DNA from: Giesbergeria anulus
GTDB lineage: Bacteria; Pseudomonadota; Gammaproteobacteria; Burkholderiales; Burkholderiaceae_C
DNA: 64,000 bases
Direction: 5' to 3'
NCBI RefSeq assembly: GCF_900111115.1
Contig: NZ_FOGD01000001.1
Span: 304,910 to 368,909, forward strand
Below are positions 1 to 64,000 of this stretch, in pieces. The position numbers were made by a program, and so were the translations under genes. Each line of letters starts with the position of its first letter. Position 1 is the first letter of the stretch. The notes under the pieces were generated by a model. That model ran no database searches and was not told the origin of the DNA. It saw only the letters and a program-made list of their open reading frames with translations.

Positions 1-28
1 TTTCTAAGCTGCCTATGCGGCAGAAAAC
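1..28 (-). CRISPR. Type I-F CRISPR repeat (leader-proximal, array runs off left edge)
   Basis: A 28-nt type I-F repeat begins exactly at the window edge. Read on the minus strand it starts GTTTTCTGCC and ends CTTAGAAA. The 5-bp hairpin CTGCC/GGCAG around a 5-nt loop is the stem bound and cut by Cas6f. Only this one repeat is visible. Its orientation and the leader beside it make it the first repeat, so spacers and further repeats should lie left of the window. The array is read in the same direction as the cas genes. Confidence 0.9.
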
Positions 29-157
29 TAGCCCAATTTTTGTCGAACTATCAGTTTTTAAAGGACATTTACGGTCAAACGCCCGCCACCCCCTTCTTCG
101 GGGCATCCATGTAACTCATTGATTTATATAGGAGCTACAGGATGCCTAAAAAAAGGG
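29..157 (-). promoter_or_regulatory. CRISPR leader
   Basis: This is the 129 bp between the csy4 stop and the first repeat. It is non-coding and AT-rich next to the repeat. By position and orientation it is the leader that should carry the array promoter and the Cas1/Cas2-3 integration signals. A consensus IHF site lies within it at 112-124. No clean promoter hexamers could be chosen with confidence. Confidence 0.75.
112..124 (-). promoter_or_regulatory. Putative IHF binding site in leader
   Basis: On the minus strand these 13 bases read AATCAATGAGTTA, a full match to the IHF consensus WATCAANNNNTTR. The site is about 84 bp from the leader-repeat junction. IHF bending of the leader is known to assist spacer integration in type I-E and I-F systems. 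A role here is inferred from position. Confidence 0.6.
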
Positions 158-730
158 TCAGAACCAAGGGATGCTACCACGCCCAGCTTGGCCCAAGCCA
201 TAGGCAGTGAAACCACCGGGGCTTGGCGAGGCTTGTAAGTCCCCTAGCTCGATCCAAAGGTAGAACGACTGCGCGCTGCTACTGCTGCGCAGTTGCACAT
301 AGGGCAAATTAGGCTTTTGCTCAACAGACAACGGAATCGCTGCAGCAGCCTGTTCAGCGGTTTCGTCTTTGCGCTGCATACGACGGCGACGCAGCCGTTC
401 AGCGCTGGTCTTAAACTGCCTTCGCTGCACGACGCGGTGCTGTGTCCCAGCAGGCACTGGGCTTAAAGCGGCTATCTGTACATGGTCACGCATTCCCTTG
501 AGCCAATCCGTGCCCATCAGTTGCTCCAACGGCGTAGGCTCGCCATGCAGGCGTAGCACCTGCCCCAAAGTTTGCGGGCGCAAACGGTACTCAGGAAAAC
601 TCACGCCAATGACTGAGGTTTCCAATTGCACCAAGGCCCGATGCAGTTTCGCATACAGCGCACGCCAAAGGTGGGCATGGCTAAATTCTGGGTCGGGCAA
701 CAACGTCAGATCAATGTAATGTGTGGTCAT
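158..730 (-). CDS. csy4: Cas6f (Csy4) crRNA-processing endoribonuclease
   Basis: Cas6f cuts the pre-crRNA 3' of the repeat hairpin and stays on the crRNA as the head of the Csy surveillance complex. The 190-aa protein starts MTTHYIDL, matching the usual Csy4 N-terminus. I chose ATG 730 over an upstream in-frame ATG at 760 because that one lies inside csy3. The catalytic His is His30 in AKLHRAL. An arginine-rich helix (SAERLRRRRMQRK) for RNA contact, the LRSSSSAQSF segment with the partner Ser, and the C-terminal GGFTAYGL...PWF are all present. It lies 4 bp after csy3, as the last gene of the csy operon before the leader. It appears intact. Confidence 0.96.
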   Translation of the reverse strand: MTTHYIDLTLLPDPEFSHAHLWRALYAKLHRALVQLETSVIGVSFPEYRLRPQTLGQVLRLHGEPTPLEQLMGTDWLKGMRDHVQIAALSPVPAGTQHRVVQRRQFKTSAERLRRRRMQRKDETAEQAAAAIPLSVEQKPNLPYVQLRSSSSAQSFYLWIELGDLQASPSPGGFTAYGLGQAGRGSIPWF

Positions 731-734
731 GGCA

Positions 735-1763
735 TCAACCTGCATCACCAAAAACGCCACCCCGAATCAGTACGGCCATTACAAAATGTTGCTGCTCCAC
801 AGTAGGCGCTTTGTCGTTGAGTAACCAATTGTCGAGCAACGTATAAAAATCCTGCTTTTGCTTAGGCTGGCGGTAGGCTTTGCCCTGTGTAGTTACCGAG
901 CCATAGGGCTCGACAGCAATAGGCCCCAATTCTTCTGCGCCCTCATACCAATTGTCGATGGTGCGGATGGCGTTGCCAATTTTTTGCGAGTGGATGGCTG
1001 CAATTTCATGGCCTTTCTCACCAATCTGATAAAGGGTTTTGCTTTTTCCAGTATTGGTTTTATCTAAAATTAACTCTTGTGATGGAAATACTTCTTGCCC
1101 TGCACCCATACGGACAAAAGCAGTAATTTGCAACAGCACATGCGATTCTCCGGCCAAGCCATCAGCGATGAGTACAGCCAACGATTGCACATCATGATGG
1201 CCAGTATCGAGCGAGCGCAAGTTTTGTGATAATGCATCAAAAGTCCACGTTTTTTCTGCCTTGCCATTTTTAAGTTGGCTAACGTTTACTTGTACGGTTT
1301 CTGCACCCACACGGTTGCGCCACAAAAATCGGGCATTGGCTAAATTAGCGGCATAGCGCTGGGCCAACGCAACAAAACCATAGCTGGCTACATACGATTG
1401 GACGGTTTGCGCCAACTTGGCTTGGTATTCGGCACTGTTGCAGGCCGACGGTGTGCCAGCACCAGCCAAGACACGCAGGGTAAATTGCACTTGTAGAGTG
1501 TCTGCATCAGCAGGCAAGGCAGCAACATCCACAGTTTGCAGGTTGGGGTTTTGGATAGCTGCATCAAGCTTAGTTGGGTCTTGGTCTTTGGTTTTAAGCC
1601 GGTTCGAGATGGTGCCGCGCACCGACTTGGTACGCACCTTCACAGGGGCCCAAGATGCTGCTGCATCACGCTCATCCCAACGGCCTGCATGGAACACGGC
1701 ATCAGAAGGGTCTAGTTTGCGCTCAAAAGCCAAGACGGAAGCAGTTTTGAGATTGTTTGACAT
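735..1763 (-). CDS. csy3: Cas7f (Csy3) backbone subunit of the Csy complex
   Basis: Csy3 forms the six-subunit helical backbone that coats the crRNA spacer. The protein is 342 aa. The family hallmarks TASVLAFERKLDPSDA at the N-terminus, SVRGTISNRLKTKD, ANARFLWRNRVGAE, GQEVFPSQELILDK and EPYGSVTTQGKAYRQPKQK are all readable. ATG 1763 was chosen over an upstream ATG at 1796 because it matches the family start and has AAGGA 11 nt upstream. It is separated from csy2 by about 50 bp and lies just before csy4, so it is part of one operon. Full length, no disruption seen. Confidence 0.97.
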   Translation of the reverse strand: MSNNLKTASVLAFERKLDPSDAVFHAGRWDERDAAASWAPVKVRTKSVRGTISNRLKTKDQDPTKLDAAIQNPNLQTVDVAALPADADTLQVQFTLRVLAGAGTPSACNSAEYQAKLAQTVQSYVASYGFVALAQRYAANLANARFLWRNRVGAETVQVNVSQLKNGKAEKTWTFDALSQNLRSLDTGHHDVQSLAVLIADGLAGESHVLLQITAFVRMGAGQEVFPSQELILDKTNTGKSKTLYQIGEKGHEIAAIHSQKIGNAIRTIDNWYEGAEELGPIAVEPYGSVTTQGKAYRQPKQKQDFYTLLDNWLLNDKAPTVEQQHFVMAVLIRGGVFGDAG

Positions 1764-1813
1764 GGTAGTTTCAATCCTTTTGCAATACGGTAGCAAGGGT
1801 GGTGCGAGGGTCG

Positions 1814-2932
1814 TCAGTGGGAAACGGGTTCGGAATAGTGTGAGGAGTTGTCGTAACCAGCGTCATAGTCGTCGGATAGTTCGGGGCTGTGCTCCGTGGT
1901 CGGCTTATAAGCATTACGGCAGCGGTACAAACCTTGGGTTTGATGGGTTTCGGTGCGCCATAGCAGTTGCTCCAGATGGTCAAGCCGGTGCGGGCTGACC
2001 CACTCGCCCAAGGAGTAAACCGCCTCGACAAAACGCACGGGTACGGTGTTGTCGCGGGCATTGCCCACGGTACCGGGGGCATGCTGCTCAGACAGGGCTG
2101 CATAGCCCACCGGAATGGGCACGATCCAGCCACTGCGGGGGCCACGCAGAGGGTCAACCCACGGTACTTTTTTCTCGGATTTGTCTTGGTGGTGCTCAGA
2201 CGCTGGTGCGGCGGTGTCTGCTGGTGCAGAAGGTGCTGGCTCGTAGTTGAAACGGCTAGCGTGCAGCCAAGCATCCAATAAAGTGGTTTTTGGCTCTTTT
2301 TCTTTCAATACAGCCAAGCGCTCGGCCAACAAATCATCACGCGCCACTAAAGCAAAACCGGGCAACCACTGGCGTCGCCAGTGTCGCCATTGCTGGTCAC
2401 GCTGCTCGGCATCTTCTGGCAATACGGCCATCCAAGGGCGCTGGCGTCGGCCAGGAGCCGCGCGTGAAGGCAGTAAGCTGCCTCCGGCCACGCGCATTTG
2501 CGACAAAATTTGCCCCGCTGCATCAGCCCATTGCTGCATGGTTTCTTCACTGCCTTGCACCAAGGTGGGTGCTGCCGTAGCAGGGGTGGTTTCTGACACT
2601 GTAAACACCAGCGTGACATCAAGATGGATGCGGCCTTCTTCCACAATGGCGGTGGTACTGCCATCTTTGTCCACCGGGTTGCGGGTGAGGTGGAAAGTAT
2701 GCACAAAGCCCGGTGCCACCTGCTCTTGGTGGTGGTGGCAAATGACCCCCACTTGGTGCAAATGTAAAGGGATATGGGCTTGGGCCAGTTTGCGCTCTAG
2801 CGCCCACATCAAGCCGGTAAAGGCGGTGATGGCAGGAAAGCCATGCGTGAGCGGACTGGAGATAGCATTGGCGTTTTGCACACGCAGGTGCGGAAACACC
2901 AGCATGGCTTGGGGAGTGTGCGACAAGCTCAT
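1814..2932 (-). CDS. csy2: Cas5f (Csy2) crRNA 5'-handle-binding subunit
   Basis: Csy2 pairs with Csy1 at the foot of the Csy complex and holds the 8-nt crRNA 5' handle. The N-terminus (AMLVFPHLRVQNANAISSPL, then GFPAITAFTGLMWALERKL) is typical of the family. The start ATG overlaps the csy1 stop (ATGA), indicating translational coupling. At 372 aa it seems longer than the roughly 330 aa I recall for Pseudomonas Csy2. The extra residues fall in a hydrophilic insert (about 230-260, SAPADTAAPASEHHQDKSEKK) and in an acidic Tyr/Ser-rich tail. Whether these are lineage-specific loops is not known. Confidence 0.94.
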   Translation of the reverse strand: MSLSHTPQAMLVFPHLRVQNANAISSPLTHGFPAITAFTGLMWALERKLAQAHIPLHLHQVGVICHHHQEQVAPGFVHTFHLTRNPVDKDGSTTAIVEEGRIHLDVTLVFTVSETTPATAAPTLVQGSEETMQQWADAAGQILSQMRVAGGSLLPSRAAPGRRQRPWMAVLPEDAEQRDQQWRHWRRQWLPGFALVARDDLLAERLAVLKEKEPKTTLLDAWLHASRFNYEPAPSAPADTAAPASEHHQDKSEKKVPWVDPLRGPRSGWIVPIPVGYAALSEQHAPGTVGNARDNTVPVRFVEAVYSLGEWVSPHRLDHLEQLLWRTETHQTQGLYRCRNAYKPTTEHSPELSDDYDAGYDNSSHYSEPVSH

Positions 2933-4347
2933 GGCATTTCTCCGCGTTGTTGCATTGGTTCTATTAGTTTTTCATGGGTTGGGCGGATAGGGATGTAATG
3001 CGGAGCATCGAGCCGTTCGCGTAGCTCGCGCAGTTGTTGCTTGAAGCCGTCTTCGTCAGTCAGTAAGGCTTTTTTCCATTCTCTGGCTTCGGCATCACCT
3101 ACGGGCCATTGGCCTTTCAGTTCATCATTGAGCCAATTGGCAAAGCGCTTACCTACCTCGGCAGGCCAGTCCATTTGCAACCACTCTTGGGCAAAATCGG
3201 CTTCTGGTGGGAGTTCAGCGCGCAGGGGGTCAAGCCAGAGTTGCTCTGCACGCACCAATTTTTGAAAACGCTTTTCCGAGTCCACTGTTGGACTAGTCCA
3301 GCCTGCTGGCATGGTTTGCACTAACTCGCCAGACAGCGATACCAGCTCATCCAATAGCGTATCGAGATATGCTTGGCGGCGCTGGCGGGTTTCTTGATTG
3401 GGCGTGGGGTCAGAGGCTAGGAATTGGCGCAACTGGCGCAGTGTTTTTCGTACTTCTGGCCGGGCCGGAAAAACACGATTAAACACCGAATCGTTATGCA
3501 CGGGCAGCCGGGCCGCACTGGCTCGCCATACCGGTGGCAATGAGGCTAACAGGTAATTGGTACCGCCGCGTTCGCTATTGAGCTGACTAATATTCTGTGG
3601 CTTCGTGCCACCCATTTTTTGTACAGCCAGCCCAGAGTAGTCGTGAAAAACTCCCGCATGGGCTTTGTGCGCGTGGCATGCCTGCCGGGCGGCCTTGTTG
3701 GCCTCACCAAAGCGGTGCTCTTGGATTTGTGCATGGACAACATGGGCCAGCGAAGTAGGAAACAACGGTGCCAGCAACTCGTAGTGGCTATCCACACATG
3801 GATCGCTATCGGTAAGCCAGTACAACTGCTTGGCCAGCGGGTGAGAACTGGGGCCTGTGGTGCGTGGTTGCGCAAGTGCAACAAAGGCATCGCGCAAAGC
3901 TTTTGCCTGCATCGGATCGTCATGTAGCGCTTGCGTAGCGCACTCATCTTCAGCCAGCAGTGCAGCAAGCAAACTAGAGTTTTCCAACTCTAATCGCAAA
4001 AATTTGTAAACATCTAAGGCTGCTGCATTGCCGACCACATCGCTCGCAAAAGCCGACCCCAGCGCATGGCTGCCCAACACCTCCTGTGTTGGTAGCTTGC
4101 CTGGCTCTATGTATAGATTAGTGCCTCGGGCATCGGGGTGGATTGGTTTGAGGGAATGGGTGACTGCTTGGATTTGTACCACCCGTTTGGCTGCATTCTC
4201 AATCCATGCCCCATACTGGTGTTGTAGCAACAACTCTATGCGTTTCGGATCGTCGTCTTTAAGCTTGTCGAGCTTGGCATCCAGCCGTTCTTGGATGAAG
4301 GCTGCAATGACTGCATGCCACAGCAAACGCTGTTCAGTGAGGGGCAT
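2929..4347 (-). CDS. csy1: Cas8f (Csy1) large subunit of the Csy complex
   Basis: Csy1 recognises the CC/GG PAM and, with Csy2, caps the crRNA 5' end. It is recognised mainly by operon position and by family-like segments such as AAKRVVQIQAVTHSLKPIHPDA, GGTKPQNISQLNSERGG and LPPVWRA. I take ATG 4347 (472 aa, MPLTEQRLLW) as the start because AGAGGA lies 6 nt upstream. An in-frame GTG at 4374 would add 9 residues without a better ribosome site. It is the first gene of the csy1-4 operon. Its likely promoter at 4391-4417 overlaps the target of the divergent crRNA-like RNA, so it is probably subject to Csy-mediated autorepression. Confidence 0.94.
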   Translation of the reverse strand: MPLTEQRLLWHAVIAAFIQERLDAKLDKLKDDDPKRIELLLQHQYGAWIENAAKRVVQIQAVTHSLKPIHPDARGTNLYIEPGKLPTQEVLGSHALGSAFASDVVGNAAALDVYKFLRLELENSSLLAALLAEDECATQALHDDPMQAKALRDAFVALAQPRTTGPSSHPLAKQLYWLTDSDPCVDSHYELLAPLFPTSLAHVVHAQIQEHRFGEANKAARQACHAHKAHAGVFHDYSGLAVQKMGGTKPQNISQLNSERGGTNYLLASLPPVWRASAARLPVHNDSVFNRVFPARPEVRKTLRQLRQFLASDPTPNQETRQRRQAYLDTLLDELVSLSGELVQTMPAGWTSPTVDSEKRFQKLVRAEQLWLDPLRAELPPEADFAQEWLQMDWPAEVGKRFANWLNDELKGQWPVGDAEAREWKKALLTDEDGFKQQLRELRERLDAPHYIPIRPTHEKLIEPMQQRGEMP

Positions 4348-4388
4348 ATCGGTTCCTCTGTTGGTATGAGGCACCAGCTTACTTCAAT

Positions 4389-4401
4389 CCATGATACTTA
4401 G
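4389..4401 (+). promoter_or_regulatory. CC-PAM plus seed target for the crRNA-like RNA in the csy1 promoter
   Basis: CC (4389-4390) is the type I-F PAM and is followed by ATGATACTTAG (4391-4401). The first 11 spacer-like bases of the mini-array are ATGATGCTTAG. They match at all positions except position 6, the base that is flipped out and tolerated in type I crRNA-target duplexes. Matching stops at position 12. A short seed-only match should allow Csy binding without recruiting Cas3 cleavage. The site is about 42 nt upstream of the csy1 ATG and overlaps the putative -10. Confidence 0.7.
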
Positions 4402-4417
4402 AGAAGTCATATTACAA
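4391..4417 (-). promoter_or_regulatory. Putative csy1-4 operon promoter
   Basis: On the minus strand a -10-like TATCAT (4396-4391) lies downstream of a -35-like TTGTAA (4417-4412) with a short 15-nt spacer. A start near 4384 would leave about 37 nt before the csy1 ATG at 4347, including its AGAGGA ribosome site. The -10 fits well and the -35 is weak. The element coincides with the PAM-flanked target of the mini-array RNA. Confidence 0.45.
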
Positions 4418-4426
4418 TCGGACACA

Positions 4427-4505
4427 TCTATCTGCTGTGTAAGCAGCTTAGAAAATGATGCTTAGGAGCATCTTTGCTCTTTTTCTTTTTCTGCCGAATA
4501 GGCAG
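4427..4505 (+). ncRNA. CreR-like mini-CRISPR RNA between cas3 and csy1
   Basis: Two degenerate copies of the array repeat flank a 31-nt spacer-like segment (4455-4485). The first copy (4427-4454) matches the true repeat at 21 of 28 positions. Its stem carries a compensatory change (CTGCT/AGCAG instead of CTGCC/GGCAG), and the 8-nt handle CTTAGAAA is perfect. The second (4486-4505) matches 18 of the first 20 repeat bases, with an intact CTGCC/GGCAG stem, but loses the handle. Cas6f cutting after each stem would release a 59-nt RNA, the size of an I-F crRNA. The spacer seed matches the csy1 promoter, so the inferred role is to guide the Csy complex to repress its own operon, as reported for CreR RNAs of other subtypes. 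It is transcribed divergently from csy1; TACAAT at 4413-4418 could be its -10. Confidence 0.75.
4464..4490 (+). terminator. Terminator-like hairpin inside the mini-array spacer
   Basis: GAGCA (4466-4470) and TGCTC (4475-4479) pair around TCTT, extendable by a G-U and an A-U pair. A run of nine T interrupted by one C follows. This resembles an intrinsic terminator and begins exactly where the seed match ends. It could stop transcription before the second repeat and give a short seed-plus-hairpin RNA. The stem is short, so efficiency is uncertain. Confidence 0.4.
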
Positions 4506-4567
4506 TCATGCACTAAAGCCCTTACATCACATCCCCCGCTAGGAGTTGCAACACGATCCAAAACGGT

Positions 4568-4726
4568 ATGCGCCCGGTACACCCCGGCGAAGTTCTGCGC
4601 GCAGACTATCTCACGCCCATAAGCATGAGCATGAGCGCCAGTGCGCTGGCGCGGTATCTCCACGTGCCAGCCTCGCGCATCCGATACTGCTCCATCCCGC
4701 CTAAGCGGTTTACTTGGCAGCCGTAA
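4568..4726 (+). pseudogene. Truncated HigA-like antitoxin relic
   Basis: An in-frame 52-codon stretch starts MRPVHPGEVLRADYL and continues to SALARYLHVPASRI. This is the N-terminus of the HigA/VapI XRE-type antitoxin family, which usually reads R(P/I)HPGE(V/I)L...ALA..L.VP..RI. After residue 38 the family similarity stops and the frame reads RYCSIPPKRFTWQP then stops. The second half of the helix-turn-helix domain is therefore missing. The 3' end overlaps the end of cas3 on the opposite strand. AGGAG lies about 22 nt upstream of the ATG, too far for a good ribosome site. No HigB toxin could be recognised upstream. It is probably a relic of a toxin-antitoxin module once sited in the cas3-csy1 gap. 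Confidence 0.7.
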
Positions 4727-7700
4727 AGCCTAGCGCCTCATGCCAGCGCCAGCCTTGCGTTTTATCCGGCAGGGTGGCGGTGGCGTACCTCTGCGCGCAC
4801 TGCAACAGGGATAAATCTTTGCTTTGCGCCAAACTGACCAATTCTTCTAGCAAATTAACCCGAATCCAAGGCGTGATGCTTCCTTGCACCGCCAAGGGCA
4901 TACGGTGCAGCAGGCTTTCTACTGCCGAATACAAAGATTCACCGCGCCGCTGACCATCCACCACCCGGTGCAGGGTAAGGCGTTCTTCATCGTCATCGGG
5001 CAGAAAAACCACATCGACCCGTGGCACGGGGTCATAACGAAAGCGCTGGTACTGGGGCAGCAACCCCGTTAGCCATAGCTTTTCACTGCTGCTCCAGTGC
5101 AGGCTGGCTGCACGGCCTACCGGTGTGGCGGTGGCATGGGCCCCACTGCGTGGCAGCATAGCGTCGTGCATACGGGCGTGCTCCAAATCCACCAAGTTTT
5201 TGCTGGGGTGCAATTTCTCGGCAGCAGCTATTCTGGGGCGGGCATCTATAGGCCAGCACACCGCACCTTGGGTCTGTGGGTGCAGCAGCGCTTGCAAAGC
5301 GTGGGATTGCAGATGGAAATGCCGCGCTACGTCGTTTGGGTCGTTCACTTTATCGAGTTCAAACCCCGGTTTGCAAAATGCGGCCTCGCCCGGGTGCTCA
5401 TAAGCGCGCAAATTGGTATCGAGCAGCAACACGTTGGCCCCATCCACTGCGCCAGCACGATGGCGACGTACACGGCCCGCCAATTGGATCAATGAGCGCA
5501 TCGAAGACGGCTCGACCACCGCCCAGTCATAGTCGTGGTCACGGCCTACTTCGGTGACAGGGCTGCCCAAAACGATAAACAGTTGGTTCTTTTCTGGATG
5601 GACATCTATCAGCTTTCGGATGGCAGGCTGCTGAAGAAGGGGATCGGTGCTGCCAGTAGCTGCGCGGCGGTTGAGCAGGGTATCGAGCTGGTGCTCCATG
5701 CTAGAGCGTGTGAGCAATGGAAACTGGGAGTGATAAACGCACAAATGCACATGCACCCCCGGCACAGAGATACCTTGTTGGTACATGGCCAAAGCCACAT
5801 CGACCAGCGGCTCGATATTGGCCATGCGGATCAGGCCCACACTGATGCGCTTGCCACTGGCCGGGTCTAGGCTATGGTTGTGTGATTTTTGGTGCAACTG
5901 CCATGCACACTCCAGCACGAACCGGGCAAAATCGGTGCGCCGCAGCGCAGCATCATCCATGCCACTCCACTCTGCAGGCAATAGCCCAATTTGCGCACGG
6001 CGGCGTACTTCGGCTTTGGCTAATTGAGCGCTGCGCTTTTGCACATACTGTGCATGGCTGGCCCAAAAAGTAGAGCCATCTGGACAATCCAATGCTGTTT
6101 GGTGAAACTCATCTACCCAGAGGCAACAGACTTGGGGCACCTCGCTAGGGCGATCACTGCGGTGCTGCTGGAATACTTTGCGCCCCGCTTGGTAGGCCAA
6201 AAACAGCCCTTCTAACAGCGCCGGAGGCAAGGTGGCCGACGATAACAGCACCCGCGCCCCCAACAGTCCGGCCCAATGCACCAGCCGCGTGAGGGCGGGC
6301 AGGTCGGCCATATCAAAGTCATCCGGTTCGTCCAGTACTAAATCGCCCGTCATGAGCCGCAACATGGGAGCAATCTGTCGGCCTCCGCGCAGGCTTTCGG
6401 TGGCGGGGGTTAGGTGATCGACGGTGCAAACAAGCAGGGGTGCAGCAATTAAGGAGCGTACTTGAGGGTCGCTACTGAGGCGTTCCACCAGTGGGTGGCG
6501 GTCATTGCCTTCAAACAGAACCTGTCCGCCCTCATCGAGCAAGGCTTGGCTCGAAGCCGAGCCGGTGGCCTCAGCTTGGGCCTCCCAGTGTTCAAACAGC
6601 GCCCGATTGGCGCTGCCACCCACTTTGATGGCTAACTGGTCATCGCCCAGCCCCAAATCATGCTGAAACACGCGCCCAGTTTGTAAAGTGAGCGTGCGCA
6701 AACCAATGGCGAAAGCACAGCGCAACCCCACCTGCGGATCGGCCAGTGCATTCATGATGCGGGCATTGCCCAGCGTTTTGCCACAGCCGGTAGAGGCCAT
6801 ATTGACGATAAAGGCCCCTTGGGAGGCGCTGCGATGGCGCACACTGGCGGCCAAATCGGCGGCCTTGTCTTGCCATTGAAACCGCGTATCGGTGTTGCGT
6901 TTTTTCAAACCGCGATGGTTTTGCAATGCAGGCAGGCTGCGTACCAACGATGGTAAGGAGCGAGCCACCAAGGTAGCATGGGCCTGCACACCCAGCAAGT
7001 GCTCATCAAGCGTCTGGTTAAAAATTGGCCCGTTGCGTTGGCTTTTCTGGCCCCCTGTTGTGAGATTTTTACTGGTATTGGCATACAGCCGATAGCCAAG
7101 ACTGAGATAGGGCTTGCGGCGCTCCGCGTCTTCAATGCTGGAATAATGGTGGTCAGCCAACATCAGGCACAAGCGCGAGACGTGCATGGCAAACGGATCG
7201 TGCAACACCTGTATTGGGGTAGGCAACTGCGCCAGCTCGAGCAACTTTTGGGCATAGCGTGCCGCCTGTTTGCGCCAAAGCATCATGACCACAGGCAACC
7301 CGTACGGAAAACTCCAATGCGCGCGCACCGTGGCATCGTTGCTAGTTTCGCGCGGTTCATTCCAATCGGCAGTGATGAGCTGCAACAGGGCTTGCAACTC
7401 TCGTTGATTGATAAAACGAGGATGCGCACCAAACCGGCAATATTGATTTTGCGGCAGGTCGATGTCCTCCTCACTGCTTCCATCCAACTTTCTGACCGGC
7501 AGACAAGGCAGCCGGTGGTGGGTGAGTACCAGCCACGCCACGGCTTGCGCCAGCGGCGGCATAGAAGCAAATGGATTGTTTTGTGGTGGTTGTGCAGACG
7601 CATCCAGCCCATCGCGCAACAAGCGCGCGCATTGGTGGTCTAACCACAATGCTTCAAAGGCTTTCGTGTCTAATGCCGCATCACTACAGGCGGCCAATCG

Positions 7701-8213
7701 TCGTAGCCAGCCCGCATCATCATCCTTTCCGACAAAAGCCTGAAACAGCCGTACCGAGACCCATTCATGCCGATAGAGGTTGCGTTCGCGCAGGTTGGGC
7801 TTACGCAGCCGATCCTGAAACGCCTGAGTGGCTTTTCCCAGATCATGCAGCAAGGCGGCCAAAGCAGAAAGGGCCGTGATTAGCGGCAGATGATGCCAAG
7901 TGTTTTCATCGTCGGCACGCAATACATCATTAGCGGTGGTGTTGGTAGGCACTGCACCTTCGGCATTGAACTGGCGGCCATCCCCCACCACCCAGAGTAA
8001 TTCACTGTGGTCTTTGCCGTGTATCCAATGGCAAGCAATGGCCGTGTTTTTGCGTGCCGTTTGGCGCAGCAGCTTGCGTACTGTCTCCAATCCGGCTTGG
8101 GTGATGGGAGTTTGCCAAGTTCTATCACCCCGGCGTTCGGCAAACTGATCCAAAATACGGCGGGTTTCGGTCAATGCCCGTTTGCTGCATTGTGAAATAA
8201 ACAGCACATTCAT
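4710..8213 (-). CDS. cas3: Cas2-Cas3 fusion (type I-F Cas3 nuclease-helicase)
   Basis: This protein degrades targeted DNA and, through its Cas2 part, forms the integration complex with Cas1. The 1167-aa sequence has an N-terminal Cas2-like domain (about 1-95, MNVLFISQCSKRALTETRRI). The HD nuclease follows (H123-D124 in ALLHDLGK, and YRHEW). The SF2 helicase has Walker A STGCGKT near residue 473, a DEPD box near 628 and LSSATLPP. The ARGRVRRH-like motif VI appears as QLAGRVRRHR. The start overlaps the cas1 stop by ATGA. The gene is separated from csy1 by a 362-bp gap holding the mini-array and higA relic, so the csy genes need their own promoter. All key motifs are intact. Confidence 0.96.
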   Translation of the reverse strand: MNVLFISQCSKRALTETRRILDQFAERRGDRTWQTPITQAGLETVRKLLRQTARKNTAIACHWIHGKDHSELLWVVGDGRQFNAEGAVPTNTTANDVLRADDENTWHHLPLITALSALAALLHDLGKATQAFQDRLRKPNLRERNLYRHEWVSVRLFQAFVGKDDDAGWLRRLAACSDAALDTKAFEALWLDHQCARLLRDGLDASAQPPQNNPFASMPPLAQAVAWLVLTHHRLPCLPVRKLDGSSEEDIDLPQNQYCRFGAHPRFINQRELQALLQLITADWNEPRETSNDATVRAHWSFPYGLPVVMMLWRKQAARYAQKLLELAQLPTPIQVLHDPFAMHVSRLCLMLADHHYSSIEDAERRKPYLSLGYRLYANTSKNLTTGGQKSQRNGPIFNQTLDEHLLGVQAHATLVARSLPSLVRSLPALQNHRGLKKRNTDTRFQWQDKAADLAASVRHRSASQGAFIVNMASTGCGKTLGNARIMNALADPQVGLRCAFAIGLRTLTLQTGRVFQHDLGLGDDQLAIKVGGSANRALFEHWEAQAEATGSASSQALLDEGGQVLFEGNDRHPLVERLSSDPQVRSLIAAPLLVCTVDHLTPATESLRGGRQIAPMLRLMTGDLVLDEPDDFDMADLPALTRLVHWAGLLGARVLLSSATLPPALLEGLFLAYQAGRKVFQQHRSDRPSEVPQVCCLWVDEFHQTALDCPDGSTFWASHAQYVQKRSAQLAKAEVRRRAQIGLLPAEWSGMDDAALRRTDFARFVLECAWQLHQKSHNHSLDPASGKRISVGLIRMANIEPLVDVALAMYQQGISVPGVHVHLCVYHSQFPLLTRSSMEHQLDTLLNRRAATGSTDPLLQQPAIRKLIDVHPEKNQLFIVLGSPVTEVGRDHDYDWAVVEPSSMRSLIQLAGRVRRHRAGAVDGANVLLLDTNLRAYEHPGEAAFCKPGFELDKVNDPNDVARHFHLQSHALQALLHPQTQGAVCWPIDARPRIAAAEKLHPSKNLVDLEHARMHDAMLPRSGAHATATPVGRAASLHWSSSEKLWLTGLLPQYQRFRYDPVPRVDVVFLPDDDEERLTLHRVVDGQRRGESLYSAVESLLHRMPLAVQGSITPWIRVNLLEELVSLAQSKDLSLLQCAQRYATATLPDKTQGWRWHEALGFTAAK

Positions 8214-9226
8214 GGCGTGCCTCCTGTGGCACCGGCGGGGGCTGCTGTTTGTTGTGCCAGTTGTGCGGTGTTGGTGGCAATGTGCTGAAGTGCCTCAATC
8301 ATAAAATCCAGCGACTCAGTGCGCGCTAGAGCTTCAATGCAATGGCGGCGGAAGGACTGCTCGTCGTCACCGCGCATGGCTGAGACAAACGCTTGCGGCA
8401 AAATGACGGCATCTTTAATCAGGTCAGCAGCATCAAACACCAAGCCACCCCGGCGCGTTTTACCATGCAGTACCGCCAAACCATGTGGCAGCCCCAGCAC
8501 CCAAGTAGCCGTAGCACCTAAACCATAGGCCAGATAGTTGCCGTGGTCTAAAAAACGGTTGGCTGGGTCGGTGCCCATGCCGCGTTTGGCGCGGGTAAAG
8601 TCTCCATAGCCTGTGGCCTGCACGGCCAACTTGAACAAGGCTTTGGTCAAACGGGCCTCATCAGTGAGCAAGGCCGTGACATCGGGGGCGTTGGCGATGA
8701 GCGTTCGGAACTGCTGCACCAGCGTTTGCAGATGGTTCGCATCCACAGCAAAGCCTGCTTCACGCAGCGCACGGGCATTCCATGCTTGCGATAAACGCTC
8801 CAATCGTAGCTGTTGCAATTGCTTGGCCGCTGCCAAGCGCAAATCGTCATCAAACCAAAACTTGACCCAAGACTGCAAGTATTGGGTGGAGCGGTATTCG
8901 CTTTGGGGCAACAGCCATGCCACCTCGACATCCACCTCAGTGGCACAAAACAAGGGCGTGCCGCCGCCACCGCAAAACCCGACCAACACGCCCGCCTTGG
9001 CCAGCTCACGCATGGCGGCTTGGGTGATGGAGGTGCCTGTACCCAACAAAATGCTGGTGGTATTGGCAATAGGAATGTTCCAATACAGGCTACGCTTGCC
9101 CGCATCGGTCACATACTCCACCCGGCCACCGTTGACCAAGACACGGCAATGCTCCAAGTAATAAAGATTGGCCCGTTTGGAATGCAAGATGGTTTTGAGG
9201 TCGGTGGGGCGGATTTCTTCTGGCAT
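8210..9226 (-). CDS. cas1: Cas1 integrase (type I-F)
   Basis: Cas1 integrates new spacers together with the Cas2 domain of Cas3. The I-F signature DLKTILHSKRANLYYLEHCRVLVNGGRVEYVTD starts soon after the chosen ATG at 9226 (338 aa). That start has GGAG 8 nt upstream, whereas the in-frame ATG at 9271 would add an unusual 15-residue extension. The catalytic regions are present: YLAYGLGATATWVLGLPHG and VLHGKTRRGGLVFDAADLIKD, the latter with the active-site His and Asp. It is the first gene of the cas1-cas3 operon and overlaps cas3 by 4 bp. Confidence 0.96.
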   Translation of the reverse strand: MPEEIRPTDLKTILHSKRANLYYLEHCRVLVNGGRVEYVTDAGKRSLYWNIPIANTTSILLGTGTSITQAAMRELAKAGVLVGFCGGGGTPLFCATEVDVEVAWLLPQSEYRSTQYLQSWVKFWFDDDLRLAAAKQLQQLRLERLSQAWNARALREAGFAVDANHLQTLVQQFRTLIANAPDVTALLTDEARLTKALFKLAVQATGYGDFTRAKRGMGTDPANRFLDHGNYLAYGLGATATWVLGLPHGLAVLHGKTRRGGLVFDAADLIKDAVILPQAFVSAMRGDDEQSFRRHCIEALARTESLDFMIEALQHIATNTAQLAQQTAAPAGATGGTP

Positions 9227-9352
9227 GGCCTTGCTCCGTAGGTGTAAGAACCCATACTTTCTCTCGTCCATCAGACGCAGAGTCAGCGGCGTTTGGTCTA
9301 TTCTGCTTCAATCGTGTCTCACGCTGATCCCCATTTTCTGGAGTCCTTTGCC

Positions 9353-10837
9353 ATGATCGTCTCTCCCCTCACCCAGCTCCAAGACCCTAGCCTGCTCCAA
9401 ACCAACGCCCTGCTCAACGGCCAATGGGTCGGTGGCAGCAGCCGCTTTGGCGTACACGATCCAGCCACCGGTGCCTTGCTGGCCGAAGTCGCCAATCTGG
9501 GGCCACAAGAGGCTGAAGCCGCCATCGCCGCCGCTGCTGCCGCTTGGCCTGCTTGGCGTAGTACCACTGCCAAAGAGCGCAGCATCGTGCTGCGGCGTTG
9601 GTTTGATCTGCTCATGCAACACCAAGACGATTTGGCGCGCATCATGACGGCAGAACAGGGCAAGCCACTGGCCGAAGCCAAAGGCGAAGTGGCCTACGGT
9701 GCCAGCTTTGTCGAGTGGTTTGCTGAAGAGGCCAAACGCGTCAATGGCGAGACCTTGCCCCAGTTTGACAACAACCGCCGCCTGCTGGTGCTCAAGCAGC
9801 CCATTGGTGTTTGTGCGGCCATCACGCCCTGGAACTTCCCGCTGGCCATGATTACGCGCAAAGTAGCCCCAGCGCTGGCCGCTGGTTGCCCGGTGGTGAT
9901 CAAACCGGCAGAACTCACGCCCCTGACGGCGCTGGCCGTGGCCGAACTGGCGCTGCGTGCGGGCATCCCGGCGGGGGTGCTGCACGTACTCACGGCAGAC
10001 AGTGCCAACAGCATTGCCATTGGCAAAGTGCTGTGCACCAGCAGCACCGTGCGCCACCTCAGCTTTACTGGCAGTACCGAAGTAGGCCGCATTTTGATGG
10101 CGCAATGCGCGCCAACCGTGAAAAAACTCTCACTGGAATTGGGCGGCAATGCACCGTTTATCGTTTTTGACGATGCCGATATTGACAGTGCGGTAGAAGG
10201 TGCCTTTGCCAGCAAATACCGCAACGCAGGCCAAACCTGTGTCTGTACTAATCGCTTCTATGTGCAAGCTGGGGTTTATGACGCCTTTGTTACCCAATTT
10301 GCAGCCAAAGTTGCCACTGCCAAGGTCGGCAATGGTTTTGACGAAGGCGTGAACCAAGGGCCGCTGATTGAAGAAGCTGCGGTGCAAAAGGTGCAGCGCC
10401 ATGTAGAAGATGCCATCGCCAAAGGAGGCCGGGTACTCACCGGCGGCCAACGCCTGTCTGGGCTGGGCAGCGGCCAGTTTTTTGCCCCTACCGTGGTGGC
10501 CGACGCTACTGCCAACATGCTGTGTGCCAGCGAGGAAACTTTTGGCCCACTGGCACCCGTGTTCAAGTTTGACACCGAACAAGAAGCCATTGCAGCGGCC
10601 AATGCCACCGAGTTTGGCTTGGCAAGTTATTTCTATAGCCGCGACATAGGCCGGATTTTCCGTGTCGGAGAGGCACTGGAATATGGCATGGTCGGCGTGA
10701 ATGTCGGCCTGCTGGCCAGCGAGCATGTGCCGTTTGGTGGCGTCAAGCAATCGGGCTTGGGCCGAGAAGGCTCGCACCACGGCATGGATGATTATCTGGA
10801 GATCAAATACCTTTGCCTTGGGGATATTGAGCGCTAA
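9353..10837 (+). CDS. gabD: NAD(P)-dependent succinate-semialdehyde dehydrogenase (GabD-like)
   Basis: It oxidises succinate semialdehyde to succinate, the last step of GABA degradation; related aldehydes are possible. The 494-aa length is usual for the family. Motifs seen are the NAD-binding/active region PWNFPLAMITRKVAPALAAG, the glutamate motif LELGGNAPFIV, and the catalytic cysteine Cys296 in GQTCVCTNRFYVQ. GabD-like features near the C-terminus include FGGVKQSGLGREGS. ATG 9353 was preferred to 9293 because it is preceded by TGGAG and fits the family start. It is divergent from cas1. The exact substrate within the class I ALDH family is inferred. Confidence 0.88.
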   Translation: MIVSPLTQLQDPSLLQTNALLNGQWVGGSSRFGVHDPATGALLAEVANLGPQEAEAAIAAAAAAWPAWRSTTAKERSIVLRRWFDLLMQHQDDLARIMTAEQGKPLAEAKGEVAYGASFVEWFAEEAKRVNGETLPQFDNNRRLLVLKQPIGVCAAITPWNFPLAMITRKVAPALAAGCPVVIKPAELTPLTALAVAELALRAGIPAGVLHVLTADSANSIAIGKVLCTSSTVRHLSFTGSTEVGRILMAQCAPTVKKLSLELGGNAPFIVFDDADIDSAVEGAFASKYRNAGQTCVCTNRFYVQAGVYDAFVTQFAAKVATAKVGNGFDEGVNQGPLIEEAAVQKVQRHVEDAIAKGGRVLTGGQRLSGLGSGQFFAPTVVADATANMLCASEETFGPLAPVFKFDTEQEAIAAANATEFGLASYFYSRDIGRIFRVGEALEYGMVGVNVGLLASEHVPFGGVKQSGLGREGSHHGMDDYLEIKYLCLGDIER

Positions 10838-10938
10838 ATGCACGATTTGGGGTAAGGCCACGTCCTACAATGGCTCTACCTTATGGAGCCGCAAGTGCGT
10901 GGGTGGATATCTTGCAATCTTCCACAAGGATCAAAAAT

Positions 10939-11805
10939 ATGCACACTCTTTTTCTTGGCCGTCGGCACTTTGGTGTAACTTTGGCCGCAGCGGCACTGCT
11001 GGCAGGCCCGGCACTGGCCCAATCGGGCAACGATACGGTGTATCGTTTTTCTCCGGTCAATCAGTATGGTATCCAGCTCACCGCCGCCTACTGGAACCCG
11101 ATCATTGCTTACGTTTCAGACAAAAGCGGGATCAAGCTGCAACTCAAAATTGGCCGCACCTCCGCCGACACCACCGCTTACGTTCTGGCGCAAGAAGTTG
11201 AATTTGTTTTTAGCAACCACCTTTTTAGCCCCGAACGCGAACAACTGGGCTGGAAAGTGCTTGGCCGTCGCCAAACCCCACCCATCCATGGTCAGATCAT
11301 CGTCCCGGAGGAGTCACCCATCCTCCAAGTAGCACAGCTAGAAGGCAAAGAAGTAGCTTTTCCGGGGCCAGAAGCACTGGTGGCGTACAAATTTCCGGCA
11401 GCACACCTGATTACAAAAAAGGTCAACGCTAAATTTGTCTTTGGTGGCAACATGGATGGCGCATTGGCACAACTTTTTAGCGGCAAGGTAGCCGCTGTGG
11501 GTGCCAACTCGCAACTGGCCGAAGGCTACGCCCGGCGCGAAGGTAAAAAATACCGCGTGCTCTGGTCGTCTCCGGCACTGCATGATTTGGCCCTGATGGC
11601 ATCGTCTAAGGTGCCAGAAAAAACACAAAAAGCCGTGGCCCAAGCGTTTGTCGGCATGCACAAAGACCCCATAGGGCGCGACATCCTGCAAAAAGTTTCT
11701 GAACAGGTGGGGTTGGGCGCTGAAGCCCACTTTATTCCTTCCGATGGCAGTGAATACGCACCCTACCGCGAGTTTTATCGCACCGCACCAACATCACTGC
11801 GCTAA
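10939..11805 (+). CDS. PhnD/TauT-type periplasmic substrate-binding protein
   Basis: This 288-aa protein begins with a signal peptide (GRRHFGVTLAAAALLAGPALAQ). The twin arginine makes Tat export possible. The mature part resembles the PhnD/SsuA2 family of phosphate/phosphonate-type binding proteins (YWNPIIAYVSDKSGIKLQLK, LEGKEVAFPGPEALVAYKFPAAHL, GKVAAVGANSQLAEGYA). ATG 10939 has AAGGA 7 nt upstream; an ATG at 10870 lacks one. No ABC permease or ATPase is adjacent. The next gene, 6 bp downstream, is a membrane histidine kinase, so this protein may serve as its periplasmic ligand sensor rather than as a transporter component. Ligand unknown. Confidence 0.78.
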   Translation: MHTLFLGRRHFGVTLAAAALLAGPALAQSGNDTVYRFSPVNQYGIQLTAAYWNPIIAYVSDKSGIKLQLKIGRTSADTTAYVLAQEVEFVFSNHLFSPEREQLGWKVLGRRQTPPIHGQIIVPEESPILQVAQLEGKEVAFPGPEALVAYKFPAAHLITKKVNAKFVFGGNMDGALAQLFSGKVAAVGANSQLAEGYARREGKKYRVLWSSPALHDLALMASSKVPEKTQKAVAQAFVGMHKDPIGRDILQKVSEQVGLGAEAHFIPSDGSEYAPYREFYRTAPTSLR

Positions 11806-11811
11806 ACGGGC

Positions 11812-14100
11812 ATGAAATGGTTATTGTGGCTGCTGTTGCCCCGGTCGCTGGTCGGGCGGGTATTTATGCTCTACACAGTGACACTGGGTGGCTTTGTGTT
11901 GGCCGGTCTGGGGATGTTTTACCACTACCAACTAGTGGTGCAGCTAGAGCACGAACAAACACTGGCCGATAGCTTAGGCCGGATCATTGCGCCCACTATT
12001 TTGGACAACGCCGTCATTGGCGATTACGACACCATTTTGCGCACCTTGCAAAGTGCCGTAGAGCACTCTGACCTCGATTCAGCCCGTTTTATCGACCTGA
12101 CCGGCAGCGTGGTGGCAGCCCCACGCGACACCCCTCCCGATACGCCGCCACCAGCGTGGCTACGCCACCAAGTGGCAGCCCGGTTGTACGATAACAACAC
12201 CGCTATCCGGGTGGGGGGCAAAGATTACGGCGTGCTGCGCCTGAGTTTTGATGCGCAAGCCATCGCCGGACGGTTGTGGGAGCAGATGCGCTTTGCCCTG
12301 ATGCTGGGCATCATTGCCATTGGTGGTGGGCTGGCCTTGATCCGCTACCCACTGGTGCGCTGGCTGGGCAACTTGAGCCGCATCCACAGCCTAGAGCAAG
12401 CGGTGCAAAGCGGTGATGCCTCACAGGCACTACGCGCCGCAGAAGATGCGCCCTCTGAGTTTCGTGAAACCTTTGCCGTGCTGGGCCGTGCAGCAGCCAG
12501 TTTGCAAGCACAGCGGGTACAAGCGGCGGTCACTTTGGGCTCGATTGCCGATGGCGTCTTTACCCTGAATGCACAAAAACAGGTGGTACTAGCCAACCCA
12601 GCAGCCTGCGATATTTTGGGGCTGGCCGCACACAGCGTGCTGGGCGAGGCCGCTAGCAGTTTATTGCCAGGGCTGATGCCCGCCGCTGATGACATTCCTC
12701 TGCCATCGTGGACGTGCCACCGTTACACCCTGCACCATGCGCAGGAACAACGCACTGTGGTGTTGGACACCACCTTATCGCAGATTTGTGCCCCCAATGG
12801 CGAGGTGGCAGGCTATGTGCTGGCCTGCCGCGATGTCAGTGAGCAACACGCCCTAGACCAGCGGCTGCGCACCGAGCTGGCCTTGGGCGAGTCGGCAATG
12901 GTCTCGCTACGCACCGTGCTCGAAGGTCTGAGCAACGAAACGGCCAGCCACATCACCGCCGATACCGACGACTTGGCCGCCATCTCGACCATGATCTCGG
13001 CACTGGTCGAGCGCCTGCGCACACGCAACGAACAACTCAATGCCATTTTTGCCCTCAGCCCCGATGGCTTTGTATCGTTTGATACCCAAGGGCGGGCCAA
13101 CTATGTCAGCCCCGGCTTCCTGCACCTGACTGGCAGCAGCAAACCACAGGTACTGGGGGCCAGCGAAGCCGATATTGAGGTGTTGCTGCGCCGCCAGTGC
13201 AGCCACACCTTGCCGTGGCGCAGTTTTGAAGTCTTGCGCCACGACCTTCAGCAGCATTCAGAACAGGGCCGCACCCCACGCAACGACCGCATTGAGTTGC
13301 TGCGCCCAGCGCGGCGCGTATTAGAAATCGGTCTGCACGCCAGCGCCTCCGATGTGATATCGCAGGTACTGTCGTTGCGTGACGTCACGCATGAGTCTGA
13401 AGTCGAGCAGATGAAAAGCGAGTTTTTGAGCACCGCCGCCCACGAACTGCGCACGCCCATGACCAGCATTTTTGGCTTTATGGAGCTGATGCAGATGCGC
13501 CCCATGACGCCGCAGCAATACCAGCCTTTGCTAGCCACCATGCACCGTCAGGCCAATCTGATGATTGCCATTTTGAATGAGTTGCTCGATTTGTCACGCA
13601 TTGAAGCGCGCCGGGGCAAAGATTTTGTGCTCGAAACGCTAGACCTGCGCCAGTGGGCAGCAGAGCTGTTACACAGCTTTAAACCCCCAGACGGGCGTGC
13701 CCAAGCCACGCTGGCCCCCGATACCGAGCCAGTCTGGGTGCTGGTGGATCGGAACAAAATGTCGCAAGCCGTGCTCAACGTGCTGTCCAATGCCTATAAA
13801 TACTCGCCCAACGGTGGTGACGTGCTGGTGCGCATCGTGCACCAGCACGATGCCAGCCCGGCAATGGTGGGCATTGAGGTGCAAGACCACGGCATTGGCC
13901 TCACCCCTGAACAATTGGCGCGTGTCAGCGAGCGCTTTTACCGCGCCGATGCCTCAGGCAACATTCCGGGCACCGGCTTGGGCATGAGCATTATGAAAGA
14001 AATCATTGAACTGCTGGGCGGCCACTTTGTCTTGCGCAGTGAACCGCAGGTGGGCACCACCGTGACCTTGTGGCTACCGCAAAGTGCAGCTCCAAGCTAG
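11812..14100 (+). CDS. PAS-containing membrane sensor histidine kinase
   Basis: This is a 762-aa hybrid-free sensor kinase. One membrane segment lies near residues 14-36. A periplasmic domain of about 125 residues is followed by a second membrane segment near 163-181 and a HAMP-like linker. Two PAS regions follow (about 235-340 and 405-520). The HisKA domain carries the phospho-acceptor His544 in STAAHELRTPMTSIFG. The HATPase domain has NVLSNAYKYSPNGG, DHGIGLT and GTGLGMSI. It is co-transcribed with the PhnD-like protein 6 bp upstream, which suggests that protein delivers the signal. No cognate response regulator is adjacent. Confidence 0.9.
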   Translation: MKWLLWLLLPRSLVGRVFMLYTVTLGGFVLAGLGMFYHYQLVVQLEHEQTLADSLGRIIAPTILDNAVIGDYDTILRTLQSAVEHSDLDSARFIDLTGSVVAAPRDTPPDTPPPAWLRHQVAARLYDNNTAIRVGGKDYGVLRLSFDAQAIAGRLWEQMRFALMLGIIAIGGGLALIRYPLVRWLGNLSRIHSLEQAVQSGDASQALRAAEDAPSEFRETFAVLGRAAASLQAQRVQAAVTLGSIADGVFTLNAQKQVVLANPAACDILGLAAHSVLGEAASSLLPGLMPAADDIPLPSWTCHRYTLHHAQEQRTVVLDTTLSQICAPNGEVAGYVLACRDVSEQHALDQRLRTELALGESAMVSLRTVLEGLSNETASHITADTDDLAAISTMISALVERLRTRNEQLNAIFALSPDGFVSFDTQGRANYVSPGFLHLTGSSKPQVLGASEADIEVLLRRQCSHTLPWRSFEVLRHDLQQHSEQGRTPRNDRIELLRPARRVLEIGLHASASDVISQVLSLRDVTHESEVEQMKSEFLSTAAHELRTPMTSIFGFMELMQMRPMTPQQYQPLLATMHRQANLMIAILNELLDLSRIEARRGKDFVLETLDLRQWAAELLHSFKPPDGRAQATLAPDTEPVWVLVDRNKMSQAVLNVLSNAYKYSPNGGDVLVRIVHQHDASPAMVGIEVQDHGIGLTPEQLARVSERFYRADASGNIPGTGLGMSIMKEIIELLGGHFVLRSEPQVGTTVTLWLPQSAAPS

Positions 14101-14122
14101 GGTTTGGTGCTGGTGTGGTGCA

Positions 14123-14707
14123 TCACGGGTGCGACGACAACCACTGTGCAATGGCCCTTGGGTACAACACATGCTCCTGCGTAAGTACCCGCGCCGCCAA
14201 GGTGTCGGCGGTATCGCCGGGCAGCACCGGCACCACGGCCTGATCCAAAATCGGCCCGACATCCAGTTCTGCCGTCACTTGGTGCACACTGGCACCGGCA
14301 AACTTGCAGCCCGCATCAATCGCACGCTGGTGCGTGTGCAGGCCAGTAAACGCGGGCAACAACGAAGGATGGATGTTGAGCAAACGCCCAGCGTAGTGCT
14401 CCACAAAGCCCGGCGTCAGGATACGCATAAAGCCCGCCAGCACCACCAGCGCCGGATCGTACTGGTCGATCAGCGCAACCAGTGCGGTATCAAAGCCCTC
14501 GCGGCTGTCAAACTGTTTGTGGTCAAGCACCTCAGTGGCAATGCCTTGGGCACGGGCCAGTTCTAGCCCTTTAGCATCGGCCTTGTTGCTGATGACTGCC
14601 GCCACCCGCGCTCCTAGGCCAGTGTCCCAGTTTTGTTGCTGCGCTGCGCGCACAATGGCGGCCATATTAGAGCCGCCGCCCGAAATCAAAATCACGATGT
14701 TTTTCAT
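14123..14707 (-). CDS. purN: Phosphoribosylglycinamide formyltransferase
   Basis: PurN transfers a formyl group from 10-formyl-THF to GAR in purine synthesis. The protein is 194 aa, typical for the family. It has the N-terminal nucleotide site [15 protein letters not shown], the formyl-transferase signature [18 protein letters not shown] with the catalytic His and downstream [16 protein letters not shown] with the catalytic Asp. It converges with the histidine kinase gene (22-bp gap) and is divergent from yceH. Intact. Confidence 0.95.
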
Positions 14708-14727
14708 TGTTCTGGATTATCCCCGCC

Positions 14728-15408
14728 ATGCCCTTTGATCCCACCACCCGCCCCCTGACTGCCGTAGAAGCCCGCGTGCTAGCCACACTGATGGAAAAGG
14801 CCCGCACCGTGCCCGACAGCTACCCGCTCACACTCAACAGCTTGGTGCTGGGCTGCAACCAAAAAACCACCCGCGACCCGGTGATGAACGTCAGCGATGC
14901 CCAAGCCCAAGAAGCGCTGGATGAGCTCAAACACCTGACTTTGGTGTTTGACAACAGCGGCGGGCGCACCACGCGCTGGGAGCACAACTTTCAGCGCGGC
15001 ATCGGCGTGCCTGAGCAATCTGCCGTATTGTTGGGTTTACTGATGCTGCGTGGCCCGCAAACCGCTGGGGAGCTGCGCATCAATGCAGAGCGGTGGTACC
15101 GCTTTGCCGATATTTCTTCGGTGGAGGGTTTTTTAGACGAGTTGCAAGAGCGCCGCAGCGAAAAAGGCGGCCCGCTGGTGGTGCAATTGCCCCGCGCCCC
15201 CGGCGCGCGGGAGCAACGCTGGGCGCATTTGCTCTGTGGCCCAGTCGATGCCAGCAGCGCCAGCCAGAACGGCCACACTGACAGCACAGCGCCAGCCCTG
15301 CAAGCACGGGTAGCCACACTAGAAGCCCAAGTGGCTGCCTTGCAAGCCACGGTAGAAGGTTTGTGCAAAGAACTTGGTCTGCCGGGGCCTACATCTGCTG
15401 AAAATTAA
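14728..15408 (+). CDS. yceH: YceH family protein (DUF480)
   Basis: The 226-aa protein is of the UPF0502/YceH family, built of two winged-helix domains, with function not established. Hallmarks are [39 protein letters not shown] near the N-terminus, and [20 protein letters not shown] in the second half. A C-terminal coiled-coil-like tail (about 190-220, [20 protein letters not shown]) follows. The last residues [12 protein letters not shown] overlap the 3' end of the opposite-strand sensor kinase. A diverged copy of this exact 3' end recurs at 18572-18616. Start ATG 14728 was preferred to 14707 by family similarity. Confidence 0.88.
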
Positions 15409-15414
15409 CCGGCA
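15370..15414. repeat. Direct repeat copy A (yceH 3' end)
   Basis: These 45 bp encode the YceH C-terminus [12 protein letters not shown] plus its stop. They match copy B at 18572-18616 at 37 of 45 positions. Nearly all differences fall at third codon positions of the yceH frame. Confidence 0.75.
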
Positions 15415-16547
15415 CCACGGCGGGGCAGCTCCACACGGGCCAACAACCCGCCACCTTCTGCGTTGCACAGTTGCAACGTGCCTTGGTGGCGCTGCACGAT
15501 GTCATTAGCAATGGCCAAGCCCAATCCAACACCACCGCTATGGCGGTTGCGCGAGGCTTCAACACGGTAAAAGGGGGCCAGCACTCGCTCGAGTTCAGCT
15601 TCTGGCAGGCCGGGGCCGTGGTCTTGCACTTCAATGGTGAGGGCCGATGCGGTATCGTGCAGCTTGATCTGGGCACTGCCACCATAACGAATGGCATTGC
15701 CCACCAGATTGTCCAGACAACGGCGCAAGGCATTGGCCTGCACCCGCAGCGGTGCTGCCTGTCCCTGTATCAGCACGGCGTGCCCACAGGCCTGTTGGTC
15801 ATCGGCCAGGCTCTCGATGAGCGCCTGCACGTCCACCAACACCCAAGGCTCGGCATTGGCACCCCCGCCCAAATGGTCTAGGGTGGCGGCGATCATGGCG
15901 TCCATTTCTGCGATGTCCCGGCTAAACAGGCGGCGTTGCTCATCGTCGCCCAGACATTCTGCCCGCAAGCGCAAACGGGTCAGTGGCGTGCGCAAATCGT
16001 GCGAAACCGCCGCCACAAAACGATCTCGCTCTTGCAATTGTTGGCAAATACGCGCCTGCATCTGGTTAAAAACCCGGCTGGCCTCGCGGCATTCGCTGGG
16101 GCCGACCTCAGGCAATGGCGGGCGGTGGATGTTCTGCCCCAGATCCCGCGCTGCGGCAGCCAGATGGTGTAGCGGCTGCGACAGCCAGCGCGCACCCACC
16201 CAAGCGGCTGCCATCAAAGCCGCCAAACGCACCCCAATATCCAGCAACAGTCCCGCAGGAAAGTTGCGCCCCGGTGGCCTAGGTGGATGGCCGGGGTGGG
16301 GCGGGGGCGCATTCCAGCCGGGTGGTGAGGCATGGCCGGGCTGACTCACATGCGCAGGGTGATGGCCCGGTGCACCCGGCCCAAACTCTGGTCGTAATTC
16401 AAACAGCAACGTAATAGCCAGCGCATGGCTGGTCAACACCGCAATGAACAGCAAGGCGGCCAAACGGCCAAACAAGGTGACGGGCAGCAGATGCGCCAGC
16501 GCCTGCTGCACCTGCTGGTACCAGCGGGTAGCACTCAACGCAACCAT
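15405..16547 (-). CDS. Sensor histidine kinase with His/Pro-rich periplasmic segment (EnvZ-like)
   Basis: The 380-aa kinase has a first membrane helix near 28-50 and a second near 98-118. Between them is a short periplasmic part unusually rich in His, Pro and Gly ([17 protein letters not shown], then [15 protein letters not shown]). That composition would suit metal-ion binding. The cytoplasmic part has HAMP, the HisKA motif [20 protein letters not shown] and the ATPase motifs [30 protein letters not shown] and [13 protein letters not shown]. It overlaps the upstream response-regulator gene by 13 bp, so the two are a translationally coupled pair. The signal is inferred only. Confidence 0.9.
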
Positions 16548-17278
16548 GCCACTGGCCCCTGCACCGTCTGGCTGTTAAACAGGTAGCCAGCGCCACGCAC
16601 CGTTTTGATGATGGCAGGATCGCGCGAATCATCGGCCAACTTGTGCCGCAACCGAGACACCAGCAAATCAATGCTGCGGTCTAACATATCCATCGCCCGA
16701 CCTCTGGCCTCTTCCATCAACTGATCGCGGCCCAAAACACAACGGGGCCGCCGCAAAAAGGTACACAGCAAGCGAAACTCAGCATTGGACAGGGGCACCA
16801 CCATCCCCTGCGGCGATATCAGATGGCGCTCCATGCCGTGCAGCGTCCAGCCATCAAAACGCACCACCGCATCGGCGGCACTCCCTCTGGCCGCCCCCCC
16901 GGCACTGGCCCCCGTAGCGGCAGCACGGCGCAACACCGTCTGTATGCGGGCCACCAGCTCACGCGGCTCAAAGGGCTTGCCCATGTAATCGTCAGCGCCC
17001 ATCTCTAACCCCAGCACGCAATCGTAGGGATTGGCCCGCGCCGTCAAGATGATGATGGGCAACTGTGAACGCGCCCGCAATTCACGCGCCAGTGTGATGC
17101 CATCGGTGCCGGGCAACATGATGTCCAGCACCACCAAATCCATCGGCTGCGCTGCCAATTGGGCGCGCATCGACAAGCCATCACTGGCCGCATGGGCGGT
17201 AAAACCAAAACGGTTCAGGTACTGGGTCAGTAGCGTCGTGATGTCTTCATCATCATCGACCACCAAGATATGGGACAT
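16535..17278 (-). CDS. OmpR/PhoB-family response regulator
   Basis: The 247-aa regulator has a receiver domain (phospho-acceptor Asp52 in VVLDIMLPGTDG, acidic pocket DDDED, Lys in YMGKPFEPREL). A Gly/Ala-rich linker leads to a winged-helix DNA-binding domain (VPLSNAEFRLLCTFLRRP ... DRSIDLLVSRLRHKL ... KTVRGAGYLF). ATG 17278 (MSHILVVDDD) was chosen over 17308 by family fit. It is the first gene of the pair with the His/Pro-rich sensor. Its divergent neighbour is the EF-hand protein, a plausible regulon member. Confidence 0.92.
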   Translation of the reverse strand: MSHILVVDDDEDITTLLTQYLNRFGFTAHAASDGLSMRAQLAAQPMDLVVLDIMLPGTDGITLARELRARSQLPIIILTARANPYDCVLGLEMGADDYMGKPFEPRELVARIQTVLRRAAATGASAGGAARGSAADAVVRFDGWTLHGMERHLISPQGMVVPLSNAEFRLLCTFLRRPRCVLGRDQLMEEARGRAMDMLDRSIDLLVSRLRHKLADDSRDPAIIKTVRGAGYLFNSQTVQGPVAWLR

Positions 17279-17513
17279 AGGCAGGCCGCAGCGCAAGCTG
17301 CCAGACAAAGCAAAACCGCAGTATAGGCAAGGCGCAGCCTCTGACCATGCCCAGAAATGGCTGGTGTTTCACGGCCTCTTGCGGCGCTGGAGCTGGCTTT
17401 CGTATCCGCCTTGGTACAAACAGGACAAACTGGGTTTACCCACAGTTCCAACAATGGCTACTAGGCGGACGCAGGTCATGCGCCAGCCCTTCATGGAACG
17501 AAAGGAACCGACA

Positions 17514-18554
17514 ATGGCAAGCATCAGTAGCGTCAGCAGTGCGTGGTCTAACACCTACGCCCAGCGCAGCAATGCACAACCACAGGCAGGACGGCTGTCC
17601 GAACGCCTACAAAGCAAATTTGACCAAGACCAGAGTGGCGGCATTGATGCCACCGAACTGGAAGGTTTGCTCAGCGATGTATCGCAGAAAACCGGCACCA
17701 GCAGTACCACCAGTGCCGCAGACCTGTTGGCCAGTAACGATGCCAACGGCGACGGCAACCTCAGCGGTGATGAACTCGACAGCACCCTCAAGAGCGTACT
17801 GCCTCCACCGCCCTCAACGATGGAGTTTGCCCAGTCACGCGGCCTCTCCGCCGATACGGCCAGCCAACCCAGTAAAGATCTGTTTGGCAAAGTGGACAGC
17901 GATGGCGATGGTGGTGTCAGCCAAGACGAACTACAGGGCCTGCTGGAGAAAATGTCCGGGGGCACGGCCAGCAAAACAGGTGTCAGTTCCGATGAGGTGT
18001 TTAGCCAGCTCGATACCGACAGCGACGGCAGCCTGACACAGGCGGAGTTTGAGGCTGCAAGTTCTTCTGCAGGGCAGGAACAGGTAGCCGGTGGCCCACC
18101 TCCTGGCGGCATGCCACCCCCACCCGGCGGAAGGCCCCCACCAGCGGGCGGGGCCAGCTCTACCAACACCAGCAGCACCACCTACGACGAACTCGATACC
18201 AACGAGGACGGCGTAGTCTCTCCCGCTGAACAGGCCATAGCCAGCTTACAAGAAGGTGTGCAAGACACGAAAGACGCCGCTGCCACCCTGTTCAGCGCCA
18301 TTGACACCGATAGCGACAACACCATCAGCACCAGCGAAGGGGAAGCCTTTATTGCACAGCTCAACAGCTTAGCCAACTCCAACCAAGAAAGTGCCAGTAC
18401 CACCGACAACGCCCGCCAAGGCAGCAAGCTAAGCGACGAAGTGCGCCAAGATCTGGTGCAACTGGCCCAACTGGCACAGCGCCAATATGCTGCAGTGGCC
18501 AACAACCTCTCCAGCACAAGCACACAGGGCAACACCATCAATCTGCTGGCCTAA
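17514..18554 (+). CDS. EF-hand calcium-binding protein with six loops
   Basis: The 346-aa protein has no signal peptide and no membrane segment. Six 12-residue EF-hand loops are visible: DQDQSGGIDATE, DANGDGNLSGDE, DSDGDGGVSQDE, DTDSDGSLTQAE, DTNEDGVVSPAE and DTDSDNTISTSE. Spacing suggests three pairs. Between the fourth and fifth lies a Pro/Gly stretch (GGPPPGGMPPPPGGRPPP). The rest is rich in Ser, Thr and Gln. ATG 17514 has AAAGGAA upstream and is preferred to longer in-frame starts that would overlap the regulator gene. It is divergent from the two-component regulator, and the role is likely calcium buffering or sensing. The family function is not established. Confidence 0.88.
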   Translation: MASISSVSSAWSNTYAQRSNAQPQAGRLSERLQSKFDQDQSGGIDATELEGLLSDVSQKTGTSSTTSAADLLASNDANGDGNLSGDELDSTLKSVLPPPPSTMEFAQSRGLSADTASQPSKDLFGKVDSDGDGGVSQDELQGLLEKMSGGTASKTGVSSDEVFSQLDTDSDGSLTQAEFEAASSSAGQEQVAGGPPPGGMPPPPGGRPPPAGGASSTNTSSTTYDELDTNEDGVVSPAEQAIASLQEGVQDTKDAAATLFSAIDTDSDNTISTSEGEAFIAQLNSLANSNQESASTTDNARQGSKLSDEVRQDLVQLAQLAQRQYAAVANNLSSTSTQGNTINLLA

Positions 18555-18571
18555 GCGGCCTTAGCAGCCAC

Positions 18572-18616
18572 GAACTGGGCCTGCCGGGGCTTACGTCAGC
18601 CGAAAATTGACTGGCA
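18572..18616. repeat. Direct repeat copy B (yceH-end relic at bestrophin 3' end)
   Basis: On the plus strand these 45 bp still read ELGLPGLTSAEN followed by TGA, i.e. a YceH C-terminus with no gene attached. On the minus strand they encode the end of the bestrophin. The segment matches copy A (15370-15414) at 37 of 45 positions and marks the right end of the 3.2-kb two-component/EF-hand block. Confidence 0.75.
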
Positions 18617-19532
18617 GCAGCGGCGGCGGCAGTTCGGTTTCACCCAAAGACTCACGCAGGGTGATCTCTATGCTGCGGCACAGGGTATCGAGGGGCAGGT
18701 CGTTGCTCTCTAGGCCAAACGGCTCCTCGATCTCATCGCCCAGTGCATCCAGCCCAAAGAAGGTATAAGCCACGATGCCCACGACAAATGGTGTCATAAA
18801 GCCAGTCACATCCACCAGCCCAAAGGGCAGCAAGAAGCAGTACATATAGGCCGTGCGGTGCAGCAGCAGCGTGTAAGAGAAGGGGATCGGCGTAAACTTG
18901 ATGCGCTCGCACGAGGCCGCAGCCGCCGTCATAGCCGACAAGGTTTGGTCTAGCCCTACCGCCAAGGCCGGGTCAATCTGTTTTTGGCGCACGCAATCGC
19001 CCAGATCGCGCCCCATCGCTTGCATCAGCGCATCGGCCACGTTAGAGCGGGCTTGCACCTGCGCCCATTCAGCCGGTGTCGTCCATTGTTGCAGCAGTGC
19101 ATCGTCTTTCTCGCCGCGCAATTGCAGGCGCAGCGCATGGACAAAGGCAATGGCCCGGTGCACCATGCGCACGCGCACATCGCTGTCGCGCTGGCGATAA
19201 TCCAGTGCTTGGGGCAAGTCGATCAAACTCTGGCACTGGCGCGTCAGAGATCGGGTGCGCAGCACCAACTCGCCCCACAGTTTGCGCGCCTCCCAGTAGC
19301 GGTCGTAAGCGGTGGTGTTGCGAAAGCCCAAAAAAATCGCCAACGGCAAACCGATCAGCGTGAAGGGAATGGCTGTCAGGGTAATCTTGACAGTAAAAAG
19401 GTTGCCATGCGCCAGCGTCACCAAGGTGGCCAGCAAAATATTGAGCAACAGGGTAAAGCGAATGCGCTGCAACACCGAGCCGCGCACGGCCACAAACAAG
19501 CGCCAACCGGCGGGGCGATCACGAACGATCAT
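18591..19532 (-). CDS. Bestrophin family membrane protein
   Basis: This 313-aa protein is of the bacterial bestrophin (UPF0187) family of chloride/cation channels in the inner membrane. It shows the family start (GWRLFVAVRGSVLQRIRFTLLLNILLA), the conserved TAIPFTLIGLPLAIFLGFRNTTAYDRYWEARKLWGELV, and the late GLVDVTGFMTPFVVGIVAYTFFGLDALGDEIEEPFG. Start ATG 19532 (MIVRDRPAG) has AGGA upstream; longer in-frame starts run into the ribF promoter region. The 3' end carries the duplicated yceH tail. Transport specificity is unknown. Confidence 0.88.
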   Translation of the reverse strand: MIVRDRPAGWRLFVAVRGSVLQRIRFTLLLNILLATLVTLAHGNLFTVKITLTAIPFTLIGLPLAIFLGFRNTTAYDRYWEARKLWGELVLRTRSLTRQCQSLIDLPQALDYRQRDSDVRVRMVHRAIAFVHALRLQLRGEKDDALLQQWTTPAEWAQVQARSNVADALMQAMGRDLGDCVRQKQIDPALAVGLDQTLSAMTAAAASCERIKFTPIPFSYTLLLHRTAYMYCFLLPFGLVDVTGFMTPFVVGIVAYTFFGLDALGDEIEEPFGLESNDLPLDTLCRSIEITLRESLGETELPPPLLPVNFRLT

Positions 19533-19725
19533 CAAAAACCCATCCTGAAAGGAACAGCAAAGAAAGCGCATTGGAGCACGTTGCGCAGCGTTTTGTTCAA
19601 TGCCCACGCAACATCCGACACCCCCACTTGGACAGACTGGGCCACAATAGCCCCTTTTCCAGCCCCCGGGGCCATCCGTGCCGCATCCCACAGGTGCAGG
19701 GCGTCCCGGCAAAGAACACCTTTTC

Positions 19726-20760
19726 ATGAAGATTTTTCGCGGTTTCCGCCACCCCGGTATTGCCCCCGCCAGTGCCGTGACCATGGGCAATTTTGATGGC
19801 GTACACCGGGGACACCAAGCTATGCTGGCACTGCTGCAAAACGAGGCCAGGCATCGGGGCGTGCCCAGTTGTGTGCTCACCTTTGAGCCACACCCGCGCG
19901 ACTACTTTGCCGGTGCGCTGCACCGCCCTGAACTGGCCCCAGCGCGCATTGGCACGCTGCGCGACAAGCTCACCGAGTTGGAGCGCTGCGGTGTCGATCA
20001 AACCGTAATCCTGCCCTTTGATGCCCGCTTGGCTACCCAACCGCCGCAAGCCTTTATTGACCAAGTGCTGGTAGCGGGCTTGGGGGCGCGCTATGTGCTG
20101 GTGGGCGATGATTTTCGCTTTGGTGCCCAACGCGCTGGCGACTACGCCCTGCTGGACGCGGTAGGCCCAGAACACGGCTTTGATGTGGCCCGCATGATGA
20201 GCTACGAAGTCCACGGCCTGCGCGTGTCCAGCTCTGCTGTGCGCGAAGCACTGTTGGCAGGCCGGATGCAAGATGCCGCCCAACTGCTAGGGCGGCCCTA
20301 CACCATCTCCGGCCATGTCGTGCACGGGCGCAAACTGGGCCGAGCGCTGGGGGCCAGCAACCCACAGGCCGACAATGGCTTTCGCACCCTCAATCTACGC
20401 TTTGCCCACTGGAAGCCCGCAGCCAGCGGCATCTTTACGGTGTGGGTGCATGGCCTAAGCGATACCCCACTGCCGGGCGTAGCCAACTTGGGCATCCGCC
20501 CATCGCTTGACCCGCAAGATGTCAATGGGGGCCGGGTGCTGCTAGAAACCCACTGCCTAGAATGGCCCAGCCATCTGGGGGCTGAAGGGGGCTACGGTAA
20601 AATTGCCCGCGTGGAACTGCTGCACAAACTGCACGACGAACTCAAATACGACAGCTTTGATGCCCTGACGGCAGGCATTGCGCGCGATTGCGCCGACGCG
20701 CGCGCTTGGTTTGCCAGCCATGCACAAACCCGCCGCCAAACCACCCGCGACCGAATTTGA
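19726..20760 (+). CDS. ribF: Bifunctional riboflavin kinase/FAD synthetase
   Basis: RibF phosphorylates riboflavin to FMN and adenylates FMN to FAD. The 344-aa protein has the N-terminal FAD synthetase nucleotidyl-transferase domain (TMGNFDGVHRGHQAML, LVGDDFRFGAQRAGDY, RVSSSAVREALLAGRM). The C-terminal riboflavin kinase domain has YTISGHVVHGRKLGRALGASNPQ... and GVANLGIRPS. The start ATG 19726 (MKIFRGFRHP) matches the family. It lies upstream of ileS-lspA, the usual proteobacterial order. Confidence 0.95.
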   Translation: MKIFRGFRHPGIAPASAVTMGNFDGVHRGHQAMLALLQNEARHRGVPSCVLTFEPHPRDYFAGALHRPELAPARIGTLRDKLTELERCGVDQTVILPFDARLATQPPQAFIDQVLVAGLGARYVLVGDDFRFGAQRAGDYALLDAVGPEHGFDVARMMSYEVHGLRVSSSAVREALLAGRMQDAAQLLGRPYTISGHVVHGRKLGRALGASNPQADNGFRTLNLRFAHWKPAASGIFTVWVHGLSDTPLPGVANLGIRPSLDPQDVNGGRVLLETHCLEWPSHLGAEGGYGKIARVELLHKLHDELKYDSFDALTAGIARDCADARAWFASHAQTRRQTTRDRI

Positions 20761-20851
20761 TGGGCTAGTCTGCCCACCCTCCTCCCTTTTTTCTGCCCCC
20801 TGAACACCGCTGTTCAGGTTGCGCTTGTTGCATTTTTCTGAAATTTTTGCC

Positions 20852-23722
20852 ATGTCCGACGCCAAAAAATCCTCTGCTGCCACCGATTACCGCAGCACCC
20901 TGAACCTGCCCGACACCCCCTTTCCGATGCGCGGCGACCTGCCCAAGCGCGAACCAGCATGGGTGAAAGAATGGGAAGACAAGGGCATCTACCAAAAACT
21001 GCGCGATGCCCGCAGCGGCAAGCCCAAGTTCATCTTGCACGATGGCCCGCCCTACGCCAACGGCCAGTTGCACATCGGCCACGCCGTGAACAAGGTACTC
21101 AAAGACATGATTACCAAGGCGCGCCAACTCGAAGGCTACGACGCCCAATATGTGCCCGGCTGGGACTGCCACGGCCTGCCGATTGAGAACGCCATCGAGA
21201 AACTACATGGCCGCAACCTGCCCCGCGACGAGATGCAGGCCAAAAGCCGTGCCTTTGCCACCGAGCAAATCGCCCAACAAATGCAAGACTTCAAGCGCTT
21301 GGGCGTGCTGGGGCAGTGGGACAATCCGTACAAAACCATGAACTTCGCCAACGAGGCTGGTGAACTGCGCGCCTTGAAGCGCGTCATGGAGCGCGGTTAT
21401 GTCTATCGCGGCCTCAAGCCGGTGTACTGGTGCTTTGACTGCGGCAGCTCGCTGGCCGAGTTTGAGATCGAATACCAAGACAAAAAGAGCGAAACGCTGG
21501 ATGTGGCCTTCAAGGCCCATGACCCGGCCCGCTTGGCAGCCGCCTTTGGCGTGACCGCTGTGCAGCCAGAAGCCTTTATCGTTATCTGGACAACCACCGC
21601 TTGGACGATTCCCGCCAACCAAGCGCTGAACCTCAATCCTGAATTGCCCTACGCACTGGTGCAAACCGAGCGCGGCCAGTTCATTGTGGCGGCGCAGTTG
21701 GTCGATAACTGCCTGCAACGCTGGGGCCTGCAAGGCGAAGTGTTGGCTACCGTGCCCGGCCAGCAACTGGAAGGCTTGGAGTTTGAACACCCCCTGTACG
21801 ACGTTGCCAGCCCCGATGGCAGCTACGGCTACCGCCGTTTGGCCCCCGTCTATCTGGCCGACTACGCCACCGCCAGCGACGGCACCGGTATCGTCCACGC
21901 CGCCCCCGCCTATGGTGTCGATGACTTTAACTCCTGCATCGCCCACGGCCTGAAATACGACGACATCCTCAACCCCGTGCAAGGCAACGGCTGCTACGCC
22001 GCCGACTTCCCGTTGTTTGGCGGCCTGCACATCTGGAAGGCCGTGCCCGTGGTGCTGCAAACGCTGCGCGACGCTGGTCGCCTGTTGGCTACGCAAACCA
22101 TCACCCACAGCTACCCGCACTGCTGGCGGCACAAAACCCCAGTGATCTACCGCGCCGCCGCCCAGTGGTTTGTACGCATGGATGAGGGCGAAGGCGTGTT
22201 CACCACCGACAAGGCCGAAAGCACGCTGCGCGCCACCGCCCTCAACGCCATTGAGCACACCCATTTTTACCCCGCCAACGGCAAGGCCCGCCTGCGCGAC
22301 ATGATTGCCGGGCGGCCCGACTGGTGCATCTCGCGCCAACGCTCTTGGGGCGTGCCGCTGCCGTTTTTCTTGCACCAAGATTCGGGCGAGCTGCATCCGC
22401 GCACAATGGAAATCGTCGATCAAGCCGCTGAAATCATCGAACAAGGCGGCATTGAGGCTTGGAGCCGCGTCACCACCGAAGAAATCTTGGGCGCGGAAGA
22501 CGCACCGCACTACACCAAGAGCACCGATATTTTGGAAGTGTGGTTTGATTCTGGCTCCACCTTCTGGCACGTCATGCGTGGCACCCACGGCGATATGCAC
22601 CACGACAGCGGCCCTGAGGCCGACTTGTATCTTGAAGGCCACGACCAGCACCGGGGCTGGTTCCACAGCTCCTTGCTGCTGGCCAGCGCCATTTATGGCC
22701 GCGCCCCCTACCGTGGCCTGCTCACGCACGGCTTTACGGTAGACGGCCAAGGCAAGAAGATGAGCAAATCGCTGGGCAACACGGTATCGCCGCAAGAGGT
22801 GAGCGGCAAGCTGGGCGCAGAAATCATCCGTCTGTGGTGCGCCTCGACCGATTATTCCGGCGACTTGGCTATCGATGACAAAATTTTGGCCCGCGTGGTC
22901 GATTCGTACCGCCGTATCCGCAACACCCTGCGCTTTTTGCTCGCCAATGTGAGCGATTTTGACCCGGCACAAGACGCCGTGCCGTTTGAGCAACTGCTAG
23001 AGATTGACCGCTACGCCCTGACCCGCGCCACCGAGTTCCAACAAGAGGTGCTGGCGCACTACAAGGTGTACGAGTTTCACCCCGTCGTCGCCAAGCTGCA
23101 ACTGTATTGTTCCGAAGACTTGGGCGGCTTCTATCTGGACGTGCTCAAAGACCGGCTCTACACCACCGCGCCCAAGAGTTTGGCACGGCGCAGCGCCCAA
23201 ACCGCCCTGTGGCACATCACCCACGCCATGCTGCGCTGGATGGCACCGTTCCTTAGCTTTACCGCCGAAGAAGCGTGGAAATTTTTTGGCAACTCCGAAT
23301 CCATCTTTTTGGAAACCTACGGGGCCGTTGGTGTGAGCGCTACCGCCGATGAAGGGTTGCTCGACAAATGGGCACGCATCCGTGCCATCCGCGACTTGGT
23401 GAATAAGGACATCGAAGTGGTGCGCGGCGCAGGCCAAGTCGGCTCCTCGCTCCAAGCTAAGGTGTGCCTGACCGTGCCACCCGAAGACCATGCCCTGCTG
23501 GCCAGCTTGGGCGACGATTTGAAGTTTGTCTTTATCACCTCGCAGATCGAACTGGTAGCGGGCGATGCCTATGCCGCCACCGTCAGCGCCAGCACCGACG
23601 CCAAATGCGAGCGTTGCTGGCATTACCGCGACGATGTCGGCCACGACAGCGCCCACCCCACCCTCTGTGGCCGCTGCACCAGCAATTTGCACGGCACGGG
23701 CGAGCACCGGGCGCACGCCTAA
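20852..23722 (+). CDS. ileS: Isoleucyl-tRNA synthetase
   Basis: IleS charges tRNA-Ile and edits valine. The 956-aa class I synthetase has the HIGH motif in [16 protein letters not shown] in [13 protein letters not shown], the editing (CP1) domain with [14 protein letters not shown] and [13 protein letters not shown], and the C-terminal zinc finger [12 protein letters not shown]...CGRC. ATG 20852 is chosen over 20819 by family fit ([20 protein letters not shown]). It is followed immediately by lspA with no gap. Intact. Confidence 0.97.
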
Positions 23723-24250
23723 ATGGGTTCTGCATCCGAGCTAGGCCGCTCCAACACGGGCGGCAGCCTCTGGCCTTGGTTGGGCTGGGCGCTGCTGCTA
23801 CTGGTGGCCGACCAAATCACCAAGGCCCTGATTGTCGGGGCCTACCAGTTGGGCGATGCAACGCACATCACTGGCTTTTTTAACATTGTGCGGGCGCACA
23901 ATACCGGCGCAGCCTTTTCGTTTCTGGCGCAGGCCGGGGGCTGGCAACGCTGGCTATTTACCGCCATCGGCGTAGTGGCCACGGTAGTGATTGTTTGGCA
24001 GTTACGCTTACACCCTGGACAAAAATTGTTTTCTTTTGCCTTGGCTAGCATTTTGGGCGGTGCCATTGGCAATGTGATCGACCGGGTTGTCCACGGCTAT
24101 GTGGTGGACTTTTTGGACTTTCACTGGGATTTTTTGTCTGGCCTGTTTTATGGCGGGCATTTTCCAGCCTTTAACATTGCCGATATGGGCATCACGGTAG
24201 GCGCAGCGCTGCTTATCGTGGATGAATTTTTGCGGGCGCGCAGCAAATGA
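23723..24250 (+). CDS. lspA: Lipoprotein signal peptidase
   Basis: LspA is the inner-membrane aspartyl protease that removes signal peptides from prolipoproteins. The 175-aa protein has four predicted membrane segments. Its conserved motifs are [40 protein letters not shown] (first catalytic Asp) and [10 protein letters not shown] (second). Its ATG directly follows the ileS TAA, and its stop overlaps the next gene (ATGA). This is a coupled ileS-lspA-DMT unit. Confidence 0.96.
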
Positions 24251-25149
24251 AGCCATCCCTTAGCCCCAGCACGGCTGCCATGCTCACCCTCGCCCCCTTG
24301 CTGTGGGCGGGTAATGCCGTGGTCGGGCGGCTGATTAGCGATTGGGTGCCCCCCATGACGCTCAACCTGATCCGCTGGCTGTTGGCCTTTGTGCTATTGC
24401 TACCACTAGCCTATCGGGTGCTGCGCCGCAGCAGCCCGGTATGGACGCACTGGCGGCGTTTTATCGTGCTGGGGCTGTTGGGCATTGGCTGCTATAACGC
24501 CTTGCTTTATCTGGCACTGCAAACCTCCACGCCTATCAATGTGACCTTGGTCGGCTCCAGTATGCCGGTGTGGATGTTGGCGATTGGTGCTCTGTTTTTT
24601 GGCGTTCCGGCCACACGACGACAAGTAGCGGGGGCAGCGCTGTCCATCGTTGGGGTGGTGGTGGTACTGAGCCGAGGCGAATGGGGCCAATTGCTGGCGC
24701 TGCGGCTCGTACCGGGCGATTTTTTCATCCTACTGGCTACCATTGCTTGGGCCTTTTATAGCTGGCTGCTGGTACGCACCACTGAGCCAGCCAGCATCCG
24801 CAACGATTGGGCCGCTTTTTTGATGGGCCAATTGGTTTTTGGCTTGGGCTGGTCTAGCCTGTTTGCTGGCGCTGAATGGGCCAGCGGCATGGGCACGCCC
24901 ATTGTGTGGGGTGCGCCACTGCTGGCAGCCTTGGCCTTTATTGCCATTGGCCCTGCCCTGTTGGCTTACTGCTTTTGGGGCATTGGTGTGCGCCGCGCTG
25001 GGCCCAATTTAGCGGGCTTTTTTGCCAACCTCACGCCACTGTTTGCCGCACTGCTGTCAGCAGCCTTTTTGGGCGAAGCGCCGCACCTGTACCACGCACT
25101 GGCATTTGCCCTGATTGTGGGTGGGATTGTGGTCTCGTCGCGGCGCTAA
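24247..25149 (+). CDS. EamA/DMT family transporter
   Basis: The 300-aa inner-membrane protein has ten predicted helices in two EamA repeats ([22 protein letters not shown] ... and the second repeat beginning [19 protein letters not shown]). Members export metabolites or amino acids; the substrate is unknown here. The start overlaps the lspA stop by 4 bp, so it is translationally coupled to it. Confidence 0.85.
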
Positions 25150-25170
25150 AACGCTGCTGGCGCGCAGGTT

Positions 25171-25557
25171 TCAGTCGTCGTAGCCGACGCGCTTGGCACC
25201 AGCCACCAACTGCGATAAATCCCGATCCAGCAGGGCCGCATCGCCCAACTGCCACTCAATCAACCGACGCAGGTGGGTGATGCTGTCCAAGTCCATATGC
25301 AAGCAGCGCAGGCCGGTTTGGTGCTCTTCGTGCCGCGCCACTTCTACAGCCATGGTGATGTGAACGTTAGAGGGTGCCAGCGTCAATTGCAACTGACACA
25401 AAGTGCCAGACTCTAGCCCGTGGCCGGGTGGCAGCGCTACCAATGCGCCCTTGAGTGACAGGTCGAGGATATGCACACGTAAGCTAGAGTGATCGAGCTT
25501 TAATAAGGCCGGGGCATCGAAGTGGACACGGGTGAAATGGCGACGTTCGTGGGACAT
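25171..25557 (-). CDS. PilZ domain c-di-GMP-binding protein
   Basis: The 128-aa protein is essentially one PilZ domain. The c-di-GMP-binding RxxxR motif is seen in ERRHFTR at residues 5-9, and the D/NxSxxG motif appears as DLSLKG near residue 34. Both are intact, so binding is likely. It is a stand-alone adaptor, perhaps for type IV pili or flagellar control, in a genome segment that also carries GGDEF and EAL proteins. Partner unknown. It converges with the DMT gene. Confidence 0.88.
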   Translation of the reverse strand: MSHERRHFTRVHFDAPALLKLDHSSLRVHILDLSLKGALVALPPGHGLESGTLCQLQLTLAPSNVHITMAVEVARHEEHQTGLRCLHMDLDSITHLRRLIEWQLGDAALLDRDLSQLVAGAKRVGYDD

Positions 25558-25658
25558 GGCGGCTTGGGTAAATGAAACGAATGCGCCAGTTTAAGCCCCT
25601 GCAGGGCTCGTGTGTGCGAAACTGGTACCTTGTTACTGTACCAACCTTGCACGCTTTC

Positions 25659-26429
25659 ATGGCCACGCCCACTTTCTTGCCGCCGTTTTGCCCCCTACCT
25701 GCCTTACCACAGCGGCTACAACAGCAAGGCTTTGCTGTTTTGTCTTCGGCTGATGTGGCCCAGTGGATCGGCTGCCAGCTGCCCGACTTGCAGGCCCTGC
25801 AAGCCGACTGGAACCATCTACCCCCCGACCACTACCTCAAAGACGGTGGCCGCTACCGCCAACGCCGCCACGCCTCGTTTATCGTGCAGGGGGCTACCGT
25901 ACACCCCGTGCCGCACCGCGCCCACTGGCAGCCGCTAGAGTACAACGCACTGCACGGCGGCATGGAGCGCTGGTTTGAACCCATACCGCAGGCCAGTCTG
26001 GCCCGCCCGGTCTGGGGCCAGTTGTTGCAAACGCTGGGCCAATTGTGTACGGCGGTATTTTCCCCCGGCCAAACGCCAACACCTTGGTTTATAGAAGCGC
26101 ACCAGTTTCGCATCGACACCACCGACGGCATTGGCCGCCCGACCCCCGAAGGCGCGCACCGCGATGGTGTCGATTTAGTTGCAGTGTTCTTAGTGGCTCG
26201 TGAAGGGGTCAAGGGCGGAGAAACGCGTGTCTTTGAAGCATGCGCACCCGCTGGACAGCGTTTTACGCTGACGCAGCCGTGGTCGCTGCTGCTACTCGAT
26301 GATGCACGCATGATCCACGAAACCACCCCCATCCAACCTGAAATGGCCGGGGGCTACCGCGATACGCTGGTGGTCACTTGCCGACGCAGTGGCTTTCAAG
26401 ATAGCCCCGCTGCGGCTCCAGATGCGTAA
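25659..26429 (+). CDS. 2OG-Fe(II) dioxygenase family protein
   Basis: The 256-aa protein resembles the 2OG-Fe dioxygenase family of Pfam PF10014, which includes amino-acid hydroxylases such as isoleucine 4-dioxygenase. The iron-binding HxD is seen in GAHRDGVDLVAVF, the distal His in ARMIHETTPI, and an Arg likely binding 2-oxoglutarate in YRDTLVVTCRR. ATG 25659 was chosen over 25572, which overlaps the start region of the divergent PilZ gene. The substrate cannot be told from sequence. Confidence 0.82.
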   Translation: MATPTFLPPFCPLPALPQRLQQQGFAVLSSADVAQWIGCQLPDLQALQADWNHLPPDHYLKDGGRYRQRRHASFIVQGATVHPVPHRAHWQPLEYNALHGGMERWFEPIPQASLARPVWGQLLQTLGQLCTAVFSPGQTPTPWFIEAHQFRIDTTDGIGRPTPEGAHRDGVDLVAVFLVAREGVKGGETRVFEACAPAGQRFTLTQPWSLLLLDDARMIHETTPIQPEMAGGYRDTLVVTCRRSGFQDSPAAAPDA

Positions 26430-26769
26430 AACTCACTTGTGTAACAACTTGAATCAATGGGTGTGAAACATCAATCTTCAAGGTTGGTAATGACTACCAT
26501 TAACAGTTCATACCAACACAAAACCACAATACGGCTTATCCCTTATTATGATGATAACCATCATACATCATAGTTTATATTTATCAATTTCATCGAACTT
26601 ATGGGATTTTCCTTCTGGATAGAGTGATTGCACAAGGCTATTAACAAAACATAGATTTTTTGCCAACAGCTAAAAATTCCCAGTACCGCTCTTGCCCACC
26701 TTCAAATTTTTGACTGTGGCTGACTCAATCAAAAATACAAGCCACAAATCCCCCAAAAGAATCCTAGAT
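26430..26769. other. AT-rich intergenic stretch
   Basis: About 340 bp with no supported gene, clearly richer in A and T than the flanking genes. It contains a 19-bp palindrome at 26547-26565. A short plus-strand reading frame at 26692-27015 overlaps the B12-regulator gene in another frame and has no recognisable features. Confidence 0.5.
26547..26565. promoter_or_regulatory. Palindromic operator-like site
   Basis: TATGATGATAACCATCATA is a perfect 7-bp inverted repeat around a 5-nt centre, in the AT-rich upstream region of the MerR-B12 gene. No T-run follows, so a protein-binding site is more likely than a terminator. The binding protein is unknown. Confidence 0.4.
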
Positions 26770-26798
26770 TTGACATGGGTCACGTCCAACCCTAGCAT
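26770..26798 (+). promoter_or_regulatory. Putative sigma-70 promoter of the B12-regulator operon
   Basis: A perfect -35 TTGACA (26770-26775) is followed after 17 nt by a -10-like TAGCAT (26793-26798). Transcription would start about 35 nt before the gene. MerR-B12 regulators of the CarH type usually repress their own promoters, so an operator may overlap it. Confidence 0.6.
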
Positions 26799-26839
26799 GG
26801 ACAAGTACACTATGCACTTATGTATTGAAGAGGTGTGCT

Positions 26840-27730
26840 CTGTCCGAAAAATCTGGCGTTTCTATCGGTGTATTGGCGGCAGAGTTGGGTGTGGCCACCA
26901 CCACATTGCGCAAATGGGAGTCTCGCTACGGATTTCCATTGGCACAACGCACCTCTGCCCGTACGCGACTATATGCCCCGGCCACCGTAGATCAATTGCG
27001 TTTAGCCCTGATTAGGATGGCAAATGGCGAAAAGCCGGGCGTCGTATTGCGTACACCTTTCGCAGAGCGCCTCTCTGCAACCCCTCTGCACGACACCCTA
27101 GCCCCCATGCTGCTATGGCTGCGTCAAGGGCAGCCTGAGCATTGCGATGCTTGGTTGTGCAAGCAACTCGCACAGCAAGGTTTGGTGGCTTTTGCCGACG
27201 ACGTCTTAGGCCCCCTGTTGTGGGCCATCGGGGACGGATGGGCACAGCAACGTGTCCGCGTCCTAGAAGAGCACAGCCTTTCTACTTTGGTGCAGCGGGT
27301 GCTGGCTATGGCTTGTACTGGGGCTACACCCCCAGTTGCTTCCCATCCATCGCCCACCGTATTGCTGGCCACACTATCGGGCGAGCACCACACCCTGGGC
27401 TTGTCTATGGTCGAGTCCGTGCTGCGCAGCCTAGGGGCGCGGGTGGTCAACCTAGGTGCCAACGTCCCATTGGCAGAAATGTGCGCGGCTGTGCTGCTGT
27501 TTGATGCCCAAGTACTAGCACTATCGCTCAGCCCAGCTTTGGCCCCTCGGTTGACCCAGTGCGAGCTCACTTTACTCATGCAACAGCTGCCTCCCGATGT
27601 ATGCCTGTGGCTGGGCGGTGGCGGCGTTGCTGCTTTGCAACGTGTGCCACCAAAGACCCAAATATTTACCTCTTGCAGAGACATTGCATCGGCATTAGCG
27701 GGCGTGTCTGCACGGGTATCGTGCCATTGA
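26840..27730 (+). CDS. CarH-like MerR regulator with B12-binding photoreceptor domain
   Basis: A MerR-type winged helix (VLAAELGVATTTLRKWESRYGFP, then RLYAPATVDQL) is fused to a cobalamin-binding region. The CarH signature W-x9-EH is present (Trp134 to Glu144-His145), as is the B12-His motif ExHxxG in GEHHTLG (His184). These are the features of adenosylcobalamin-dependent light-sensing repressors. The start is uncertain. No ATG fits; AAGAGG sits 6 nt before a CTG at 26840 (296 aa), while a TTG at 26825 has no ribosome site. The next gene begins 16 bp downstream, so regulator, CheB-CheR fusion and GGDEF-EAL likely form an operon. Light dependence is inferred. Confidence 0.85.
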   Translation: MSEKSGVSIGVLAAELGVATTTLRKWESRYGFPLAQRTSARTRLYAPATVDQLRLALIRMANGEKPGVVLRTPFAERLSATPLHDTLAPMLLWLRQGQPEHCDAWLCKQLAQQGLVAFADDVLGPLLWAIGDGWAQQRVRVLEEHSLSTLVQRVLAMACTGATPPVASHPSPTVLLATLSGEHHTLGLSMVESVLRSLGARVVNLGANVPLAEMCAAVLLFDAQVLALSLSPALAPRLTQCELTLLMQQLPPDVCLWLGGGGVAALQRVPPKTQIFTSCRDIASALAGVSARVSCH

Positions 27731-27746
27731 ACTAGGAACCAGTATT

Positions 27747-30719
27747 GTGAGTAAAACCACTCGTACCAGCAAAAATACCTCTCTACCCGGCGTACATTTC
27801 GATGGTTATGTAGTGGGCATTGGAGCCTCAGCAGGCGGACTAGAGGCACTAGAACAATTTTTCGATCACTGTGCATCTGACAGCGGTGCAGCCTATGTGG
27901 TGGTGCAACATTTATCACCCGACCACAAAAGCATGATGAACAATCTGCTATCACGGCACACACGAATGCCAGTGCAAATGGTAGAAGATGGTATGCCGGT
28001 ACAAGCCAATCAGGTCTATCTAATACCACCGGGTGCCGTCATGCGCGTATCTGGTGGGCAGTTCCATTTATCACCCAAAAGCCCCCATGGACTCACGCTG
28101 CCCATTGATATTTTCTTCAGCTCTCTGTCAGAAAGTTACAACTCACGGGCGCTGGGGGTGGTGCTGTCAGGCACAGGGTCTGATGGCACTAGAGGGGCAG
28201 TAGCCATTAATGCTGCGGGTGGTTTTTTACTGGCGCAAGACCCTGAGCAAGCCAAGTTTGATGGCATGCCCCGCAGTGTGATTGCCACTGGGGTGGTAGA
28301 CGAAGTTTTACCTGCACAAAATCTGGGCGCACGGGTGCTATTGCATATCCAGAACCTGCCATACGAACCAATACACCCACCAGCTGATACACCAGCCCGC
28401 AACGAGCTACTGACAGAAGGTGAAGCCTTACAATCGCTACTGCAATTGCTCAAACAAACTGGCGGCATTAACTTTCAAGATTACAAATCAGGTACCGTCA
28501 TGCGGCGCATCCAACGGCGTATGCAAGTGCGCCACATGCCCAATTTGCAGACCTACCTTGACTTGGTTGAGCAAGACCGGGCCGAGTTGTTCGTGTTGCG
28601 CCGCGAACTGCTGATTGCCGTTACCAGCTTTTTCCGCGACCCAGAATCATTTGAGTTGCTATCCGAAAAAGCTATTACCCAATTGGTAAAAAAAGCCAGT
28701 GGTGGCAGCCCCATCCGGGTCTGGGTAGCAGGCACATCCACGGGTGAAGAAGCCTACAGCTTGGCCATGCTATTTATGGAAGCATTTGAGCGCGAACGGC
28801 GTTGGCCTAGCCTGAAGATTTTTGCCACGGACATCAACCAACAAAACATTGATACAGCAGCACAAGGGCAATATCCAGAGTCTGCTGCGGTAGAGCTAAC
28901 ACCCTCCCGGTTAGAGAGATTTTTTGTTAAAAATGGCAGTTACTTTGTTGTTAAACCGGAATTAAGACAAGTCATTGTTTTTGCGCGCCATAATTTATTA
29001 GAAGACCCACCATTCACCCGCATGGATTTGGTGAGCTGCCGCAATATGCTGATTTATTTTCGCCCCGAAGCCCAAGACAGGGCGCAGCGCCGTTTACAGT
29101 ATGCGGTCAAACCTGACGGCTATCTTTTTTTAGGGTCTAGTGAGTCGTTACTAGGCGCTAGTACTGCATTTAGCACCTTAGACGTCAAGCACAAAATATT
29201 CCAATGCACGGTAGGCACACTGCCGTTGGTCTACGATACCTCTGCTTCGGGTGCTACCGTGCCAGCTCCGGTGGGCAAACGCTTGGTGAGTGCCCCTGTG
29301 CGTACAGTACCTTCAGATGCTATGGTGGTAGATTCAGCGCTAACAACGCTCATGTCCACCTATGTCCCTCCAGCCATGTTGGTAAACGATCAACACCAAG
29401 CTGTTCATTTGTTTGGGGATATGAAATCATTTTTTCAAGTCCGCGAAGGGCTGGCCAGCCTCGATATTCACCGCGTACTGCCTGATGCGCTGATTCCATC
29501 AGCATCGGCCTTGGTATTCAAGGCCACCAAAGACGGCGTCAAACTGATGTCCGATATTTTGCATGTCAGCGTGGGCACTGATGAAGATGTACCACTGCGG
29601 TTAGTGGCTCAACCCTTGCGCTTGCATGGCGAAGAGCGTTTTGTGTTGCTGTGCTTTGAGCGACTGAGTAATGCACCCGCACAAACCAGTGACGACGCCA
29701 CAGCACCGATTGACGTGGCCAGCGAAACCATGGCCAGAGTGGAAATTCTGGAGCGCGAGTTGATGGCCACACGAGAAAGCCTACAAGCCACAATTGAAGA
29801 GCTAGAAACCTCCAACGAGGAACTGCAAGCCACCAACGAAGAGATGATGGCCTCCAATGAGGAACTGCAAAGCTCTAATGAAGAGCTGCAATCGGTCAAT
29901 GAAGAGCTGAACACCGTCAACGCCGAATTTCAAGAGAAAACCACTATCCTCAGTCGCCTCAATTCTGATATGGACAGCATGACCAAAGCGGTCGGCGTAG
30001 CCACTGTTTTTGTTGATCAGGATTTAAACCTGACTCGGTTCAGCCCCGACGCACTAGAACTGTTCAAGTTGCGCGATTCAGATATTGGACGGGCCTTGGA
30101 CGACATTGGCCACCGCCTCAAATACCCGAACTTGATGGAAGACATTCGTCGCACCTTGTTCACCGACCGGACGCAAGAGCGCGAAATTTTGGCCGAAGAC
30201 GGGCGCATGTTTCTGTGTCGGCTGCTGCCGTATCGAGTGCCCTCTAGCCAGCAGCGCGGCGTGGTGTGTACGTTTGTCGATGTCACGGTGTTTCGTGACT
30301 TGCAGCGCCTGCAAGCAGTGATTGATGCTCTACCAGAGCACGTGGCTGTGTTGGAGCAAGACGGACGCATCAGCATGGTCAACACTGCTTGGCGTAACTT
30401 TGCCCGCACCAACGGCAACAGCCTACTCACCCATTCTGGCCCCGATACCAACTACTTTGATGCTTGCAAAGGGGCCGATGATCTTGAAGATGTGTACACC
30501 CGGCGCGCAGTGCGCGGCGTGCGCGCTGTACTCGAAGGCACATTGCCATTTTTTACCTTGCAATACCCCTGCCATTCACCCACCGAGAAGCGCTGGTTCG
30601 TCATGAACGTAGCACCAGTCAGTGGCGGGCACGAATTTGGTGCTCTTATCAGTCATATTAACATTTCAGGCTGGTACCACGGTTTTACGGATGAATCCGA
30701 CGCAGCCGTTTTGGCTTGA
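27747..30719 (+). CDS. CheB-CheR-PAS fusion chemotaxis protein
   Basis: The 990-aa protein joins a CheB methylesterase (about 20-210: catalytic Ser in GIGASAGG, His in VQHLSPDH, Asp in GTGSDGTRG) to a CheR methyltransferase (about 230-480: [43 protein letters not shown]). A long coiled coil with repeated E-E-L-Q-A/S units (about 660-730) and two PAS domains follow. There is no receiver domain, so regulation is presumably through PAS and coiled coil. Start is GTG 27747. It lies between the B12 regulator and a PAS-GGDEF-EAL protein, and is separate from the main che cluster 10 kb away. All catalytic residues are present. Confidence 0.92.
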
Positions 30720-30731
30720 TAGAGGTTCTTT

Positions 30732-33314
30732 ATGGCCGCTGATACATCCAGAACGAGTAACATGAGTGGCACTGATTTTTTTGCCACCCAAAAAATATTA
30801 GCACGCACCGAAGAGAGTCTGCATGAGTACCAAGCAGAGTTAGAGTTACAAAACCAAGCACTAAGAACTGCGCAGGTGGAAACGCGGGTAGCCTTAGGCC
30901 GCTACCGTGCGCTTTTTGAAACCCTGCCGCTACCTGCTTTGGTGCTCGATGCGCACGGTTTGTTGCAAGAGGCAAATACCGCAGCATTGATCTTCTTTGG
31001 TTTCAAGCAGCATCGGCAAGCGATGAACCATTCCGTTTTCCGTTTATTAGGAATGTCCGAAGACGTACGGCTGGCACAAACCTTAAAAGAAGTCACTGCA
31101 GAGCGCCAACAGGTACTGCGCGATTGGGTTATCCGTGACGCCCAAGGCATAGAGCACACGGTGGAAGGACACGTCAGCGTTCTCAACGCAACGTTTCACC
31201 TTGATGGTCATCGTTTATTATTGTTATTAGACCGTTCCGATCAAGCCCATCGTGAACGTGAAGGCCAAATTTTCCAGGCACTACTAGACAACGCCAATGC
31301 CTTAATTTATGCCTTTGACCGCGACGGACGCTGTGTATTAGCCAATGCGCATCTAGCCAAGGTATTAGAGCGCACGACTGATAAACTGATCGGTTCTGCA
31401 CGCCAAGAATGGTTAAATTCTACCGAATTACAATTGCAGGTGCAAAATGACCACCAAGTCTTTATTAACCAGCGGCCGATTACGGTAGATGAAACACTGC
31501 AATTGCGTGGTGGCCTCAAACGCCATTTCGTCAGCCATAAATTTCCACTCAAAGACGGATGCGGGCGCGTATTTGCTGTGGCCGGAATCAGCACGGAGGT
31601 CACAGCCCAACGCCAAATGGAGCAGCGTTTACAGTGGGCCATGGCGGTATTTAATCAAGGCTCCGAAGGCGTACTGATATGCGATGAGCGCAACAGCATT
31701 GTGCAGGTAAATTCAGCCTTTCAGCGCATTACAGGCTATTCTGAAGACCAAGTCATGGGCCGAAATCCCTCTTTAATGGCCTCCGGTCGGCATGATCTGG
31801 CATTTTACCGCCAGTTTTGGCACGAGCTGGTAGCGTACGGCCACTGGGAAGGTGAAATATGGAATCGGCGTAAAGATGGTGCCGTTTATCCGCAGTGGCT
31901 GCGCGTCAGTCGAGTATCAAAACAGGGCAGTCTGCCGGGGAGTTTTGTCGGGGTTTTTAGCGATTTGTCGATCCGCAAAGCCTCAGAAGAAGAGATTGAG
32001 CGATTAGCGTTTTATGATCTGCTGACCAACACCCCCAACCGCCATTTATTGCGTGACCGACTAGAGCAGGCGATTCGGGTAGGGACTCGCGAGCGTACAC
32101 AGTTTGCCGTGCTGTTTTTGGACTTGGATCATTTTAAAGAAGTCAACGATGTACACGGTCACGATGTCGGTGATGAAGTCTTGATTGAGGTGAGCCAGCG
32201 GTTACAAGCGGCCTTGCGCGCCCAAGACACGGTGTGCCGCCAAGGCGGTGATGAGTTCATTTTGCTCCTGTGCCCCATAGACCAGCCGGGAGCGCAAATA
32301 TGTGTGCAAAAACTGCTGACGGCGATGGCACAGCCTTTTTTGACCACACAAGGCGAACTCAAATTATCGGCATCGATTGGTGTGGCCATGTTTCCAGATG
32401 ACGCACGCAGCGTGCAAACGTTGATGCGCAATGCCGACAGTGCCATGTACGAAGCCAAACACAACGGGCGCAACAACTACAGTTTTTTCAGCGCCGACAT
32501 GGCACAGCAGTCGGCACTCAGGGTAGCCATTGAGCGCTCGTTGCGCAGTGCCGTGGGCACTGACGAACTGACGCTGCATTTTCAGCCCAAGCTCGATTTA
32601 TCCAGTGGGGCGCTGCTGGGGGCCGAAGCTTTGCTGCGCTGGAACAGCCCGACACTTGGCATCATGGCCCCTGATACATTCATTCCGGTGGCCGAAGAAA
32701 GTGGACTGATCGTTCCACTAGGAACATGGGTACTAGAGCAAGCCTTGGCACAAATCAAAGCATGGCACGCTAGCGGCATGGGCTGGTTACAGGTGAGTGT
32801 GAATGTGTCGGCAGGCCAGTTTTGGAAGCAGGATTTGCCAGAGTTGGTAGCAAACAGACTGCGCGCCAGCAGCGTACCGGCGGCGATGTTGGACTTGGAG
32901 TTGACCGAGCGCGTGGCGATGGTCAATCCGCAAGAAGGGGTGTTGATCTGCCAGCGCTTGAAGCGTTTGGGGGTGTCATTGTCTATGGATGATTTTGGCA
33001 CCGGCTATTCATCGCTGTCGTATTTGAGCCGCTTACCGATGGATGTACTCAAAATTGACCAATCTTTTGTACAACGACTGGGCGATGACCAGCATGATGC
33101 GCAAATCGTTCGATCCGTCGTGCAACTGGCCCATAGTTTGAACTTGCGCACGGTGGCTGAGGGCGTAGAAACCACCGAACAACACCGCTTTTTGCAGACA
33201 CTGGGTTGCGATCAAGGGCAGGGTTATTTATTTGCACGGCCACTGCCAGCCAGCGCTTTTGCGCAATGGTGGCAGGAGCATCTGGCAAGGTCACTCTTGC
33301 AGCCTTTTTCTTGA
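30732..33314 (+). CDS. PAS-GGDEF-EAL c-di-GMP turnover protein
   Basis: An 860-aa cytoplasmic protein with no membrane helix. At least three PAS regions (about 50-160, 175-290, 300-410) precede a GGDEF domain with an intact RQGGDEFILL active site. The EAL domain follows with intact GAEALLRW, ELTER, DDFGTGYSSL and AEGVET motifs. Both cyclase and phosphodiesterase activities look possible. An N-terminal coiled coil (residues 20-55) could pair with that of the CheB-CheR-PAS partner 12 bp upstream. Start ATG 30732 is used; ATG 30762 in frame is an alternative. Confidence 0.92.
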   Translation: MAADTSRTSNMSGTDFFATQKILARTEESLHEYQAELELQNQALRTAQVETRVALGRYRALFETLPLPALVLDAHGLLQEANTAALIFFGFKQHRQAMNHSVFRLLGMSEDVRLAQTLKEVTAERQQVLRDWVIRDAQGIEHTVEGHVSVLNATFHLDGHRLLLLLDRSDQAHREREGQIFQALLDNANALIYAFDRDGRCVLANAHLAKVLERTTDKLIGSARQEWLNSTELQLQVQNDHQVFINQRPITVDETLQLRGGLKRHFVSHKFPLKDGCGRVFAVAGISTEVTAQRQMEQRLQWAMAVFNQGSEGVLICDERNSIVQVNSAFQRITGYSEDQVMGRNPSLMASGRHDLAFYRQFWHELVAYGHWEGEIWNRRKDGAVYPQWLRVSRVSKQGSLPGSFVGVFSDLSIRKASEEEIERLAFYDLLTNTPNRHLLRDRLEQAIRVGTRERTQFAVLFLDLDHFKEVNDVHGHDVGDEVLIEVSQRLQAALRAQDTVCRQGGDEFILLLCPIDQPGAQICVQKLLTAMAQPFLTTQGELKLSASIGVAMFPDDARSVQTLMRNADSAMYEAKHNGRNNYSFFSADMAQQSALRVAIERSLRSAVGTDELTLHFQPKLDLSSGALLGAEALLRWNSPTLGIMAPDTFIPVAEESGLIVPLGTWVLEQALAQIKAWHASGMGWLQVSVNVSAGQFWKQDLPELVANRLRASSVPAAMLDLELTERVAMVNPQEGVLICQRLKRLGVSLSMDDFGTGYSSLSYLSRLPMDVLKIDQSFVQRLGDDQHDAQIVRSVVQLAHSLNLRTVAEGVETTEQHRFLQTLGCDQGQGYLFARPLPASAFAQWWQEHLARSLLQPFS

Positions 33315-33386
33315 GACTGTAGCGGGACGGTATAGACTGTGACCCCATCTGCACCGCATTTTGGTCAACCCTAAGGAGAAAAAACC

Positions 33387-33824
33387 ATGTTCAAACATAT
33401 TTTGGTGCCTGTGGATGGCTCCCCCACCTCCATGCTGGCAGTTAACAAGGCGATTGGTCTAGCCAAAGCCTTTGGCAGCGCCGTCACGGCACTGTATGTG
33501 CTCGATCCGTACCCCTTTACCGGCGTTGGTGCTGATTTTGCCTACGGCCAAGCGCAATACCTCAGCGCTGCCACAGCCGAAGCCAATGCCGCCCTCGAAG
33601 CTGTGCGCCAAGCCATGCACGAGGCCCAGATCGAGGCGCAGGTGCTGATCGGCGAAGGCCATGCCGTGCATGAAGGCGTAGTGCAAGCCATCGAGAAAAC
33701 CGGTGCCGACTTGGTCGTTATGGGTTCGCATGGCCGCCGGGGCTTAGAAAAGCTGATGCTGGGCAGCGTGGCCCAGCGCGTACTCAGTGCCGTGCATATA
33801 CCGGTACTGGTAGTACGCCAATAA
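33387..33824 (+). CDS. Universal stress protein (UspA family)
   Basis: The 145-aa single-domain Usp starts MFKHILVPVDGSPTSMLAV. It has the ATP-binding GSHGRRGLEKLMLGSVAQRVLSAVHIPVLVV at the C-terminus (G2xG9xG(S/T) type). AAGGAGA lies 7 nt before the ATG, a strong ribosome site. It is in the cytoplasm, with a role in stress adaptation. It has its own intergenic region and is not clearly linked to its neighbours. Confidence 0.93.
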   Translation: MFKHILVPVDGSPTSMLAVNKAIGLAKAFGSAVTALYVLDPYPFTGVGADFAYGQAQYLSAATAEANAALEAVRQAMHEAQIEAQVLIGEGHAVHEGVVQAIEKTGADLVVMGSHGRRGLEKLMLGSVAQRVLSAVHIPVLVVRQ

Positions 33825-33834
33825 ACCTAGGCGA

Positions 33835-34239
33835 TCAGCCGTTACGGTTGCGCATCCAGTCAGCCGTTTGCATAAAGCTCTCGTTCAGACGTTCACGCAA
33901 CGGCTCTGGGATGCCTGTTTCAAGCATGGCCTGATCCATGCAAGCCACCCACTGGTCACGCTCTTTGATGCCAATAGCAAAGGGCATATGCCGAGCGCGC
34001 AGGCGCGGGTGGCCGATTTTTTCGACAAAATAGTCGGGGCCACCCAACCAACCGCACAAAAACCAGAACAGTTTTTGCTGCGCCTCATCCAGTGTGCTGC
34101 CGTGGGTAGCGCGCAGTTCGGCATAGCCGGGTTCTAAGTCCATCAGCGCATAAAAGCGCTCAGTCAGGGCCTGCAAGCGCGGCTCACCGCCAATCAGGTC
34201 AAAGGCTGTGGGTTGCTTGCTGGTGTTTTCATCGTCCAT
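33835..34239 (-). CDS. Group II truncated haemoglobin
   Basis: The 134-aa protein fits the TrHb2 family. It has the N-terminal FDLIGGEPRLQALTERFYALMDLEP, KLFWFLCGWLGGPDYFVEKIGHPRLRARHMPFAIG with the proximal His in the RARHMPF helix, and ERDQWVACMDQAM with the conserved Trp. It probably binds oxygen or NO. It converges on the usp gene and precedes nothing obviously functional with it. Confidence 0.92.
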   Translation of the reverse strand: MDDENTSKQPTAFDLIGGEPRLQALTERFYALMDLEPGYAELRATHGSTLDEAQQKLFWFLCGWLGGPDYFVEKIGHPRLRARHMPFAIGIKERDQWVACMDQAMLETGIPEPLRERLNESFMQTADWMRNRNG

Positions 34240-34268
34240 GGTATGTTCTCATCCGCTAAAAGAGGGGC

Positions 34269-36788
34269 TTATTCTGCCGTACGGCGCAGCGTAGCTACCA
34301 CCGGACGCTCCAGCACTTCGCGCAGGCCCCACCAGCCTGCCGCCAGCGCCAGCACAGCCCCCGCCGCACTGCCCGCCAGTGGCACCAGTGCAGAAGCTGT
34401 CCAAGCAAAATCGAACACATAGCGCGCCAAGGCCCAGCCCACCACCACAGCCACACTGCTGGCCAGCAGCCCCGCCAGCAAGCCAATACCAGCCAGCTCG
34501 GCCCCTTGCACTTGGCGCAATAGGCTGGCCGGTGCGCCCAGTGCGCGCATGATGGCAAATTCTCGCGCCCGCTCTTCACGGGTGGCGGTGACGGCGGCAA
34601 ACAGCACTACCAGCCCAGCCGCCAGCGTGAACAAGAACAAAAACTCCACCGCCCGCACCACTTGGTCAAGCACGCGCTGCACTTGGGCCAGCGTAGTCGT
34701 CATGTCGATACTGGTGATGTTGGGAAACTGACGCACCAAGGCACTATCAAAACCTGCCAGCACTGGGGCGCGGTAGGCGGCCAAATAGGTGATCGGCACC
34801 TCTGGGATATGGCTGATGGGGTACATGGCAAAAAAGTTGGCCCGCATCGAACCCCAATCGACCTTGCGCAGACTGGTAATGCGGGCGTCGGTGAGCACCC
34901 CGGCAATGTCAAAGCGCAGCCGGTCACCCAGCTTCAATCCTAAAGTTTGGGCAATGCCCTCTTCTAAGCTGATGGCGTCTTTTTCTTCGGGCGTCCAGCG
35001 CCCAGCTACCACCGGATTGTGTGCGGGCACTTGGGCGGCGTTAGAGAGGTTGAACTCGCGATCCACCAGCCGCTTGGCCCGGTCTTCAGTGTAGTCATCT
35101 GGATTGACTGGGCGGTCATTGACGGCCACCAGCCGCCCCCGGATCATCGGATACCAATCGTAATCTTTCACACCGGCCTGTTGCAGCACCCGCTGAAAAT
35201 CCTGTGCCTGCTCTGGCTGAATGTTGATCACAAAGCGATTGGGGGCATTGGCCGGTGTAGCTTGACGCCAACTGCTGATCAAATCGGTGCGCAATAACAC
35301 CAACAACACCAGCGCCAGCAAACCCACCGCCAAGCTACTGACCTGCACCACAGCATAAATGGGGCGTGCCGCCATCTGCCGAGTTGCCAACACCAGCCAG
35401 CGCGGGGCGGTGCTTTCATCCACCACGCGCCGCAGCAGCTTAACGGCCAACCAACTCAACACCGCAAACAAGGCTACCGCTACGGCAAAACCCCCAACCG
35501 CAATCAAACCCAAACGGTGGTCTTGACTCACCACCAGCAGCAGCGCGGCAAAACCAGCCGTGCCGCAGGCCAAGGCCAGCCAAGATGCGGGCCGCAAAGC
35601 GCCCAGCTCCCGACGCATCACACGCAGAGGCGGCACCTGTGCCAGTTGCAATACTGGCGGCAAGCCAAAGGCCAGCAGCAAGGTCAGGCCAACCCCCAAA
35701 CCCAGCAAAGCGGGCCACAGGCTAGGGGCGGGCAGATTGGCATCGAGCAAACCTGCCAGCAGCCAGACAAAGCCGTGGTGTACCGCCCAGCCCAGCGCCA
35801 CACCCAACAGACTGGCCCCCAGCCCCACCAGCGCAAACTCCACCACATAGCTGCCCGCAATGGTGCGTTGGCTTTGGCCCAACACGCGCAGCAGCGCCGA
35901 AGCATCCAAATGGCTGGCAGCAAAACCCCGTGCCGCCAGTGCTACCGCCACGGCAGAAAGCAGGGCCGCCAGCAGCGCCACCAAATTGAGAAATTTTTGC
36001 GCCCGCTCTAGCGTTTGTTGCATTTCAGGGCGTCCACTGTCGAGCGACTCCACCCGTACCCCATGCACTGGGGGCTTGGCCGCCTCTTGAGTGGCCCACG
36101 TCTTAAACTGCTGCACCGCCGTTTGAGTGCCCACCAACGCCATGCGATAGCTAATGCGGCTGGCCGGTTGCACCAGCGCAGTGGCGGGCAAATCAGCCGC
36201 ATGAATCATGACTCTGGGTGCAAAACTCAAGAAGCCAGCGCCCCGGTCTGGTTCAATCACAATAATGCGAGCAATGCGCAGGGTTGCATCGCCCAACAGC
36301 AAAGGCTGGCCCAACTGCAAGCCCAAAGCGTCCAACAGCGTGGCATCCACCCAAGCCTCGCCGGGGGCCGGGATATCACGGGTTTTGCTACCAGCATCAC
36401 TGAGGGTATCGGCCACTGTCAACTGCCCGCGCAGGGGGTAGCCGGGCGATACGCTTTTTAATGCTACCAACTTGGCACCGCCGCCGTGGGCGTCGCTGGC
36501 TCTAGCCATCGTCGGAAAGCTCAGGGTCGTAGCGCTTTGCAGGCCCAATGCTTGGGCTTGCTGGATAAATTGCGCTGGGGCAGGCTGGTCACTGATGATG
36601 ACCACATCGCCGCCCAACAATTGCTGGGCATCGCGCTGTAGCCCGCCTTGCAACCGGTCGGCAAAAAAGCCCACTGCCGTCAAGGCAGCTACAGCCAGTG
36701 TGACTGCAACCAACAACAGGCGCAACTCACCAGCACGCCAGTCGCGCCAGAGTGTGCGCCAACCCAAAGAGAGAAAAGTCAGATTCAT
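34269..36788 (-). CDS. FtsX-type ABC transporter permease (YbbP-like)
   Basis: An 839-aa inner-membrane protein with an N-terminal helix, a large MacB-like periplasmic part, two FtsX domains and about ten membrane segments (for example FLNLVALLAALLSAVAVALAARGF and FLFLFTLAAGLVVLFAAVTATREERAREFAIMRALGA). It resembles YbbP, the permease partner of the LolD-like ATPase YbbA. No ATPase gene is adjacent in this window, so its partner must be elsewhere. Substrate unknown; lipid or lipoprotein-related export is typical of relatives. Confidence 0.85.
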   Translation of the reverse strand: MNLTFLSLGWRTLWRDWRAGELRLLLVAVTLAVAALTAVGFFADRLQGGLQRDAQQLLGGDVVIISDQPAPAQFIQQAQALGLQSATTLSFPTMARASDAHGGGAKLVALKSVSPGYPLRGQLTVADTLSDAGSKTRDIPAPGEAWVDATLLDALGLQLGQPLLLGDATLRIARIIVIEPDRGAGFLSFAPRVMIHAADLPATALVQPASRISYRMALVGTQTAVQQFKTWATQEAAKPPVHGVRVESLDSGRPEMQQTLERAQKFLNLVALLAALLSAVAVALAARGFAASHLDASALLRVLGQSQRTIAGSYVVEFALVGLGASLLGVALGWAVHHGFVWLLAGLLDANLPAPSLWPALLGLGVGLTLLLAFGLPPVLQLAQVPPLRVMRRELGALRPASWLALACGTAGFAALLLVVSQDHRLGLIAVGGFAVAVALFAVLSWLAVKLLRRVVDESTAPRWLVLATRQMAARPIYAVVQVSSLAVGLLALVLLVLLRTDLISSWRQATPANAPNRFVINIQPEQAQDFQRVLQQAGVKDYDWYPMIRGRLVAVNDRPVNPDDYTEDRAKRLVDREFNLSNAAQVPAHNPVVAGRWTPEEKDAISLEEGIAQTLGLKLGDRLRFDIAGVLTDARITSLRKVDWGSMRANFFAMYPISHIPEVPITYLAAYRAPVLAGFDSALVRQFPNITSIDMTTTLAQVQRVLDQVVRAVEFLFLFTLAAGLVVLFAAVTATREERAREFAIMRALGAPASLLRQVQGAELAGIGLLAGLLASSVAVVVGWALARYVFDFAWTASALVPLAGSAAGAVLALAAGWWGLREVLERPVVATLRRTAE

Positions 36789-36923
36789 AAAGTTAGGACT
36801 GTGGTACAGCGGCCAATGTTCCCCACTATGGGCTAGGTCGGGGCGCGCAAGATTTGGCCAGCCACCCTAGAATATTGGAAACATTTGTTAACATTTTTCT
36901 AACATATTTACAGATGTACCCAT

Positions 36924-37190
36924 ATGCCCAAAAACATTCTCACCAGTGATGCCAAACCCGATCCTGCTGGACGCGATGATGCCAGATACGGACGGCTTTG
37001 AAGTAGGCCACATCCTGCGCAACGATCCTGAGTTGACCACGATCCCGGTGGTGATGGGTTTTGATGGTGATGGTCACAGCACAGGGCGGAAAAGCCGAGC
37101 GGGCCACGGGGGTACTAGGGTCACGGGCGACCTTTTGAACAAGCCTTTTTCTCCAGTAAAGCTCTACTACCCAGCACGCAGCAAAAAAAT
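36924..37190 (+). pseudogene. Decayed CheY-like receiver gene
   Basis: The stretch starts ATGCCCAAAAACATTCTCACC (MPKNILTSDAKP), the beginning of a receiver domain whose acidic pair is damaged. After a frame change near 36957 it continues as ILLDAMMPDTDGFEVGHIL, with the phospho-acceptor block and its DPELTTIPVV continuation. It ends with a garbled HGGTRVTGDLLNKPFSPVKL, the Lys-Pro block. About 35 residues between the start and the Asp strand are missing. The gene therefore looks like a receiver with an internal deletion and frameshifts, just upstream of the chemosensory cluster. The left gap (36789-36923) is AT-rich and without a gene. Confidence 0.75.
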
Positions 37191-37348
37191 AAAAAAGATA
37201 GATTTACAAAGCTATTGGACTGTATGTCAAAATCTTTTCATTAACTCTTCATTAATTTTTCATTAAATTTTTTAATCGACACCTCGTTGACCTTTTATTG
37301 ACTTTTCTTTACATTTCCCCGCATTTTCCCGAACACAAGGACCCTGTC
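37191..37348. other. AT-rich region upstream of chemosensory cluster
   Basis: About 158 bp, rich in T and with repeated TTCATTAA/TTTTTCATT-like words, carrying no gene. It should contain the promoter of the che cluster. AAGGA (37337-37341) is the ribosome site of the first receptor gene. No clear hexamer pair was chosen. Confidence 0.4.
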
Positions 37349-39277
37349 GTGGCACTTCTGAAAAAATCCGTCTCCTCCCCCAGCAGCACTGACATCAGTA
37401 CTTCGGCCAGTAGCCGCAGCTCGGCCAGTGCCGCCCGTGAGGCCGAAGTGCAGCGCAAGCGCGCACGCACCTTGGCCAAGCAACAACAGGCGGCAGAACG
37501 CATTGCTGCCGCCACCGCACAGATGTCTTCGGGTATTGCCGAGGCTGCCTCCGCCGCCGAAGAACTCAAGCGCTCGACAGACCAAATCGCTAAGGGTGCC
37601 GAAGAGGCCTCTGGCGCTGCGCAAGAATCCCTCAGCGCCTTCAAGCAGGTAGAAAATGCCGTGACACGGCAAATGCAAAACGCCGAGCAAAGCCGCACCA
37701 AAGCCGAAGGCTGCCAAGCGTTAGTGGTTAAAGCGGGCGCCGAAGTGGTGACGCTGGTAAACAACGTGGCTGTCTCAGCGCAGCGCCAAGGTGCCTCCGT
37801 AGCAATGGTGGCCGAGCTGGAAAAACAAGCTGCCAACATTGGCGATATCGTCAAAGCTGTGGCTCGCATTGCCGACCAAACCAACCTGCTGGCCCTTAAC
37901 GCCGCTATTGAGGCTGCCCGTGCGGGCCAGCACGGCAAGGGCTTTGCCGTGGTGGCCGATGAGGTGCGCACACTGGCCGAAACTTCGGAAAAAAGCGCCA
38001 AGCAAATCCAAGGCTTGGTCGGGCAAATCCAACAAGAAGTCAGAATCATTGCCGATGGCATCGGCCAATCGGCCAAAACGGTAGAGACCGAAGCCGAAAA
38101 CGGCAGAACTATTAACCAACAGCTCGAACGCATTCGCACTGACATGGTCGATATCGTCAATGGCGTGGGCGAAATTGCCGCTGGTGCCATACAATCGGCG
38201 GCGGCCACCCGCCAAGCCCTTAAAGGCTCCGAAGACATCGCCAGCGCCGCAGAAGAACAGTCTGCTGCCGCCGAAGAAGCTGCTAAAACTGTGGCCGAGC
38301 AAACCCAGGCACTGTCGCAAAGCGAGCAAACTGCCGCCAGCCTGTCCGAATTGGCCGAAGACCTGAAAAAATCCACTGACGTCGCCAAGAGTGCCGAAGA
38401 AGTGGCATCAGCAGCAGAAGAACTGTCCGCCGCAGTGCAAGAAATCAGCCGCTCTGGTACGCAAATTGCCGCCGCCATTGAGCAAATTCGCAGAGGGGCA
38501 GAAGTGCAATCGGCAGGAGCTGAAGAGTCCGCAGCCGCCATCACGCAAATCGAGCGTGGCGCGCAGTTGGCCGTAGAGCGCGGCACCAGTAATACAGAAA
38601 AAGTAGCCAGCATCCGCCGCTTACTGGGCGAAAATAAGCAAACCGTCAACGGGTTGGTAGCCAGTATTCTGTCCTCGGCTGAGGCTACCCGCGTCAATAT
38701 TAAACAAGTCAAAGAGCTGGAACTGGTATCGCGGCGCATTGACAAAATCGTCGATGCGATTGCCACCGTCTCTATCCAAACCAATATGCTGGCCGTCAAT
38801 GGCTCCATTGAAGCGGCACGGGCTGGAGAATTTGGTAAGGGATTTGTTGTCGTAGCCACCGACATCCGCAACTTGGCCCAAGACTCGGCAGAAAATGCCG
38901 ACCGCATCAAAGACTTGGTCAAGGCCGTACAAGACCAAATTGGCTTGGTCGGGCGCGATCTGGACGAAATCGTGGCCACAGCCACCGCTGAAGTCGAAAA
39001 AGCCAAAGCCACTTCGGTCAACCTAGAGGCCATCGAGACCGACATTGCCGAAGTCGAGCAAAGCGCCACCGAAATTCTGGACGCTTCCACCGAAATCGGT
39101 GCCGCCATTGCCCAAGTCAAGCGCGGCGTTGAACAAATTTCTGCCGCCGCCCAAGAGGCATCCAAGGCTGCCAACGAAGCCGCTGCTGCTGCACGCCAGC
39201 AATCGCAAGGCGCTGAAGAGCTGGCCACCGCGATTGAAGAAGTGGCCTCGCTGGCTGATGAGCTGCAAAGCGCCTAA
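37349..39277 (+). CDS. Soluble chemoreceptor with two signalling modules
   Basis: A 642-aa protein without membrane helix or recognised ligand domain, almost wholly coiled coil. It contains two separate MCP hairpin tips: [20 protein letters not shown] near residue 190 and [20 protein letters not shown] near 490. The first is canonical. The second is altered (VNGS for LNAA) but still followed by [18 protein letters not shown]. The N-terminus is Ser/Thr-rich. GTG 37349 is taken as start because AAGGA lies 7 nt upstream; the ATG at 37298 has no ribosome site. It is the first gene of the cluster, 20 bp before the triple-CheW gene, and probably its cytoplasmic receptor. Confidence 0.85.
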
Positions 39278-39297
39278 ACCTAAAGCAAAGGCCCCAC

Positions 39298-40881
39298 ATG
39301 AGCAGCGAAACCAACCCTGAAGCCTCTGCCGTCTCCAGCAATGGCAACAATGGCGCAGGACTACAGTCTTCCGACACGCGCCAGTACGTGACCTTCATGG
39401 CCGGGGATGAGGTATTTGCCGTTGAGATGGCCCCGGTGCAAGAAATTATCCGCGTGCCCGCCGTGGTACGTGTGCCCCTGTCACCGCCCACGCTAGAAGG
39501 CTTGGCCAATCTACGCGGCAAGGTGCTGCCGATTGTCTCGCTACGCCGGGCGCTAGGCTTTGCCGAGCGCGAATCGGACGATACCTCCCGCGCTGTGGTC
39601 ATCAACCTCAGCCAGCCGATGGGCTTTGTGGTCGATCGTGTCGCCAGCGTAGTGGGCGTAGATGCCAGCAAGATCGAAGGCGTTGAGGGCATCCAAGGCA
39701 CCGTCAATACTGAGCTGCTGTCGGGGCTGATTAAAGACGTGGGCGGCCACGCGATGGTCATGGTGCTCAACTTTGAAAAACTCATTGCGCAAGAGTTCTC
39801 GCAGTTAAGCAACCTGCACCAGCGCCAAAACAGTGCCTTGCAATCGGGGCTGGATGCTGGGAAAAACCAAGGCGAAGCTGAACGCAGCAGCGAAGAAGAA
39901 CTGCATTTGGTCAGCTTTGCGGTCGCTCAACAAGAGTACGCCATTGCCATTGAAGATGTACAAGAAATTGTGCAAGTTCCTGAGCAAATCGTACAAGTGC
40001 CCCATGCCCAATCCCATGTGCTGGGGGTCATGACGCTGCGCAGCCGCTTGCTGCCGCTGGTGTCCTTGCGGCGCATGTTCGCACTGCCTGAGCAATCGGC
40101 CAACGAGCAAAGCCGCATTGTTGTGGTGTCGATTCGTGGCGCTTCGGTGGGTATTGTGGTGGACAACGTCAACGAGGTGCTGCGCGTGCCACGGCGCAAC
40201 GTTGAAACCATGCCCAGCCTGCTGGCCCGCGATGGCGACATGGCCGACATCACTGACATTTGCCGCTTGGCCGAAGGCAAGCGCTTGGTCTCTATCGTCT
40301 CTACCGACAACCTGTTCCGCCATTCGTCTATCAAAGAGGCTCTGAGCACCGTGACCGCCAATAACGACGCTACCAGCACTGCCGACCACAACCGCAACGA
40401 TGCCCAACAAAGCCAAACCGGCGATGATGAGCAGGTGGTAGTGTTCCGCTTGGGCACCGAAGAGTTTGGCGTGCCCATCGACAGCGTGCAAGAAATTGTC
40501 CGCGTGCCCGAAACCTTAACCCATGTGCCCAAAGCCCCCGCTGCCGTAGAGGGCGTGATTAACCTGCGCGGCACCGTGCTGCCGGTGGTAGACCTGCGCC
40601 GCCGCTTGGGGCTGCCCACCGTGGCACGCAACGATGGCCAGCGCATTGTGGTGTTTTTGATTCGCGGCGTGCGTACCGGTTTTATTGTTGATGCCGTGGC
40701 CGAAGTGCTCAAAGTGCCGCGCCACGCCATTGAGCCAGCGCCTTGCCTATCGAGCGAACAAGTCACGCTGTTGGCACGCATGGCTAATTTAGAAAAGCAA
40801 AAGCGCATGTTGCAGTTGATCGACCCCGACCACCTGCTCAGTAGTGGCGACCTAACCTCCATGAACAACATAGCAAGCTAA
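39298..40881 (+). CDS. Triple CheW-domain coupling protein
   Basis: A 527-aa protein of three CheW domains in tandem: about residues 28-165 (YVTFMAGDEVFAVEMAPVQEIIRVP), 200-350 (HLVSFAVAQQEYAIAIEDVQEIVQVP) and 378-515 (VVVFRLGTEEFGVPIDSVQEIVRVP). Each has the receptor/kinase-binding core. The linkers are hydrophilic. CheW couples receptors to CheA; a three-domain form could bridge several partners or match the double-headed receptor encoded upstream. It is 5 bp before cheB. Confidence 0.93.
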   Translation: MSSETNPEASAVSSNGNNGAGLQSSDTRQYVTFMAGDEVFAVEMAPVQEIIRVPAVVRVPLSPPTLEGLANLRGKVLPIVSLRRALGFAERESDDTSRAVVINLSQPMGFVVDRVASVVGVDASKIEGVEGIQGTVNTELLSGLIKDVGGHAMVMVLNFEKLIAQEFSQLSNLHQRQNSALQSGLDAGKNQGEAERSSEEELHLVSFAVAQQEYAIAIEDVQEIVQVPEQIVQVPHAQSHVLGVMTLRSRLLPLVSLRRMFALPEQSANEQSRIVVVSIRGASVGIVVDNVNEVLRVPRRNVETMPSLLARDGDMADITDICRLAEGKRLVSIVSTDNLFRHSSIKEALSTVTANNDATSTADHNRNDAQQSQTGDDEQVVVFRLGTEEFGVPIDSVQEIVRVPETLTHVPKAPAAVEGVINLRGTVLPVVDLRRRLGLPTVARNDGQRIVVFLIRGVRTGFIVDAVAEVLKVPRHAIEPAPCLSSEQVTLLARMANLEKQKRMLQLIDPDHLLSSGDLTSMNNIAS

Positions 40882-40886
40882 CAGGC

Positions 40887-41981
40887 ATGGCCCAAGCAGC
40901 ACCCATCAAATTGCTGATCGTCGATGACTCGGCGCTGATGCGCCGCCAGTTGTCGATGCTTTTTCAGGCTGAAGGCGATTTTGAAATCCGCCAAGCCCGA
41001 GACGGCATCGAAGCGGTGGAAGAAAACCGCAGCTTTCAGCCCGATGTGGTCACGCTCGACATCAATATGCCAGAGATGGATGGCATTACCGCACTGTCGC
41101 TCATCATGGCCGAGCGCCCGGTGCCGGTCATCATGGTATCGTCCCTGACCGAAAAGGGGGCCTTAGCCACCTTTGAAGCGCTCAATTTGGGGGCGGTAGA
41201 CTATGTGGCTAAACCGGGTGGCACCATTTCTCTATCGCTCACCACCATTCAGGCCGATCTGATTGCCAAGGTGCGCGGCGCTGTGCGTGCGCGCCCCAGC
41301 AAGCCACGCATGGCCAGCGCCAGAGCATCTGGCTTGGGCCAGCGCCTGCGCGAAGAACACGCCGTGGCTGCAAAGTCTCGTGCTACTACGGCCAGCCAGT
41401 CGAGTGCTGGGCTGCTGCTGATTGGTGTCTCTACTGGCGGGCCACGGGCACTCGAAGAAGTGCTGCCCTTGCTGCCAGCCGATTTTCCGTGGCCGGTACT
41501 GGTGGCACAGCACATGCCCGCCAGCTTTACCGCGCCCTTTGCAGCACGCCTTGACTCCATCTGTGCTCTCAACGTAGTAGAAGCCAGCCGCCCCATGCCG
41601 GTCACTCCCGGCACCATCTACATTGGCAAAGGCGGGGCCGACATGGTGCTTACCAAACGCGCCAACACACTCACGGTGCTGCCCAAGCCAGAATCGAGCG
41701 CGCATCTGTGGCATCCTTCGGTCGAGTTGCTGGGCCGCAGTGCGCTAGAACACGTCAATCCGCGTGCGTTGGTGGCCGTCATGCTGACTGGCATGGGCAA
41801 TGATGGCGCTGATGCCTTTGCCGAGATCAAAAAGCGTGGTGGTAAAACCATAGCCGAGTCTGAAGACACGGCAGTGGTTTTTGGTATGCCCGCTGAACTG
41901 ATTGAGCGTGGCGGTGCCTCACTGACACTGCGAATTGAGAAAATCGCCACGCAACTGAAAACTTGGGCTGCGCGCGGCTAG
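40887..41981 (+). CDS. cheB: Chemotaxis methylesterase CheB
   Basis: CheB demethylates and deamidates receptors when phosphorylated. The 364-aa protein has a receiver domain (Asp58 in VVTLDINMPEMDG, Lys in YVAKPGG), a linker, and a methylesterase domain with catalytic Ser in IGVSTGGPRALEE, His in LVAQHMPASF and Asp in TGMGNDGADAF. It is followed by a 149-bp gap holding a hairpin (42016-42036). Intact. Confidence 0.95.
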   Translation: MAQAAPIKLLIVDDSALMRRQLSMLFQAEGDFEIRQARDGIEAVEENRSFQPDVVTLDINMPEMDGITALSLIMAERPVPVIMVSSLTEKGALATFEALNLGAVDYVAKPGGTISLSLTTIQADLIAKVRGAVRARPSKPRMASARASGLGQRLREEHAVAAKSRATTASQSSAGLLLIGVSTGGPRALEEVLPLLPADFPWPVLVAQHMPASFTAPFAARLDSICALNVVEASRPMPVTPGTIYIGKGGADMVLTKRANTLTVLPKPESSAHLWHPSVELLGRSALEHVNPRALVAVMLTGMGNDGADAFAEIKKRGGKTIAESEDTAVVFGMPAELIERGGASLTLRIEKIATQLKTWAARG

Positions 41982-42015
41982 TAGAGCGTGTGCACAGGCC
42001 ACACACTCTATAAGG

Positions 42016-42036
42016 CAGGTGTGCTCAACACACCTG
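42016..42036 (+). other. Perfect hairpin between cheB and the HEAT gene
   Basis: CAGGTGTG and CACACCTG form an 8-bp stem around CTCAA. No T-run follows, so it is not a normal intrinsic terminator. It could be an mRNA processing or stability element, or an operator. Confidence 0.4.
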
Positions 42037-42130
42037 TGTCGAAACTGTTCTCACTCGTTCCTACCATGAGGCTGCGCCAATAAAGGCACCAGCTAGCCTT
42101 TTCAAATCCACCTCTTCACAAGGATCGACA

Positions 42131-42763
42131 GTGGCACTTATCAAACCGTCAGGACAAGAGAAGACTGCCACTGCGCCCCCAGAGCGTCGTCGCGCCACCC
42201 GTGACTGCCCACTACTGCGCGAGCAGTTACAAGACCCCCGCGCCGAAGTGCGGCGCTGGGCAGCGCGTGATTTAGTGGACTGCCCTGACAGCAGCCAAGC
42301 CGTGGTAGATAGGCTGATGATCGAGACCGAGCAATCGGTACGTGAAATCATGCTCACCACCTTGGTGCGCATAGCTGATGCACCTGCTTTGGCAGGACTG
42401 GTGCAATGCCTGCGCAGCGAAGAAACCGCGCTCCATAGCGAGGCCATCGAGGCACTACAGCAACTGCCTGAAGTGGTGGCACCCATCATGCGCCAATTGC
42501 TAGCAGACGACACCAGCGATGTGCGCATTTTTGCCGTCAATGTGCTCGAATCGCTGCGCCACCCGGAGGTAGAAACTTGGCTCACTGAAGTGATTGTGAG
42601 TGACCCGCACGTCAATGTGTGCGCCACTGCTGTCGATTTGCTAGGTGAAGTAGGCTCACGCGCTGCGCTGGGGCCTTTGCAGCAACTCAAAACCCGTTTC
42701 CCACAAGAGCCTTACATACAGTTTGCTGCTGACCTAGCTATCAAGCGCATCCAGGAAGCATAA
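42131..42763 (+). CDS. HEAT-repeat protein of the chemosensory cluster
   Basis: A 210-aa all-helical protein with about four HEAT-like repeats, for example DPRAEVRRWAARDLVDC, TEQSVREIMLTTLVRIAD, DTSDVRIFAVNVLESL and DPHVNVCATAVDLLGEVG. Start is GTG 42131 with AAGGA 7 nt upstream. It sits between cheB and cheR (7 bp before cheR), so it is most likely a scaffold or adaptor in signalling. No enzymatic motif is seen. Confidence 0.85.
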   Translation: MALIKPSGQEKTATAPPERRRATRDCPLLREQLQDPRAEVRRWAARDLVDCPDSSQAVVDRLMIETEQSVREIMLTTLVRIADAPALAGLVQCLRSEETALHSEAIEALQQLPEVVAPIMRQLLADDTSDVRIFAVNVLESLRHPEVETWLTEVIVSDPHVNVCATAVDLLGEVGSRAALGPLQQLKTRFPQEPYIQFAADLAIKRIQEA

Positions 42764-42770
42764 AACTACC

Positions 42771-43607
42771 ATGACTGAGCCCACCATTAGCGACGAAGAC
42801 TTTACCAAGTTTCGTGAGTTCTTTTACCGCAAAACGGGCATCCAATTTGATTCTGGCAAACGCTATTTTGTCGATAAGCGGCTTTTAGAACGCATGGCTG
42901 CAACCGATAATCAGGCTTTTCGCAGTTATTTTACGATGTTGCGCTTTCAGGCATCTGGCGAAGAATTACAGCACCTCACTAATCTTATGACGGTCAATGA
43001 GACCTATTTTTTCCGCGAGGAATACCAGTTTGATTGCTTGGTAAATTCTATTTTACCCGATTTGGTTGCGCAAAAAAATCACGATGGCCCCTTTCGTATT
43101 TGGGTGATCCCATCATCGTCTGGTGAAGAAGCCTACTCGATTGCCATTTTTTTGCTGGAACGCTGGGCCGATTTAAACCACTATGATGTTGAAATCATTG
43201 CATCTGATATCGATACCAGGATTTTGGCCCAAGCCAGGGCGGGGCTATATTCGGAGCGTTCCGTATCGCAAATGCCCGATTTTTATGTAAAAAAGTATTT
43301 TAAACGCGTAACCGGCGGACTTCAGTTGATTGACGATATCAGATCTTCGGTAGATTTCACCCAAGTAAATCTCTCTGATCGTGCCGACACGCGTCCTTAT
43401 CGTAATTTTGACGTCGTATTTTGCCGCAACCTGCTGATTTATTTTGATGATATTTCTCGCAAAGCCGCCGCAGAAACCTTTTACGATGCCCTGCGGCCAG
43501 GGGGCTTCATTTGCCTTGGACATTCCGAATCCATGAGTCGGATATCCGCACTGTATCGGGTACGAAAATTTCCTGAAGCCATTGTTTATCAAAAACCCAT
43601 CGAGTAA
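42771..43607 (+). CDS. cheR: Chemotaxis methyltransferase CheR
   Basis: CheR methylates receptor glutamates using SAM. The 278-aa protein has the N-terminal helical domain (DEDFTKFREFFYRKTGIQF), the VNETYFFREEYQFD segment and the SAM site IWVIPSSSGEEAYSIAIF. IIASDIDTRILAQARAG, the FDVVFCRNLLIYFD block and PGGFICLGHSESM follow. It lies directly before a CheY gene. Intact. Confidence 0.94.
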   Translation: MTEPTISDEDFTKFREFFYRKTGIQFDSGKRYFVDKRLLERMAATDNQAFRSYFTMLRFQASGEELQHLTNLMTVNETYFFREEYQFDCLVNSILPDLVAQKNHDGPFRIWVIPSSSGEEAYSIAIFLLERWADLNHYDVEIIASDIDTRILAQARAGLYSERSVSQMPDFYVKKYFKRVTGGLQLIDDIRSSVDFTQVNLSDRADTRPYRNFDVVFCRNLLIYFDDISRKAAAETFYDALRPGGFICLGHSESMSRISALYRVRKFPEAIVYQKPIE

Positions 43608-43611
43608 TGCC

Positions 43612-43983
43612 ATGAAACGGATTCTCATCATCGACGATGCTGCCACTGTGCGTATGTACCACCGGGATATTCTGGAGGCGGCAGGCTATGCCACCGAAGA
43701 GGCAGTCAATGGCCTTGAAGCCCTAGAAAAAACGCTGTTACAACCCTTTGACCTGTACTTGGTGGATGTGAACATGCCAAAACTAGACGGTTACGGCTTC
43801 CTGCGTGAGCTACGCCGCCAAGACGTGCCCCAAGCCCCGGCCATCATGGTATCGACCGAAGCCAGTGAGGATGACCGCCAACGCGCTTATGCCGCTGGGG
43901 CCAATCTGTACCTCGTCAAGCCGGTGCGGCCCGAACAATTGGTCGCGCCCATCCATCTGCTGCTGGGAGGCCCGCTGCCATGA
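43612..43983 (+). CDS. cheY: CheY-like response regulator (first)
   Basis: A 123-aa single receiver domain. Asp52 (LYLVDVNMPKLDG) is the phospho-acceptor, with the acidic pair IIDDA, the Ser/Thr in IMVSTEAS and Lys in YLVKPV. ATG 43612 (MKRILIIDD) follows the cheR stop by 4 bp. Its 3' end overlaps cheA (ATGA), so it is coupled to the kinase. It may act on the motor or as a phosphate sink; there is a second CheY in the same cluster. Confidence 0.92.
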   Translation: MKRILIIDDAATVRMYHRDILEAAGYATEEAVNGLEALEKTLLQPFDLYLVDVNMPKLDGYGFLRELRRQDVPQAPAIMVSTEASEDDRQRAYAAGANLYLVKPVRPEQLVAPIHLLLGGPLP

Positions 43984-46712
43984 ACGAGCTACTGGCACAA
44001 TTTCTTTCCGAAGCACGTGATGCGCTGGAGGGTATCGGCCAAACACTGATGGAGCTAGAGCACGCGCCCCAAGACGTGGAGCTGATGACCCAGCTGTTCC
44101 GGCTGGTGCATACCCTCAAGGGCAACAGCGGCCTGTTTGACTTCCCAGAAATGACGCGGGTGCTGCACGCAGGTGAAGACCTGATGGACGCCGTGCGCCA
44201 CGAGCGGGTAGGCTACTCTGAAACCTTGGCCGACCGCCTGCTCGAAGCGATGGACTTTATCGGCAGGCTGTGCGATGGCGTTGAAGCCGAACAGCCCCCA
44301 GACTCCTCCGTGGCAGCTGAGGCCGTGCGCTTGGCTGCCGGGCTGCGCCAGCTAGTGACCCCTGACAGCAACACTGGTGCCCACGACACCCGCCCACAGC
44401 CAGCGCCAGCGCCAGCCCCAGCAGCCAGCAAACCCGCAGCCCCCACACTGATCGTGCCCACAGCCACAGAACTGCTGCGCATTCCTGAAGCCATCCGGCT
44501 CCAAGCATGGCGACACGCACAAAATGCTGAGCACCTGCTCTGGGTGCGCTACCAGCCCGCCGAAGAATGCTTCTTTCAGGGCGAAGACCCACTGCACCAA
44601 GCCAAGCTCACTCCGGGGCTGCTGTGGGGCGGTATGCAGGCGCGCACCCAACCTTGGCCCGCGCTGGCCGACCTGGACGCCTACCGCTGTGAATTGGATT
44701 TTGGCCTGCTGGTACTGGGCCACCGCTCCGAGGTCGAAACCCATTTCCGCTACGTTCCAGAACAAATCGAGATACTGGGCATACCGGCACTGTGCCTAGC
44801 GCTACCCCAAGGAGACCCCAACGGCGGCCCGGTGTATGACGATTTTGTCACCGATGCCCTGCAATTTGTGCAGACACATGACATGGCGGGCTTGGTACGC
44901 ACGGTGCGGCTGATGTTGGAACTATCCAACAGTGGCCTCTGGCTGGCCTCGGCGCTGCGCTGGCTGCAAGCCCTGCTGCAAGTGCCCACGGCAGACTGGG
45001 CTGCCATCGAAACTTTGGTACTGTCAGTACGCACACTGCAAGTGCCCGATTGGGTGGCCTTTCTGCAAACGGCCACCGCCCCAGAGGCACCCAACAGCAC
45101 GCCAGCGCCCACTGCCGCCCCCATCGCGGTGGCTGCGCCACTACCAATCCAAGAAGCGCTCAATGCTGTGCTGGCGGTGCAGCGCGAGATACTAGCCCTG
45201 CCCGACGAAGACGCCTGGCTCACAGGCCGACTGAAGGCGGTAGCCGCCTCGCTTGCCCCTTGTCTCCATGCCACAGGCCGCGCAGCCCAATGTCCCGCAC
45301 TAGAAGCGGCCACCCAAGCCGCCTTGCAGACCAACAGCGCCGCCCCCTTGGCCGCTTGGCTAGAGTCGGTCTTTCCGCAGACTGAAACCGCCACAGCCTT
45401 GGTGGCAAACAGCGCCATTGCAAGCCCCACACCACCTCCAGCCCCAGAATCCATCCCCCTCAGTGATCCTGCCGAGCACGGCGAACACGGCGAGCCTAGC
45501 GACCCTAAAATGGGCCGCCGCAGCGACGACCACCTCAGCCCTAAGAGTCTGAAGGTCGATCAGGTCAAGGTTGACCGGCTGATGAACCTGATTGGAGAGA
45601 TGGTGGTGGCTAAAAACGCCATCCCCTATTTGGCAAACCGCGCCGAAAACCAATACGGTGTGCGCGAGCTGGCCCGCGAGATCAAGGCACAATACGCCGT
45701 CATCAACCGTATCTCCGAAGAAATGCAAGATGCCATCATGCAGGTGCGCATGATGCCGGTGTCATTTATCTTCCAGCGCTTTCCGCGCTTGGTGCGCGAC
45801 ACCTCGCGGCGCTTGGGCAAAGACATCAACCTGGTGCTAGAGGGCCAAGACACCGCCGCCGACAAAAACATCATTGAGGCGATGGGCGACCCGCTCATCC
45901 ATCTGGTGCGCAACAGCATCGACCACGGCCTAGAGCTGCCCGAAGTGCGCACCGCCGCCGGTAAACCGGCCCAAGGCACACTCAAAATTGTGGCACGCCA
46001 AGAGGCCGACCGGGTGGTGATTGAAATCAGCGACGACGGCAAAGGCATTGACCCTGAACTGATGAAGCGCAAAGCCTACGATAAAGGCTTGATTGACGAG
46101 GCCACACTAGAGCGCATCACCGACCAAGAGGCCATTAACCTGATTTTCTTGGCAGGTTTTTCTACCGCCGAAGTAGTCTCAGAATTGTCTGGGCGCGGTG
46201 TTGGTATGGACGTAGTGCGTACCGCCATTAACCGCGTCCATGGCACCATTACGCTAGAGAGCGTGCGCGGCCAAGGCACGCGCATTCGCCTGTCGCTGCC
46301 CTTGTCGATGGCCGTAACCAACGTCATGACCATTGAGGCAGACGCCCAAATTTTTGGCGTGCCCATTGACATGGTGGTAGAGACCGTACGCGTACCACGT
46401 TTGGCAGTGCGCGAAATCAAGCAAGGCATGGTCACGGTGCTGCGGGGCCGCGTGGTGCCGCTCAAATCGCTCCATCGGCTACTGGGTTTGGCCGCCCCAC
46501 CCCTGACCAACAGCAACAATGAATACGCCGTGCTGGTAGTGCGCGTGGGCCACGAAACGCTGGGCCTGCTGGTAGACAATTTTCATGAAACGGCAGACAT
46601 CATCCTCAAGCCACTGTCGGGAGTGCTGGCCGGGCTGGGTATGTATTCAGGCTCGGCGCTGATGGGCGACGGCTCGGTGCTGATGGTGCTCAACATCAAG
46701 GAGATACTCTGA
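43980..46712 (+). CDS. cheA: Chemotaxis histidine kinase CheA
   Basis: A 910-aa kinase. The N-terminal Hpt domain carries the phospho-acceptor His44 (LVHTLKGNSGLF). A long Ala/Pro-rich region of about 390 residues includes a second helical part without a clear Hpt motif. The dimerisation domain follows (VDRLMNLIGEMVVAKNAIP), then the ATPase domain (HLVRNSIDHGLE, DDGKGIDPE, GRGVGMDVV) and a C-terminal CheW-like domain. It starts inside the first cheY and ends on the STAS gene start (ATG overlapping TGA). Intact, and longer than E. coli CheA because of the central insert. Confidence 0.95.
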   Translation: MNELLAQFLSEARDALEGIGQTLMELEHAPQDVELMTQLFRLVHTLKGNSGLFDFPEMTRVLHAGEDLMDAVRHERVGYSETLADRLLEAMDFIGRLCDGVEAEQPPDSSVAAEAVRLAAGLRQLVTPDSNTGAHDTRPQPAPAPAPAASKPAAPTLIVPTATELLRIPEAIRLQAWRHAQNAEHLLWVRYQPAEECFFQGEDPLHQAKLTPGLLWGGMQARTQPWPALADLDAYRCELDFGLLVLGHRSEVETHFRYVPEQIEILGIPALCLALPQGDPNGGPVYDDFVTDALQFVQTHDMAGLVRTVRLMLELSNSGLWLASALRWLQALLQVPTADWAAIETLVLSVRTLQVPDWVAFLQTATAPEAPNSTPAPTAAPIAVAAPLPIQEALNAVLAVQREILALPDEDAWLTGRLKAVAASLAPCLHATGRAAQCPALEAATQAALQTNSAAPLAAWLESVFPQTETATALVANSAIASPTPPPAPESIPLSDPAEHGEHGEPSDPKMGRRSDDHLSPKSLKVDQVKVDRLMNLIGEMVVAKNAIPYLANRAENQYGVRELAREIKAQYAVINRISEEMQDAIMQVRMMPVSFIFQRFPRLVRDTSRRLGKDINLVLEGQDTAADKNIIEAMGDPLIHLVRNSIDHGLELPEVRTAAGKPAQGTLKIVARQEADRVVIEISDDGKGIDPELMKRKAYDKGLIDEATLERITDQEAINLIFLAGFSTAEVVSELSGRGVGMDVVRTAINRVHGTITLESVRGQGTRIRLSLPLSMAVTNVMTIEADAQIFGVPIDMVVETVRVPRLAVREIKQGMVTVLRGRVVPLKSLHRLLGLAAPPLTNSNNEYAVLVVRVGHETLGLLVDNFHETADIILKPLSGVLAGLGMYSGSALMGDGSVLMVLNIKEIL

Positions 46713-46957
46713 TGCCTCTTGAGTTTCGCAAAAAACAAGTCCTGCTCAAAGGCATAGTCGGGGTAGAAGAGGCGGAAAATCTGCTGGGTTGGTTGCAAAA
46801 AAAATCAGGCGTCAGCGTTGATTTTTCTGCCTGCGAACACCTGCACCCGGCCAACATCCAAGTGCTGCTGGCGGCGCAGGTACGCATAGACGCTTGGCCC
46901 ACCGACGCCATACTGCAACAATTCCTTCAATCTATTTTTATCCGGCAGGGCCATTAA
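46712..46957 (+). CDS. Small STAS-like protein
   Basis: An 81-aa protein with the beta-alpha pattern of STAS/SpoIIAA domains (VLLKGIVGVEEAENLLGWLQ, VSVDFSACEHLHPANIQVLLAA). The position usually holding the phosphorylatable Ser of anti-anti-sigma factors reads HPANIQ, so classical phospho-switching looks lost. It is coupled to cheA by a 1-bp overlap. It may be a structural adaptor in the signalling array. The family assignment rests on pattern and context. Confidence 0.65.
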   Translation: MPLEFRKKQVLLKGIVGVEEAENLLGWLQKKSGVSVDFSACEHLHPANIQVLLAAQVRIDAWPTDAILQQFLQSIFIRQGH

Positions 46958-46975
46958 AGCCAGCCCCTTACCACC

Positions 46976-47350
46976 ATGACCAAAACGATTCTGATTGTTG
47001 ATGACTCCCTGACCATGACCATGAGTCTGAAATCTACCTTGGAGCTCAATGGCTTTCAGGTGGAGGCGGCCAGTGATGGTCTGCAAGCGCTGACCAAACT
47101 CAAAAGCGGCCTCAAACCCCATCTCATCATCACCGACATCAATATGCCGCGCATGGATGGCATGGAGCTGATACGGCAAATCAAGCTGCTGCCGGGGTTT
47201 CGCTTTACCCCCATCCTGACCCTCACCACCGAGAGTGACCCGAAAAAACGCGACGAGAGCAAGAAACTCGGCGCTACGGGCTGGCTGGTCAAGCCCGTGT
47301 CTGGGCCAGACTTGGTGCGCATTGTGAAACAAGTCATTCCAGGCGCTTGA
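46976..47350 (+). CDS. cheY: CheY-like response regulator (second)
   Basis: A 124-aa receiver with all key residues: acidic pair IVDDS, phospho-acceptor Asp54 in IIITDINMPRMDGMEL, Thr in LTLTTES and Lys in WLVKPVSGPDLVRIV. The EL.RQIKLLPGFRFTPIL.LTTE pattern is typical of chemotaxis CheY in betaproteobacteria. It probably is the motor-binding output of the cluster. It lies 18 bp after the STAS gene and 27 bp before the membrane MCP-like gene. Confidence 0.93.
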   Translation: MTKTILIVDDSLTMTMSLKSTLELNGFQVEAASDGLQALTKLKSGLKPHLIITDINMPRMDGMELIRQIKLLPGFRFTPILTLTTESDPKKRDESKKLGATGWLVKPVSGPDLVRIVKQVIPGA

Positions 47351-47377
47351 ACATCGTTGCAGAGAGAAATTGACATT

Positions 47378-48580
47378 ATGGGAGCTTCTCCATCGTCCAA
47401 TTTTGGGTATTCGCTAGTGGGATCGGTCGTCACGGCGGTGTTGATCTCTGGTTTCGTGTGGTGGCTTTCGGGGCCGTGGCTTTGGGTGCTAGGCTCTAGC
47501 TTTGGCACCTTTGCTTTGGGCTCGGTATTGCACTGGGGTGGGACACGGCTTGCGCAGATAAGACCAAACCACGGCAAACAACATATGCCGATTCAGGTGG
47601 CTACTGAAGAAATGCGCCAAGTCGTGCCTTACTTGGGCGTCATGCGCAGCCAGCTTGAAGGCGCACTGCAGCAAGCAGAAGTAAATGTGGTCACTATCAT
47701 CAGACTGATGGACAAGATGCACGGTGCCTCGCTAGAGCAGATGCAGCGCATTGCCTCGTCCCAAGAAAAAGGCTCTGAAGTCACAGAGATTCTCAACGAT
47801 AAGGTGCTCATTGATCGTCAGCTTGGCTCCATCCTGAAAATGTTTGTGGACAAGCAAGAGGGGGACGAAAAGTCGAATGTCGAACGTATTCGGCATCTGC
47901 AAGAGATCAAAGAGCTCTCTAACTTGGTCGATGTCATTGCCAGCGTAGCGCAGCAAACCAATTTTCTGGCTATCAATGCGGCCATTGAAGCAGCACGGGC
48001 TGGCCCCAGTGGCAAAGGCTTTGCCGTGGTGGCAACAGAAATTCGCCAGCTCTCGACGCGCACCGCCGCTGCTGCCAAAGAAATTACCGAGCGTATTGCA
48101 AAGGCCACAGACGGTGTTGATGCAGAACTGGCGCAAGCGCTTGACTCCGCGCAACGCCGTAACTCTACCGACAATATGCGCCAAGTGCTGTCAGACATCG
48201 AGAATATCCAAGAGCGCTTTACAACCGCATCCAAGCACATGACACAAATCATCACTGGAGTCGGTCATGGCCACCAAGCGATGTCAGAGTTCCTGACCGA
48301 GGCCATGGGCCAAATGCAATTTCATGATGTGCTACGCCAGCGCGTTGAGCATGTGCAGGGCGCGATGTCTGAGCTAGACCAGCACCTGCAAATCATCACG
48401 GAGCAGTTAATGGATGCCCCTTGGGATCCTGACACCATGACCACGCTCAAAGACCGGCTGGACGCACATATCAAAAACTACGTCATGCAAAGCCAGATAG
48501 ACACCCACCAAGCCGTTGTGGGTGCAGTGCCGCGCCCACAGTCTGCTGATGGACAACGGCCCAAAATTGAACTGTTCTAA
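47378..48580 (+). CDS. Membrane MCP-like protein without a periplasmic domain
   Basis: A 400-aa protein whose N-terminus has two close membrane helices (about 9-26 and 32-50) with almost no periplasmic loop. A cytoplasmic coiled coil follows with an MCP tip ([20 protein letters not shown] near residue 200, then [18 protein letters not shown]). After the tip the second arm is short and ends in [12 protein letters not shown], resembling the receptor-like proteins that accompany che clusters. It may sense membrane state or an internal signal. Start ATG 47378 follows AGAGA upstream. Confidence 0.85.
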
Positions 48581-48590
48581 CCTAACGGCC

Positions 48591-49346
48591 ATGGCACGCA
48601 CTCTCATCATCAGCAACCGCAAGGGCGGCACGGGCAAATCATCCAGTGCGGTCAATATTGCCGCCGAACTCCATGCCCGGGGCCAGCGCGTGCTGCTCAT
48701 TGACATGGACACCCAAGCCCATTGCGCCTATGGTGTCGGTGTCACCGTGGGCCGCGACGCCCCCACCCTGCACGGCTTTATAGCTGGACGCCATGCTTTA
48801 GCGGCTGCGGTGGTTCACACGCCATGGCCAGGGCTAGACCTTATTCCTGGCAACCCATTGTTTGAGCATGGCTCGGTGCAAGTGGGTGAGTTGCTGCTAC
48901 GAGATGCGCTGCACAGCAGCGGGCTGATGGAGGCTTATGACACCATCGTGCTCGATACCCCACCGTCGCTCGATACCCTGCTGCTCAACGCCCTGTGCGC
49001 GGGCGATAGGGTGCTGATTCCCTTTGTGCCACATTTTTTGGCAGGAGAAGGGGTACGGCAACTGGCGCGGGTGCTATTCAAAATTGCCAGCCGGGGCAGC
49101 AATGACAATTTGCGCGTGCTGGGCTTTTTACCGGTGATGCTTGATGCACGGGTTAATCTGCACCGCCAAGTCACAGAAGGGCTGGGCCAACAGTTTGGCC
49201 GCAACCGCATGTTGCCCGGCATTCGCAACGATATTCGCGTGGCCGAGGCTTTTGCCGCCGGCCAGCCCTTGCGCTACCTTGCACCCAAGAGCCGCGCTGC
49301 CGCCGACTACGCCGAAGCAGTAGACGCTCTGTTGCAGCGCTGGTAG
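48591..49346 (+). CDS. ParA/MinD-type ATPase
   Basis: The 251-aa protein has the deviant Walker A RKGGTGKSSSAV near residue 10, VLLIDMDTQAHCAYG (A' motif) and TIVLDTPPSLDTLLL (Walker B). ParA-like ATPases position chromosomes, plasmids or, in several bacteria, chemosensory arrays (ParC, PpfA). No ParB gene is present. It follows the MCP-like gene by 10 bp, so positioning of the signalling array is the likely role. ATG 48591 was chosen over 48516, which overlaps the preceding gene. Confidence 0.9.
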   Translation: MARTLIISNRKGGTGKSSSAVNIAAELHARGQRVLLIDMDTQAHCAYGVGVTVGRDAPTLHGFIAGRHALAAAVVHTPWPGLDLIPGNPLFEHGSVQVGELLLRDALHSSGLMEAYDTIVLDTPPSLDTLLLNALCAGDRVLIPFVPHFLAGEGVRQLARVLFKIASRGSNDNLRVLGFLPVMLDARVNLHRQVTEGLGQQFGRNRMLPGIRNDIRVAEAFAAGQPLRYLAPKSRAAADYAEAVDALLQRW

Positions 49347-49355
49347 GCAGCAGCG

Positions 49356-50870
49356 TTAGCGCTGCACCAGCGTTTTGTACACGCCACAGCCCAAATAGCG
49401 ATTGTCATCCACGCGTAGCACATACGACATCTTGGCCTGCACGGCCCCGGTAACGGGGTTGCGAAAATCGTACTCAACCCAGCCCGGCCCCCGGTCGCCT
49501 TGGGCCACAATATCGTGCACCAATTCATCACCGGCAATGCCCGGCACATCTTGTACTCTGGTGCCTACACGCTGCACATTGCCGCCAAAAGCGTGGTACA
49601 GGCCACTGGGGTCAAGCACAAAGATATACATGTCCCGGTCGTAGTAGGACTGCGCTGGGTCAGTCAGGGTACGCAAAAAAGCATCTCCCGATATCCGCTG
49701 GCGCAACGCCATCGCCCGCTGCACCAAAGCCACCGCTTCGTCTGCTGTGCCCTGTTGCAGCCGGAATCGGGCCACCGCCTCAGTCAGGGTACTAGCCCGG
49801 TCTTCTAGCGTATTGGCCTGCTGCACTGCCTGCGCCACCATGTGGGCGTTTTCTTGGGTGATGTGGTCGAGCTGGCGCACCGCTTGACTGATTTCTTGTA
49901 GGCCCGTGCTTTGTTGCGCCATAGAAGCAGAAATATTAGACATACCCGACGCCACGCCTTGGATGCCTTGGGCCATCAAGCCAATGCCCGCCCCTGCCGA
50001 GCGGATGGTTTCGGCACTGCTCACCACCTGCTGCACCGTGGTTTGGATCAGGGTGCGGATTTCGCGGGCAGCAGCACTAGAGCGCCCGGCCAGCATCCGC
50101 ACCTCAGAGGCCACCACGGCAAAACCCCGACCCTGCTCACCGGCCCGTGCGGCCTCTACCGCCGCATTGAGCGCCAAAATGTTGGTTTGAAACGCAATGC
50201 CATCAATCACGCCAATGATTTCATTCATACGGCGGGCATCTTGCTCAATCGTTTGCACCGACTGCACCGCCAGCGTCATACCTTCGGTACCTTTGCCTGC
50301 CGTACGGCTGACCTGGCTGGCATGCTCATCGGCCATGCGCGCCGCTTGGGCACTGTTTTGCACCGAGGCCGACATCTGTTCTACGCTGGCCGCCGTTTGC
50401 GCCAAGTTAGCCGCCTGCTGCTCCGTGCGCGCCTCTAGCGCCCGGCCATCAACTGCCAACCCTTGTCCGGCGGTAGCCACCAGCGCCGCATTGCTACGGA
50501 TATCGGCCACCATCGCCGACAGGGTCAGCACCAGCCGGTCAAACAAGCGTGCCAGCCCTGCCAATTCATCGCGGCCATGCACAGGCACCTGCACACACAG
50601 ATTGCCCGCAATGGCTTCTTGCATGGCCAAGGCCAGCGCCCGAAAATCAGCCGCCAAGCTGGCATGCAGTGCCAGCAGACCATACAACAGCAAAAACAAA
50701 GCCCCAGCAGCAATAGCCCACAGCCCGCTGGGGCTGGCATCCAGCGTTATACCCACTCCAAGCGCCAGCCCGCCCAGCGCAAAAACACTGCCCAACAACA
50801 ACATTTTTGCTGGCAAACGCAAACGCCGCATCAGCCACACCCCGGGGTGCAACAATGAAAATTCGAACAT
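49356..50870 (-). CDS. Methyl-accepting chemotaxis protein with C-terminal Cache-like domain
   Basis: The 504-aa protein has two N-terminal membrane helices (about 24-43 and 50-70) with a minimal loop, a HAMP-like region and a canonical MCP tip ([23 protein letters not shown]). After the signalling hairpin, where most receptors end, it has about 130 residues resembling a single Cache domain ([21 protein letters not shown] ... [15 protein letters not shown] ... [10 protein letters not shown]). The likely sensor is thus cytoplasmic and C-terminal. It converges on the parA gene (9-bp gap). Confidence 0.88.
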
Positions 50871-51000
50871 GGGCCTGTCTCCAAAATCATATTTTTAAGT
50901 AACACCATCCCTGCCGCAGCACCCGCGAGCTACTAACAAGGAAGGAGGCATGGTCAAGACAGTTGCTTGCGTACCACTGACATCCCCGATAATCAGGGGT

Positions 51001-52206
51001 ATGAATCCCTTGCTCTCGCGTTTGCAGCCCTACCCGTTTGAGCGGCTGCGCGAACTTTTCGCCCCCATTACCCCCAACCCAGCCTATGCGCCCATCAGCC
51101 TAGGTATTGGTGAGCCCAAACACGCGGCCCCAGAGCTGGTCAAGCAGGCCTTGACCGCAGCGCTGGGCAGCGGCTTGTCTGGCTACCCGGCCACCACCGG
51201 CACACCGGCCTTGCGCCAAGCCTGTGCTAGCTGGCTGCAACGGCGTTATGGCGTGCAGGTCAACCCCAGCACACAAGTGCTGCCGGTCAATGGCACCCGT
51301 GAAGCGTTGTTTGCCTTTGCCCAAACGGTGATTGACCCCACGCGCGACGGCGCTACCGTGGTCTGCCCCAACCCGTTCTACCAAATCTACGAAGGCGCAG
51401 CCCTGCTATCAGGGGCCACGCCCTACTATGCCCCCAGCGACCCAGCGCGCAACTTTGCTGTAGATTGGGACAGCGTGCCCGAAGCCGTGTGGGCACGCAC
51501 CCAACTGCTCTATGTATGCTCGCCCGGCAACCCCACAGGCGCAGTGATGCCACTGGACGAGTGGCGCAAGCTGTTCGCCTTGAGCGACCGCTACGGCTTT
51601 GTCATTGCCTCCGATGAGTGCTACAGCGAAATTTACTTCCGCGACGAACCGCCCCTTGGCGGCCTAGAAGCAGCCACTCAACTGGGCCGCAGCAACTTTG
51701 AGCGGCTGGTGGCCTTTACCAGCCTCTCTAAACGCAGCAACGTGCCCGGACTGCGCAGTGGTTTTGTCGCGGGTGATGCGGCCATCCTGCAACAGCTTCT
51801 GTTATATCGCACTTACCACGGCAGCGCCATGAGCCCAGTGGTACAAACCGCTAGCATCGCCGCATGGAACGACGAGCAGCATGTGATCGACAACCGCGCC
51901 CAATACCGCGCCAAGTTTGCCCAAGTCACGCCGCTGCTAGCCAGCGTGATGGATGTGGCACTGCCCGATGCGGGCTTTTATCTGTGGGCCGCCGTGCCTG
52001 AGCGCTGGCAGGGCCGCGACACCGACTTCGCCTGCGAGCTGCTGGCTCAATACAATGTGACCGTTTTACCCGGCAGCTATTTGGCCCGGCAAGCCCAGGG
52101 CTTGAACCCAGGCCAAGGGCGTGTGCGCATGGCCTTGGTGGCCGAAACCGCCGAGTGCCTTGAAGCCGCGCAGCGCATCGTTCAATTTATCCAATCCAAT
52201 CCCTAA
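51001..52206 (+). CDS. dapC: Succinyldiaminopimelate aminotransferase
   Basis: DapC makes N-succinyl-LL-2,6-diaminopimelate from the keto precursor and glutamate in lysine and peptidoglycan synthesis. The 401-aa PLP enzyme of class I/II has [24 protein letters not shown] and the Schiff-base Lys in [17 protein letters not shown]. Start ATG 51001 ([20 protein letters not shown]) fits the family; the longer ATG at 50950 does not. It is followed by dapD (17 bp) and, after pilU, by dapE, which supports the assignment. Confidence 0.93.
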
Positions 52207-52223
52207 GATTTAAAAGATTCACC

Positions 52224-53048
52224 ATGAGCCAACAACTGCAAAACATCATTGAAGCCGCTTGGGACAACCGAGCCAACCTATCTCCCGCCGTCGCCCCCGC
52301 TGAAGTGCGCGATGCCGTCGAGCATGTCATCTCCCAGCTCAACGAAGGTCAATTGCGCGTCGCTACCCGCGAAGGCGTGGGCCAATGGACGGTACACCAG
52401 TGGATCAAAAAGGCCGTGCTGCTGTCCTTCCGTCTGAAAGACAACGTGCTGATGCAATCGGGTGCGCTCAACTTTTTTGACAAAGTGCCCACCAAGTACG
52501 AGGGCATGAGCGAGTCCGACATCGCCGCCACCGGCGTGCGCGTCGTGCCCCCCGCCGTGGCCCGCCGTGGCAGCTTTATTGCCAAGGGCGCAATTTTGAT
52601 GCCCTCTTACGTCAACATTGGCGCTTATGTCGATGAAGGCACGATGGTCGATACTTGGGCCACCGTCGGCTCCTGCGCCCAAGTGGGCAAGAACGTCCAC
52701 CTCTCCGGTGGTGTCGGCTTGGGTGGCGTGTTAGAGCCGCTGCAAGCCAACCCCACCATCATTGAAGACAACTGCTTCATTGGTGCCCGCTCCGAAGTGG
52801 TCGAAGGCGTAATCGTCGAAGAAAACTCCGTCATCAGCATGGGCGTGTATATCGGCCAAAGCACCCCCATTTACGACCGCGCCACCGGTGAGATCAGCTA
52901 TGGCCGCGTTCCTTCTGGCTCTGTGGTCATTTCTGGCAGCCTGCCCAAAGACAATGGCCGCTACAGCCTGTACGCTGCCATCATCGTCAAGCGTGTCGAT
53001 GCCCAAACCCGCGCCAAAACCAGCCTAAACGACTTGCTGCGCGACTGA
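52224..53048 (+). CDS. dapD: Tetrahydrodipicolinate N-succinyltransferase
   Basis: DapD succinylates tetrahydrodipicolinate with succinyl-CoA. The 274-aa protein has the N-terminal helical domain and a left-handed beta-helix of hexapeptide repeats ([53 protein letters not shown]). Length and motifs match the family. It is the second gene of the dapC-dapD-pilU-dapE-prmB run. Confidence 0.96.
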
Positions 53049-53102
53049 TAGCGCCAGCGCAGCCGCCCGCACACCGACACCACCACCTTTTGGGGACTGC
53101 TC

Positions 53103-54272
53103 ATGAGCACGATGGAGCGCATCTTGCGCCTGATGGCCGAGAAAAAAGCGTCCGATGTTTACCTCTCAGCCAATGCGCCAGCACTGATCAAAATCAACGG
53201 CGAGTGCATCCCCATCAACAACCAGATTTTGCCGCCCGATGCGCCACGCAATCTGTTGTCCGAGGTGGTGGCACCTGAGCGCATTGAAGAGTTGCAAGAA
53301 ACCGGCGAGCTCAACATGGGCGTGCCAATTTCTGGTGTCGGGCGTTTTCGTGTCAGTGCCATGCGCCAGCGCGGCAGCTATGCGGTGGTCATCCGCTTCA
53401 TTGCCCAAGAAGTCCCCCAGCTTGAAAACCTGAACCTGCCGCCCATCTTGGGCGACTTGATTATGGAAAAGCGCGGCTTGGTACTGGTGGTTGGGGCTAC
53501 CGGCTCAGGCAAAAGTACCACGCTGGCGGCGATGATAGACAAGCGCAACAGCCTACAAACCGGCCACATCCTGACCATTGAAGACCCAGTAGAGTTTCAG
53601 TTTCGCAACAAAAAATCTATCGTCAACCAGCGCGAAGTCGGCAGCGACACACAATCGATGCAAGTTGCGCTCAAAAACGCACTGCGCCAAGCCCCCGATG
53701 TCATCTTAATTGGCGAAATCCGCGACCGCGAATCCATGTCGGCAGCCATTGCCTATGCGCAGTCGGGCCACCTGTGCTTGGCTACGCTGCACGGCAACAA
53801 CAGCTACCACGCCCTAAACCGGATTTTGAGCTTTTACCCCGTAGAAGTACGCGCCACCATGCTCAGTGATTTGTCCTCGGCGCTCAAGGCCGTAGTCACG
53901 CAACGCTTGGTGCGCACTGCTGCCGGTGCCCGTGTGCCCGCCGTCGAAGTCATGCTCAACACCAAGCTGGTGTCGGAACTGATCGAAAAAGCCGATTTTT
54001 CTGGCGTCAAAGAGGCGATGGAAAAATCCATGGCCGAAGGCTCACAAACCTTCGAAGAAGACTTAGCCCGCCTGATTATGGAAGGCCGCATCGACCGCAA
54101 GGAAGGTCTGGCCTACGCTGATTCGCCCACCAACCTGATGTGGCGGCTGCAAAACGACTTTTCTCTGGCTGCCAAGGCGGCTCAGGCCAACAAGGCTGAA
54201 CAAGACGCCAAGGCTGAAGACGATACGCCTTCCTTTACCGAAATCACCCTAGATGTCACACCGGGGCATTGA
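53103..54272 (+). CDS. pilU: PilT/PilU-family pilus retraction ATPase
   Basis: The 389-aa hexameric ATPase powers type IV pilus retraction (twitching). Walker A GATGSGKSTT near residue 139, the Asp box TIEDPVEFQF, Walker B ILIGEIRDRESM and the His box HLCLATLHGNNS are all intact. The extended C-terminus after DFSLAAKAAQ is typical of PilU rather than PilT. Placement between dapD and dapE is common in this bacterial group. Whether it works alone or with PilT cannot be told here. Confidence 0.88.
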   Translation: MSTMERILRLMAEKKASDVYLSANAPALIKINGECIPINNQILPPDAPRNLLSEVVAPERIEELQETGELNMGVPISGVGRFRVSAMRQRGSYAVVIRFIAQEVPQLENLNLPPILGDLIMEKRGLVLVVGATGSGKSTTLAAMIDKRNSLQTGHILTIEDPVEFQFRNKKSIVNQREVGSDTQSMQVALKNALRQAPDVILIGEIRDRESMSAAIAYAQSGHLCLATLHGNNSYHALNRILSFYPVEVRATMLSDLSSALKAVVTQRLVRTAAGARVPAVEVMLNTKLVSELIEKADFSGVKEAMEKSMAEGSQTFEEDLARLIMEGRIDRKEGLAYADSPTNLMWRLQNDFSLAAKAAQANKAEQDAKAEDDTPSFTEITLDVTPGH

Positions 54273-54305
54273 GCGCTCGTTGCTGCATTTTTTTCAAGTT
54301 TACCC

Positions 54306-55475
54306 ATGTCCCTGACCTTGTCTCTGGCCGAGGCGCTGATTTCGCGCCCCTCCGTTACCCCCGAAGATGCGGGCTGCCTGCAACTCCTGACCGAACGCCT
54401 CACCCCCTTGGGCTTTGTCTGCGAAGCCATGGACAGCGGCCCAGCAGAGTTTCGCGTGCAAAACCTGTGGGCCAAACGTGCCACCGCCACACCCAACGCC
54501 AAAACCGTGGTTTTTGCGGGCCATACTGACGTTGTGCCTACCGGCCCGCTGGCGCAATGGAAAAGCGACCCGTTCACCCCGACGCAGCGCGATGGCAAAC
54601 TCTATGGCCGGGGGGCCAGCGACATGAAAACCTCCATCGCAGCCTTTGTGGTGGCCGTAGAAGAGTTTTTGGCTGCCACCCCAGAGCCACTACTGAACAT
54701 CGCCTTTTTGCTCACCAGCGACGAGGAAGGCCCGTCCGTGGATGGCACCAAAGTGGTGGTAGAGCAGCTCAAGGCGCGAAGCGAGTGCCTAGACTATTGC
54801 ATCGTGGGCGAACCGACCTCGGTCAAGCGCACCGGCGACATGATTAAAAATGGCCGCCGGGGCACCCTCAGCGGCAAACTCACCGTGCGCGGCATCCAAG
54901 GCCATATCGCCTACCCACATTTGGCACGCAACCCTATCCATGAGGCCGTGCCCGCACTGACCGAACTCGCCGCCACGCGCTGGGACGAAGGCAATGCCTT
55001 TTTCCAACCCACCAGTTGGCAAATGAGCAACATCCACGGCGGCACCGGAGCCAGCAACATCATCCCCGGCGCGGTGGTAATTGATTTCAATTTCCGCTTC
55101 TGCACCGAATCCACCGCTGAGGGCCTAAAAAAGCGGGTGCATACCGTGCTCGACCGCCACGACCTCGAATACGAATTGCAATGGACGCTGGGTGGTCAAC
55201 CCTTCCTGACCACACCGGGGGAACTGGTGCAGGCGGTGCAGCAAGCCATCCACGCAGAAACTGGCCTCAGCACTGAGCTGTCCACTACCGGCGGCACCAG
55301 CGATGGGCGCTTTATTGCCACCCTGTGCCCACAAGTGATTGAGCTGGGCCCGCCCAACGCCAGCATCCACAAAATCGACGAGCACATCGCCTTGGTCGAT
55401 ATTGAACCATTGAAAAACATCTACTGCCGCACCCTCCACAACCTACAGGCGCAAGCTGTTGCGGCGCTGGCATGA
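54306..55475 (+). CDS. dapE: Succinyl-diaminopimelate desuccinylase
   Basis: DapE hydrolyses N-succinyl-LL-DAP to LL-DAP. The 389-aa M20 metallopeptidase has the zinc ligands in [11 protein letters not shown] (His) and [15 protein letters not shown] (Asp). The catalytic Glu pair follows in [13 protein letters not shown], then [22 protein letters not shown] and the C-terminal His in [11 protein letters not shown]. It overlaps prmB (ATGA), so the two are coupled. All metal ligands are present. Confidence 0.95.
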
Positions 55476-56398
55476 GCGCGCAGCCATCTACAGCCCTGCC
55501 TACTGTAGCAGGAGACACCATTGGTGCTTTGGTAGCCTCTGGTGCCCAAAGTTTGCAAGCGGCAGGCGTGTCGTTTGGTCACGGAACCACCAATGCCCAA
55601 GATGAAGCCACTTGGCTGGTGCTCTGGCGTCTGGGCCTGCCGCTAGACACCCCCTTGGACAGCGACGCACCCGATACCGCACAGCACCAAGCCGTCACGC
55701 CACAACAGCAAGCACAGGTGGCCGCACTGTTTGCAGAACGCATCCGCAGCCGCAAGCCCGCCGCCTACCTGACGCAGGAGGCTTGGCTGCAAGGCGTGTC
55801 GTTTTACATTGACGAGCGCGCCATTGTGCCGCGAAGCTTCATTGCCGAACTGATCGCCAACGGCGGTTTTGATGATTGGCTGGGCGAACACACCCACGCC
55901 GTACTCGATTTATGCACCGGCAACGGCAGCTTGGCCGTGCTGGCCGCGATGGCTTGGCCCGACATTACCGTGACCGGTGCCGATATCTCCCCCGATGCCT
56001 TAGCGGTAGCCCAGATCAATGTGGAGCGCCACAGCTTGCAAGAGCGCATCACTTTGCAACTGTCCGATGGATTAGCGCAATTGCCCGGCCCTTGGGATCT
56101 CATTCTGTGCAATCCACCCTACGTCAATAGTAAGAGTATGGCCGATCTTCCCGAAGAATACCGGGCCGAGCCAGTACTAGCCTTGGCTGGAGGCGAAGAT
56201 GGCATGGACTTTATCCGCCAGTTGCTGCGTGACGCCCCTTCACGCATGAGTGAAAACGCCGTGCTGGTGCTAGAAATTGGCAATGAGCACGCCTTTTTTG
56301 AAGCCGCCTTTCCACAGCTACCTGTATTTTGGTTAGAAACTAGCGCTGGGGAAGACCAAGTCCTGTTACTCACGCGTCGAGCGTTGCTAAATCTATGA
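55472..56398 (+). CDS. prmB: 50S ribosomal protein L3 N5-glutamine methyltransferase
   Basis: The 308-aa SAM-dependent enzyme has the NPPY catalytic motif ([14 protein letters not shown]) shared by PrmB/PrmC. The SAM site is [20 protein letters not shown]. The N-terminal [38 protein letters not shown] fits PrmB, which modifies ribosomal protein L3, better than PrmC. The start lies within the dapE stop, and the 3' end overlaps the glycosyltransferase gene by 4 bp. That overlap links a housekeeping operon to an AT-rich block. Confidence 0.9.
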
Positions 56399-57384
56399 GC
56401 CTTCCCCTTGCTTCTCTACCTCGTGTTGCCGTCGTTATTCCTTGCTATCGCGTTACCGACCATGTTTTAGAAGTGATTGCCCGCATTGGTGATGAAGTAC
56501 AGGGAATTTTTGCCGTAGATGATTGCTGTCCACAAAAATCGGGGATCTTTATCCAAAGTCATTGCCAAGATCAGCGGGTCACAGTACTTTTTAACGAAAA
56601 AAATCAAGGCGTTGGCGGTGCGGTGATGACTGGTTACCAAGCCGCCATTACCGCAGGCTTTGACATTATCGTCAAAATTGATGGTGATGGGCAAATGAAT
56701 CCTAAGTTATTACCTAGTTTTATTGCTCCTATTATTAATGGCGAAGCTGATTACACCAAAGGCAATCGGTTTTTTGATTTAGAACAAATACACCAAATGC
56801 CACGCCTCCGCCTGCTTGGCAATGCAGGTCTATCCTTCTTAACAAAAATATCTTCCGGTTACTGGAATTTATTTGATCCCACCAATGGTTACACCGCCAT
56901 CCATGCCAGTGTAGCCAGCCACCTTCCATTTGCGAAAATTAGCCGCCGGTACTTTTTTGAAACCGACATGCTTTTCCGGCTTAATACCTTGAAAGCTGTA
57001 GTGGTAGATATTCCTATGGATGCCCATTATGCTGACGAAGAAAGCAATTTAAAAATTGGCAAAGTGCTTCCAGAGTTCTTAGCCAAACATTGTGTCAACT
57101 TTGGCAAGCGTATATTCTATAATTACTATCTACGAGATATGTCATTGGCATCTATAGAATTACCCTTGGGGTTTTTATTGCTCATTTTTGGCACATGGTT
57201 CGGCATCAGCCATTGGATAGAATCGACTTCTTTGCAGTCATACTCCTCGGCTGGCACCGTGATGCTGGCAGCTTTACCTATTATCATAGGACTGCAACTT
57301 TTACTAGCTTTTTTGGGATACGATGTCAGCTCGACCCCAAGCCGGGCTATACAAAGAACATTGTCCCGAAAAATTAAGATTTGA
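56395..57384 (+). CDS. Membrane-linked family 2 glycosyltransferase (GtrB/DPM-like)
   Basis: The 329-aa protein has a GT-A fold N-terminus (VAVVIPCYRVTDHVLEVI, FAVDDCCPQKSG) with the acidic DGDGQM motif. The DPTNGYTA and FFETDMLF blocks are typical of dolichyl/undecaprenyl-phosphate sugar transferases. Two C-terminal membrane helices follow (about 252-275 and 285-305). It likely transfers a sugar to undecaprenyl phosphate. It overlaps prmB by 4 bp. Base composition is clearly more AT-rich than the genes upstream, and the shift continues to about 60320. Specific sugar unknown. Confidence 0.85.
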   Translation: MSLPLASLPRVAVVIPCYRVTDHVLEVIARIGDEVQGIFAVDDCCPQKSGIFIQSHCQDQRVTVLFNEKNQGVGGAVMTGYQAAITAGFDIIVKIDGDGQMNPKLLPSFIAPIINGEADYTKGNRFFDLEQIHQMPRLRLLGNAGLSFLTKISSGYWNLFDPTNGYTAIHASVASHLPFAKISRRYFFETDMLFRLNTLKAVVVDIPMDAHYADEESNLKIGKVLPEFLAKHCVNFGKRIFYNYYLRDMSLASIELPLGFLLLIFGTWFGISHWIESTSLQSYSSAGTVMLAALPIIIGLQLLLAFLGYDVSSTPSRAIQRTLSRKIKI

Positions 57385-57388
57385 TACC

Positions 57389-57736
57389 ATGCATATTTAC
57401 TTATTAACTATTTTATGTGTTATTGGCATTGCTGCTGGACAAATTTTATTCAAATTTAGCGCCAGTGCCATCAATGAATCTGGCAGTTTTTTTGACATTA
57501 AAACTCTGACCATATTTTTCTCAACGATGGTGCTTTATGGCATCACCTCTATCGGCTGGGTGCTTATTTTACGCCGCGCTGAACTTGGTAAAGTTTATCC
57601 TTTTATGGCTTTGGCATTTATTCTTGTGCCTTTAGCCAGCCGGTTCTTCTTTGGTGAGCGTTTTGCCCCAATGTATTTTGTTGGGACGGCGCTGATTGTT
57701 TCTGGAATTGTAGTTACTGTTGCGGCCTCTCGATAG
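57389..57736 (+). CDS. Small EamA/SMR-like flippase
   Basis: A 115-aa protein of four membrane helices (YLLTILCVIGIAAGQILFKFSAS, FFSTMVLYGITSIGWVLILRRA, VYPFMALAFILVPLASRFFFGE, YFVGTALIVSGIVVTVAAS). It matches the ArnE/ArnF and GtrA-like small transporter pattern. Between a bactoprenol glycosyltransferase and a large polytopic membrane protein, the likely job is flipping a lipid-linked sugar. ATG 57389 is chosen over 57323, which overlaps the GT2 gene. AT-rich. Confidence 0.8.
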   Translation: MHIYLLTILCVIGIAAGQILFKFSASAINESGSFFDIKTLTIFFSTMVLYGITSIGWVLILRRAELGKVYPFMALAFILVPLASRFFFGERFAPMYFVGTALIVSGIVVTVAASR

Positions 57737-57743
57737 TTCTCAG

Positions 57744-60320
57744 ATGATGTTTTTTGCGAACTTGGCCTTTTATTACATACGATTTTTCTGCTTATTTTTT
57801 CTTGTTGTAAGTATTAATTTTTTTATCACAACAAATTCTTTTGCAGAAATTTCAAATGAATCTACTACTAAAATTTATGGTTATATTGAATCCAATCAAT
57901 ACAACCCAGAATCCAGTTCAATCCATATTGTCGGCTGGGCATTTAATGATAAAATACAACGCAATGCAATAGATTTTGAAATTCAAATTGATGGCCAGCC
58001 GGTAAAAAATAAGAATTTTTCCACAACGGTGCGCAACGATCTTGTTCAGCACTTTGGCACTCCTGCGGCGCAACAAGCAGGATTTACCCTAGATGCAGAA
58101 ACTTCTGCACCGCTATATCCAGGCCGTCACCAACTTTCTATTACAGCAAAATTTGATAATTCAAGCTCCTTGCCATTAACTTTTTTATCTGGCCAACCTG
58201 CTACTTTTTCCATTCAAAGTCCAAGCACCCCCAGACGGCATTGGGTTCTTGCAGGCATTCTTACTATCACGATAGGATTTTTGCTTTTTAATTTTCGCTC
58301 GAATATCTGGGAGAGAATAGGGATATTTGTTTCTCAAAATCAACGCGGATTAGCATTTTCGTTACTCGGCATCTTTGTTGCGTTGGTAAGTTTAGGCATC
58401 ACTGGGTCTTCGGTACAACTTTTACTAGGTAAGAAGGGAGATGCTAGCACTCCATTTTTGAATACAGAGAGTGCAGTACAGCGCTTGCTTTTAAAACCAC
58501 GACCGATACGTTCAGACGAATGGCGGGTAATGGCTCCAAATGCCTTGGCACAAGTCAATCATCACCCTCCATTTCCAATTATTAACCAAAATATAGGATT
58601 GGAAGGCCAAAACATGCTGATTATTGGCATGACTGGTGTTCCGGTCTGGCACCCCTCAAGCATCAGTCGTCCTGCAACATGGGGCTTTTTCTTTCTACCG
58701 TTAAGCCAAGCACTCAGTTGGCACTGGTTCTTTCCTATTTTTTCTTGCCTGTTAGCTCTTTGGGGATTACTCAATCTTTTCATACCAGAGCGATCTGGAC
58801 GTAATCTTGCTGCTTCTGCATTATTTTGCCTAGCACCTTATGCTGCTGGCTGGTCACATTGGCCGCTTTATACGGTTTTCTTTCCTACTGCTGCCGTTTT
58901 ATTAACCATCCAAATATCTCAACTGCATAGCAAATGGAGTATCTACTGGCGATCTATCGTTTTGGGTGTTTTGTTAGCGGGTTTTGCTCTTATATTGTAT
59001 CCACCCTGGCAAATAACAGTCGCCAGCTTATATGCGACTCTATTTCTTTCTTATATTATAGAGCAGCGACTTAAATTAAAATTCAACAAACATACTTTTG
59101 CAGCATTTGCCATAGCATCTCTGCTGTGTACTTTCATTATTTTTCTTTGGTGGGTAGACGCACGTGATGCTATACAAGCCATGCGCAACACTGTTTACCC
59201 AGGTCAACGGGCTGCTTTGCATGGTGGGGATCAGTCATGGCTTTTATTGTTTCGAGGCAACAGTAACCTCGATACACTAAGCCACTTAAAAATTAGTAAA
59301 TTTAATGAGAGTGAATTTAGTTCTTATATGGTTCTAATAATTCCCTTGTTAGCATTTTCTATTTTTAGCATTTATAAAAAATCAGCCCGATGGACGTTAT
59401 GGTCAGGGTGGCTAATTTTTGTTACATTTCTCCTTGTATTTTATATGTTAGGAGTTCCTGTTTGGTTTGCAAAAGCTATTTTTTGGGATGTAGTTCCATC
59501 TTTAAGACTAGATCTTGCTTTGGGGTTAAGTTGCACCTTTGCCTTGGCTTTTGTCGAATATCAATGGACTGCACCAAAATCGACTTCTATTATCTTAGCT
59601 GGAATCAGCATGCTACTTGCATTGGCAGGATTAATTTTTATTCCGATTGAATTTTATTCCTCAGCCTCTTCCTTGTTTGTTGGCAGTGTAGTAATCTGTA
59701 TATTTTTGATGTCATACTGGTTGCTTCGTGGCCATATAGCACAGGCCATCGCTCTAAATATAGCCATTTATATACTAGCTACAGTTAGTTTCCATCCCAC
59801 ATCTATTGCACCAAAACATGTTTTCATTGATAAAGAAGTTGAAAAATTTATCCAAAAATCAGAAAATAGTAGTGTGCGCAACCGTGTTTTGGTAATCAGC
59901 GACACTACTGCAGAGCCAATGTCTCTGTTCGCGGCAGGCGTCCCTGTCATCAACGGTACTTTTTATTATCCTCAGTTTACGTTTTGGCATAATCTCAAAA
60001 TAGCAGCCTCTGAAATCAACACCATCAATAGATACCAGCATTTGACCTTTAAACTTGACGGCACACAAGATAATCCATTTGGTTATCTTGTGCACTCACC
60101 AGCACTAGATGCTGTGCAAATAACTTTAGATGCCACGCGCTTTGATTTTTCTACCACTGGTGCCGAAGTGCTCACTGCACCTGAAAAACACCTGAACGCA
60201 TTGAAATCCAACGCGCAATTACACCATCTCGGCAACCATCAAGGCTGGTCTTGGTATGCCGTAAAATCTTCCGCTATCACCAAACCAAGCGACCTAAAAG
60301 GTCTCAACGTTGTCCGGTGA
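57744..60320 (+). CDS. Large polytopic membrane protein, possible glycosyl/acyl transferase
   Basis: An 858-aa protein I cannot assign to a named family. It has an N-terminal hydrophobic segment, then an extracytoplasmic beta-rich domain (about 35-160, IYGYIESNQYNPESSSIHIVGWAF). At least ten membrane helices span about 170-680, and a C-terminal soluble domain follows (about 690-858). The layout of many helices plus a large periplasmic C-terminus resembles GtrC-like or GT-C-fold sugar transferases. It follows the flippase gene by 7 bp. Start ATG 57744 is followed at once by another ATG; no good ribosome site is seen. Strongly AT-rich, suggesting transfer. Function inferred only from context. 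Confidence 0.7.
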   Translation: MMFFANLAFYYIRFFCLFFLVVSINFFITTNSFAEISNESTTKIYGYIESNQYNPESSSIHIVGWAFNDKIQRNAIDFEIQIDGQPVKNKNFSTTVRNDLVQHFGTPAAQQAGFTLDAETSAPLYPGRHQLSITAKFDNSSSLPLTFLSGQPATFSIQSPSTPRRHWVLAGILTITIGFLLFNFRSNIWERIGIFVSQNQRGLAFSLLGIFVALVSLGITGSSVQLLLGKKGDASTPFLNTESAVQRLLLKPRPIRSDEWRVMAPNALAQVNHHPPFPIINQNIGLEGQNMLIIGMTGVPVWHPSSISRPATWGFFFLPLSQALSWHWFFPIFSCLLALWGLLNLFIPERSGRNLAASALFCLAPYAAGWSHWPLYTVFFPTAAVLLTIQISQLHSKWSIYWRSIVLGVLLAGFALILYPPWQITVASLYATLFLSYIIEQRLKLKFNKHTFAAFAIASLLCTFIIFLWWVDARDAIQAMRNTVYPGQRAALHGGDQSWLLLFRGNSNLDTLSHLKISKFNESEFSSYMVLIIPLLAFSIFSIYKKSARWTLWSGWLIFVTFLLVFYMLGVPVWFAKAIFWDVVPSLRLDLALGLSCTFALAFVEYQWTAPKSTSIILAGISMLLALAGLIFIPIEFYSSASSLFVGSVVICIFLMSYWLLRGHIAQAIALNIAIYILATVSFHPTSIAPKHVFIDKEVEKFIQKSENSSVRNRVLVISDTTAEPMSLFAAGVPVINGTFYYPQFTFWHNLKIAASEINTINRYQHLTFKLDGTQDNPFGYLVHSPALDAVQITLDATRFDFSTTGAEVLTAPEKHLNALKSNAQLHHLGNHQGWSWYAVKSSAITKPSDLKGLNVVR

Positions 60321-60368
60321 TGCAGCGCTACCAGCTTTCTTTTCTGTGACGGTTCTCTTCCGGTTTCC

Positions 60369-62360
60369 ATGATCCTCCTCAAAAACGTCATCCTGCGTCG
60401 CAGTGCCAAAGTCCTGCTCAATAGCGTCAATGCCACCATCAATCCCGGCGAGCATGTCGGTTTGGTGGGGCGCAACGGCGCTGGTAAATCCAGCCTGTTT
60501 GCCCTGCTCAATGGCTCACTGCACGAAGACGGCGGCGACTTTAATATTCCAGCGCAGTGGCGCATGGCCCAAGTGGCTCAAAACATGCCCGAAACCGACG
60601 AGTCGGCCACCGATTTTGTCGTTGCTGGAGACACCCGTTTGGCCGATGCCCAAACCCAACTGACCCAAGCTGAAGAATCTGGCGATGGCATGGCCATTGC
60701 CCATGCCTATACCGACCTGCACGATGCAGGCGTGCATGATGCTGTGCCCCGCGCCCAAGCGTTGATTTTGGGCTTAGGCTTTAAGGTGTCAGAGTTAAAT
60801 AACCCTGTCAATAGCTTCTCTGGCGGCTGGCGGATGCGTCTGCAACTGGCCCGCGCCCTGATGTGCCCGTCTGACCTGTTGCTGCTCGATGAGCCCACCA
60901 ACCACTTGGACTTGGATGCACTGGTCTGGCTCGAAGCGTGGCTCAAGCGCTACGAAGGCACGATGATCGTCATCAGCCACGACCGCGAGTTTCTCGATGC
61001 CGTAACGAATGTCACGATGCACATCGACAATGCCCAGCTCACACGTTACGGCGGCAATTACAGCAAGTTTGAAGAACTGCGCTCGCAACAGCTCGAATTG
61101 CAACAAGCCAGCTTTTCTAAGCAGCAAGACAAAATCGCCCACCTGCAAAAGTTTATTGACCGCTTCAAGGCCAAGGCCAGCAAGGCCAAGCAAGCGCAAA
61201 GCCGGGTTAAGGCGCTGGAGCGTATGGAAAAAATCGCCCCCGTGCTGGCCGATGCCGACTTTACCTTCGAGTTCAAAGAGCCGCAAAACCTGCCCAACCC
61301 AATGCTAGCGGTTACCGATGCCTCGTTTGGCTATCGCGCCGAAGATGGCAGCGAAACTGCCATCTTGCACAAGGTCAGCCGCAGCGTGCTGGCAGGCCAG
61401 CGCATTGGTATTTTGGGTGCCAACGGGCAAGGTAAATCCACCTTGGTCAAAACCATTGCCCGCACCATGACACCGCTGGCTGGTACCGTCACCGAAGGCA
61501 AGGGCTTATCGATTGGCTATTTTGCCCAGCAAGAGCTGGATGTGCTGCGCCCGCACGAAAACCCGCTAGAGCACATGATCCGCTTAGCCAAAGAGCTAGG
61601 GCCGCAAAGCCGCGAACCGAGCCGGGAGCAGGATTTGCGCAATTTCTTGGGCACGTTCAACTTCAATGGCGACATGGTTAAGCAAAGCGTGGGCAGCATG
61701 AGCGGTGGCGAAAAAGCCCGTCTCGTACTGGCCATGATTGTCTGGCAACGCCCCAATCTGCTGCTGCTCGATGAGCCCACCAACCACTTGGATTTAGCCA
61801 CCCGCGAGGCGCTATCGATGGCGCTCAACGAGTTTGAAGGCACCGTGATGCTGGTCAGCCACGACCGTGCCTTGCTACGCGCCGTGTGCGATGAGTTCTG
61901 GATGGTAGGCCGGGGCGCTGTTGGGCCATTTGATGGTGATCTGGACGATTACCAGCGCTACCTGCTCGATGAAGCCAAGCGCCAGCGCGAACTGGCCAAA
62001 CAGGAAGCAAAGCAAGAGGCCAGACAAGAGGTGGCCCCTGCCGCCAAAGCAGCGATCACCAGCGCCGAAGCCGACACCGCCAAAACCCCTGACCCGCGTG
62101 AGCAGCGCAAGCAAGAAGCCCAACTGCGCCAACAATTGGCGCAGAAGCTGCGCCCGTTCAAACGCGAACTAGAACAGGTTGAGCAGCGCATGGCTACGCT
62201 AGGCACGGAGCGCAGCAACCTAGAACACCGCATGACCCAGCCTCTGGCCCCGGCAGACATTGCCGAGGTAGGCCGCAAGCTCAAAGCCTGCAACGATGAA
62301 ATCGGTAGCCTAGAAGAGCGTTGGCTCGAACTATCAGCACAGATCGAAGCACACAGCTAA
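60369..62360 (+). CDS. ABC-F family ATPase (YheS-like)
   Basis: The 663-aa protein has two ABC ATPase domains on one chain and no membrane part. Walker A motifs are GRNGAGKSS (near 36) and GANGQGKST (near 352). Signatures are NSFSGGWRMRLQLARAL and GSMSGGEKARLVLAM. Walker B blocks are LLLLDEPTNHLDLDAL and LLLLDEPTNHLDLATR. The inter-domain linker is charged (FIDRFKAKASKAKQAQSRVKALER), and the C-terminus is a long coiled coil. ABC-F proteins act on ribosomes; this one is closest to YheS. GC returns to local normal here, marking the end of the AT-rich island. Confidence 0.9.
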   Translation: MILLKNVILRRSAKVLLNSVNATINPGEHVGLVGRNGAGKSSLFALLNGSLHEDGGDFNIPAQWRMAQVAQNMPETDESATDFVVAGDTRLADAQTQLTQAEESGDGMAIAHAYTDLHDAGVHDAVPRAQALILGLGFKVSELNNPVNSFSGGWRMRLQLARALMCPSDLLLLDEPTNHLDLDALVWLEAWLKRYEGTMIVISHDREFLDAVTNVTMHIDNAQLTRYGGNYSKFEELRSQQLELQQASFSKQQDKIAHLQKFIDRFKAKASKAKQAQSRVKALERMEKIAPVLADADFTFEFKEPQNLPNPMLAVTDASFGYRAEDGSETAILHKVSRSVLAGQRIGILGANGQGKSTLVKTIARTMTPLAGTVTEGKGLSIGYFAQQELDVLRPHENPLEHMIRLAKELGPQSREPSREQDLRNFLGTFNFNGDMVKQSVGSMSGGEKARLVLAMIVWQRPNLLLLDEPTNHLDLATREALSMALNEFEGTVMLVSHDRALLRAVCDEFWMVGRGAVGPFDGDLDDYQRYLLDEAKRQRELAKQEAKQEARQEVAPAAKAAITSAEADTAKTPDPREQRKQEAQLRQQLAQKLRPFKRELEQVEQRMATLGTERSNLEHRMTQPLAPADIAEVGRKLKACNDEIGSLEERWLELSAQIEAHS

Positions 62361-62370
62361 AGCAAAAAAA

Positions 62371-62397
62371 GGCCCGGTTTTCCGGGCCAATTTTTTT
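62371..62397 (+). terminator. Intrinsic terminator after the ABC-F gene
   Basis: GGCCCGG and CCGGGCC form a perfect 7-bp GC-rich stem around TTTT, followed by AA and a run of seven T. It lies 10 bp after the stop codon. The A-run before the stem gives it some reverse activity too. Confidence 0.92.
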
Positions 62398-62472
62398 GTT
62401 ACTGGCTGTCAACGCGGCCACATTGCCGTGCGTTGAAGGAGCATCACAGACACTTTTGCAGAGCAAACCACC

Positions 62473-62547
62473 ATGAACTCCTTCACTATCCTTGCAGCTT
62501 GGCCTGAAGACGAACGCGACCGCAAGCGCGCTCCCAGCCGTCTCTAA
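62473..62547 (+). CDS. Possible 24-residue small protein
   Basis: A short frame starts MNSFTILAAWPEDERDRK and ends KRAPSRL. Its hydrophobic start and strongly charged second half look non-random. GAAGGAG lies about 30 nt upstream, too far to serve as its ribosome site. It sits between two strong terminators and so may be part of a separate short transcript. No family is recognised and coding is unproven. Confidence 0.35.
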   Translation: MNSFTILAAWPEDERDRKRAPSRL

Positions 62548-62574
62548 AGTACGTGTTTGGGGTTGCCCATGAAA

Positions 62575-62606
62575 AAACCCCGCCAGAATGAAGCGGGGTT
62601 TTTTGT
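62575..62606. terminator. Bidirectional terminator between small gene and phbB
   Basis: AAAAACCCCGC, a 9-nt loop and GCGGGGTTTTTT form a strong stem with T-runs in both directions. It can end the plus-strand small transcript and the minus-strand phbB transcript, whose stop is about 20 bp away. Confidence 0.9.
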
Positions 62607-62626
62607 GATTCAGTCCTAAAGACCGA

Positions 62627-63364
62627 TCAGCTCATGTGCAGGCCACCGTTGACCGAGAACTCGGCACCAGTAGCGTAGCCGCCTTCTTCCGAAGCCAGCC
62701 AAGCAATGATCGAAGCGATCTCGCTGGGTTTGCCCAAGCGTTTGACGGGCACAGTAGCCACAATCTTTTCCAACACGTCAGGACGGATGGCATTGACCAT
62801 ATCGGTACCGATGTAGCCAGGGCTGACGGTATTAACGGTCACGCCCTTGGTGGCCATTTCTTGAGCCAAGGCCATCGAGAAGCCATGCATACCGGCCTTA
62901 GCAGCCGAATAGTTGGTTTGGCCCGATTGACCCTTTTCGCCGTTAACCGACGAAATGTTGATGATACGGCCCCAGCCCTTTTCTACCATGTCACCCACCA
63001 CTTGCTTGGTGACGTTGAACATGCTGTTCAGGTTGGTTTCAATCACTTGATCCCAGCCTTCACGGGTCATTTTCAGGAACATGCGGTCGCGGGTGATACC
63101 AGCGTTGTTGACCAGCACATCAATGCTGCCATGCTCGGCCTTGGCTTTGGCAAAAGCCTCCACGGTGGAATCCCAGTCACCCACATTGCCTACCGAGGCG
63201 TAGAAAGTGAAACCGAGTTCTTTTTGCTCGGCCAGCCACTTGGCATGGTCACGGGTAGGGCCGCAACCGGCAATGACGGTAAAACCATCTTTGTGCAGAC
63301 GCTGGCAAATGGCGGTACCGATGCCACCCATACCACCAGTGACGTATGCTACTTTTTGACTCAT
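62627..63364 (-). CDS. phbB: Acetoacetyl-CoA reductase
   Basis: PhbB reduces acetoacetyl-CoA to (R)-3-hydroxybutyryl-CoA with NADPH for polyhydroxybutyrate synthesis. The 245-aa SDR enzyme has the cofactor motif VTGGMGGIGTAICQRL, NNAGITRD, the catalytic Ser in ISSVNGEKGQSGQTNYSAAK with Tyr and Lys, and the C-terminal ATGAEFSVNGGLHMS typical of PhaB/PhbB. AAGGAG lies 10 nt upstream. No PHB synthase is adjacent. It has its own terminator. Confidence 0.95.
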   Translation of the reverse strand: MSQKVAYVTGGMGGIGTAICQRLHKDGFTVIAGCGPTRDHAKWLAEQKELGFTFYASVGNVGDWDSTVEAFAKAKAEHGSIDVLVNNAGITRDRMFLKMTREGWDQVIETNLNSMFNVTKQVVGDMVEKGWGRIINISSVNGEKGQSGQTNYSAAKAGMHGFSMALAQEMATKGVTVNTVSPGYIGTDMVNAIRPDVLEKIVATVPVKRLGKPSEIASIIAWLASEEGGYATGAEFSVNGGLHMS

Positions 63365-63487
63365 ATTTTCATGCTCCTTGTGAATAATTATGTAAACAGG
63401 GTCTCGCCCCCACTGTACCGAAGATTTGCGACAACGCAGTGAAGGTAAACACGGTATTGGGACATTTTTTGCACCTCAGGCCACGCC

Positions 63488-64000
63488 CTACGCCAGCGGC
63501 AGGCTTTCCCAACCGGGCCGGGCAAACCAAAAGCCTTGTTGGTAGCGTATGCCTACCGAAGACAGGTAGGCCGATTCTTGCGCCGTTTCTACGCCCTCAG
63601 CCACCATATCAATGCTCAGGCGTGAACACACCAAGGCAATGCCGCAGACAATGGCTTGGCGCACCGGGTCTTGGTCAACGTTGCGGATTAGCTCCATATC
63701 GAGCTTGAGCACATGGGGCTGAAAACGCACCAGCATATTCAGGCCCGCATAGCCCGCACCAAAATCGTCGATAGCTGTGATCAAGCCACAGCGGCGGTAT
63801 TCATTAAAAATGGATTGCAGGTGCTCGCCATTGCTCAGAGGCTCACCCTCCGTCACCTCAAACATGATCCGGTCGTGCGGGAAATTGAACTCAGCAGCCG
63901 CCTGCATGGTGGCGCGAATGCAGGTTTCGGCCCGATAGACGGCGTTGGGCAGAAAATTGATGCTCAAGCGGCAATCGGGGAGCTTGGCTAAACCCAAGCT
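63488..64000 (-). CDS. EAL-domain phosphodiesterase, partial (cut by right edge)
   Basis: Only the C-terminal 170 or so residues are in the window; the frame is open at the right edge and the EAL motif itself lies outside. Visible parts are the SINFLPNAVY strand, FEVTEGEP (equivalent of ExxE), AIDDFGAGYAGLNML with the catalytic DDFG block and Lys in HVLKLDMELI. AEGVET and YQQGFWFARP follow. These are the c-di-GMP phosphodiesterase active-site residues expected in this half. Any N-terminal sensory domain cannot be seen. Confidence 0.9.
   Translation of the reverse strand, partial: SLGLAKLPDCRLSINFLPNAVYRAETCIRATMQAAAEFNFPHDRIMFEVTEGEPLSNGEHLQSIFNEYRRCGLITAIDDFGAGYAGLNMLVRFQPHVLKLDMELIRNVDQDPVRQAIVCGIALVCSRLSIDMVAEGVETAQESAYLSSVGIRYQQGFWFARPGWESLPLA

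Follow-up and report, generated by a model that had tools for sequence, protein, structure and literature searches.

Locus organization

The window (the whole 64,000-nt stretch analysed) opens at the leader end of a type I-F CRISPR array and carries a Comamonadaceae type I-F system, with csy4, csy3, csy2, csy1, cas3f and cas1 on the minus strand, each recognized by an NCBIfam model. The csy1 start was picked by eye as the ATG at 4347, preceded by an SD-like AGAGGA, and a gap of 362 nt (4348–4709) separates cas3f from csy1 (Table 1). The array repeat, GTTTTCTGCCGCATAGGCAGCTTAGAAA, has 40 matches on the window's contig besides one ectopic match, and four on another contig. After its first repeat, the array (G000:C14, about 301790–304904, in L133) reads N for about 3.1 kb, which hides the leader-proximal spacers.

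The initial annotation had described two degenerate I-F repeats 31 nt apart in the cas3–csy1 gap, the first with a compensated stem and a perfect 8-nt handle and the second with the stem alone. Comparison with the array repeat confirmed both: the repeats, with cores CTGCTGTGTAAGCAG-CTTAGAAA at 4432–4454 and CTGCCGAATAGGCAG at 4491–4505, flank a 31-nt spacer on the plus strand, opposite to the cas genes. The stem of repeat 1 departs from the array repeat by a compensatory C-G to U-A change, and its handle, CTTAGAAA, is perfect. When up to three mismatches to the array repeat were allowed, the array repeat and 4432–4454 were the sole matches in the window, and 100 shuffles gave a mean of 0.00; the Rfam CRISPR-DR4 model scored 24.2 bits there (E = 0.005), below its gathering score of 35. 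Degenerate repeats thus lie outside the array and adjoin the cas genes, as expected of a CreR. A type I-F guide takes its 5′ handle from the first repeat and its 3′ stem from the second; a handle kept in repeat 1 and lost in repeat 2 therefore matches the needs of one single guide. A second small array elsewhere in the genome (G000:C12:29299–29501) has four repeats and a loop, GTGTA, equal to that of the element's repeat 1.

The spacer also contains a terminator-like hairpin with a T run, which could end the transcript ahead of repeat 2 or substitute for that repeat's 3′ stem. Similar sequence occurs in the relative Giesbergeria L017.

Table 1 Features of the cas3–csy1 gap and its flanks (window coordinates)
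Feature	Position	Strand	Basis
Type I-F array, first repeat	1–28	-	Sequence search
csy1 (cas8f), first gene of csy1–csy4	2929–4347	-	NCBIfam TIGR02564, E = 2.8e-110 on ORF 2929–4374
CC PAM of predicted CreR target	4389–4390	+	Sequence
Predicted CreR target seed, protospacer positions 1–11, single exact genome copy	4391–4401	+	Pairing scan and genome search
Putative csy1 -10 box TATCAT (csy1 strand), within target	4391–4396	-	Sequence
Promoter-like site for creR, ATGATA-16-TACAAT, 9 of 12, overlapping target	4391–4418	+	Promoter scan
Degenerate repeat 1, compensated stem and intact 8-nt handle (4447–4454)	4427–4454	+	Sequence, mismatch search, Rfam
Candidate CreR spacer, 31 nt	4455–4485	+	Sequence
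Terminator-like hairpin and T run within spacer	4464–4489	+	Terminator/hairpin scan
Degenerate repeat 2, stem intact (4491–4505), handle lost	4486–4513	+	Sequence
higA antitoxin remnant, N-terminal 41 aa and C-terminal scrap	4556–4701	+	TIGR02607, E = 3.4e-8, below cut-off
cas3f (cas2-3), upstream neighbour of the gap	4710–8213	-	TIGR02562

The spacer start matches a unique site next to csy1

The start of the spacer, ATGATGCTTAG, matches CC-ATGATACTTAG at 4389–4401 with a sole mismatch at position 6, so that a PAM and seed match lies beside a cas gene start, as in CreR systems; the distance from the target to the csy1 ATG is 43 nt. This match, including its CC PAM and lone mismatch, had been noted before and proved unique in the 3.42-Mb genome, where the 13-mer with any base at position 6 occurs exactly once and five further sites have one mismatch. 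Other strong targets for the guide were sought in the genome and rejected, the csy1 site alone being exact. Permuted spacer starts reached 10/10 at any of the gap's 52 CC sites in 2 of 100,000 trials. Once up to two mismatches are tolerated, the 13-mer turns up in the window about as often as expected (four found versus 3.69 expected); what carries weight is therefore the exactness of the match, where it lies and its conservation.

The initial annotation also held that the target overlaps the likely csy1 promoter. Here the TATCAT motif and its position fit, and TATNAT was read by eye on the csy1 strand under the target in 10 of the 12 short-distance loci described below, but the promoter scan called no csy1 promoter at the target, and the csy1 -35 is weak. 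We infer from motif and position that the target site is the putative csy1 promoter. A promoter-like site for creR overlapping the target is itself weak, with one found versus 0.5 expected in shuffles.

Element and target recur in related I-F loci

We gathered 116 csy1-bearing loci (six from a set of same-genus relatives, 80 of 87 matches and 30 of 44 matches), oriented them by tblastn and removed 14 as duplicates or near copies, leaving 102 distinct I-F csy1 loci; since some of these are related to one another, the counts are not independent. A strict repeat-like element opposite to cas was present in 45 of the 102, and 40 of these 45 had a CC-flanked target matching at least 9/11. In all 40 the order was csy1, target, repeat, and a second stem-loop was present (stem 5/5 in 39, 4/5 in L063). 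The five remaining strict-element loci were L037, L026, L040, L081 and L126, among which L037 (S. hankyongi) had a TC PAM and a 9/11 match only.

We then ran a looser pair scan on those remaining loci, 40 in all, whose gap was 100 nt or longer or of unknown length. Pairs were found in 17, of which 14 stood behind a repeat-like handle, compared with 4 of 200 mononucleotide shuffles; the pairs lacking such a handle were in L081, L083 and L126. Together, the 40 loci, L037 and the 14 additional loci give accepted element–target pairs in 55 of 102. No accepted pair was seen in the other 47 of the 102 surveyed loci, which indicates that the device is dispensable.

This recurrence bears on whether the element is a phage-type RNA anti-CRISPR (Racr) or a stray array fragment that merely mimics a repeat. 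According to the available portion of one report, Racrs are virus-encoded solitary repeat mimics (PMC10651486), but the element keeps its position in the cas operon from genus to genus and has a matching target on its csy1 side, which renders such an origin highly improbable. A stray array fragment or chance was likewise rejected on the conserved targets.

Seed pairing is kept while guide and target change

Across the 40 loci, the per-position match frequency was 0.97–1.0 at positions 1–5, 0.17 at position 6 and 0.93–1.0 at positions 7–11, followed by 0.30 at position 12, 0.68–0.85 at 13–17, 0.25 at 18, 0.55 at 19 and 0.20–0.45 at 20–24. The selection score took in positions 1–5 and 7–12; positions 13–24 lay outside it, which makes the dips at 12 and 18 informative. 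Cascade flips out bases 6, 12 and 18, and the dips at 12 and 18 fit the flipped bases. Taken as a set, these natural guide–target pairs are an evolutionary record of the way in which Csy reads DNA, and the bases that it leaves unread (the 6th, 12th and 18th) can be seen in the genomes themselves.

The distance from the target to the projected csy1 start was 19–59 nt in 12 of the 40 loci, 75–149 nt in four, 218–286 nt in 23 and 611 nt in one. All ten seed positions (1–5 and 7–11) match in 12/12 short-distance loci, a set preselected at a match of at least 9/11 and including near relatives (L022 with L027; the window with L017). Seed positions 3, 4, 7, 8, 9, 10 and 11 vary among these loci, and matches at positions 6, 12 and 18 occur in only one, two and one of the 12, respectively. 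Guides compared with the targets of other short-distance loci matched on average 6.6 of 10 positions, reaching 10 in 14 of 132 comparisons. Between the window and Giesbergeria L017, whose csy1 is 85% identical, spacer positions 10–11 differ and the target differs likewise. Pairing is thus kept while both partners change, as expected of a CreR; the conservation in relatives that the initial annotation had proposed to look for holds across the 12 loci and in this paired change.

Guide lengths were also constrained. Spacers in the 40 loci cluster at 14, 18–21, 24–27 and 30–32 nt, and 15 further elements fall in the same length classes; none of the 55 spacers has a length of 4 or 5 modulo 6 (residues 0–3 only). 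Rayleigh p for period 6 was about 5e-9 for the 55 spacers (nominal, with relatedness ignored), and for the first 40 it was 1e-6, versus 0.00015 for period 7. The most economical reading would be that guides come in whole Csy3 footprints.

Short and long target distances

In a CreTA toxin–antitoxin, the RNA would be an antitoxin repressing a toxic small RNA, creT, encoded between the target and csy1. The gap, orientation, PAM and order all correspond to the I-F CreTA described in the available text of PMC10097628, and in many relatives the target lies 218–286 nt upstream of csy1, and, of the 24 loci whose target is at least 218 nt away, 15 show a creT-like, SD-led mini-ORF about 99–139 nt beyond the target (a count without a chance control). 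Several of these long-form mini-ORFs have two AGA or AGG arginine codons, and the long form (218–286 nt) resembles the published Acinetobacter I-F CreTA.

The window differs. No SD-led mini-ORF was found between target and csy1 in any of the 12 short-distance loci, window included, and CreR therefore fits them better than CreTA, although this absence is nearly forced by an interval of just 19–59 nt. We accordingly rejected CreTA for the window, where no creT-like ORF lies downstream of the target; a toxin lacking an ORF is possible, and the CreTA reading as a whole is quite unlikely. By predicted architecture, the short form, window included, fits CreR, and L021 is probably an additional short form.

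We also considered a single origin of the CreR form. It was not supported: CreR-type and CreTA-type loci interdigitate (for example, L051 with L020 and L037 with L039) in a rapidly built csy1 tree with 98 rows, SH-aLRT support only and long branches flagged. The site offers a model for the interchange of an RNA toxin guard and a self-regulator.

Protein toxin–antitoxin genes share the gap

The gap in the window carries, or carried, a protein toxin–antitoxin pair, of which a higA remnant is left (E = 0.069 for its C-terminal scrap). In eight of the 12 short-distance loci, higB and higA lie between cas3 and creR, antisense to cas, and in L030 their place is taken by a BrnT toxin and a CopG-like partner (the partner below the Pfam cut-off). 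The creR transcript would run towards the protein toxin–antitoxin pair in 9/12 (HigBA in eight, BrnT/CopG-like in one). No higBA was seen in the gap of L031 or L057 (cas3 was not found in L057), and in L019 the gap measures 87 nt and just 22 aa from the C-terminus of higA remain, suggesting that this locus may have lost the cassette.

Other families occupy the gap elsewhere: MNT-HEPN in L044 (Pfam), with look-alikes by eye in L045, L054 and L058 and the MNT part only in L069; HicB-like proteins in L059 (Pfam) and, by eye, L063; a RelE-like protein in L075; and PIN in L095. The cas3–csy1 gap is a recurrent home of unrelated protein toxin–antitoxin families, antisense to cas. A second CreR target on the toxin–antitoxin side was sought over the 40 loci and rejected, the best sites reaching 3–7 of 10 seed matches.

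Signs of decay raise the question of whether the element is a dead relic of a CreTA or a CRISPR array and no longer acts: higA is truncated and higB was not found in the window, and the higB of Giesbergeria L017 has a premature stop. However, the element retains an intact handle, stem, PAM and seed, and where the window's seed departs from that of L017 the target departs in the same way, features that a relic would lose. A relic is accordingly improbable.

A putative Csy-guided autorepressor

On the comparative evidence, the element is very probably a type I-F creR, encoding a Csy-guided autorepressor of csy1–csy4. The CreR-type reading of the initial annotation thus gains support from the covarying seed and target and from the lack of a creT-like ORF.

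The following scheme, from promoter use and transcription through Csy4 processing to repression, de-repression and the response to anti-CRISPRs, is predicted from sequence. Transcribed divergently from csy1, creR would act as a two-repeat mini-CRISPR, with Csy4 cutting both stem-loops to release a crRNA-like RNA that has a normal 8-nt handle and is expected to begin CTTAGAAAATGATGC. Once loaded, the Csy complex would use a 5+5-nt seed to bind the CC-flanked site at the putative csy1 -10 box and block RNA polymerase; the pairing should not extend far enough for Cas3 to cut. Csy complex that is free would then keep csy1–csy4 transcription low, and ordinary crRNAs or anti-CRISPRs that draw the complex away would de-repress the operon. 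The complex probably limits creR as well, since the short region preceding repeat 1 also contains the target.

A broader proposal is more speculative, and we regard it as doubtful in its entirety: the I-F cas3–csy1 gap might be an exchangeable guard cassette. One Csy–CreR complex on overlapping divergent promoters would repress both csy1 and the creR transcript, and loss of Csy would raise cas and toxin–antitoxin expression together, so that the self-regulator would double as an addiction module based on protein; the slot would be occupied interchangeably by creT or by protein toxins, and guide length would grow by 6 nt for each whole Csy3.

Comparison with known systems

CreR is placed in types I-B, I-E and V-A by the available text of one review (PMC13131331) and in type I broadly and V-A by that of another (PMC12737573). 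In the accessible portions of these and a third paper, it is a crRNA-like RNA, usually toxin-free, that pairs partially with a cas promoter and whose autorepression senses crRNA load and anti-CRISPRs (PMC12737573, PMC13131331, PMC12948488). The element resembles CreR in its predicted crRNA-like RNA, in the predicted partial pairing of that RNA to a putative cas promoter and in lacking a creT-like ORF. It differs in belonging to type I-F, in lying in the cas3–csy1 gap on a putative internal csy promoter, and in having a protein toxin–antitoxin neighbour, with related loci holding CreTA in the same slot. Type I-F is much studied, yet within the open-licence literature (few subscription journals, no supplements) we found no report of a type I-F CreR or of RNA-guided feedback on the system's own effector operon; an earlier listing is possible.

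In CrePA, as outlined in the part of PMC12737573 available, the toxin repressed by CreA is a protein, CreP, which typically carries a KilA-N domain. The element shares a predicted crRNA-like RNA beside a protein toxin gene, but HigBA has its own antitoxin and its side offers no good CreR target. No KilA-N toxin gene carries the target; no KilA-N domain was present among ten gap proteins of relatives, and the window's gap holds the higA remnant only.

The closest published case is the I-F CreTA of Acinetobacter sp. WCHA45, whose CreA, in the same gap, represses its target promoter, an effect lost without csy4; the accessible text reports a 33-bp creT ORF after the target, states that pairing does not follow the canonical seed rule and mentions 19 further modules (PMC10097628). 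On that text, the two share gap, orientation, CC PAM, two degenerate repeats and Csy-guided repression (predicted for the window). In contrast, the window has no room for a 33-bp creT ORF and pairs as 5-x-5. Besides a CreR in type I-F, what is apparently new relative to these systems is the slot shared between forms, the protein toxin–antitoxin neighbours and the 6-nt steps in guide length.
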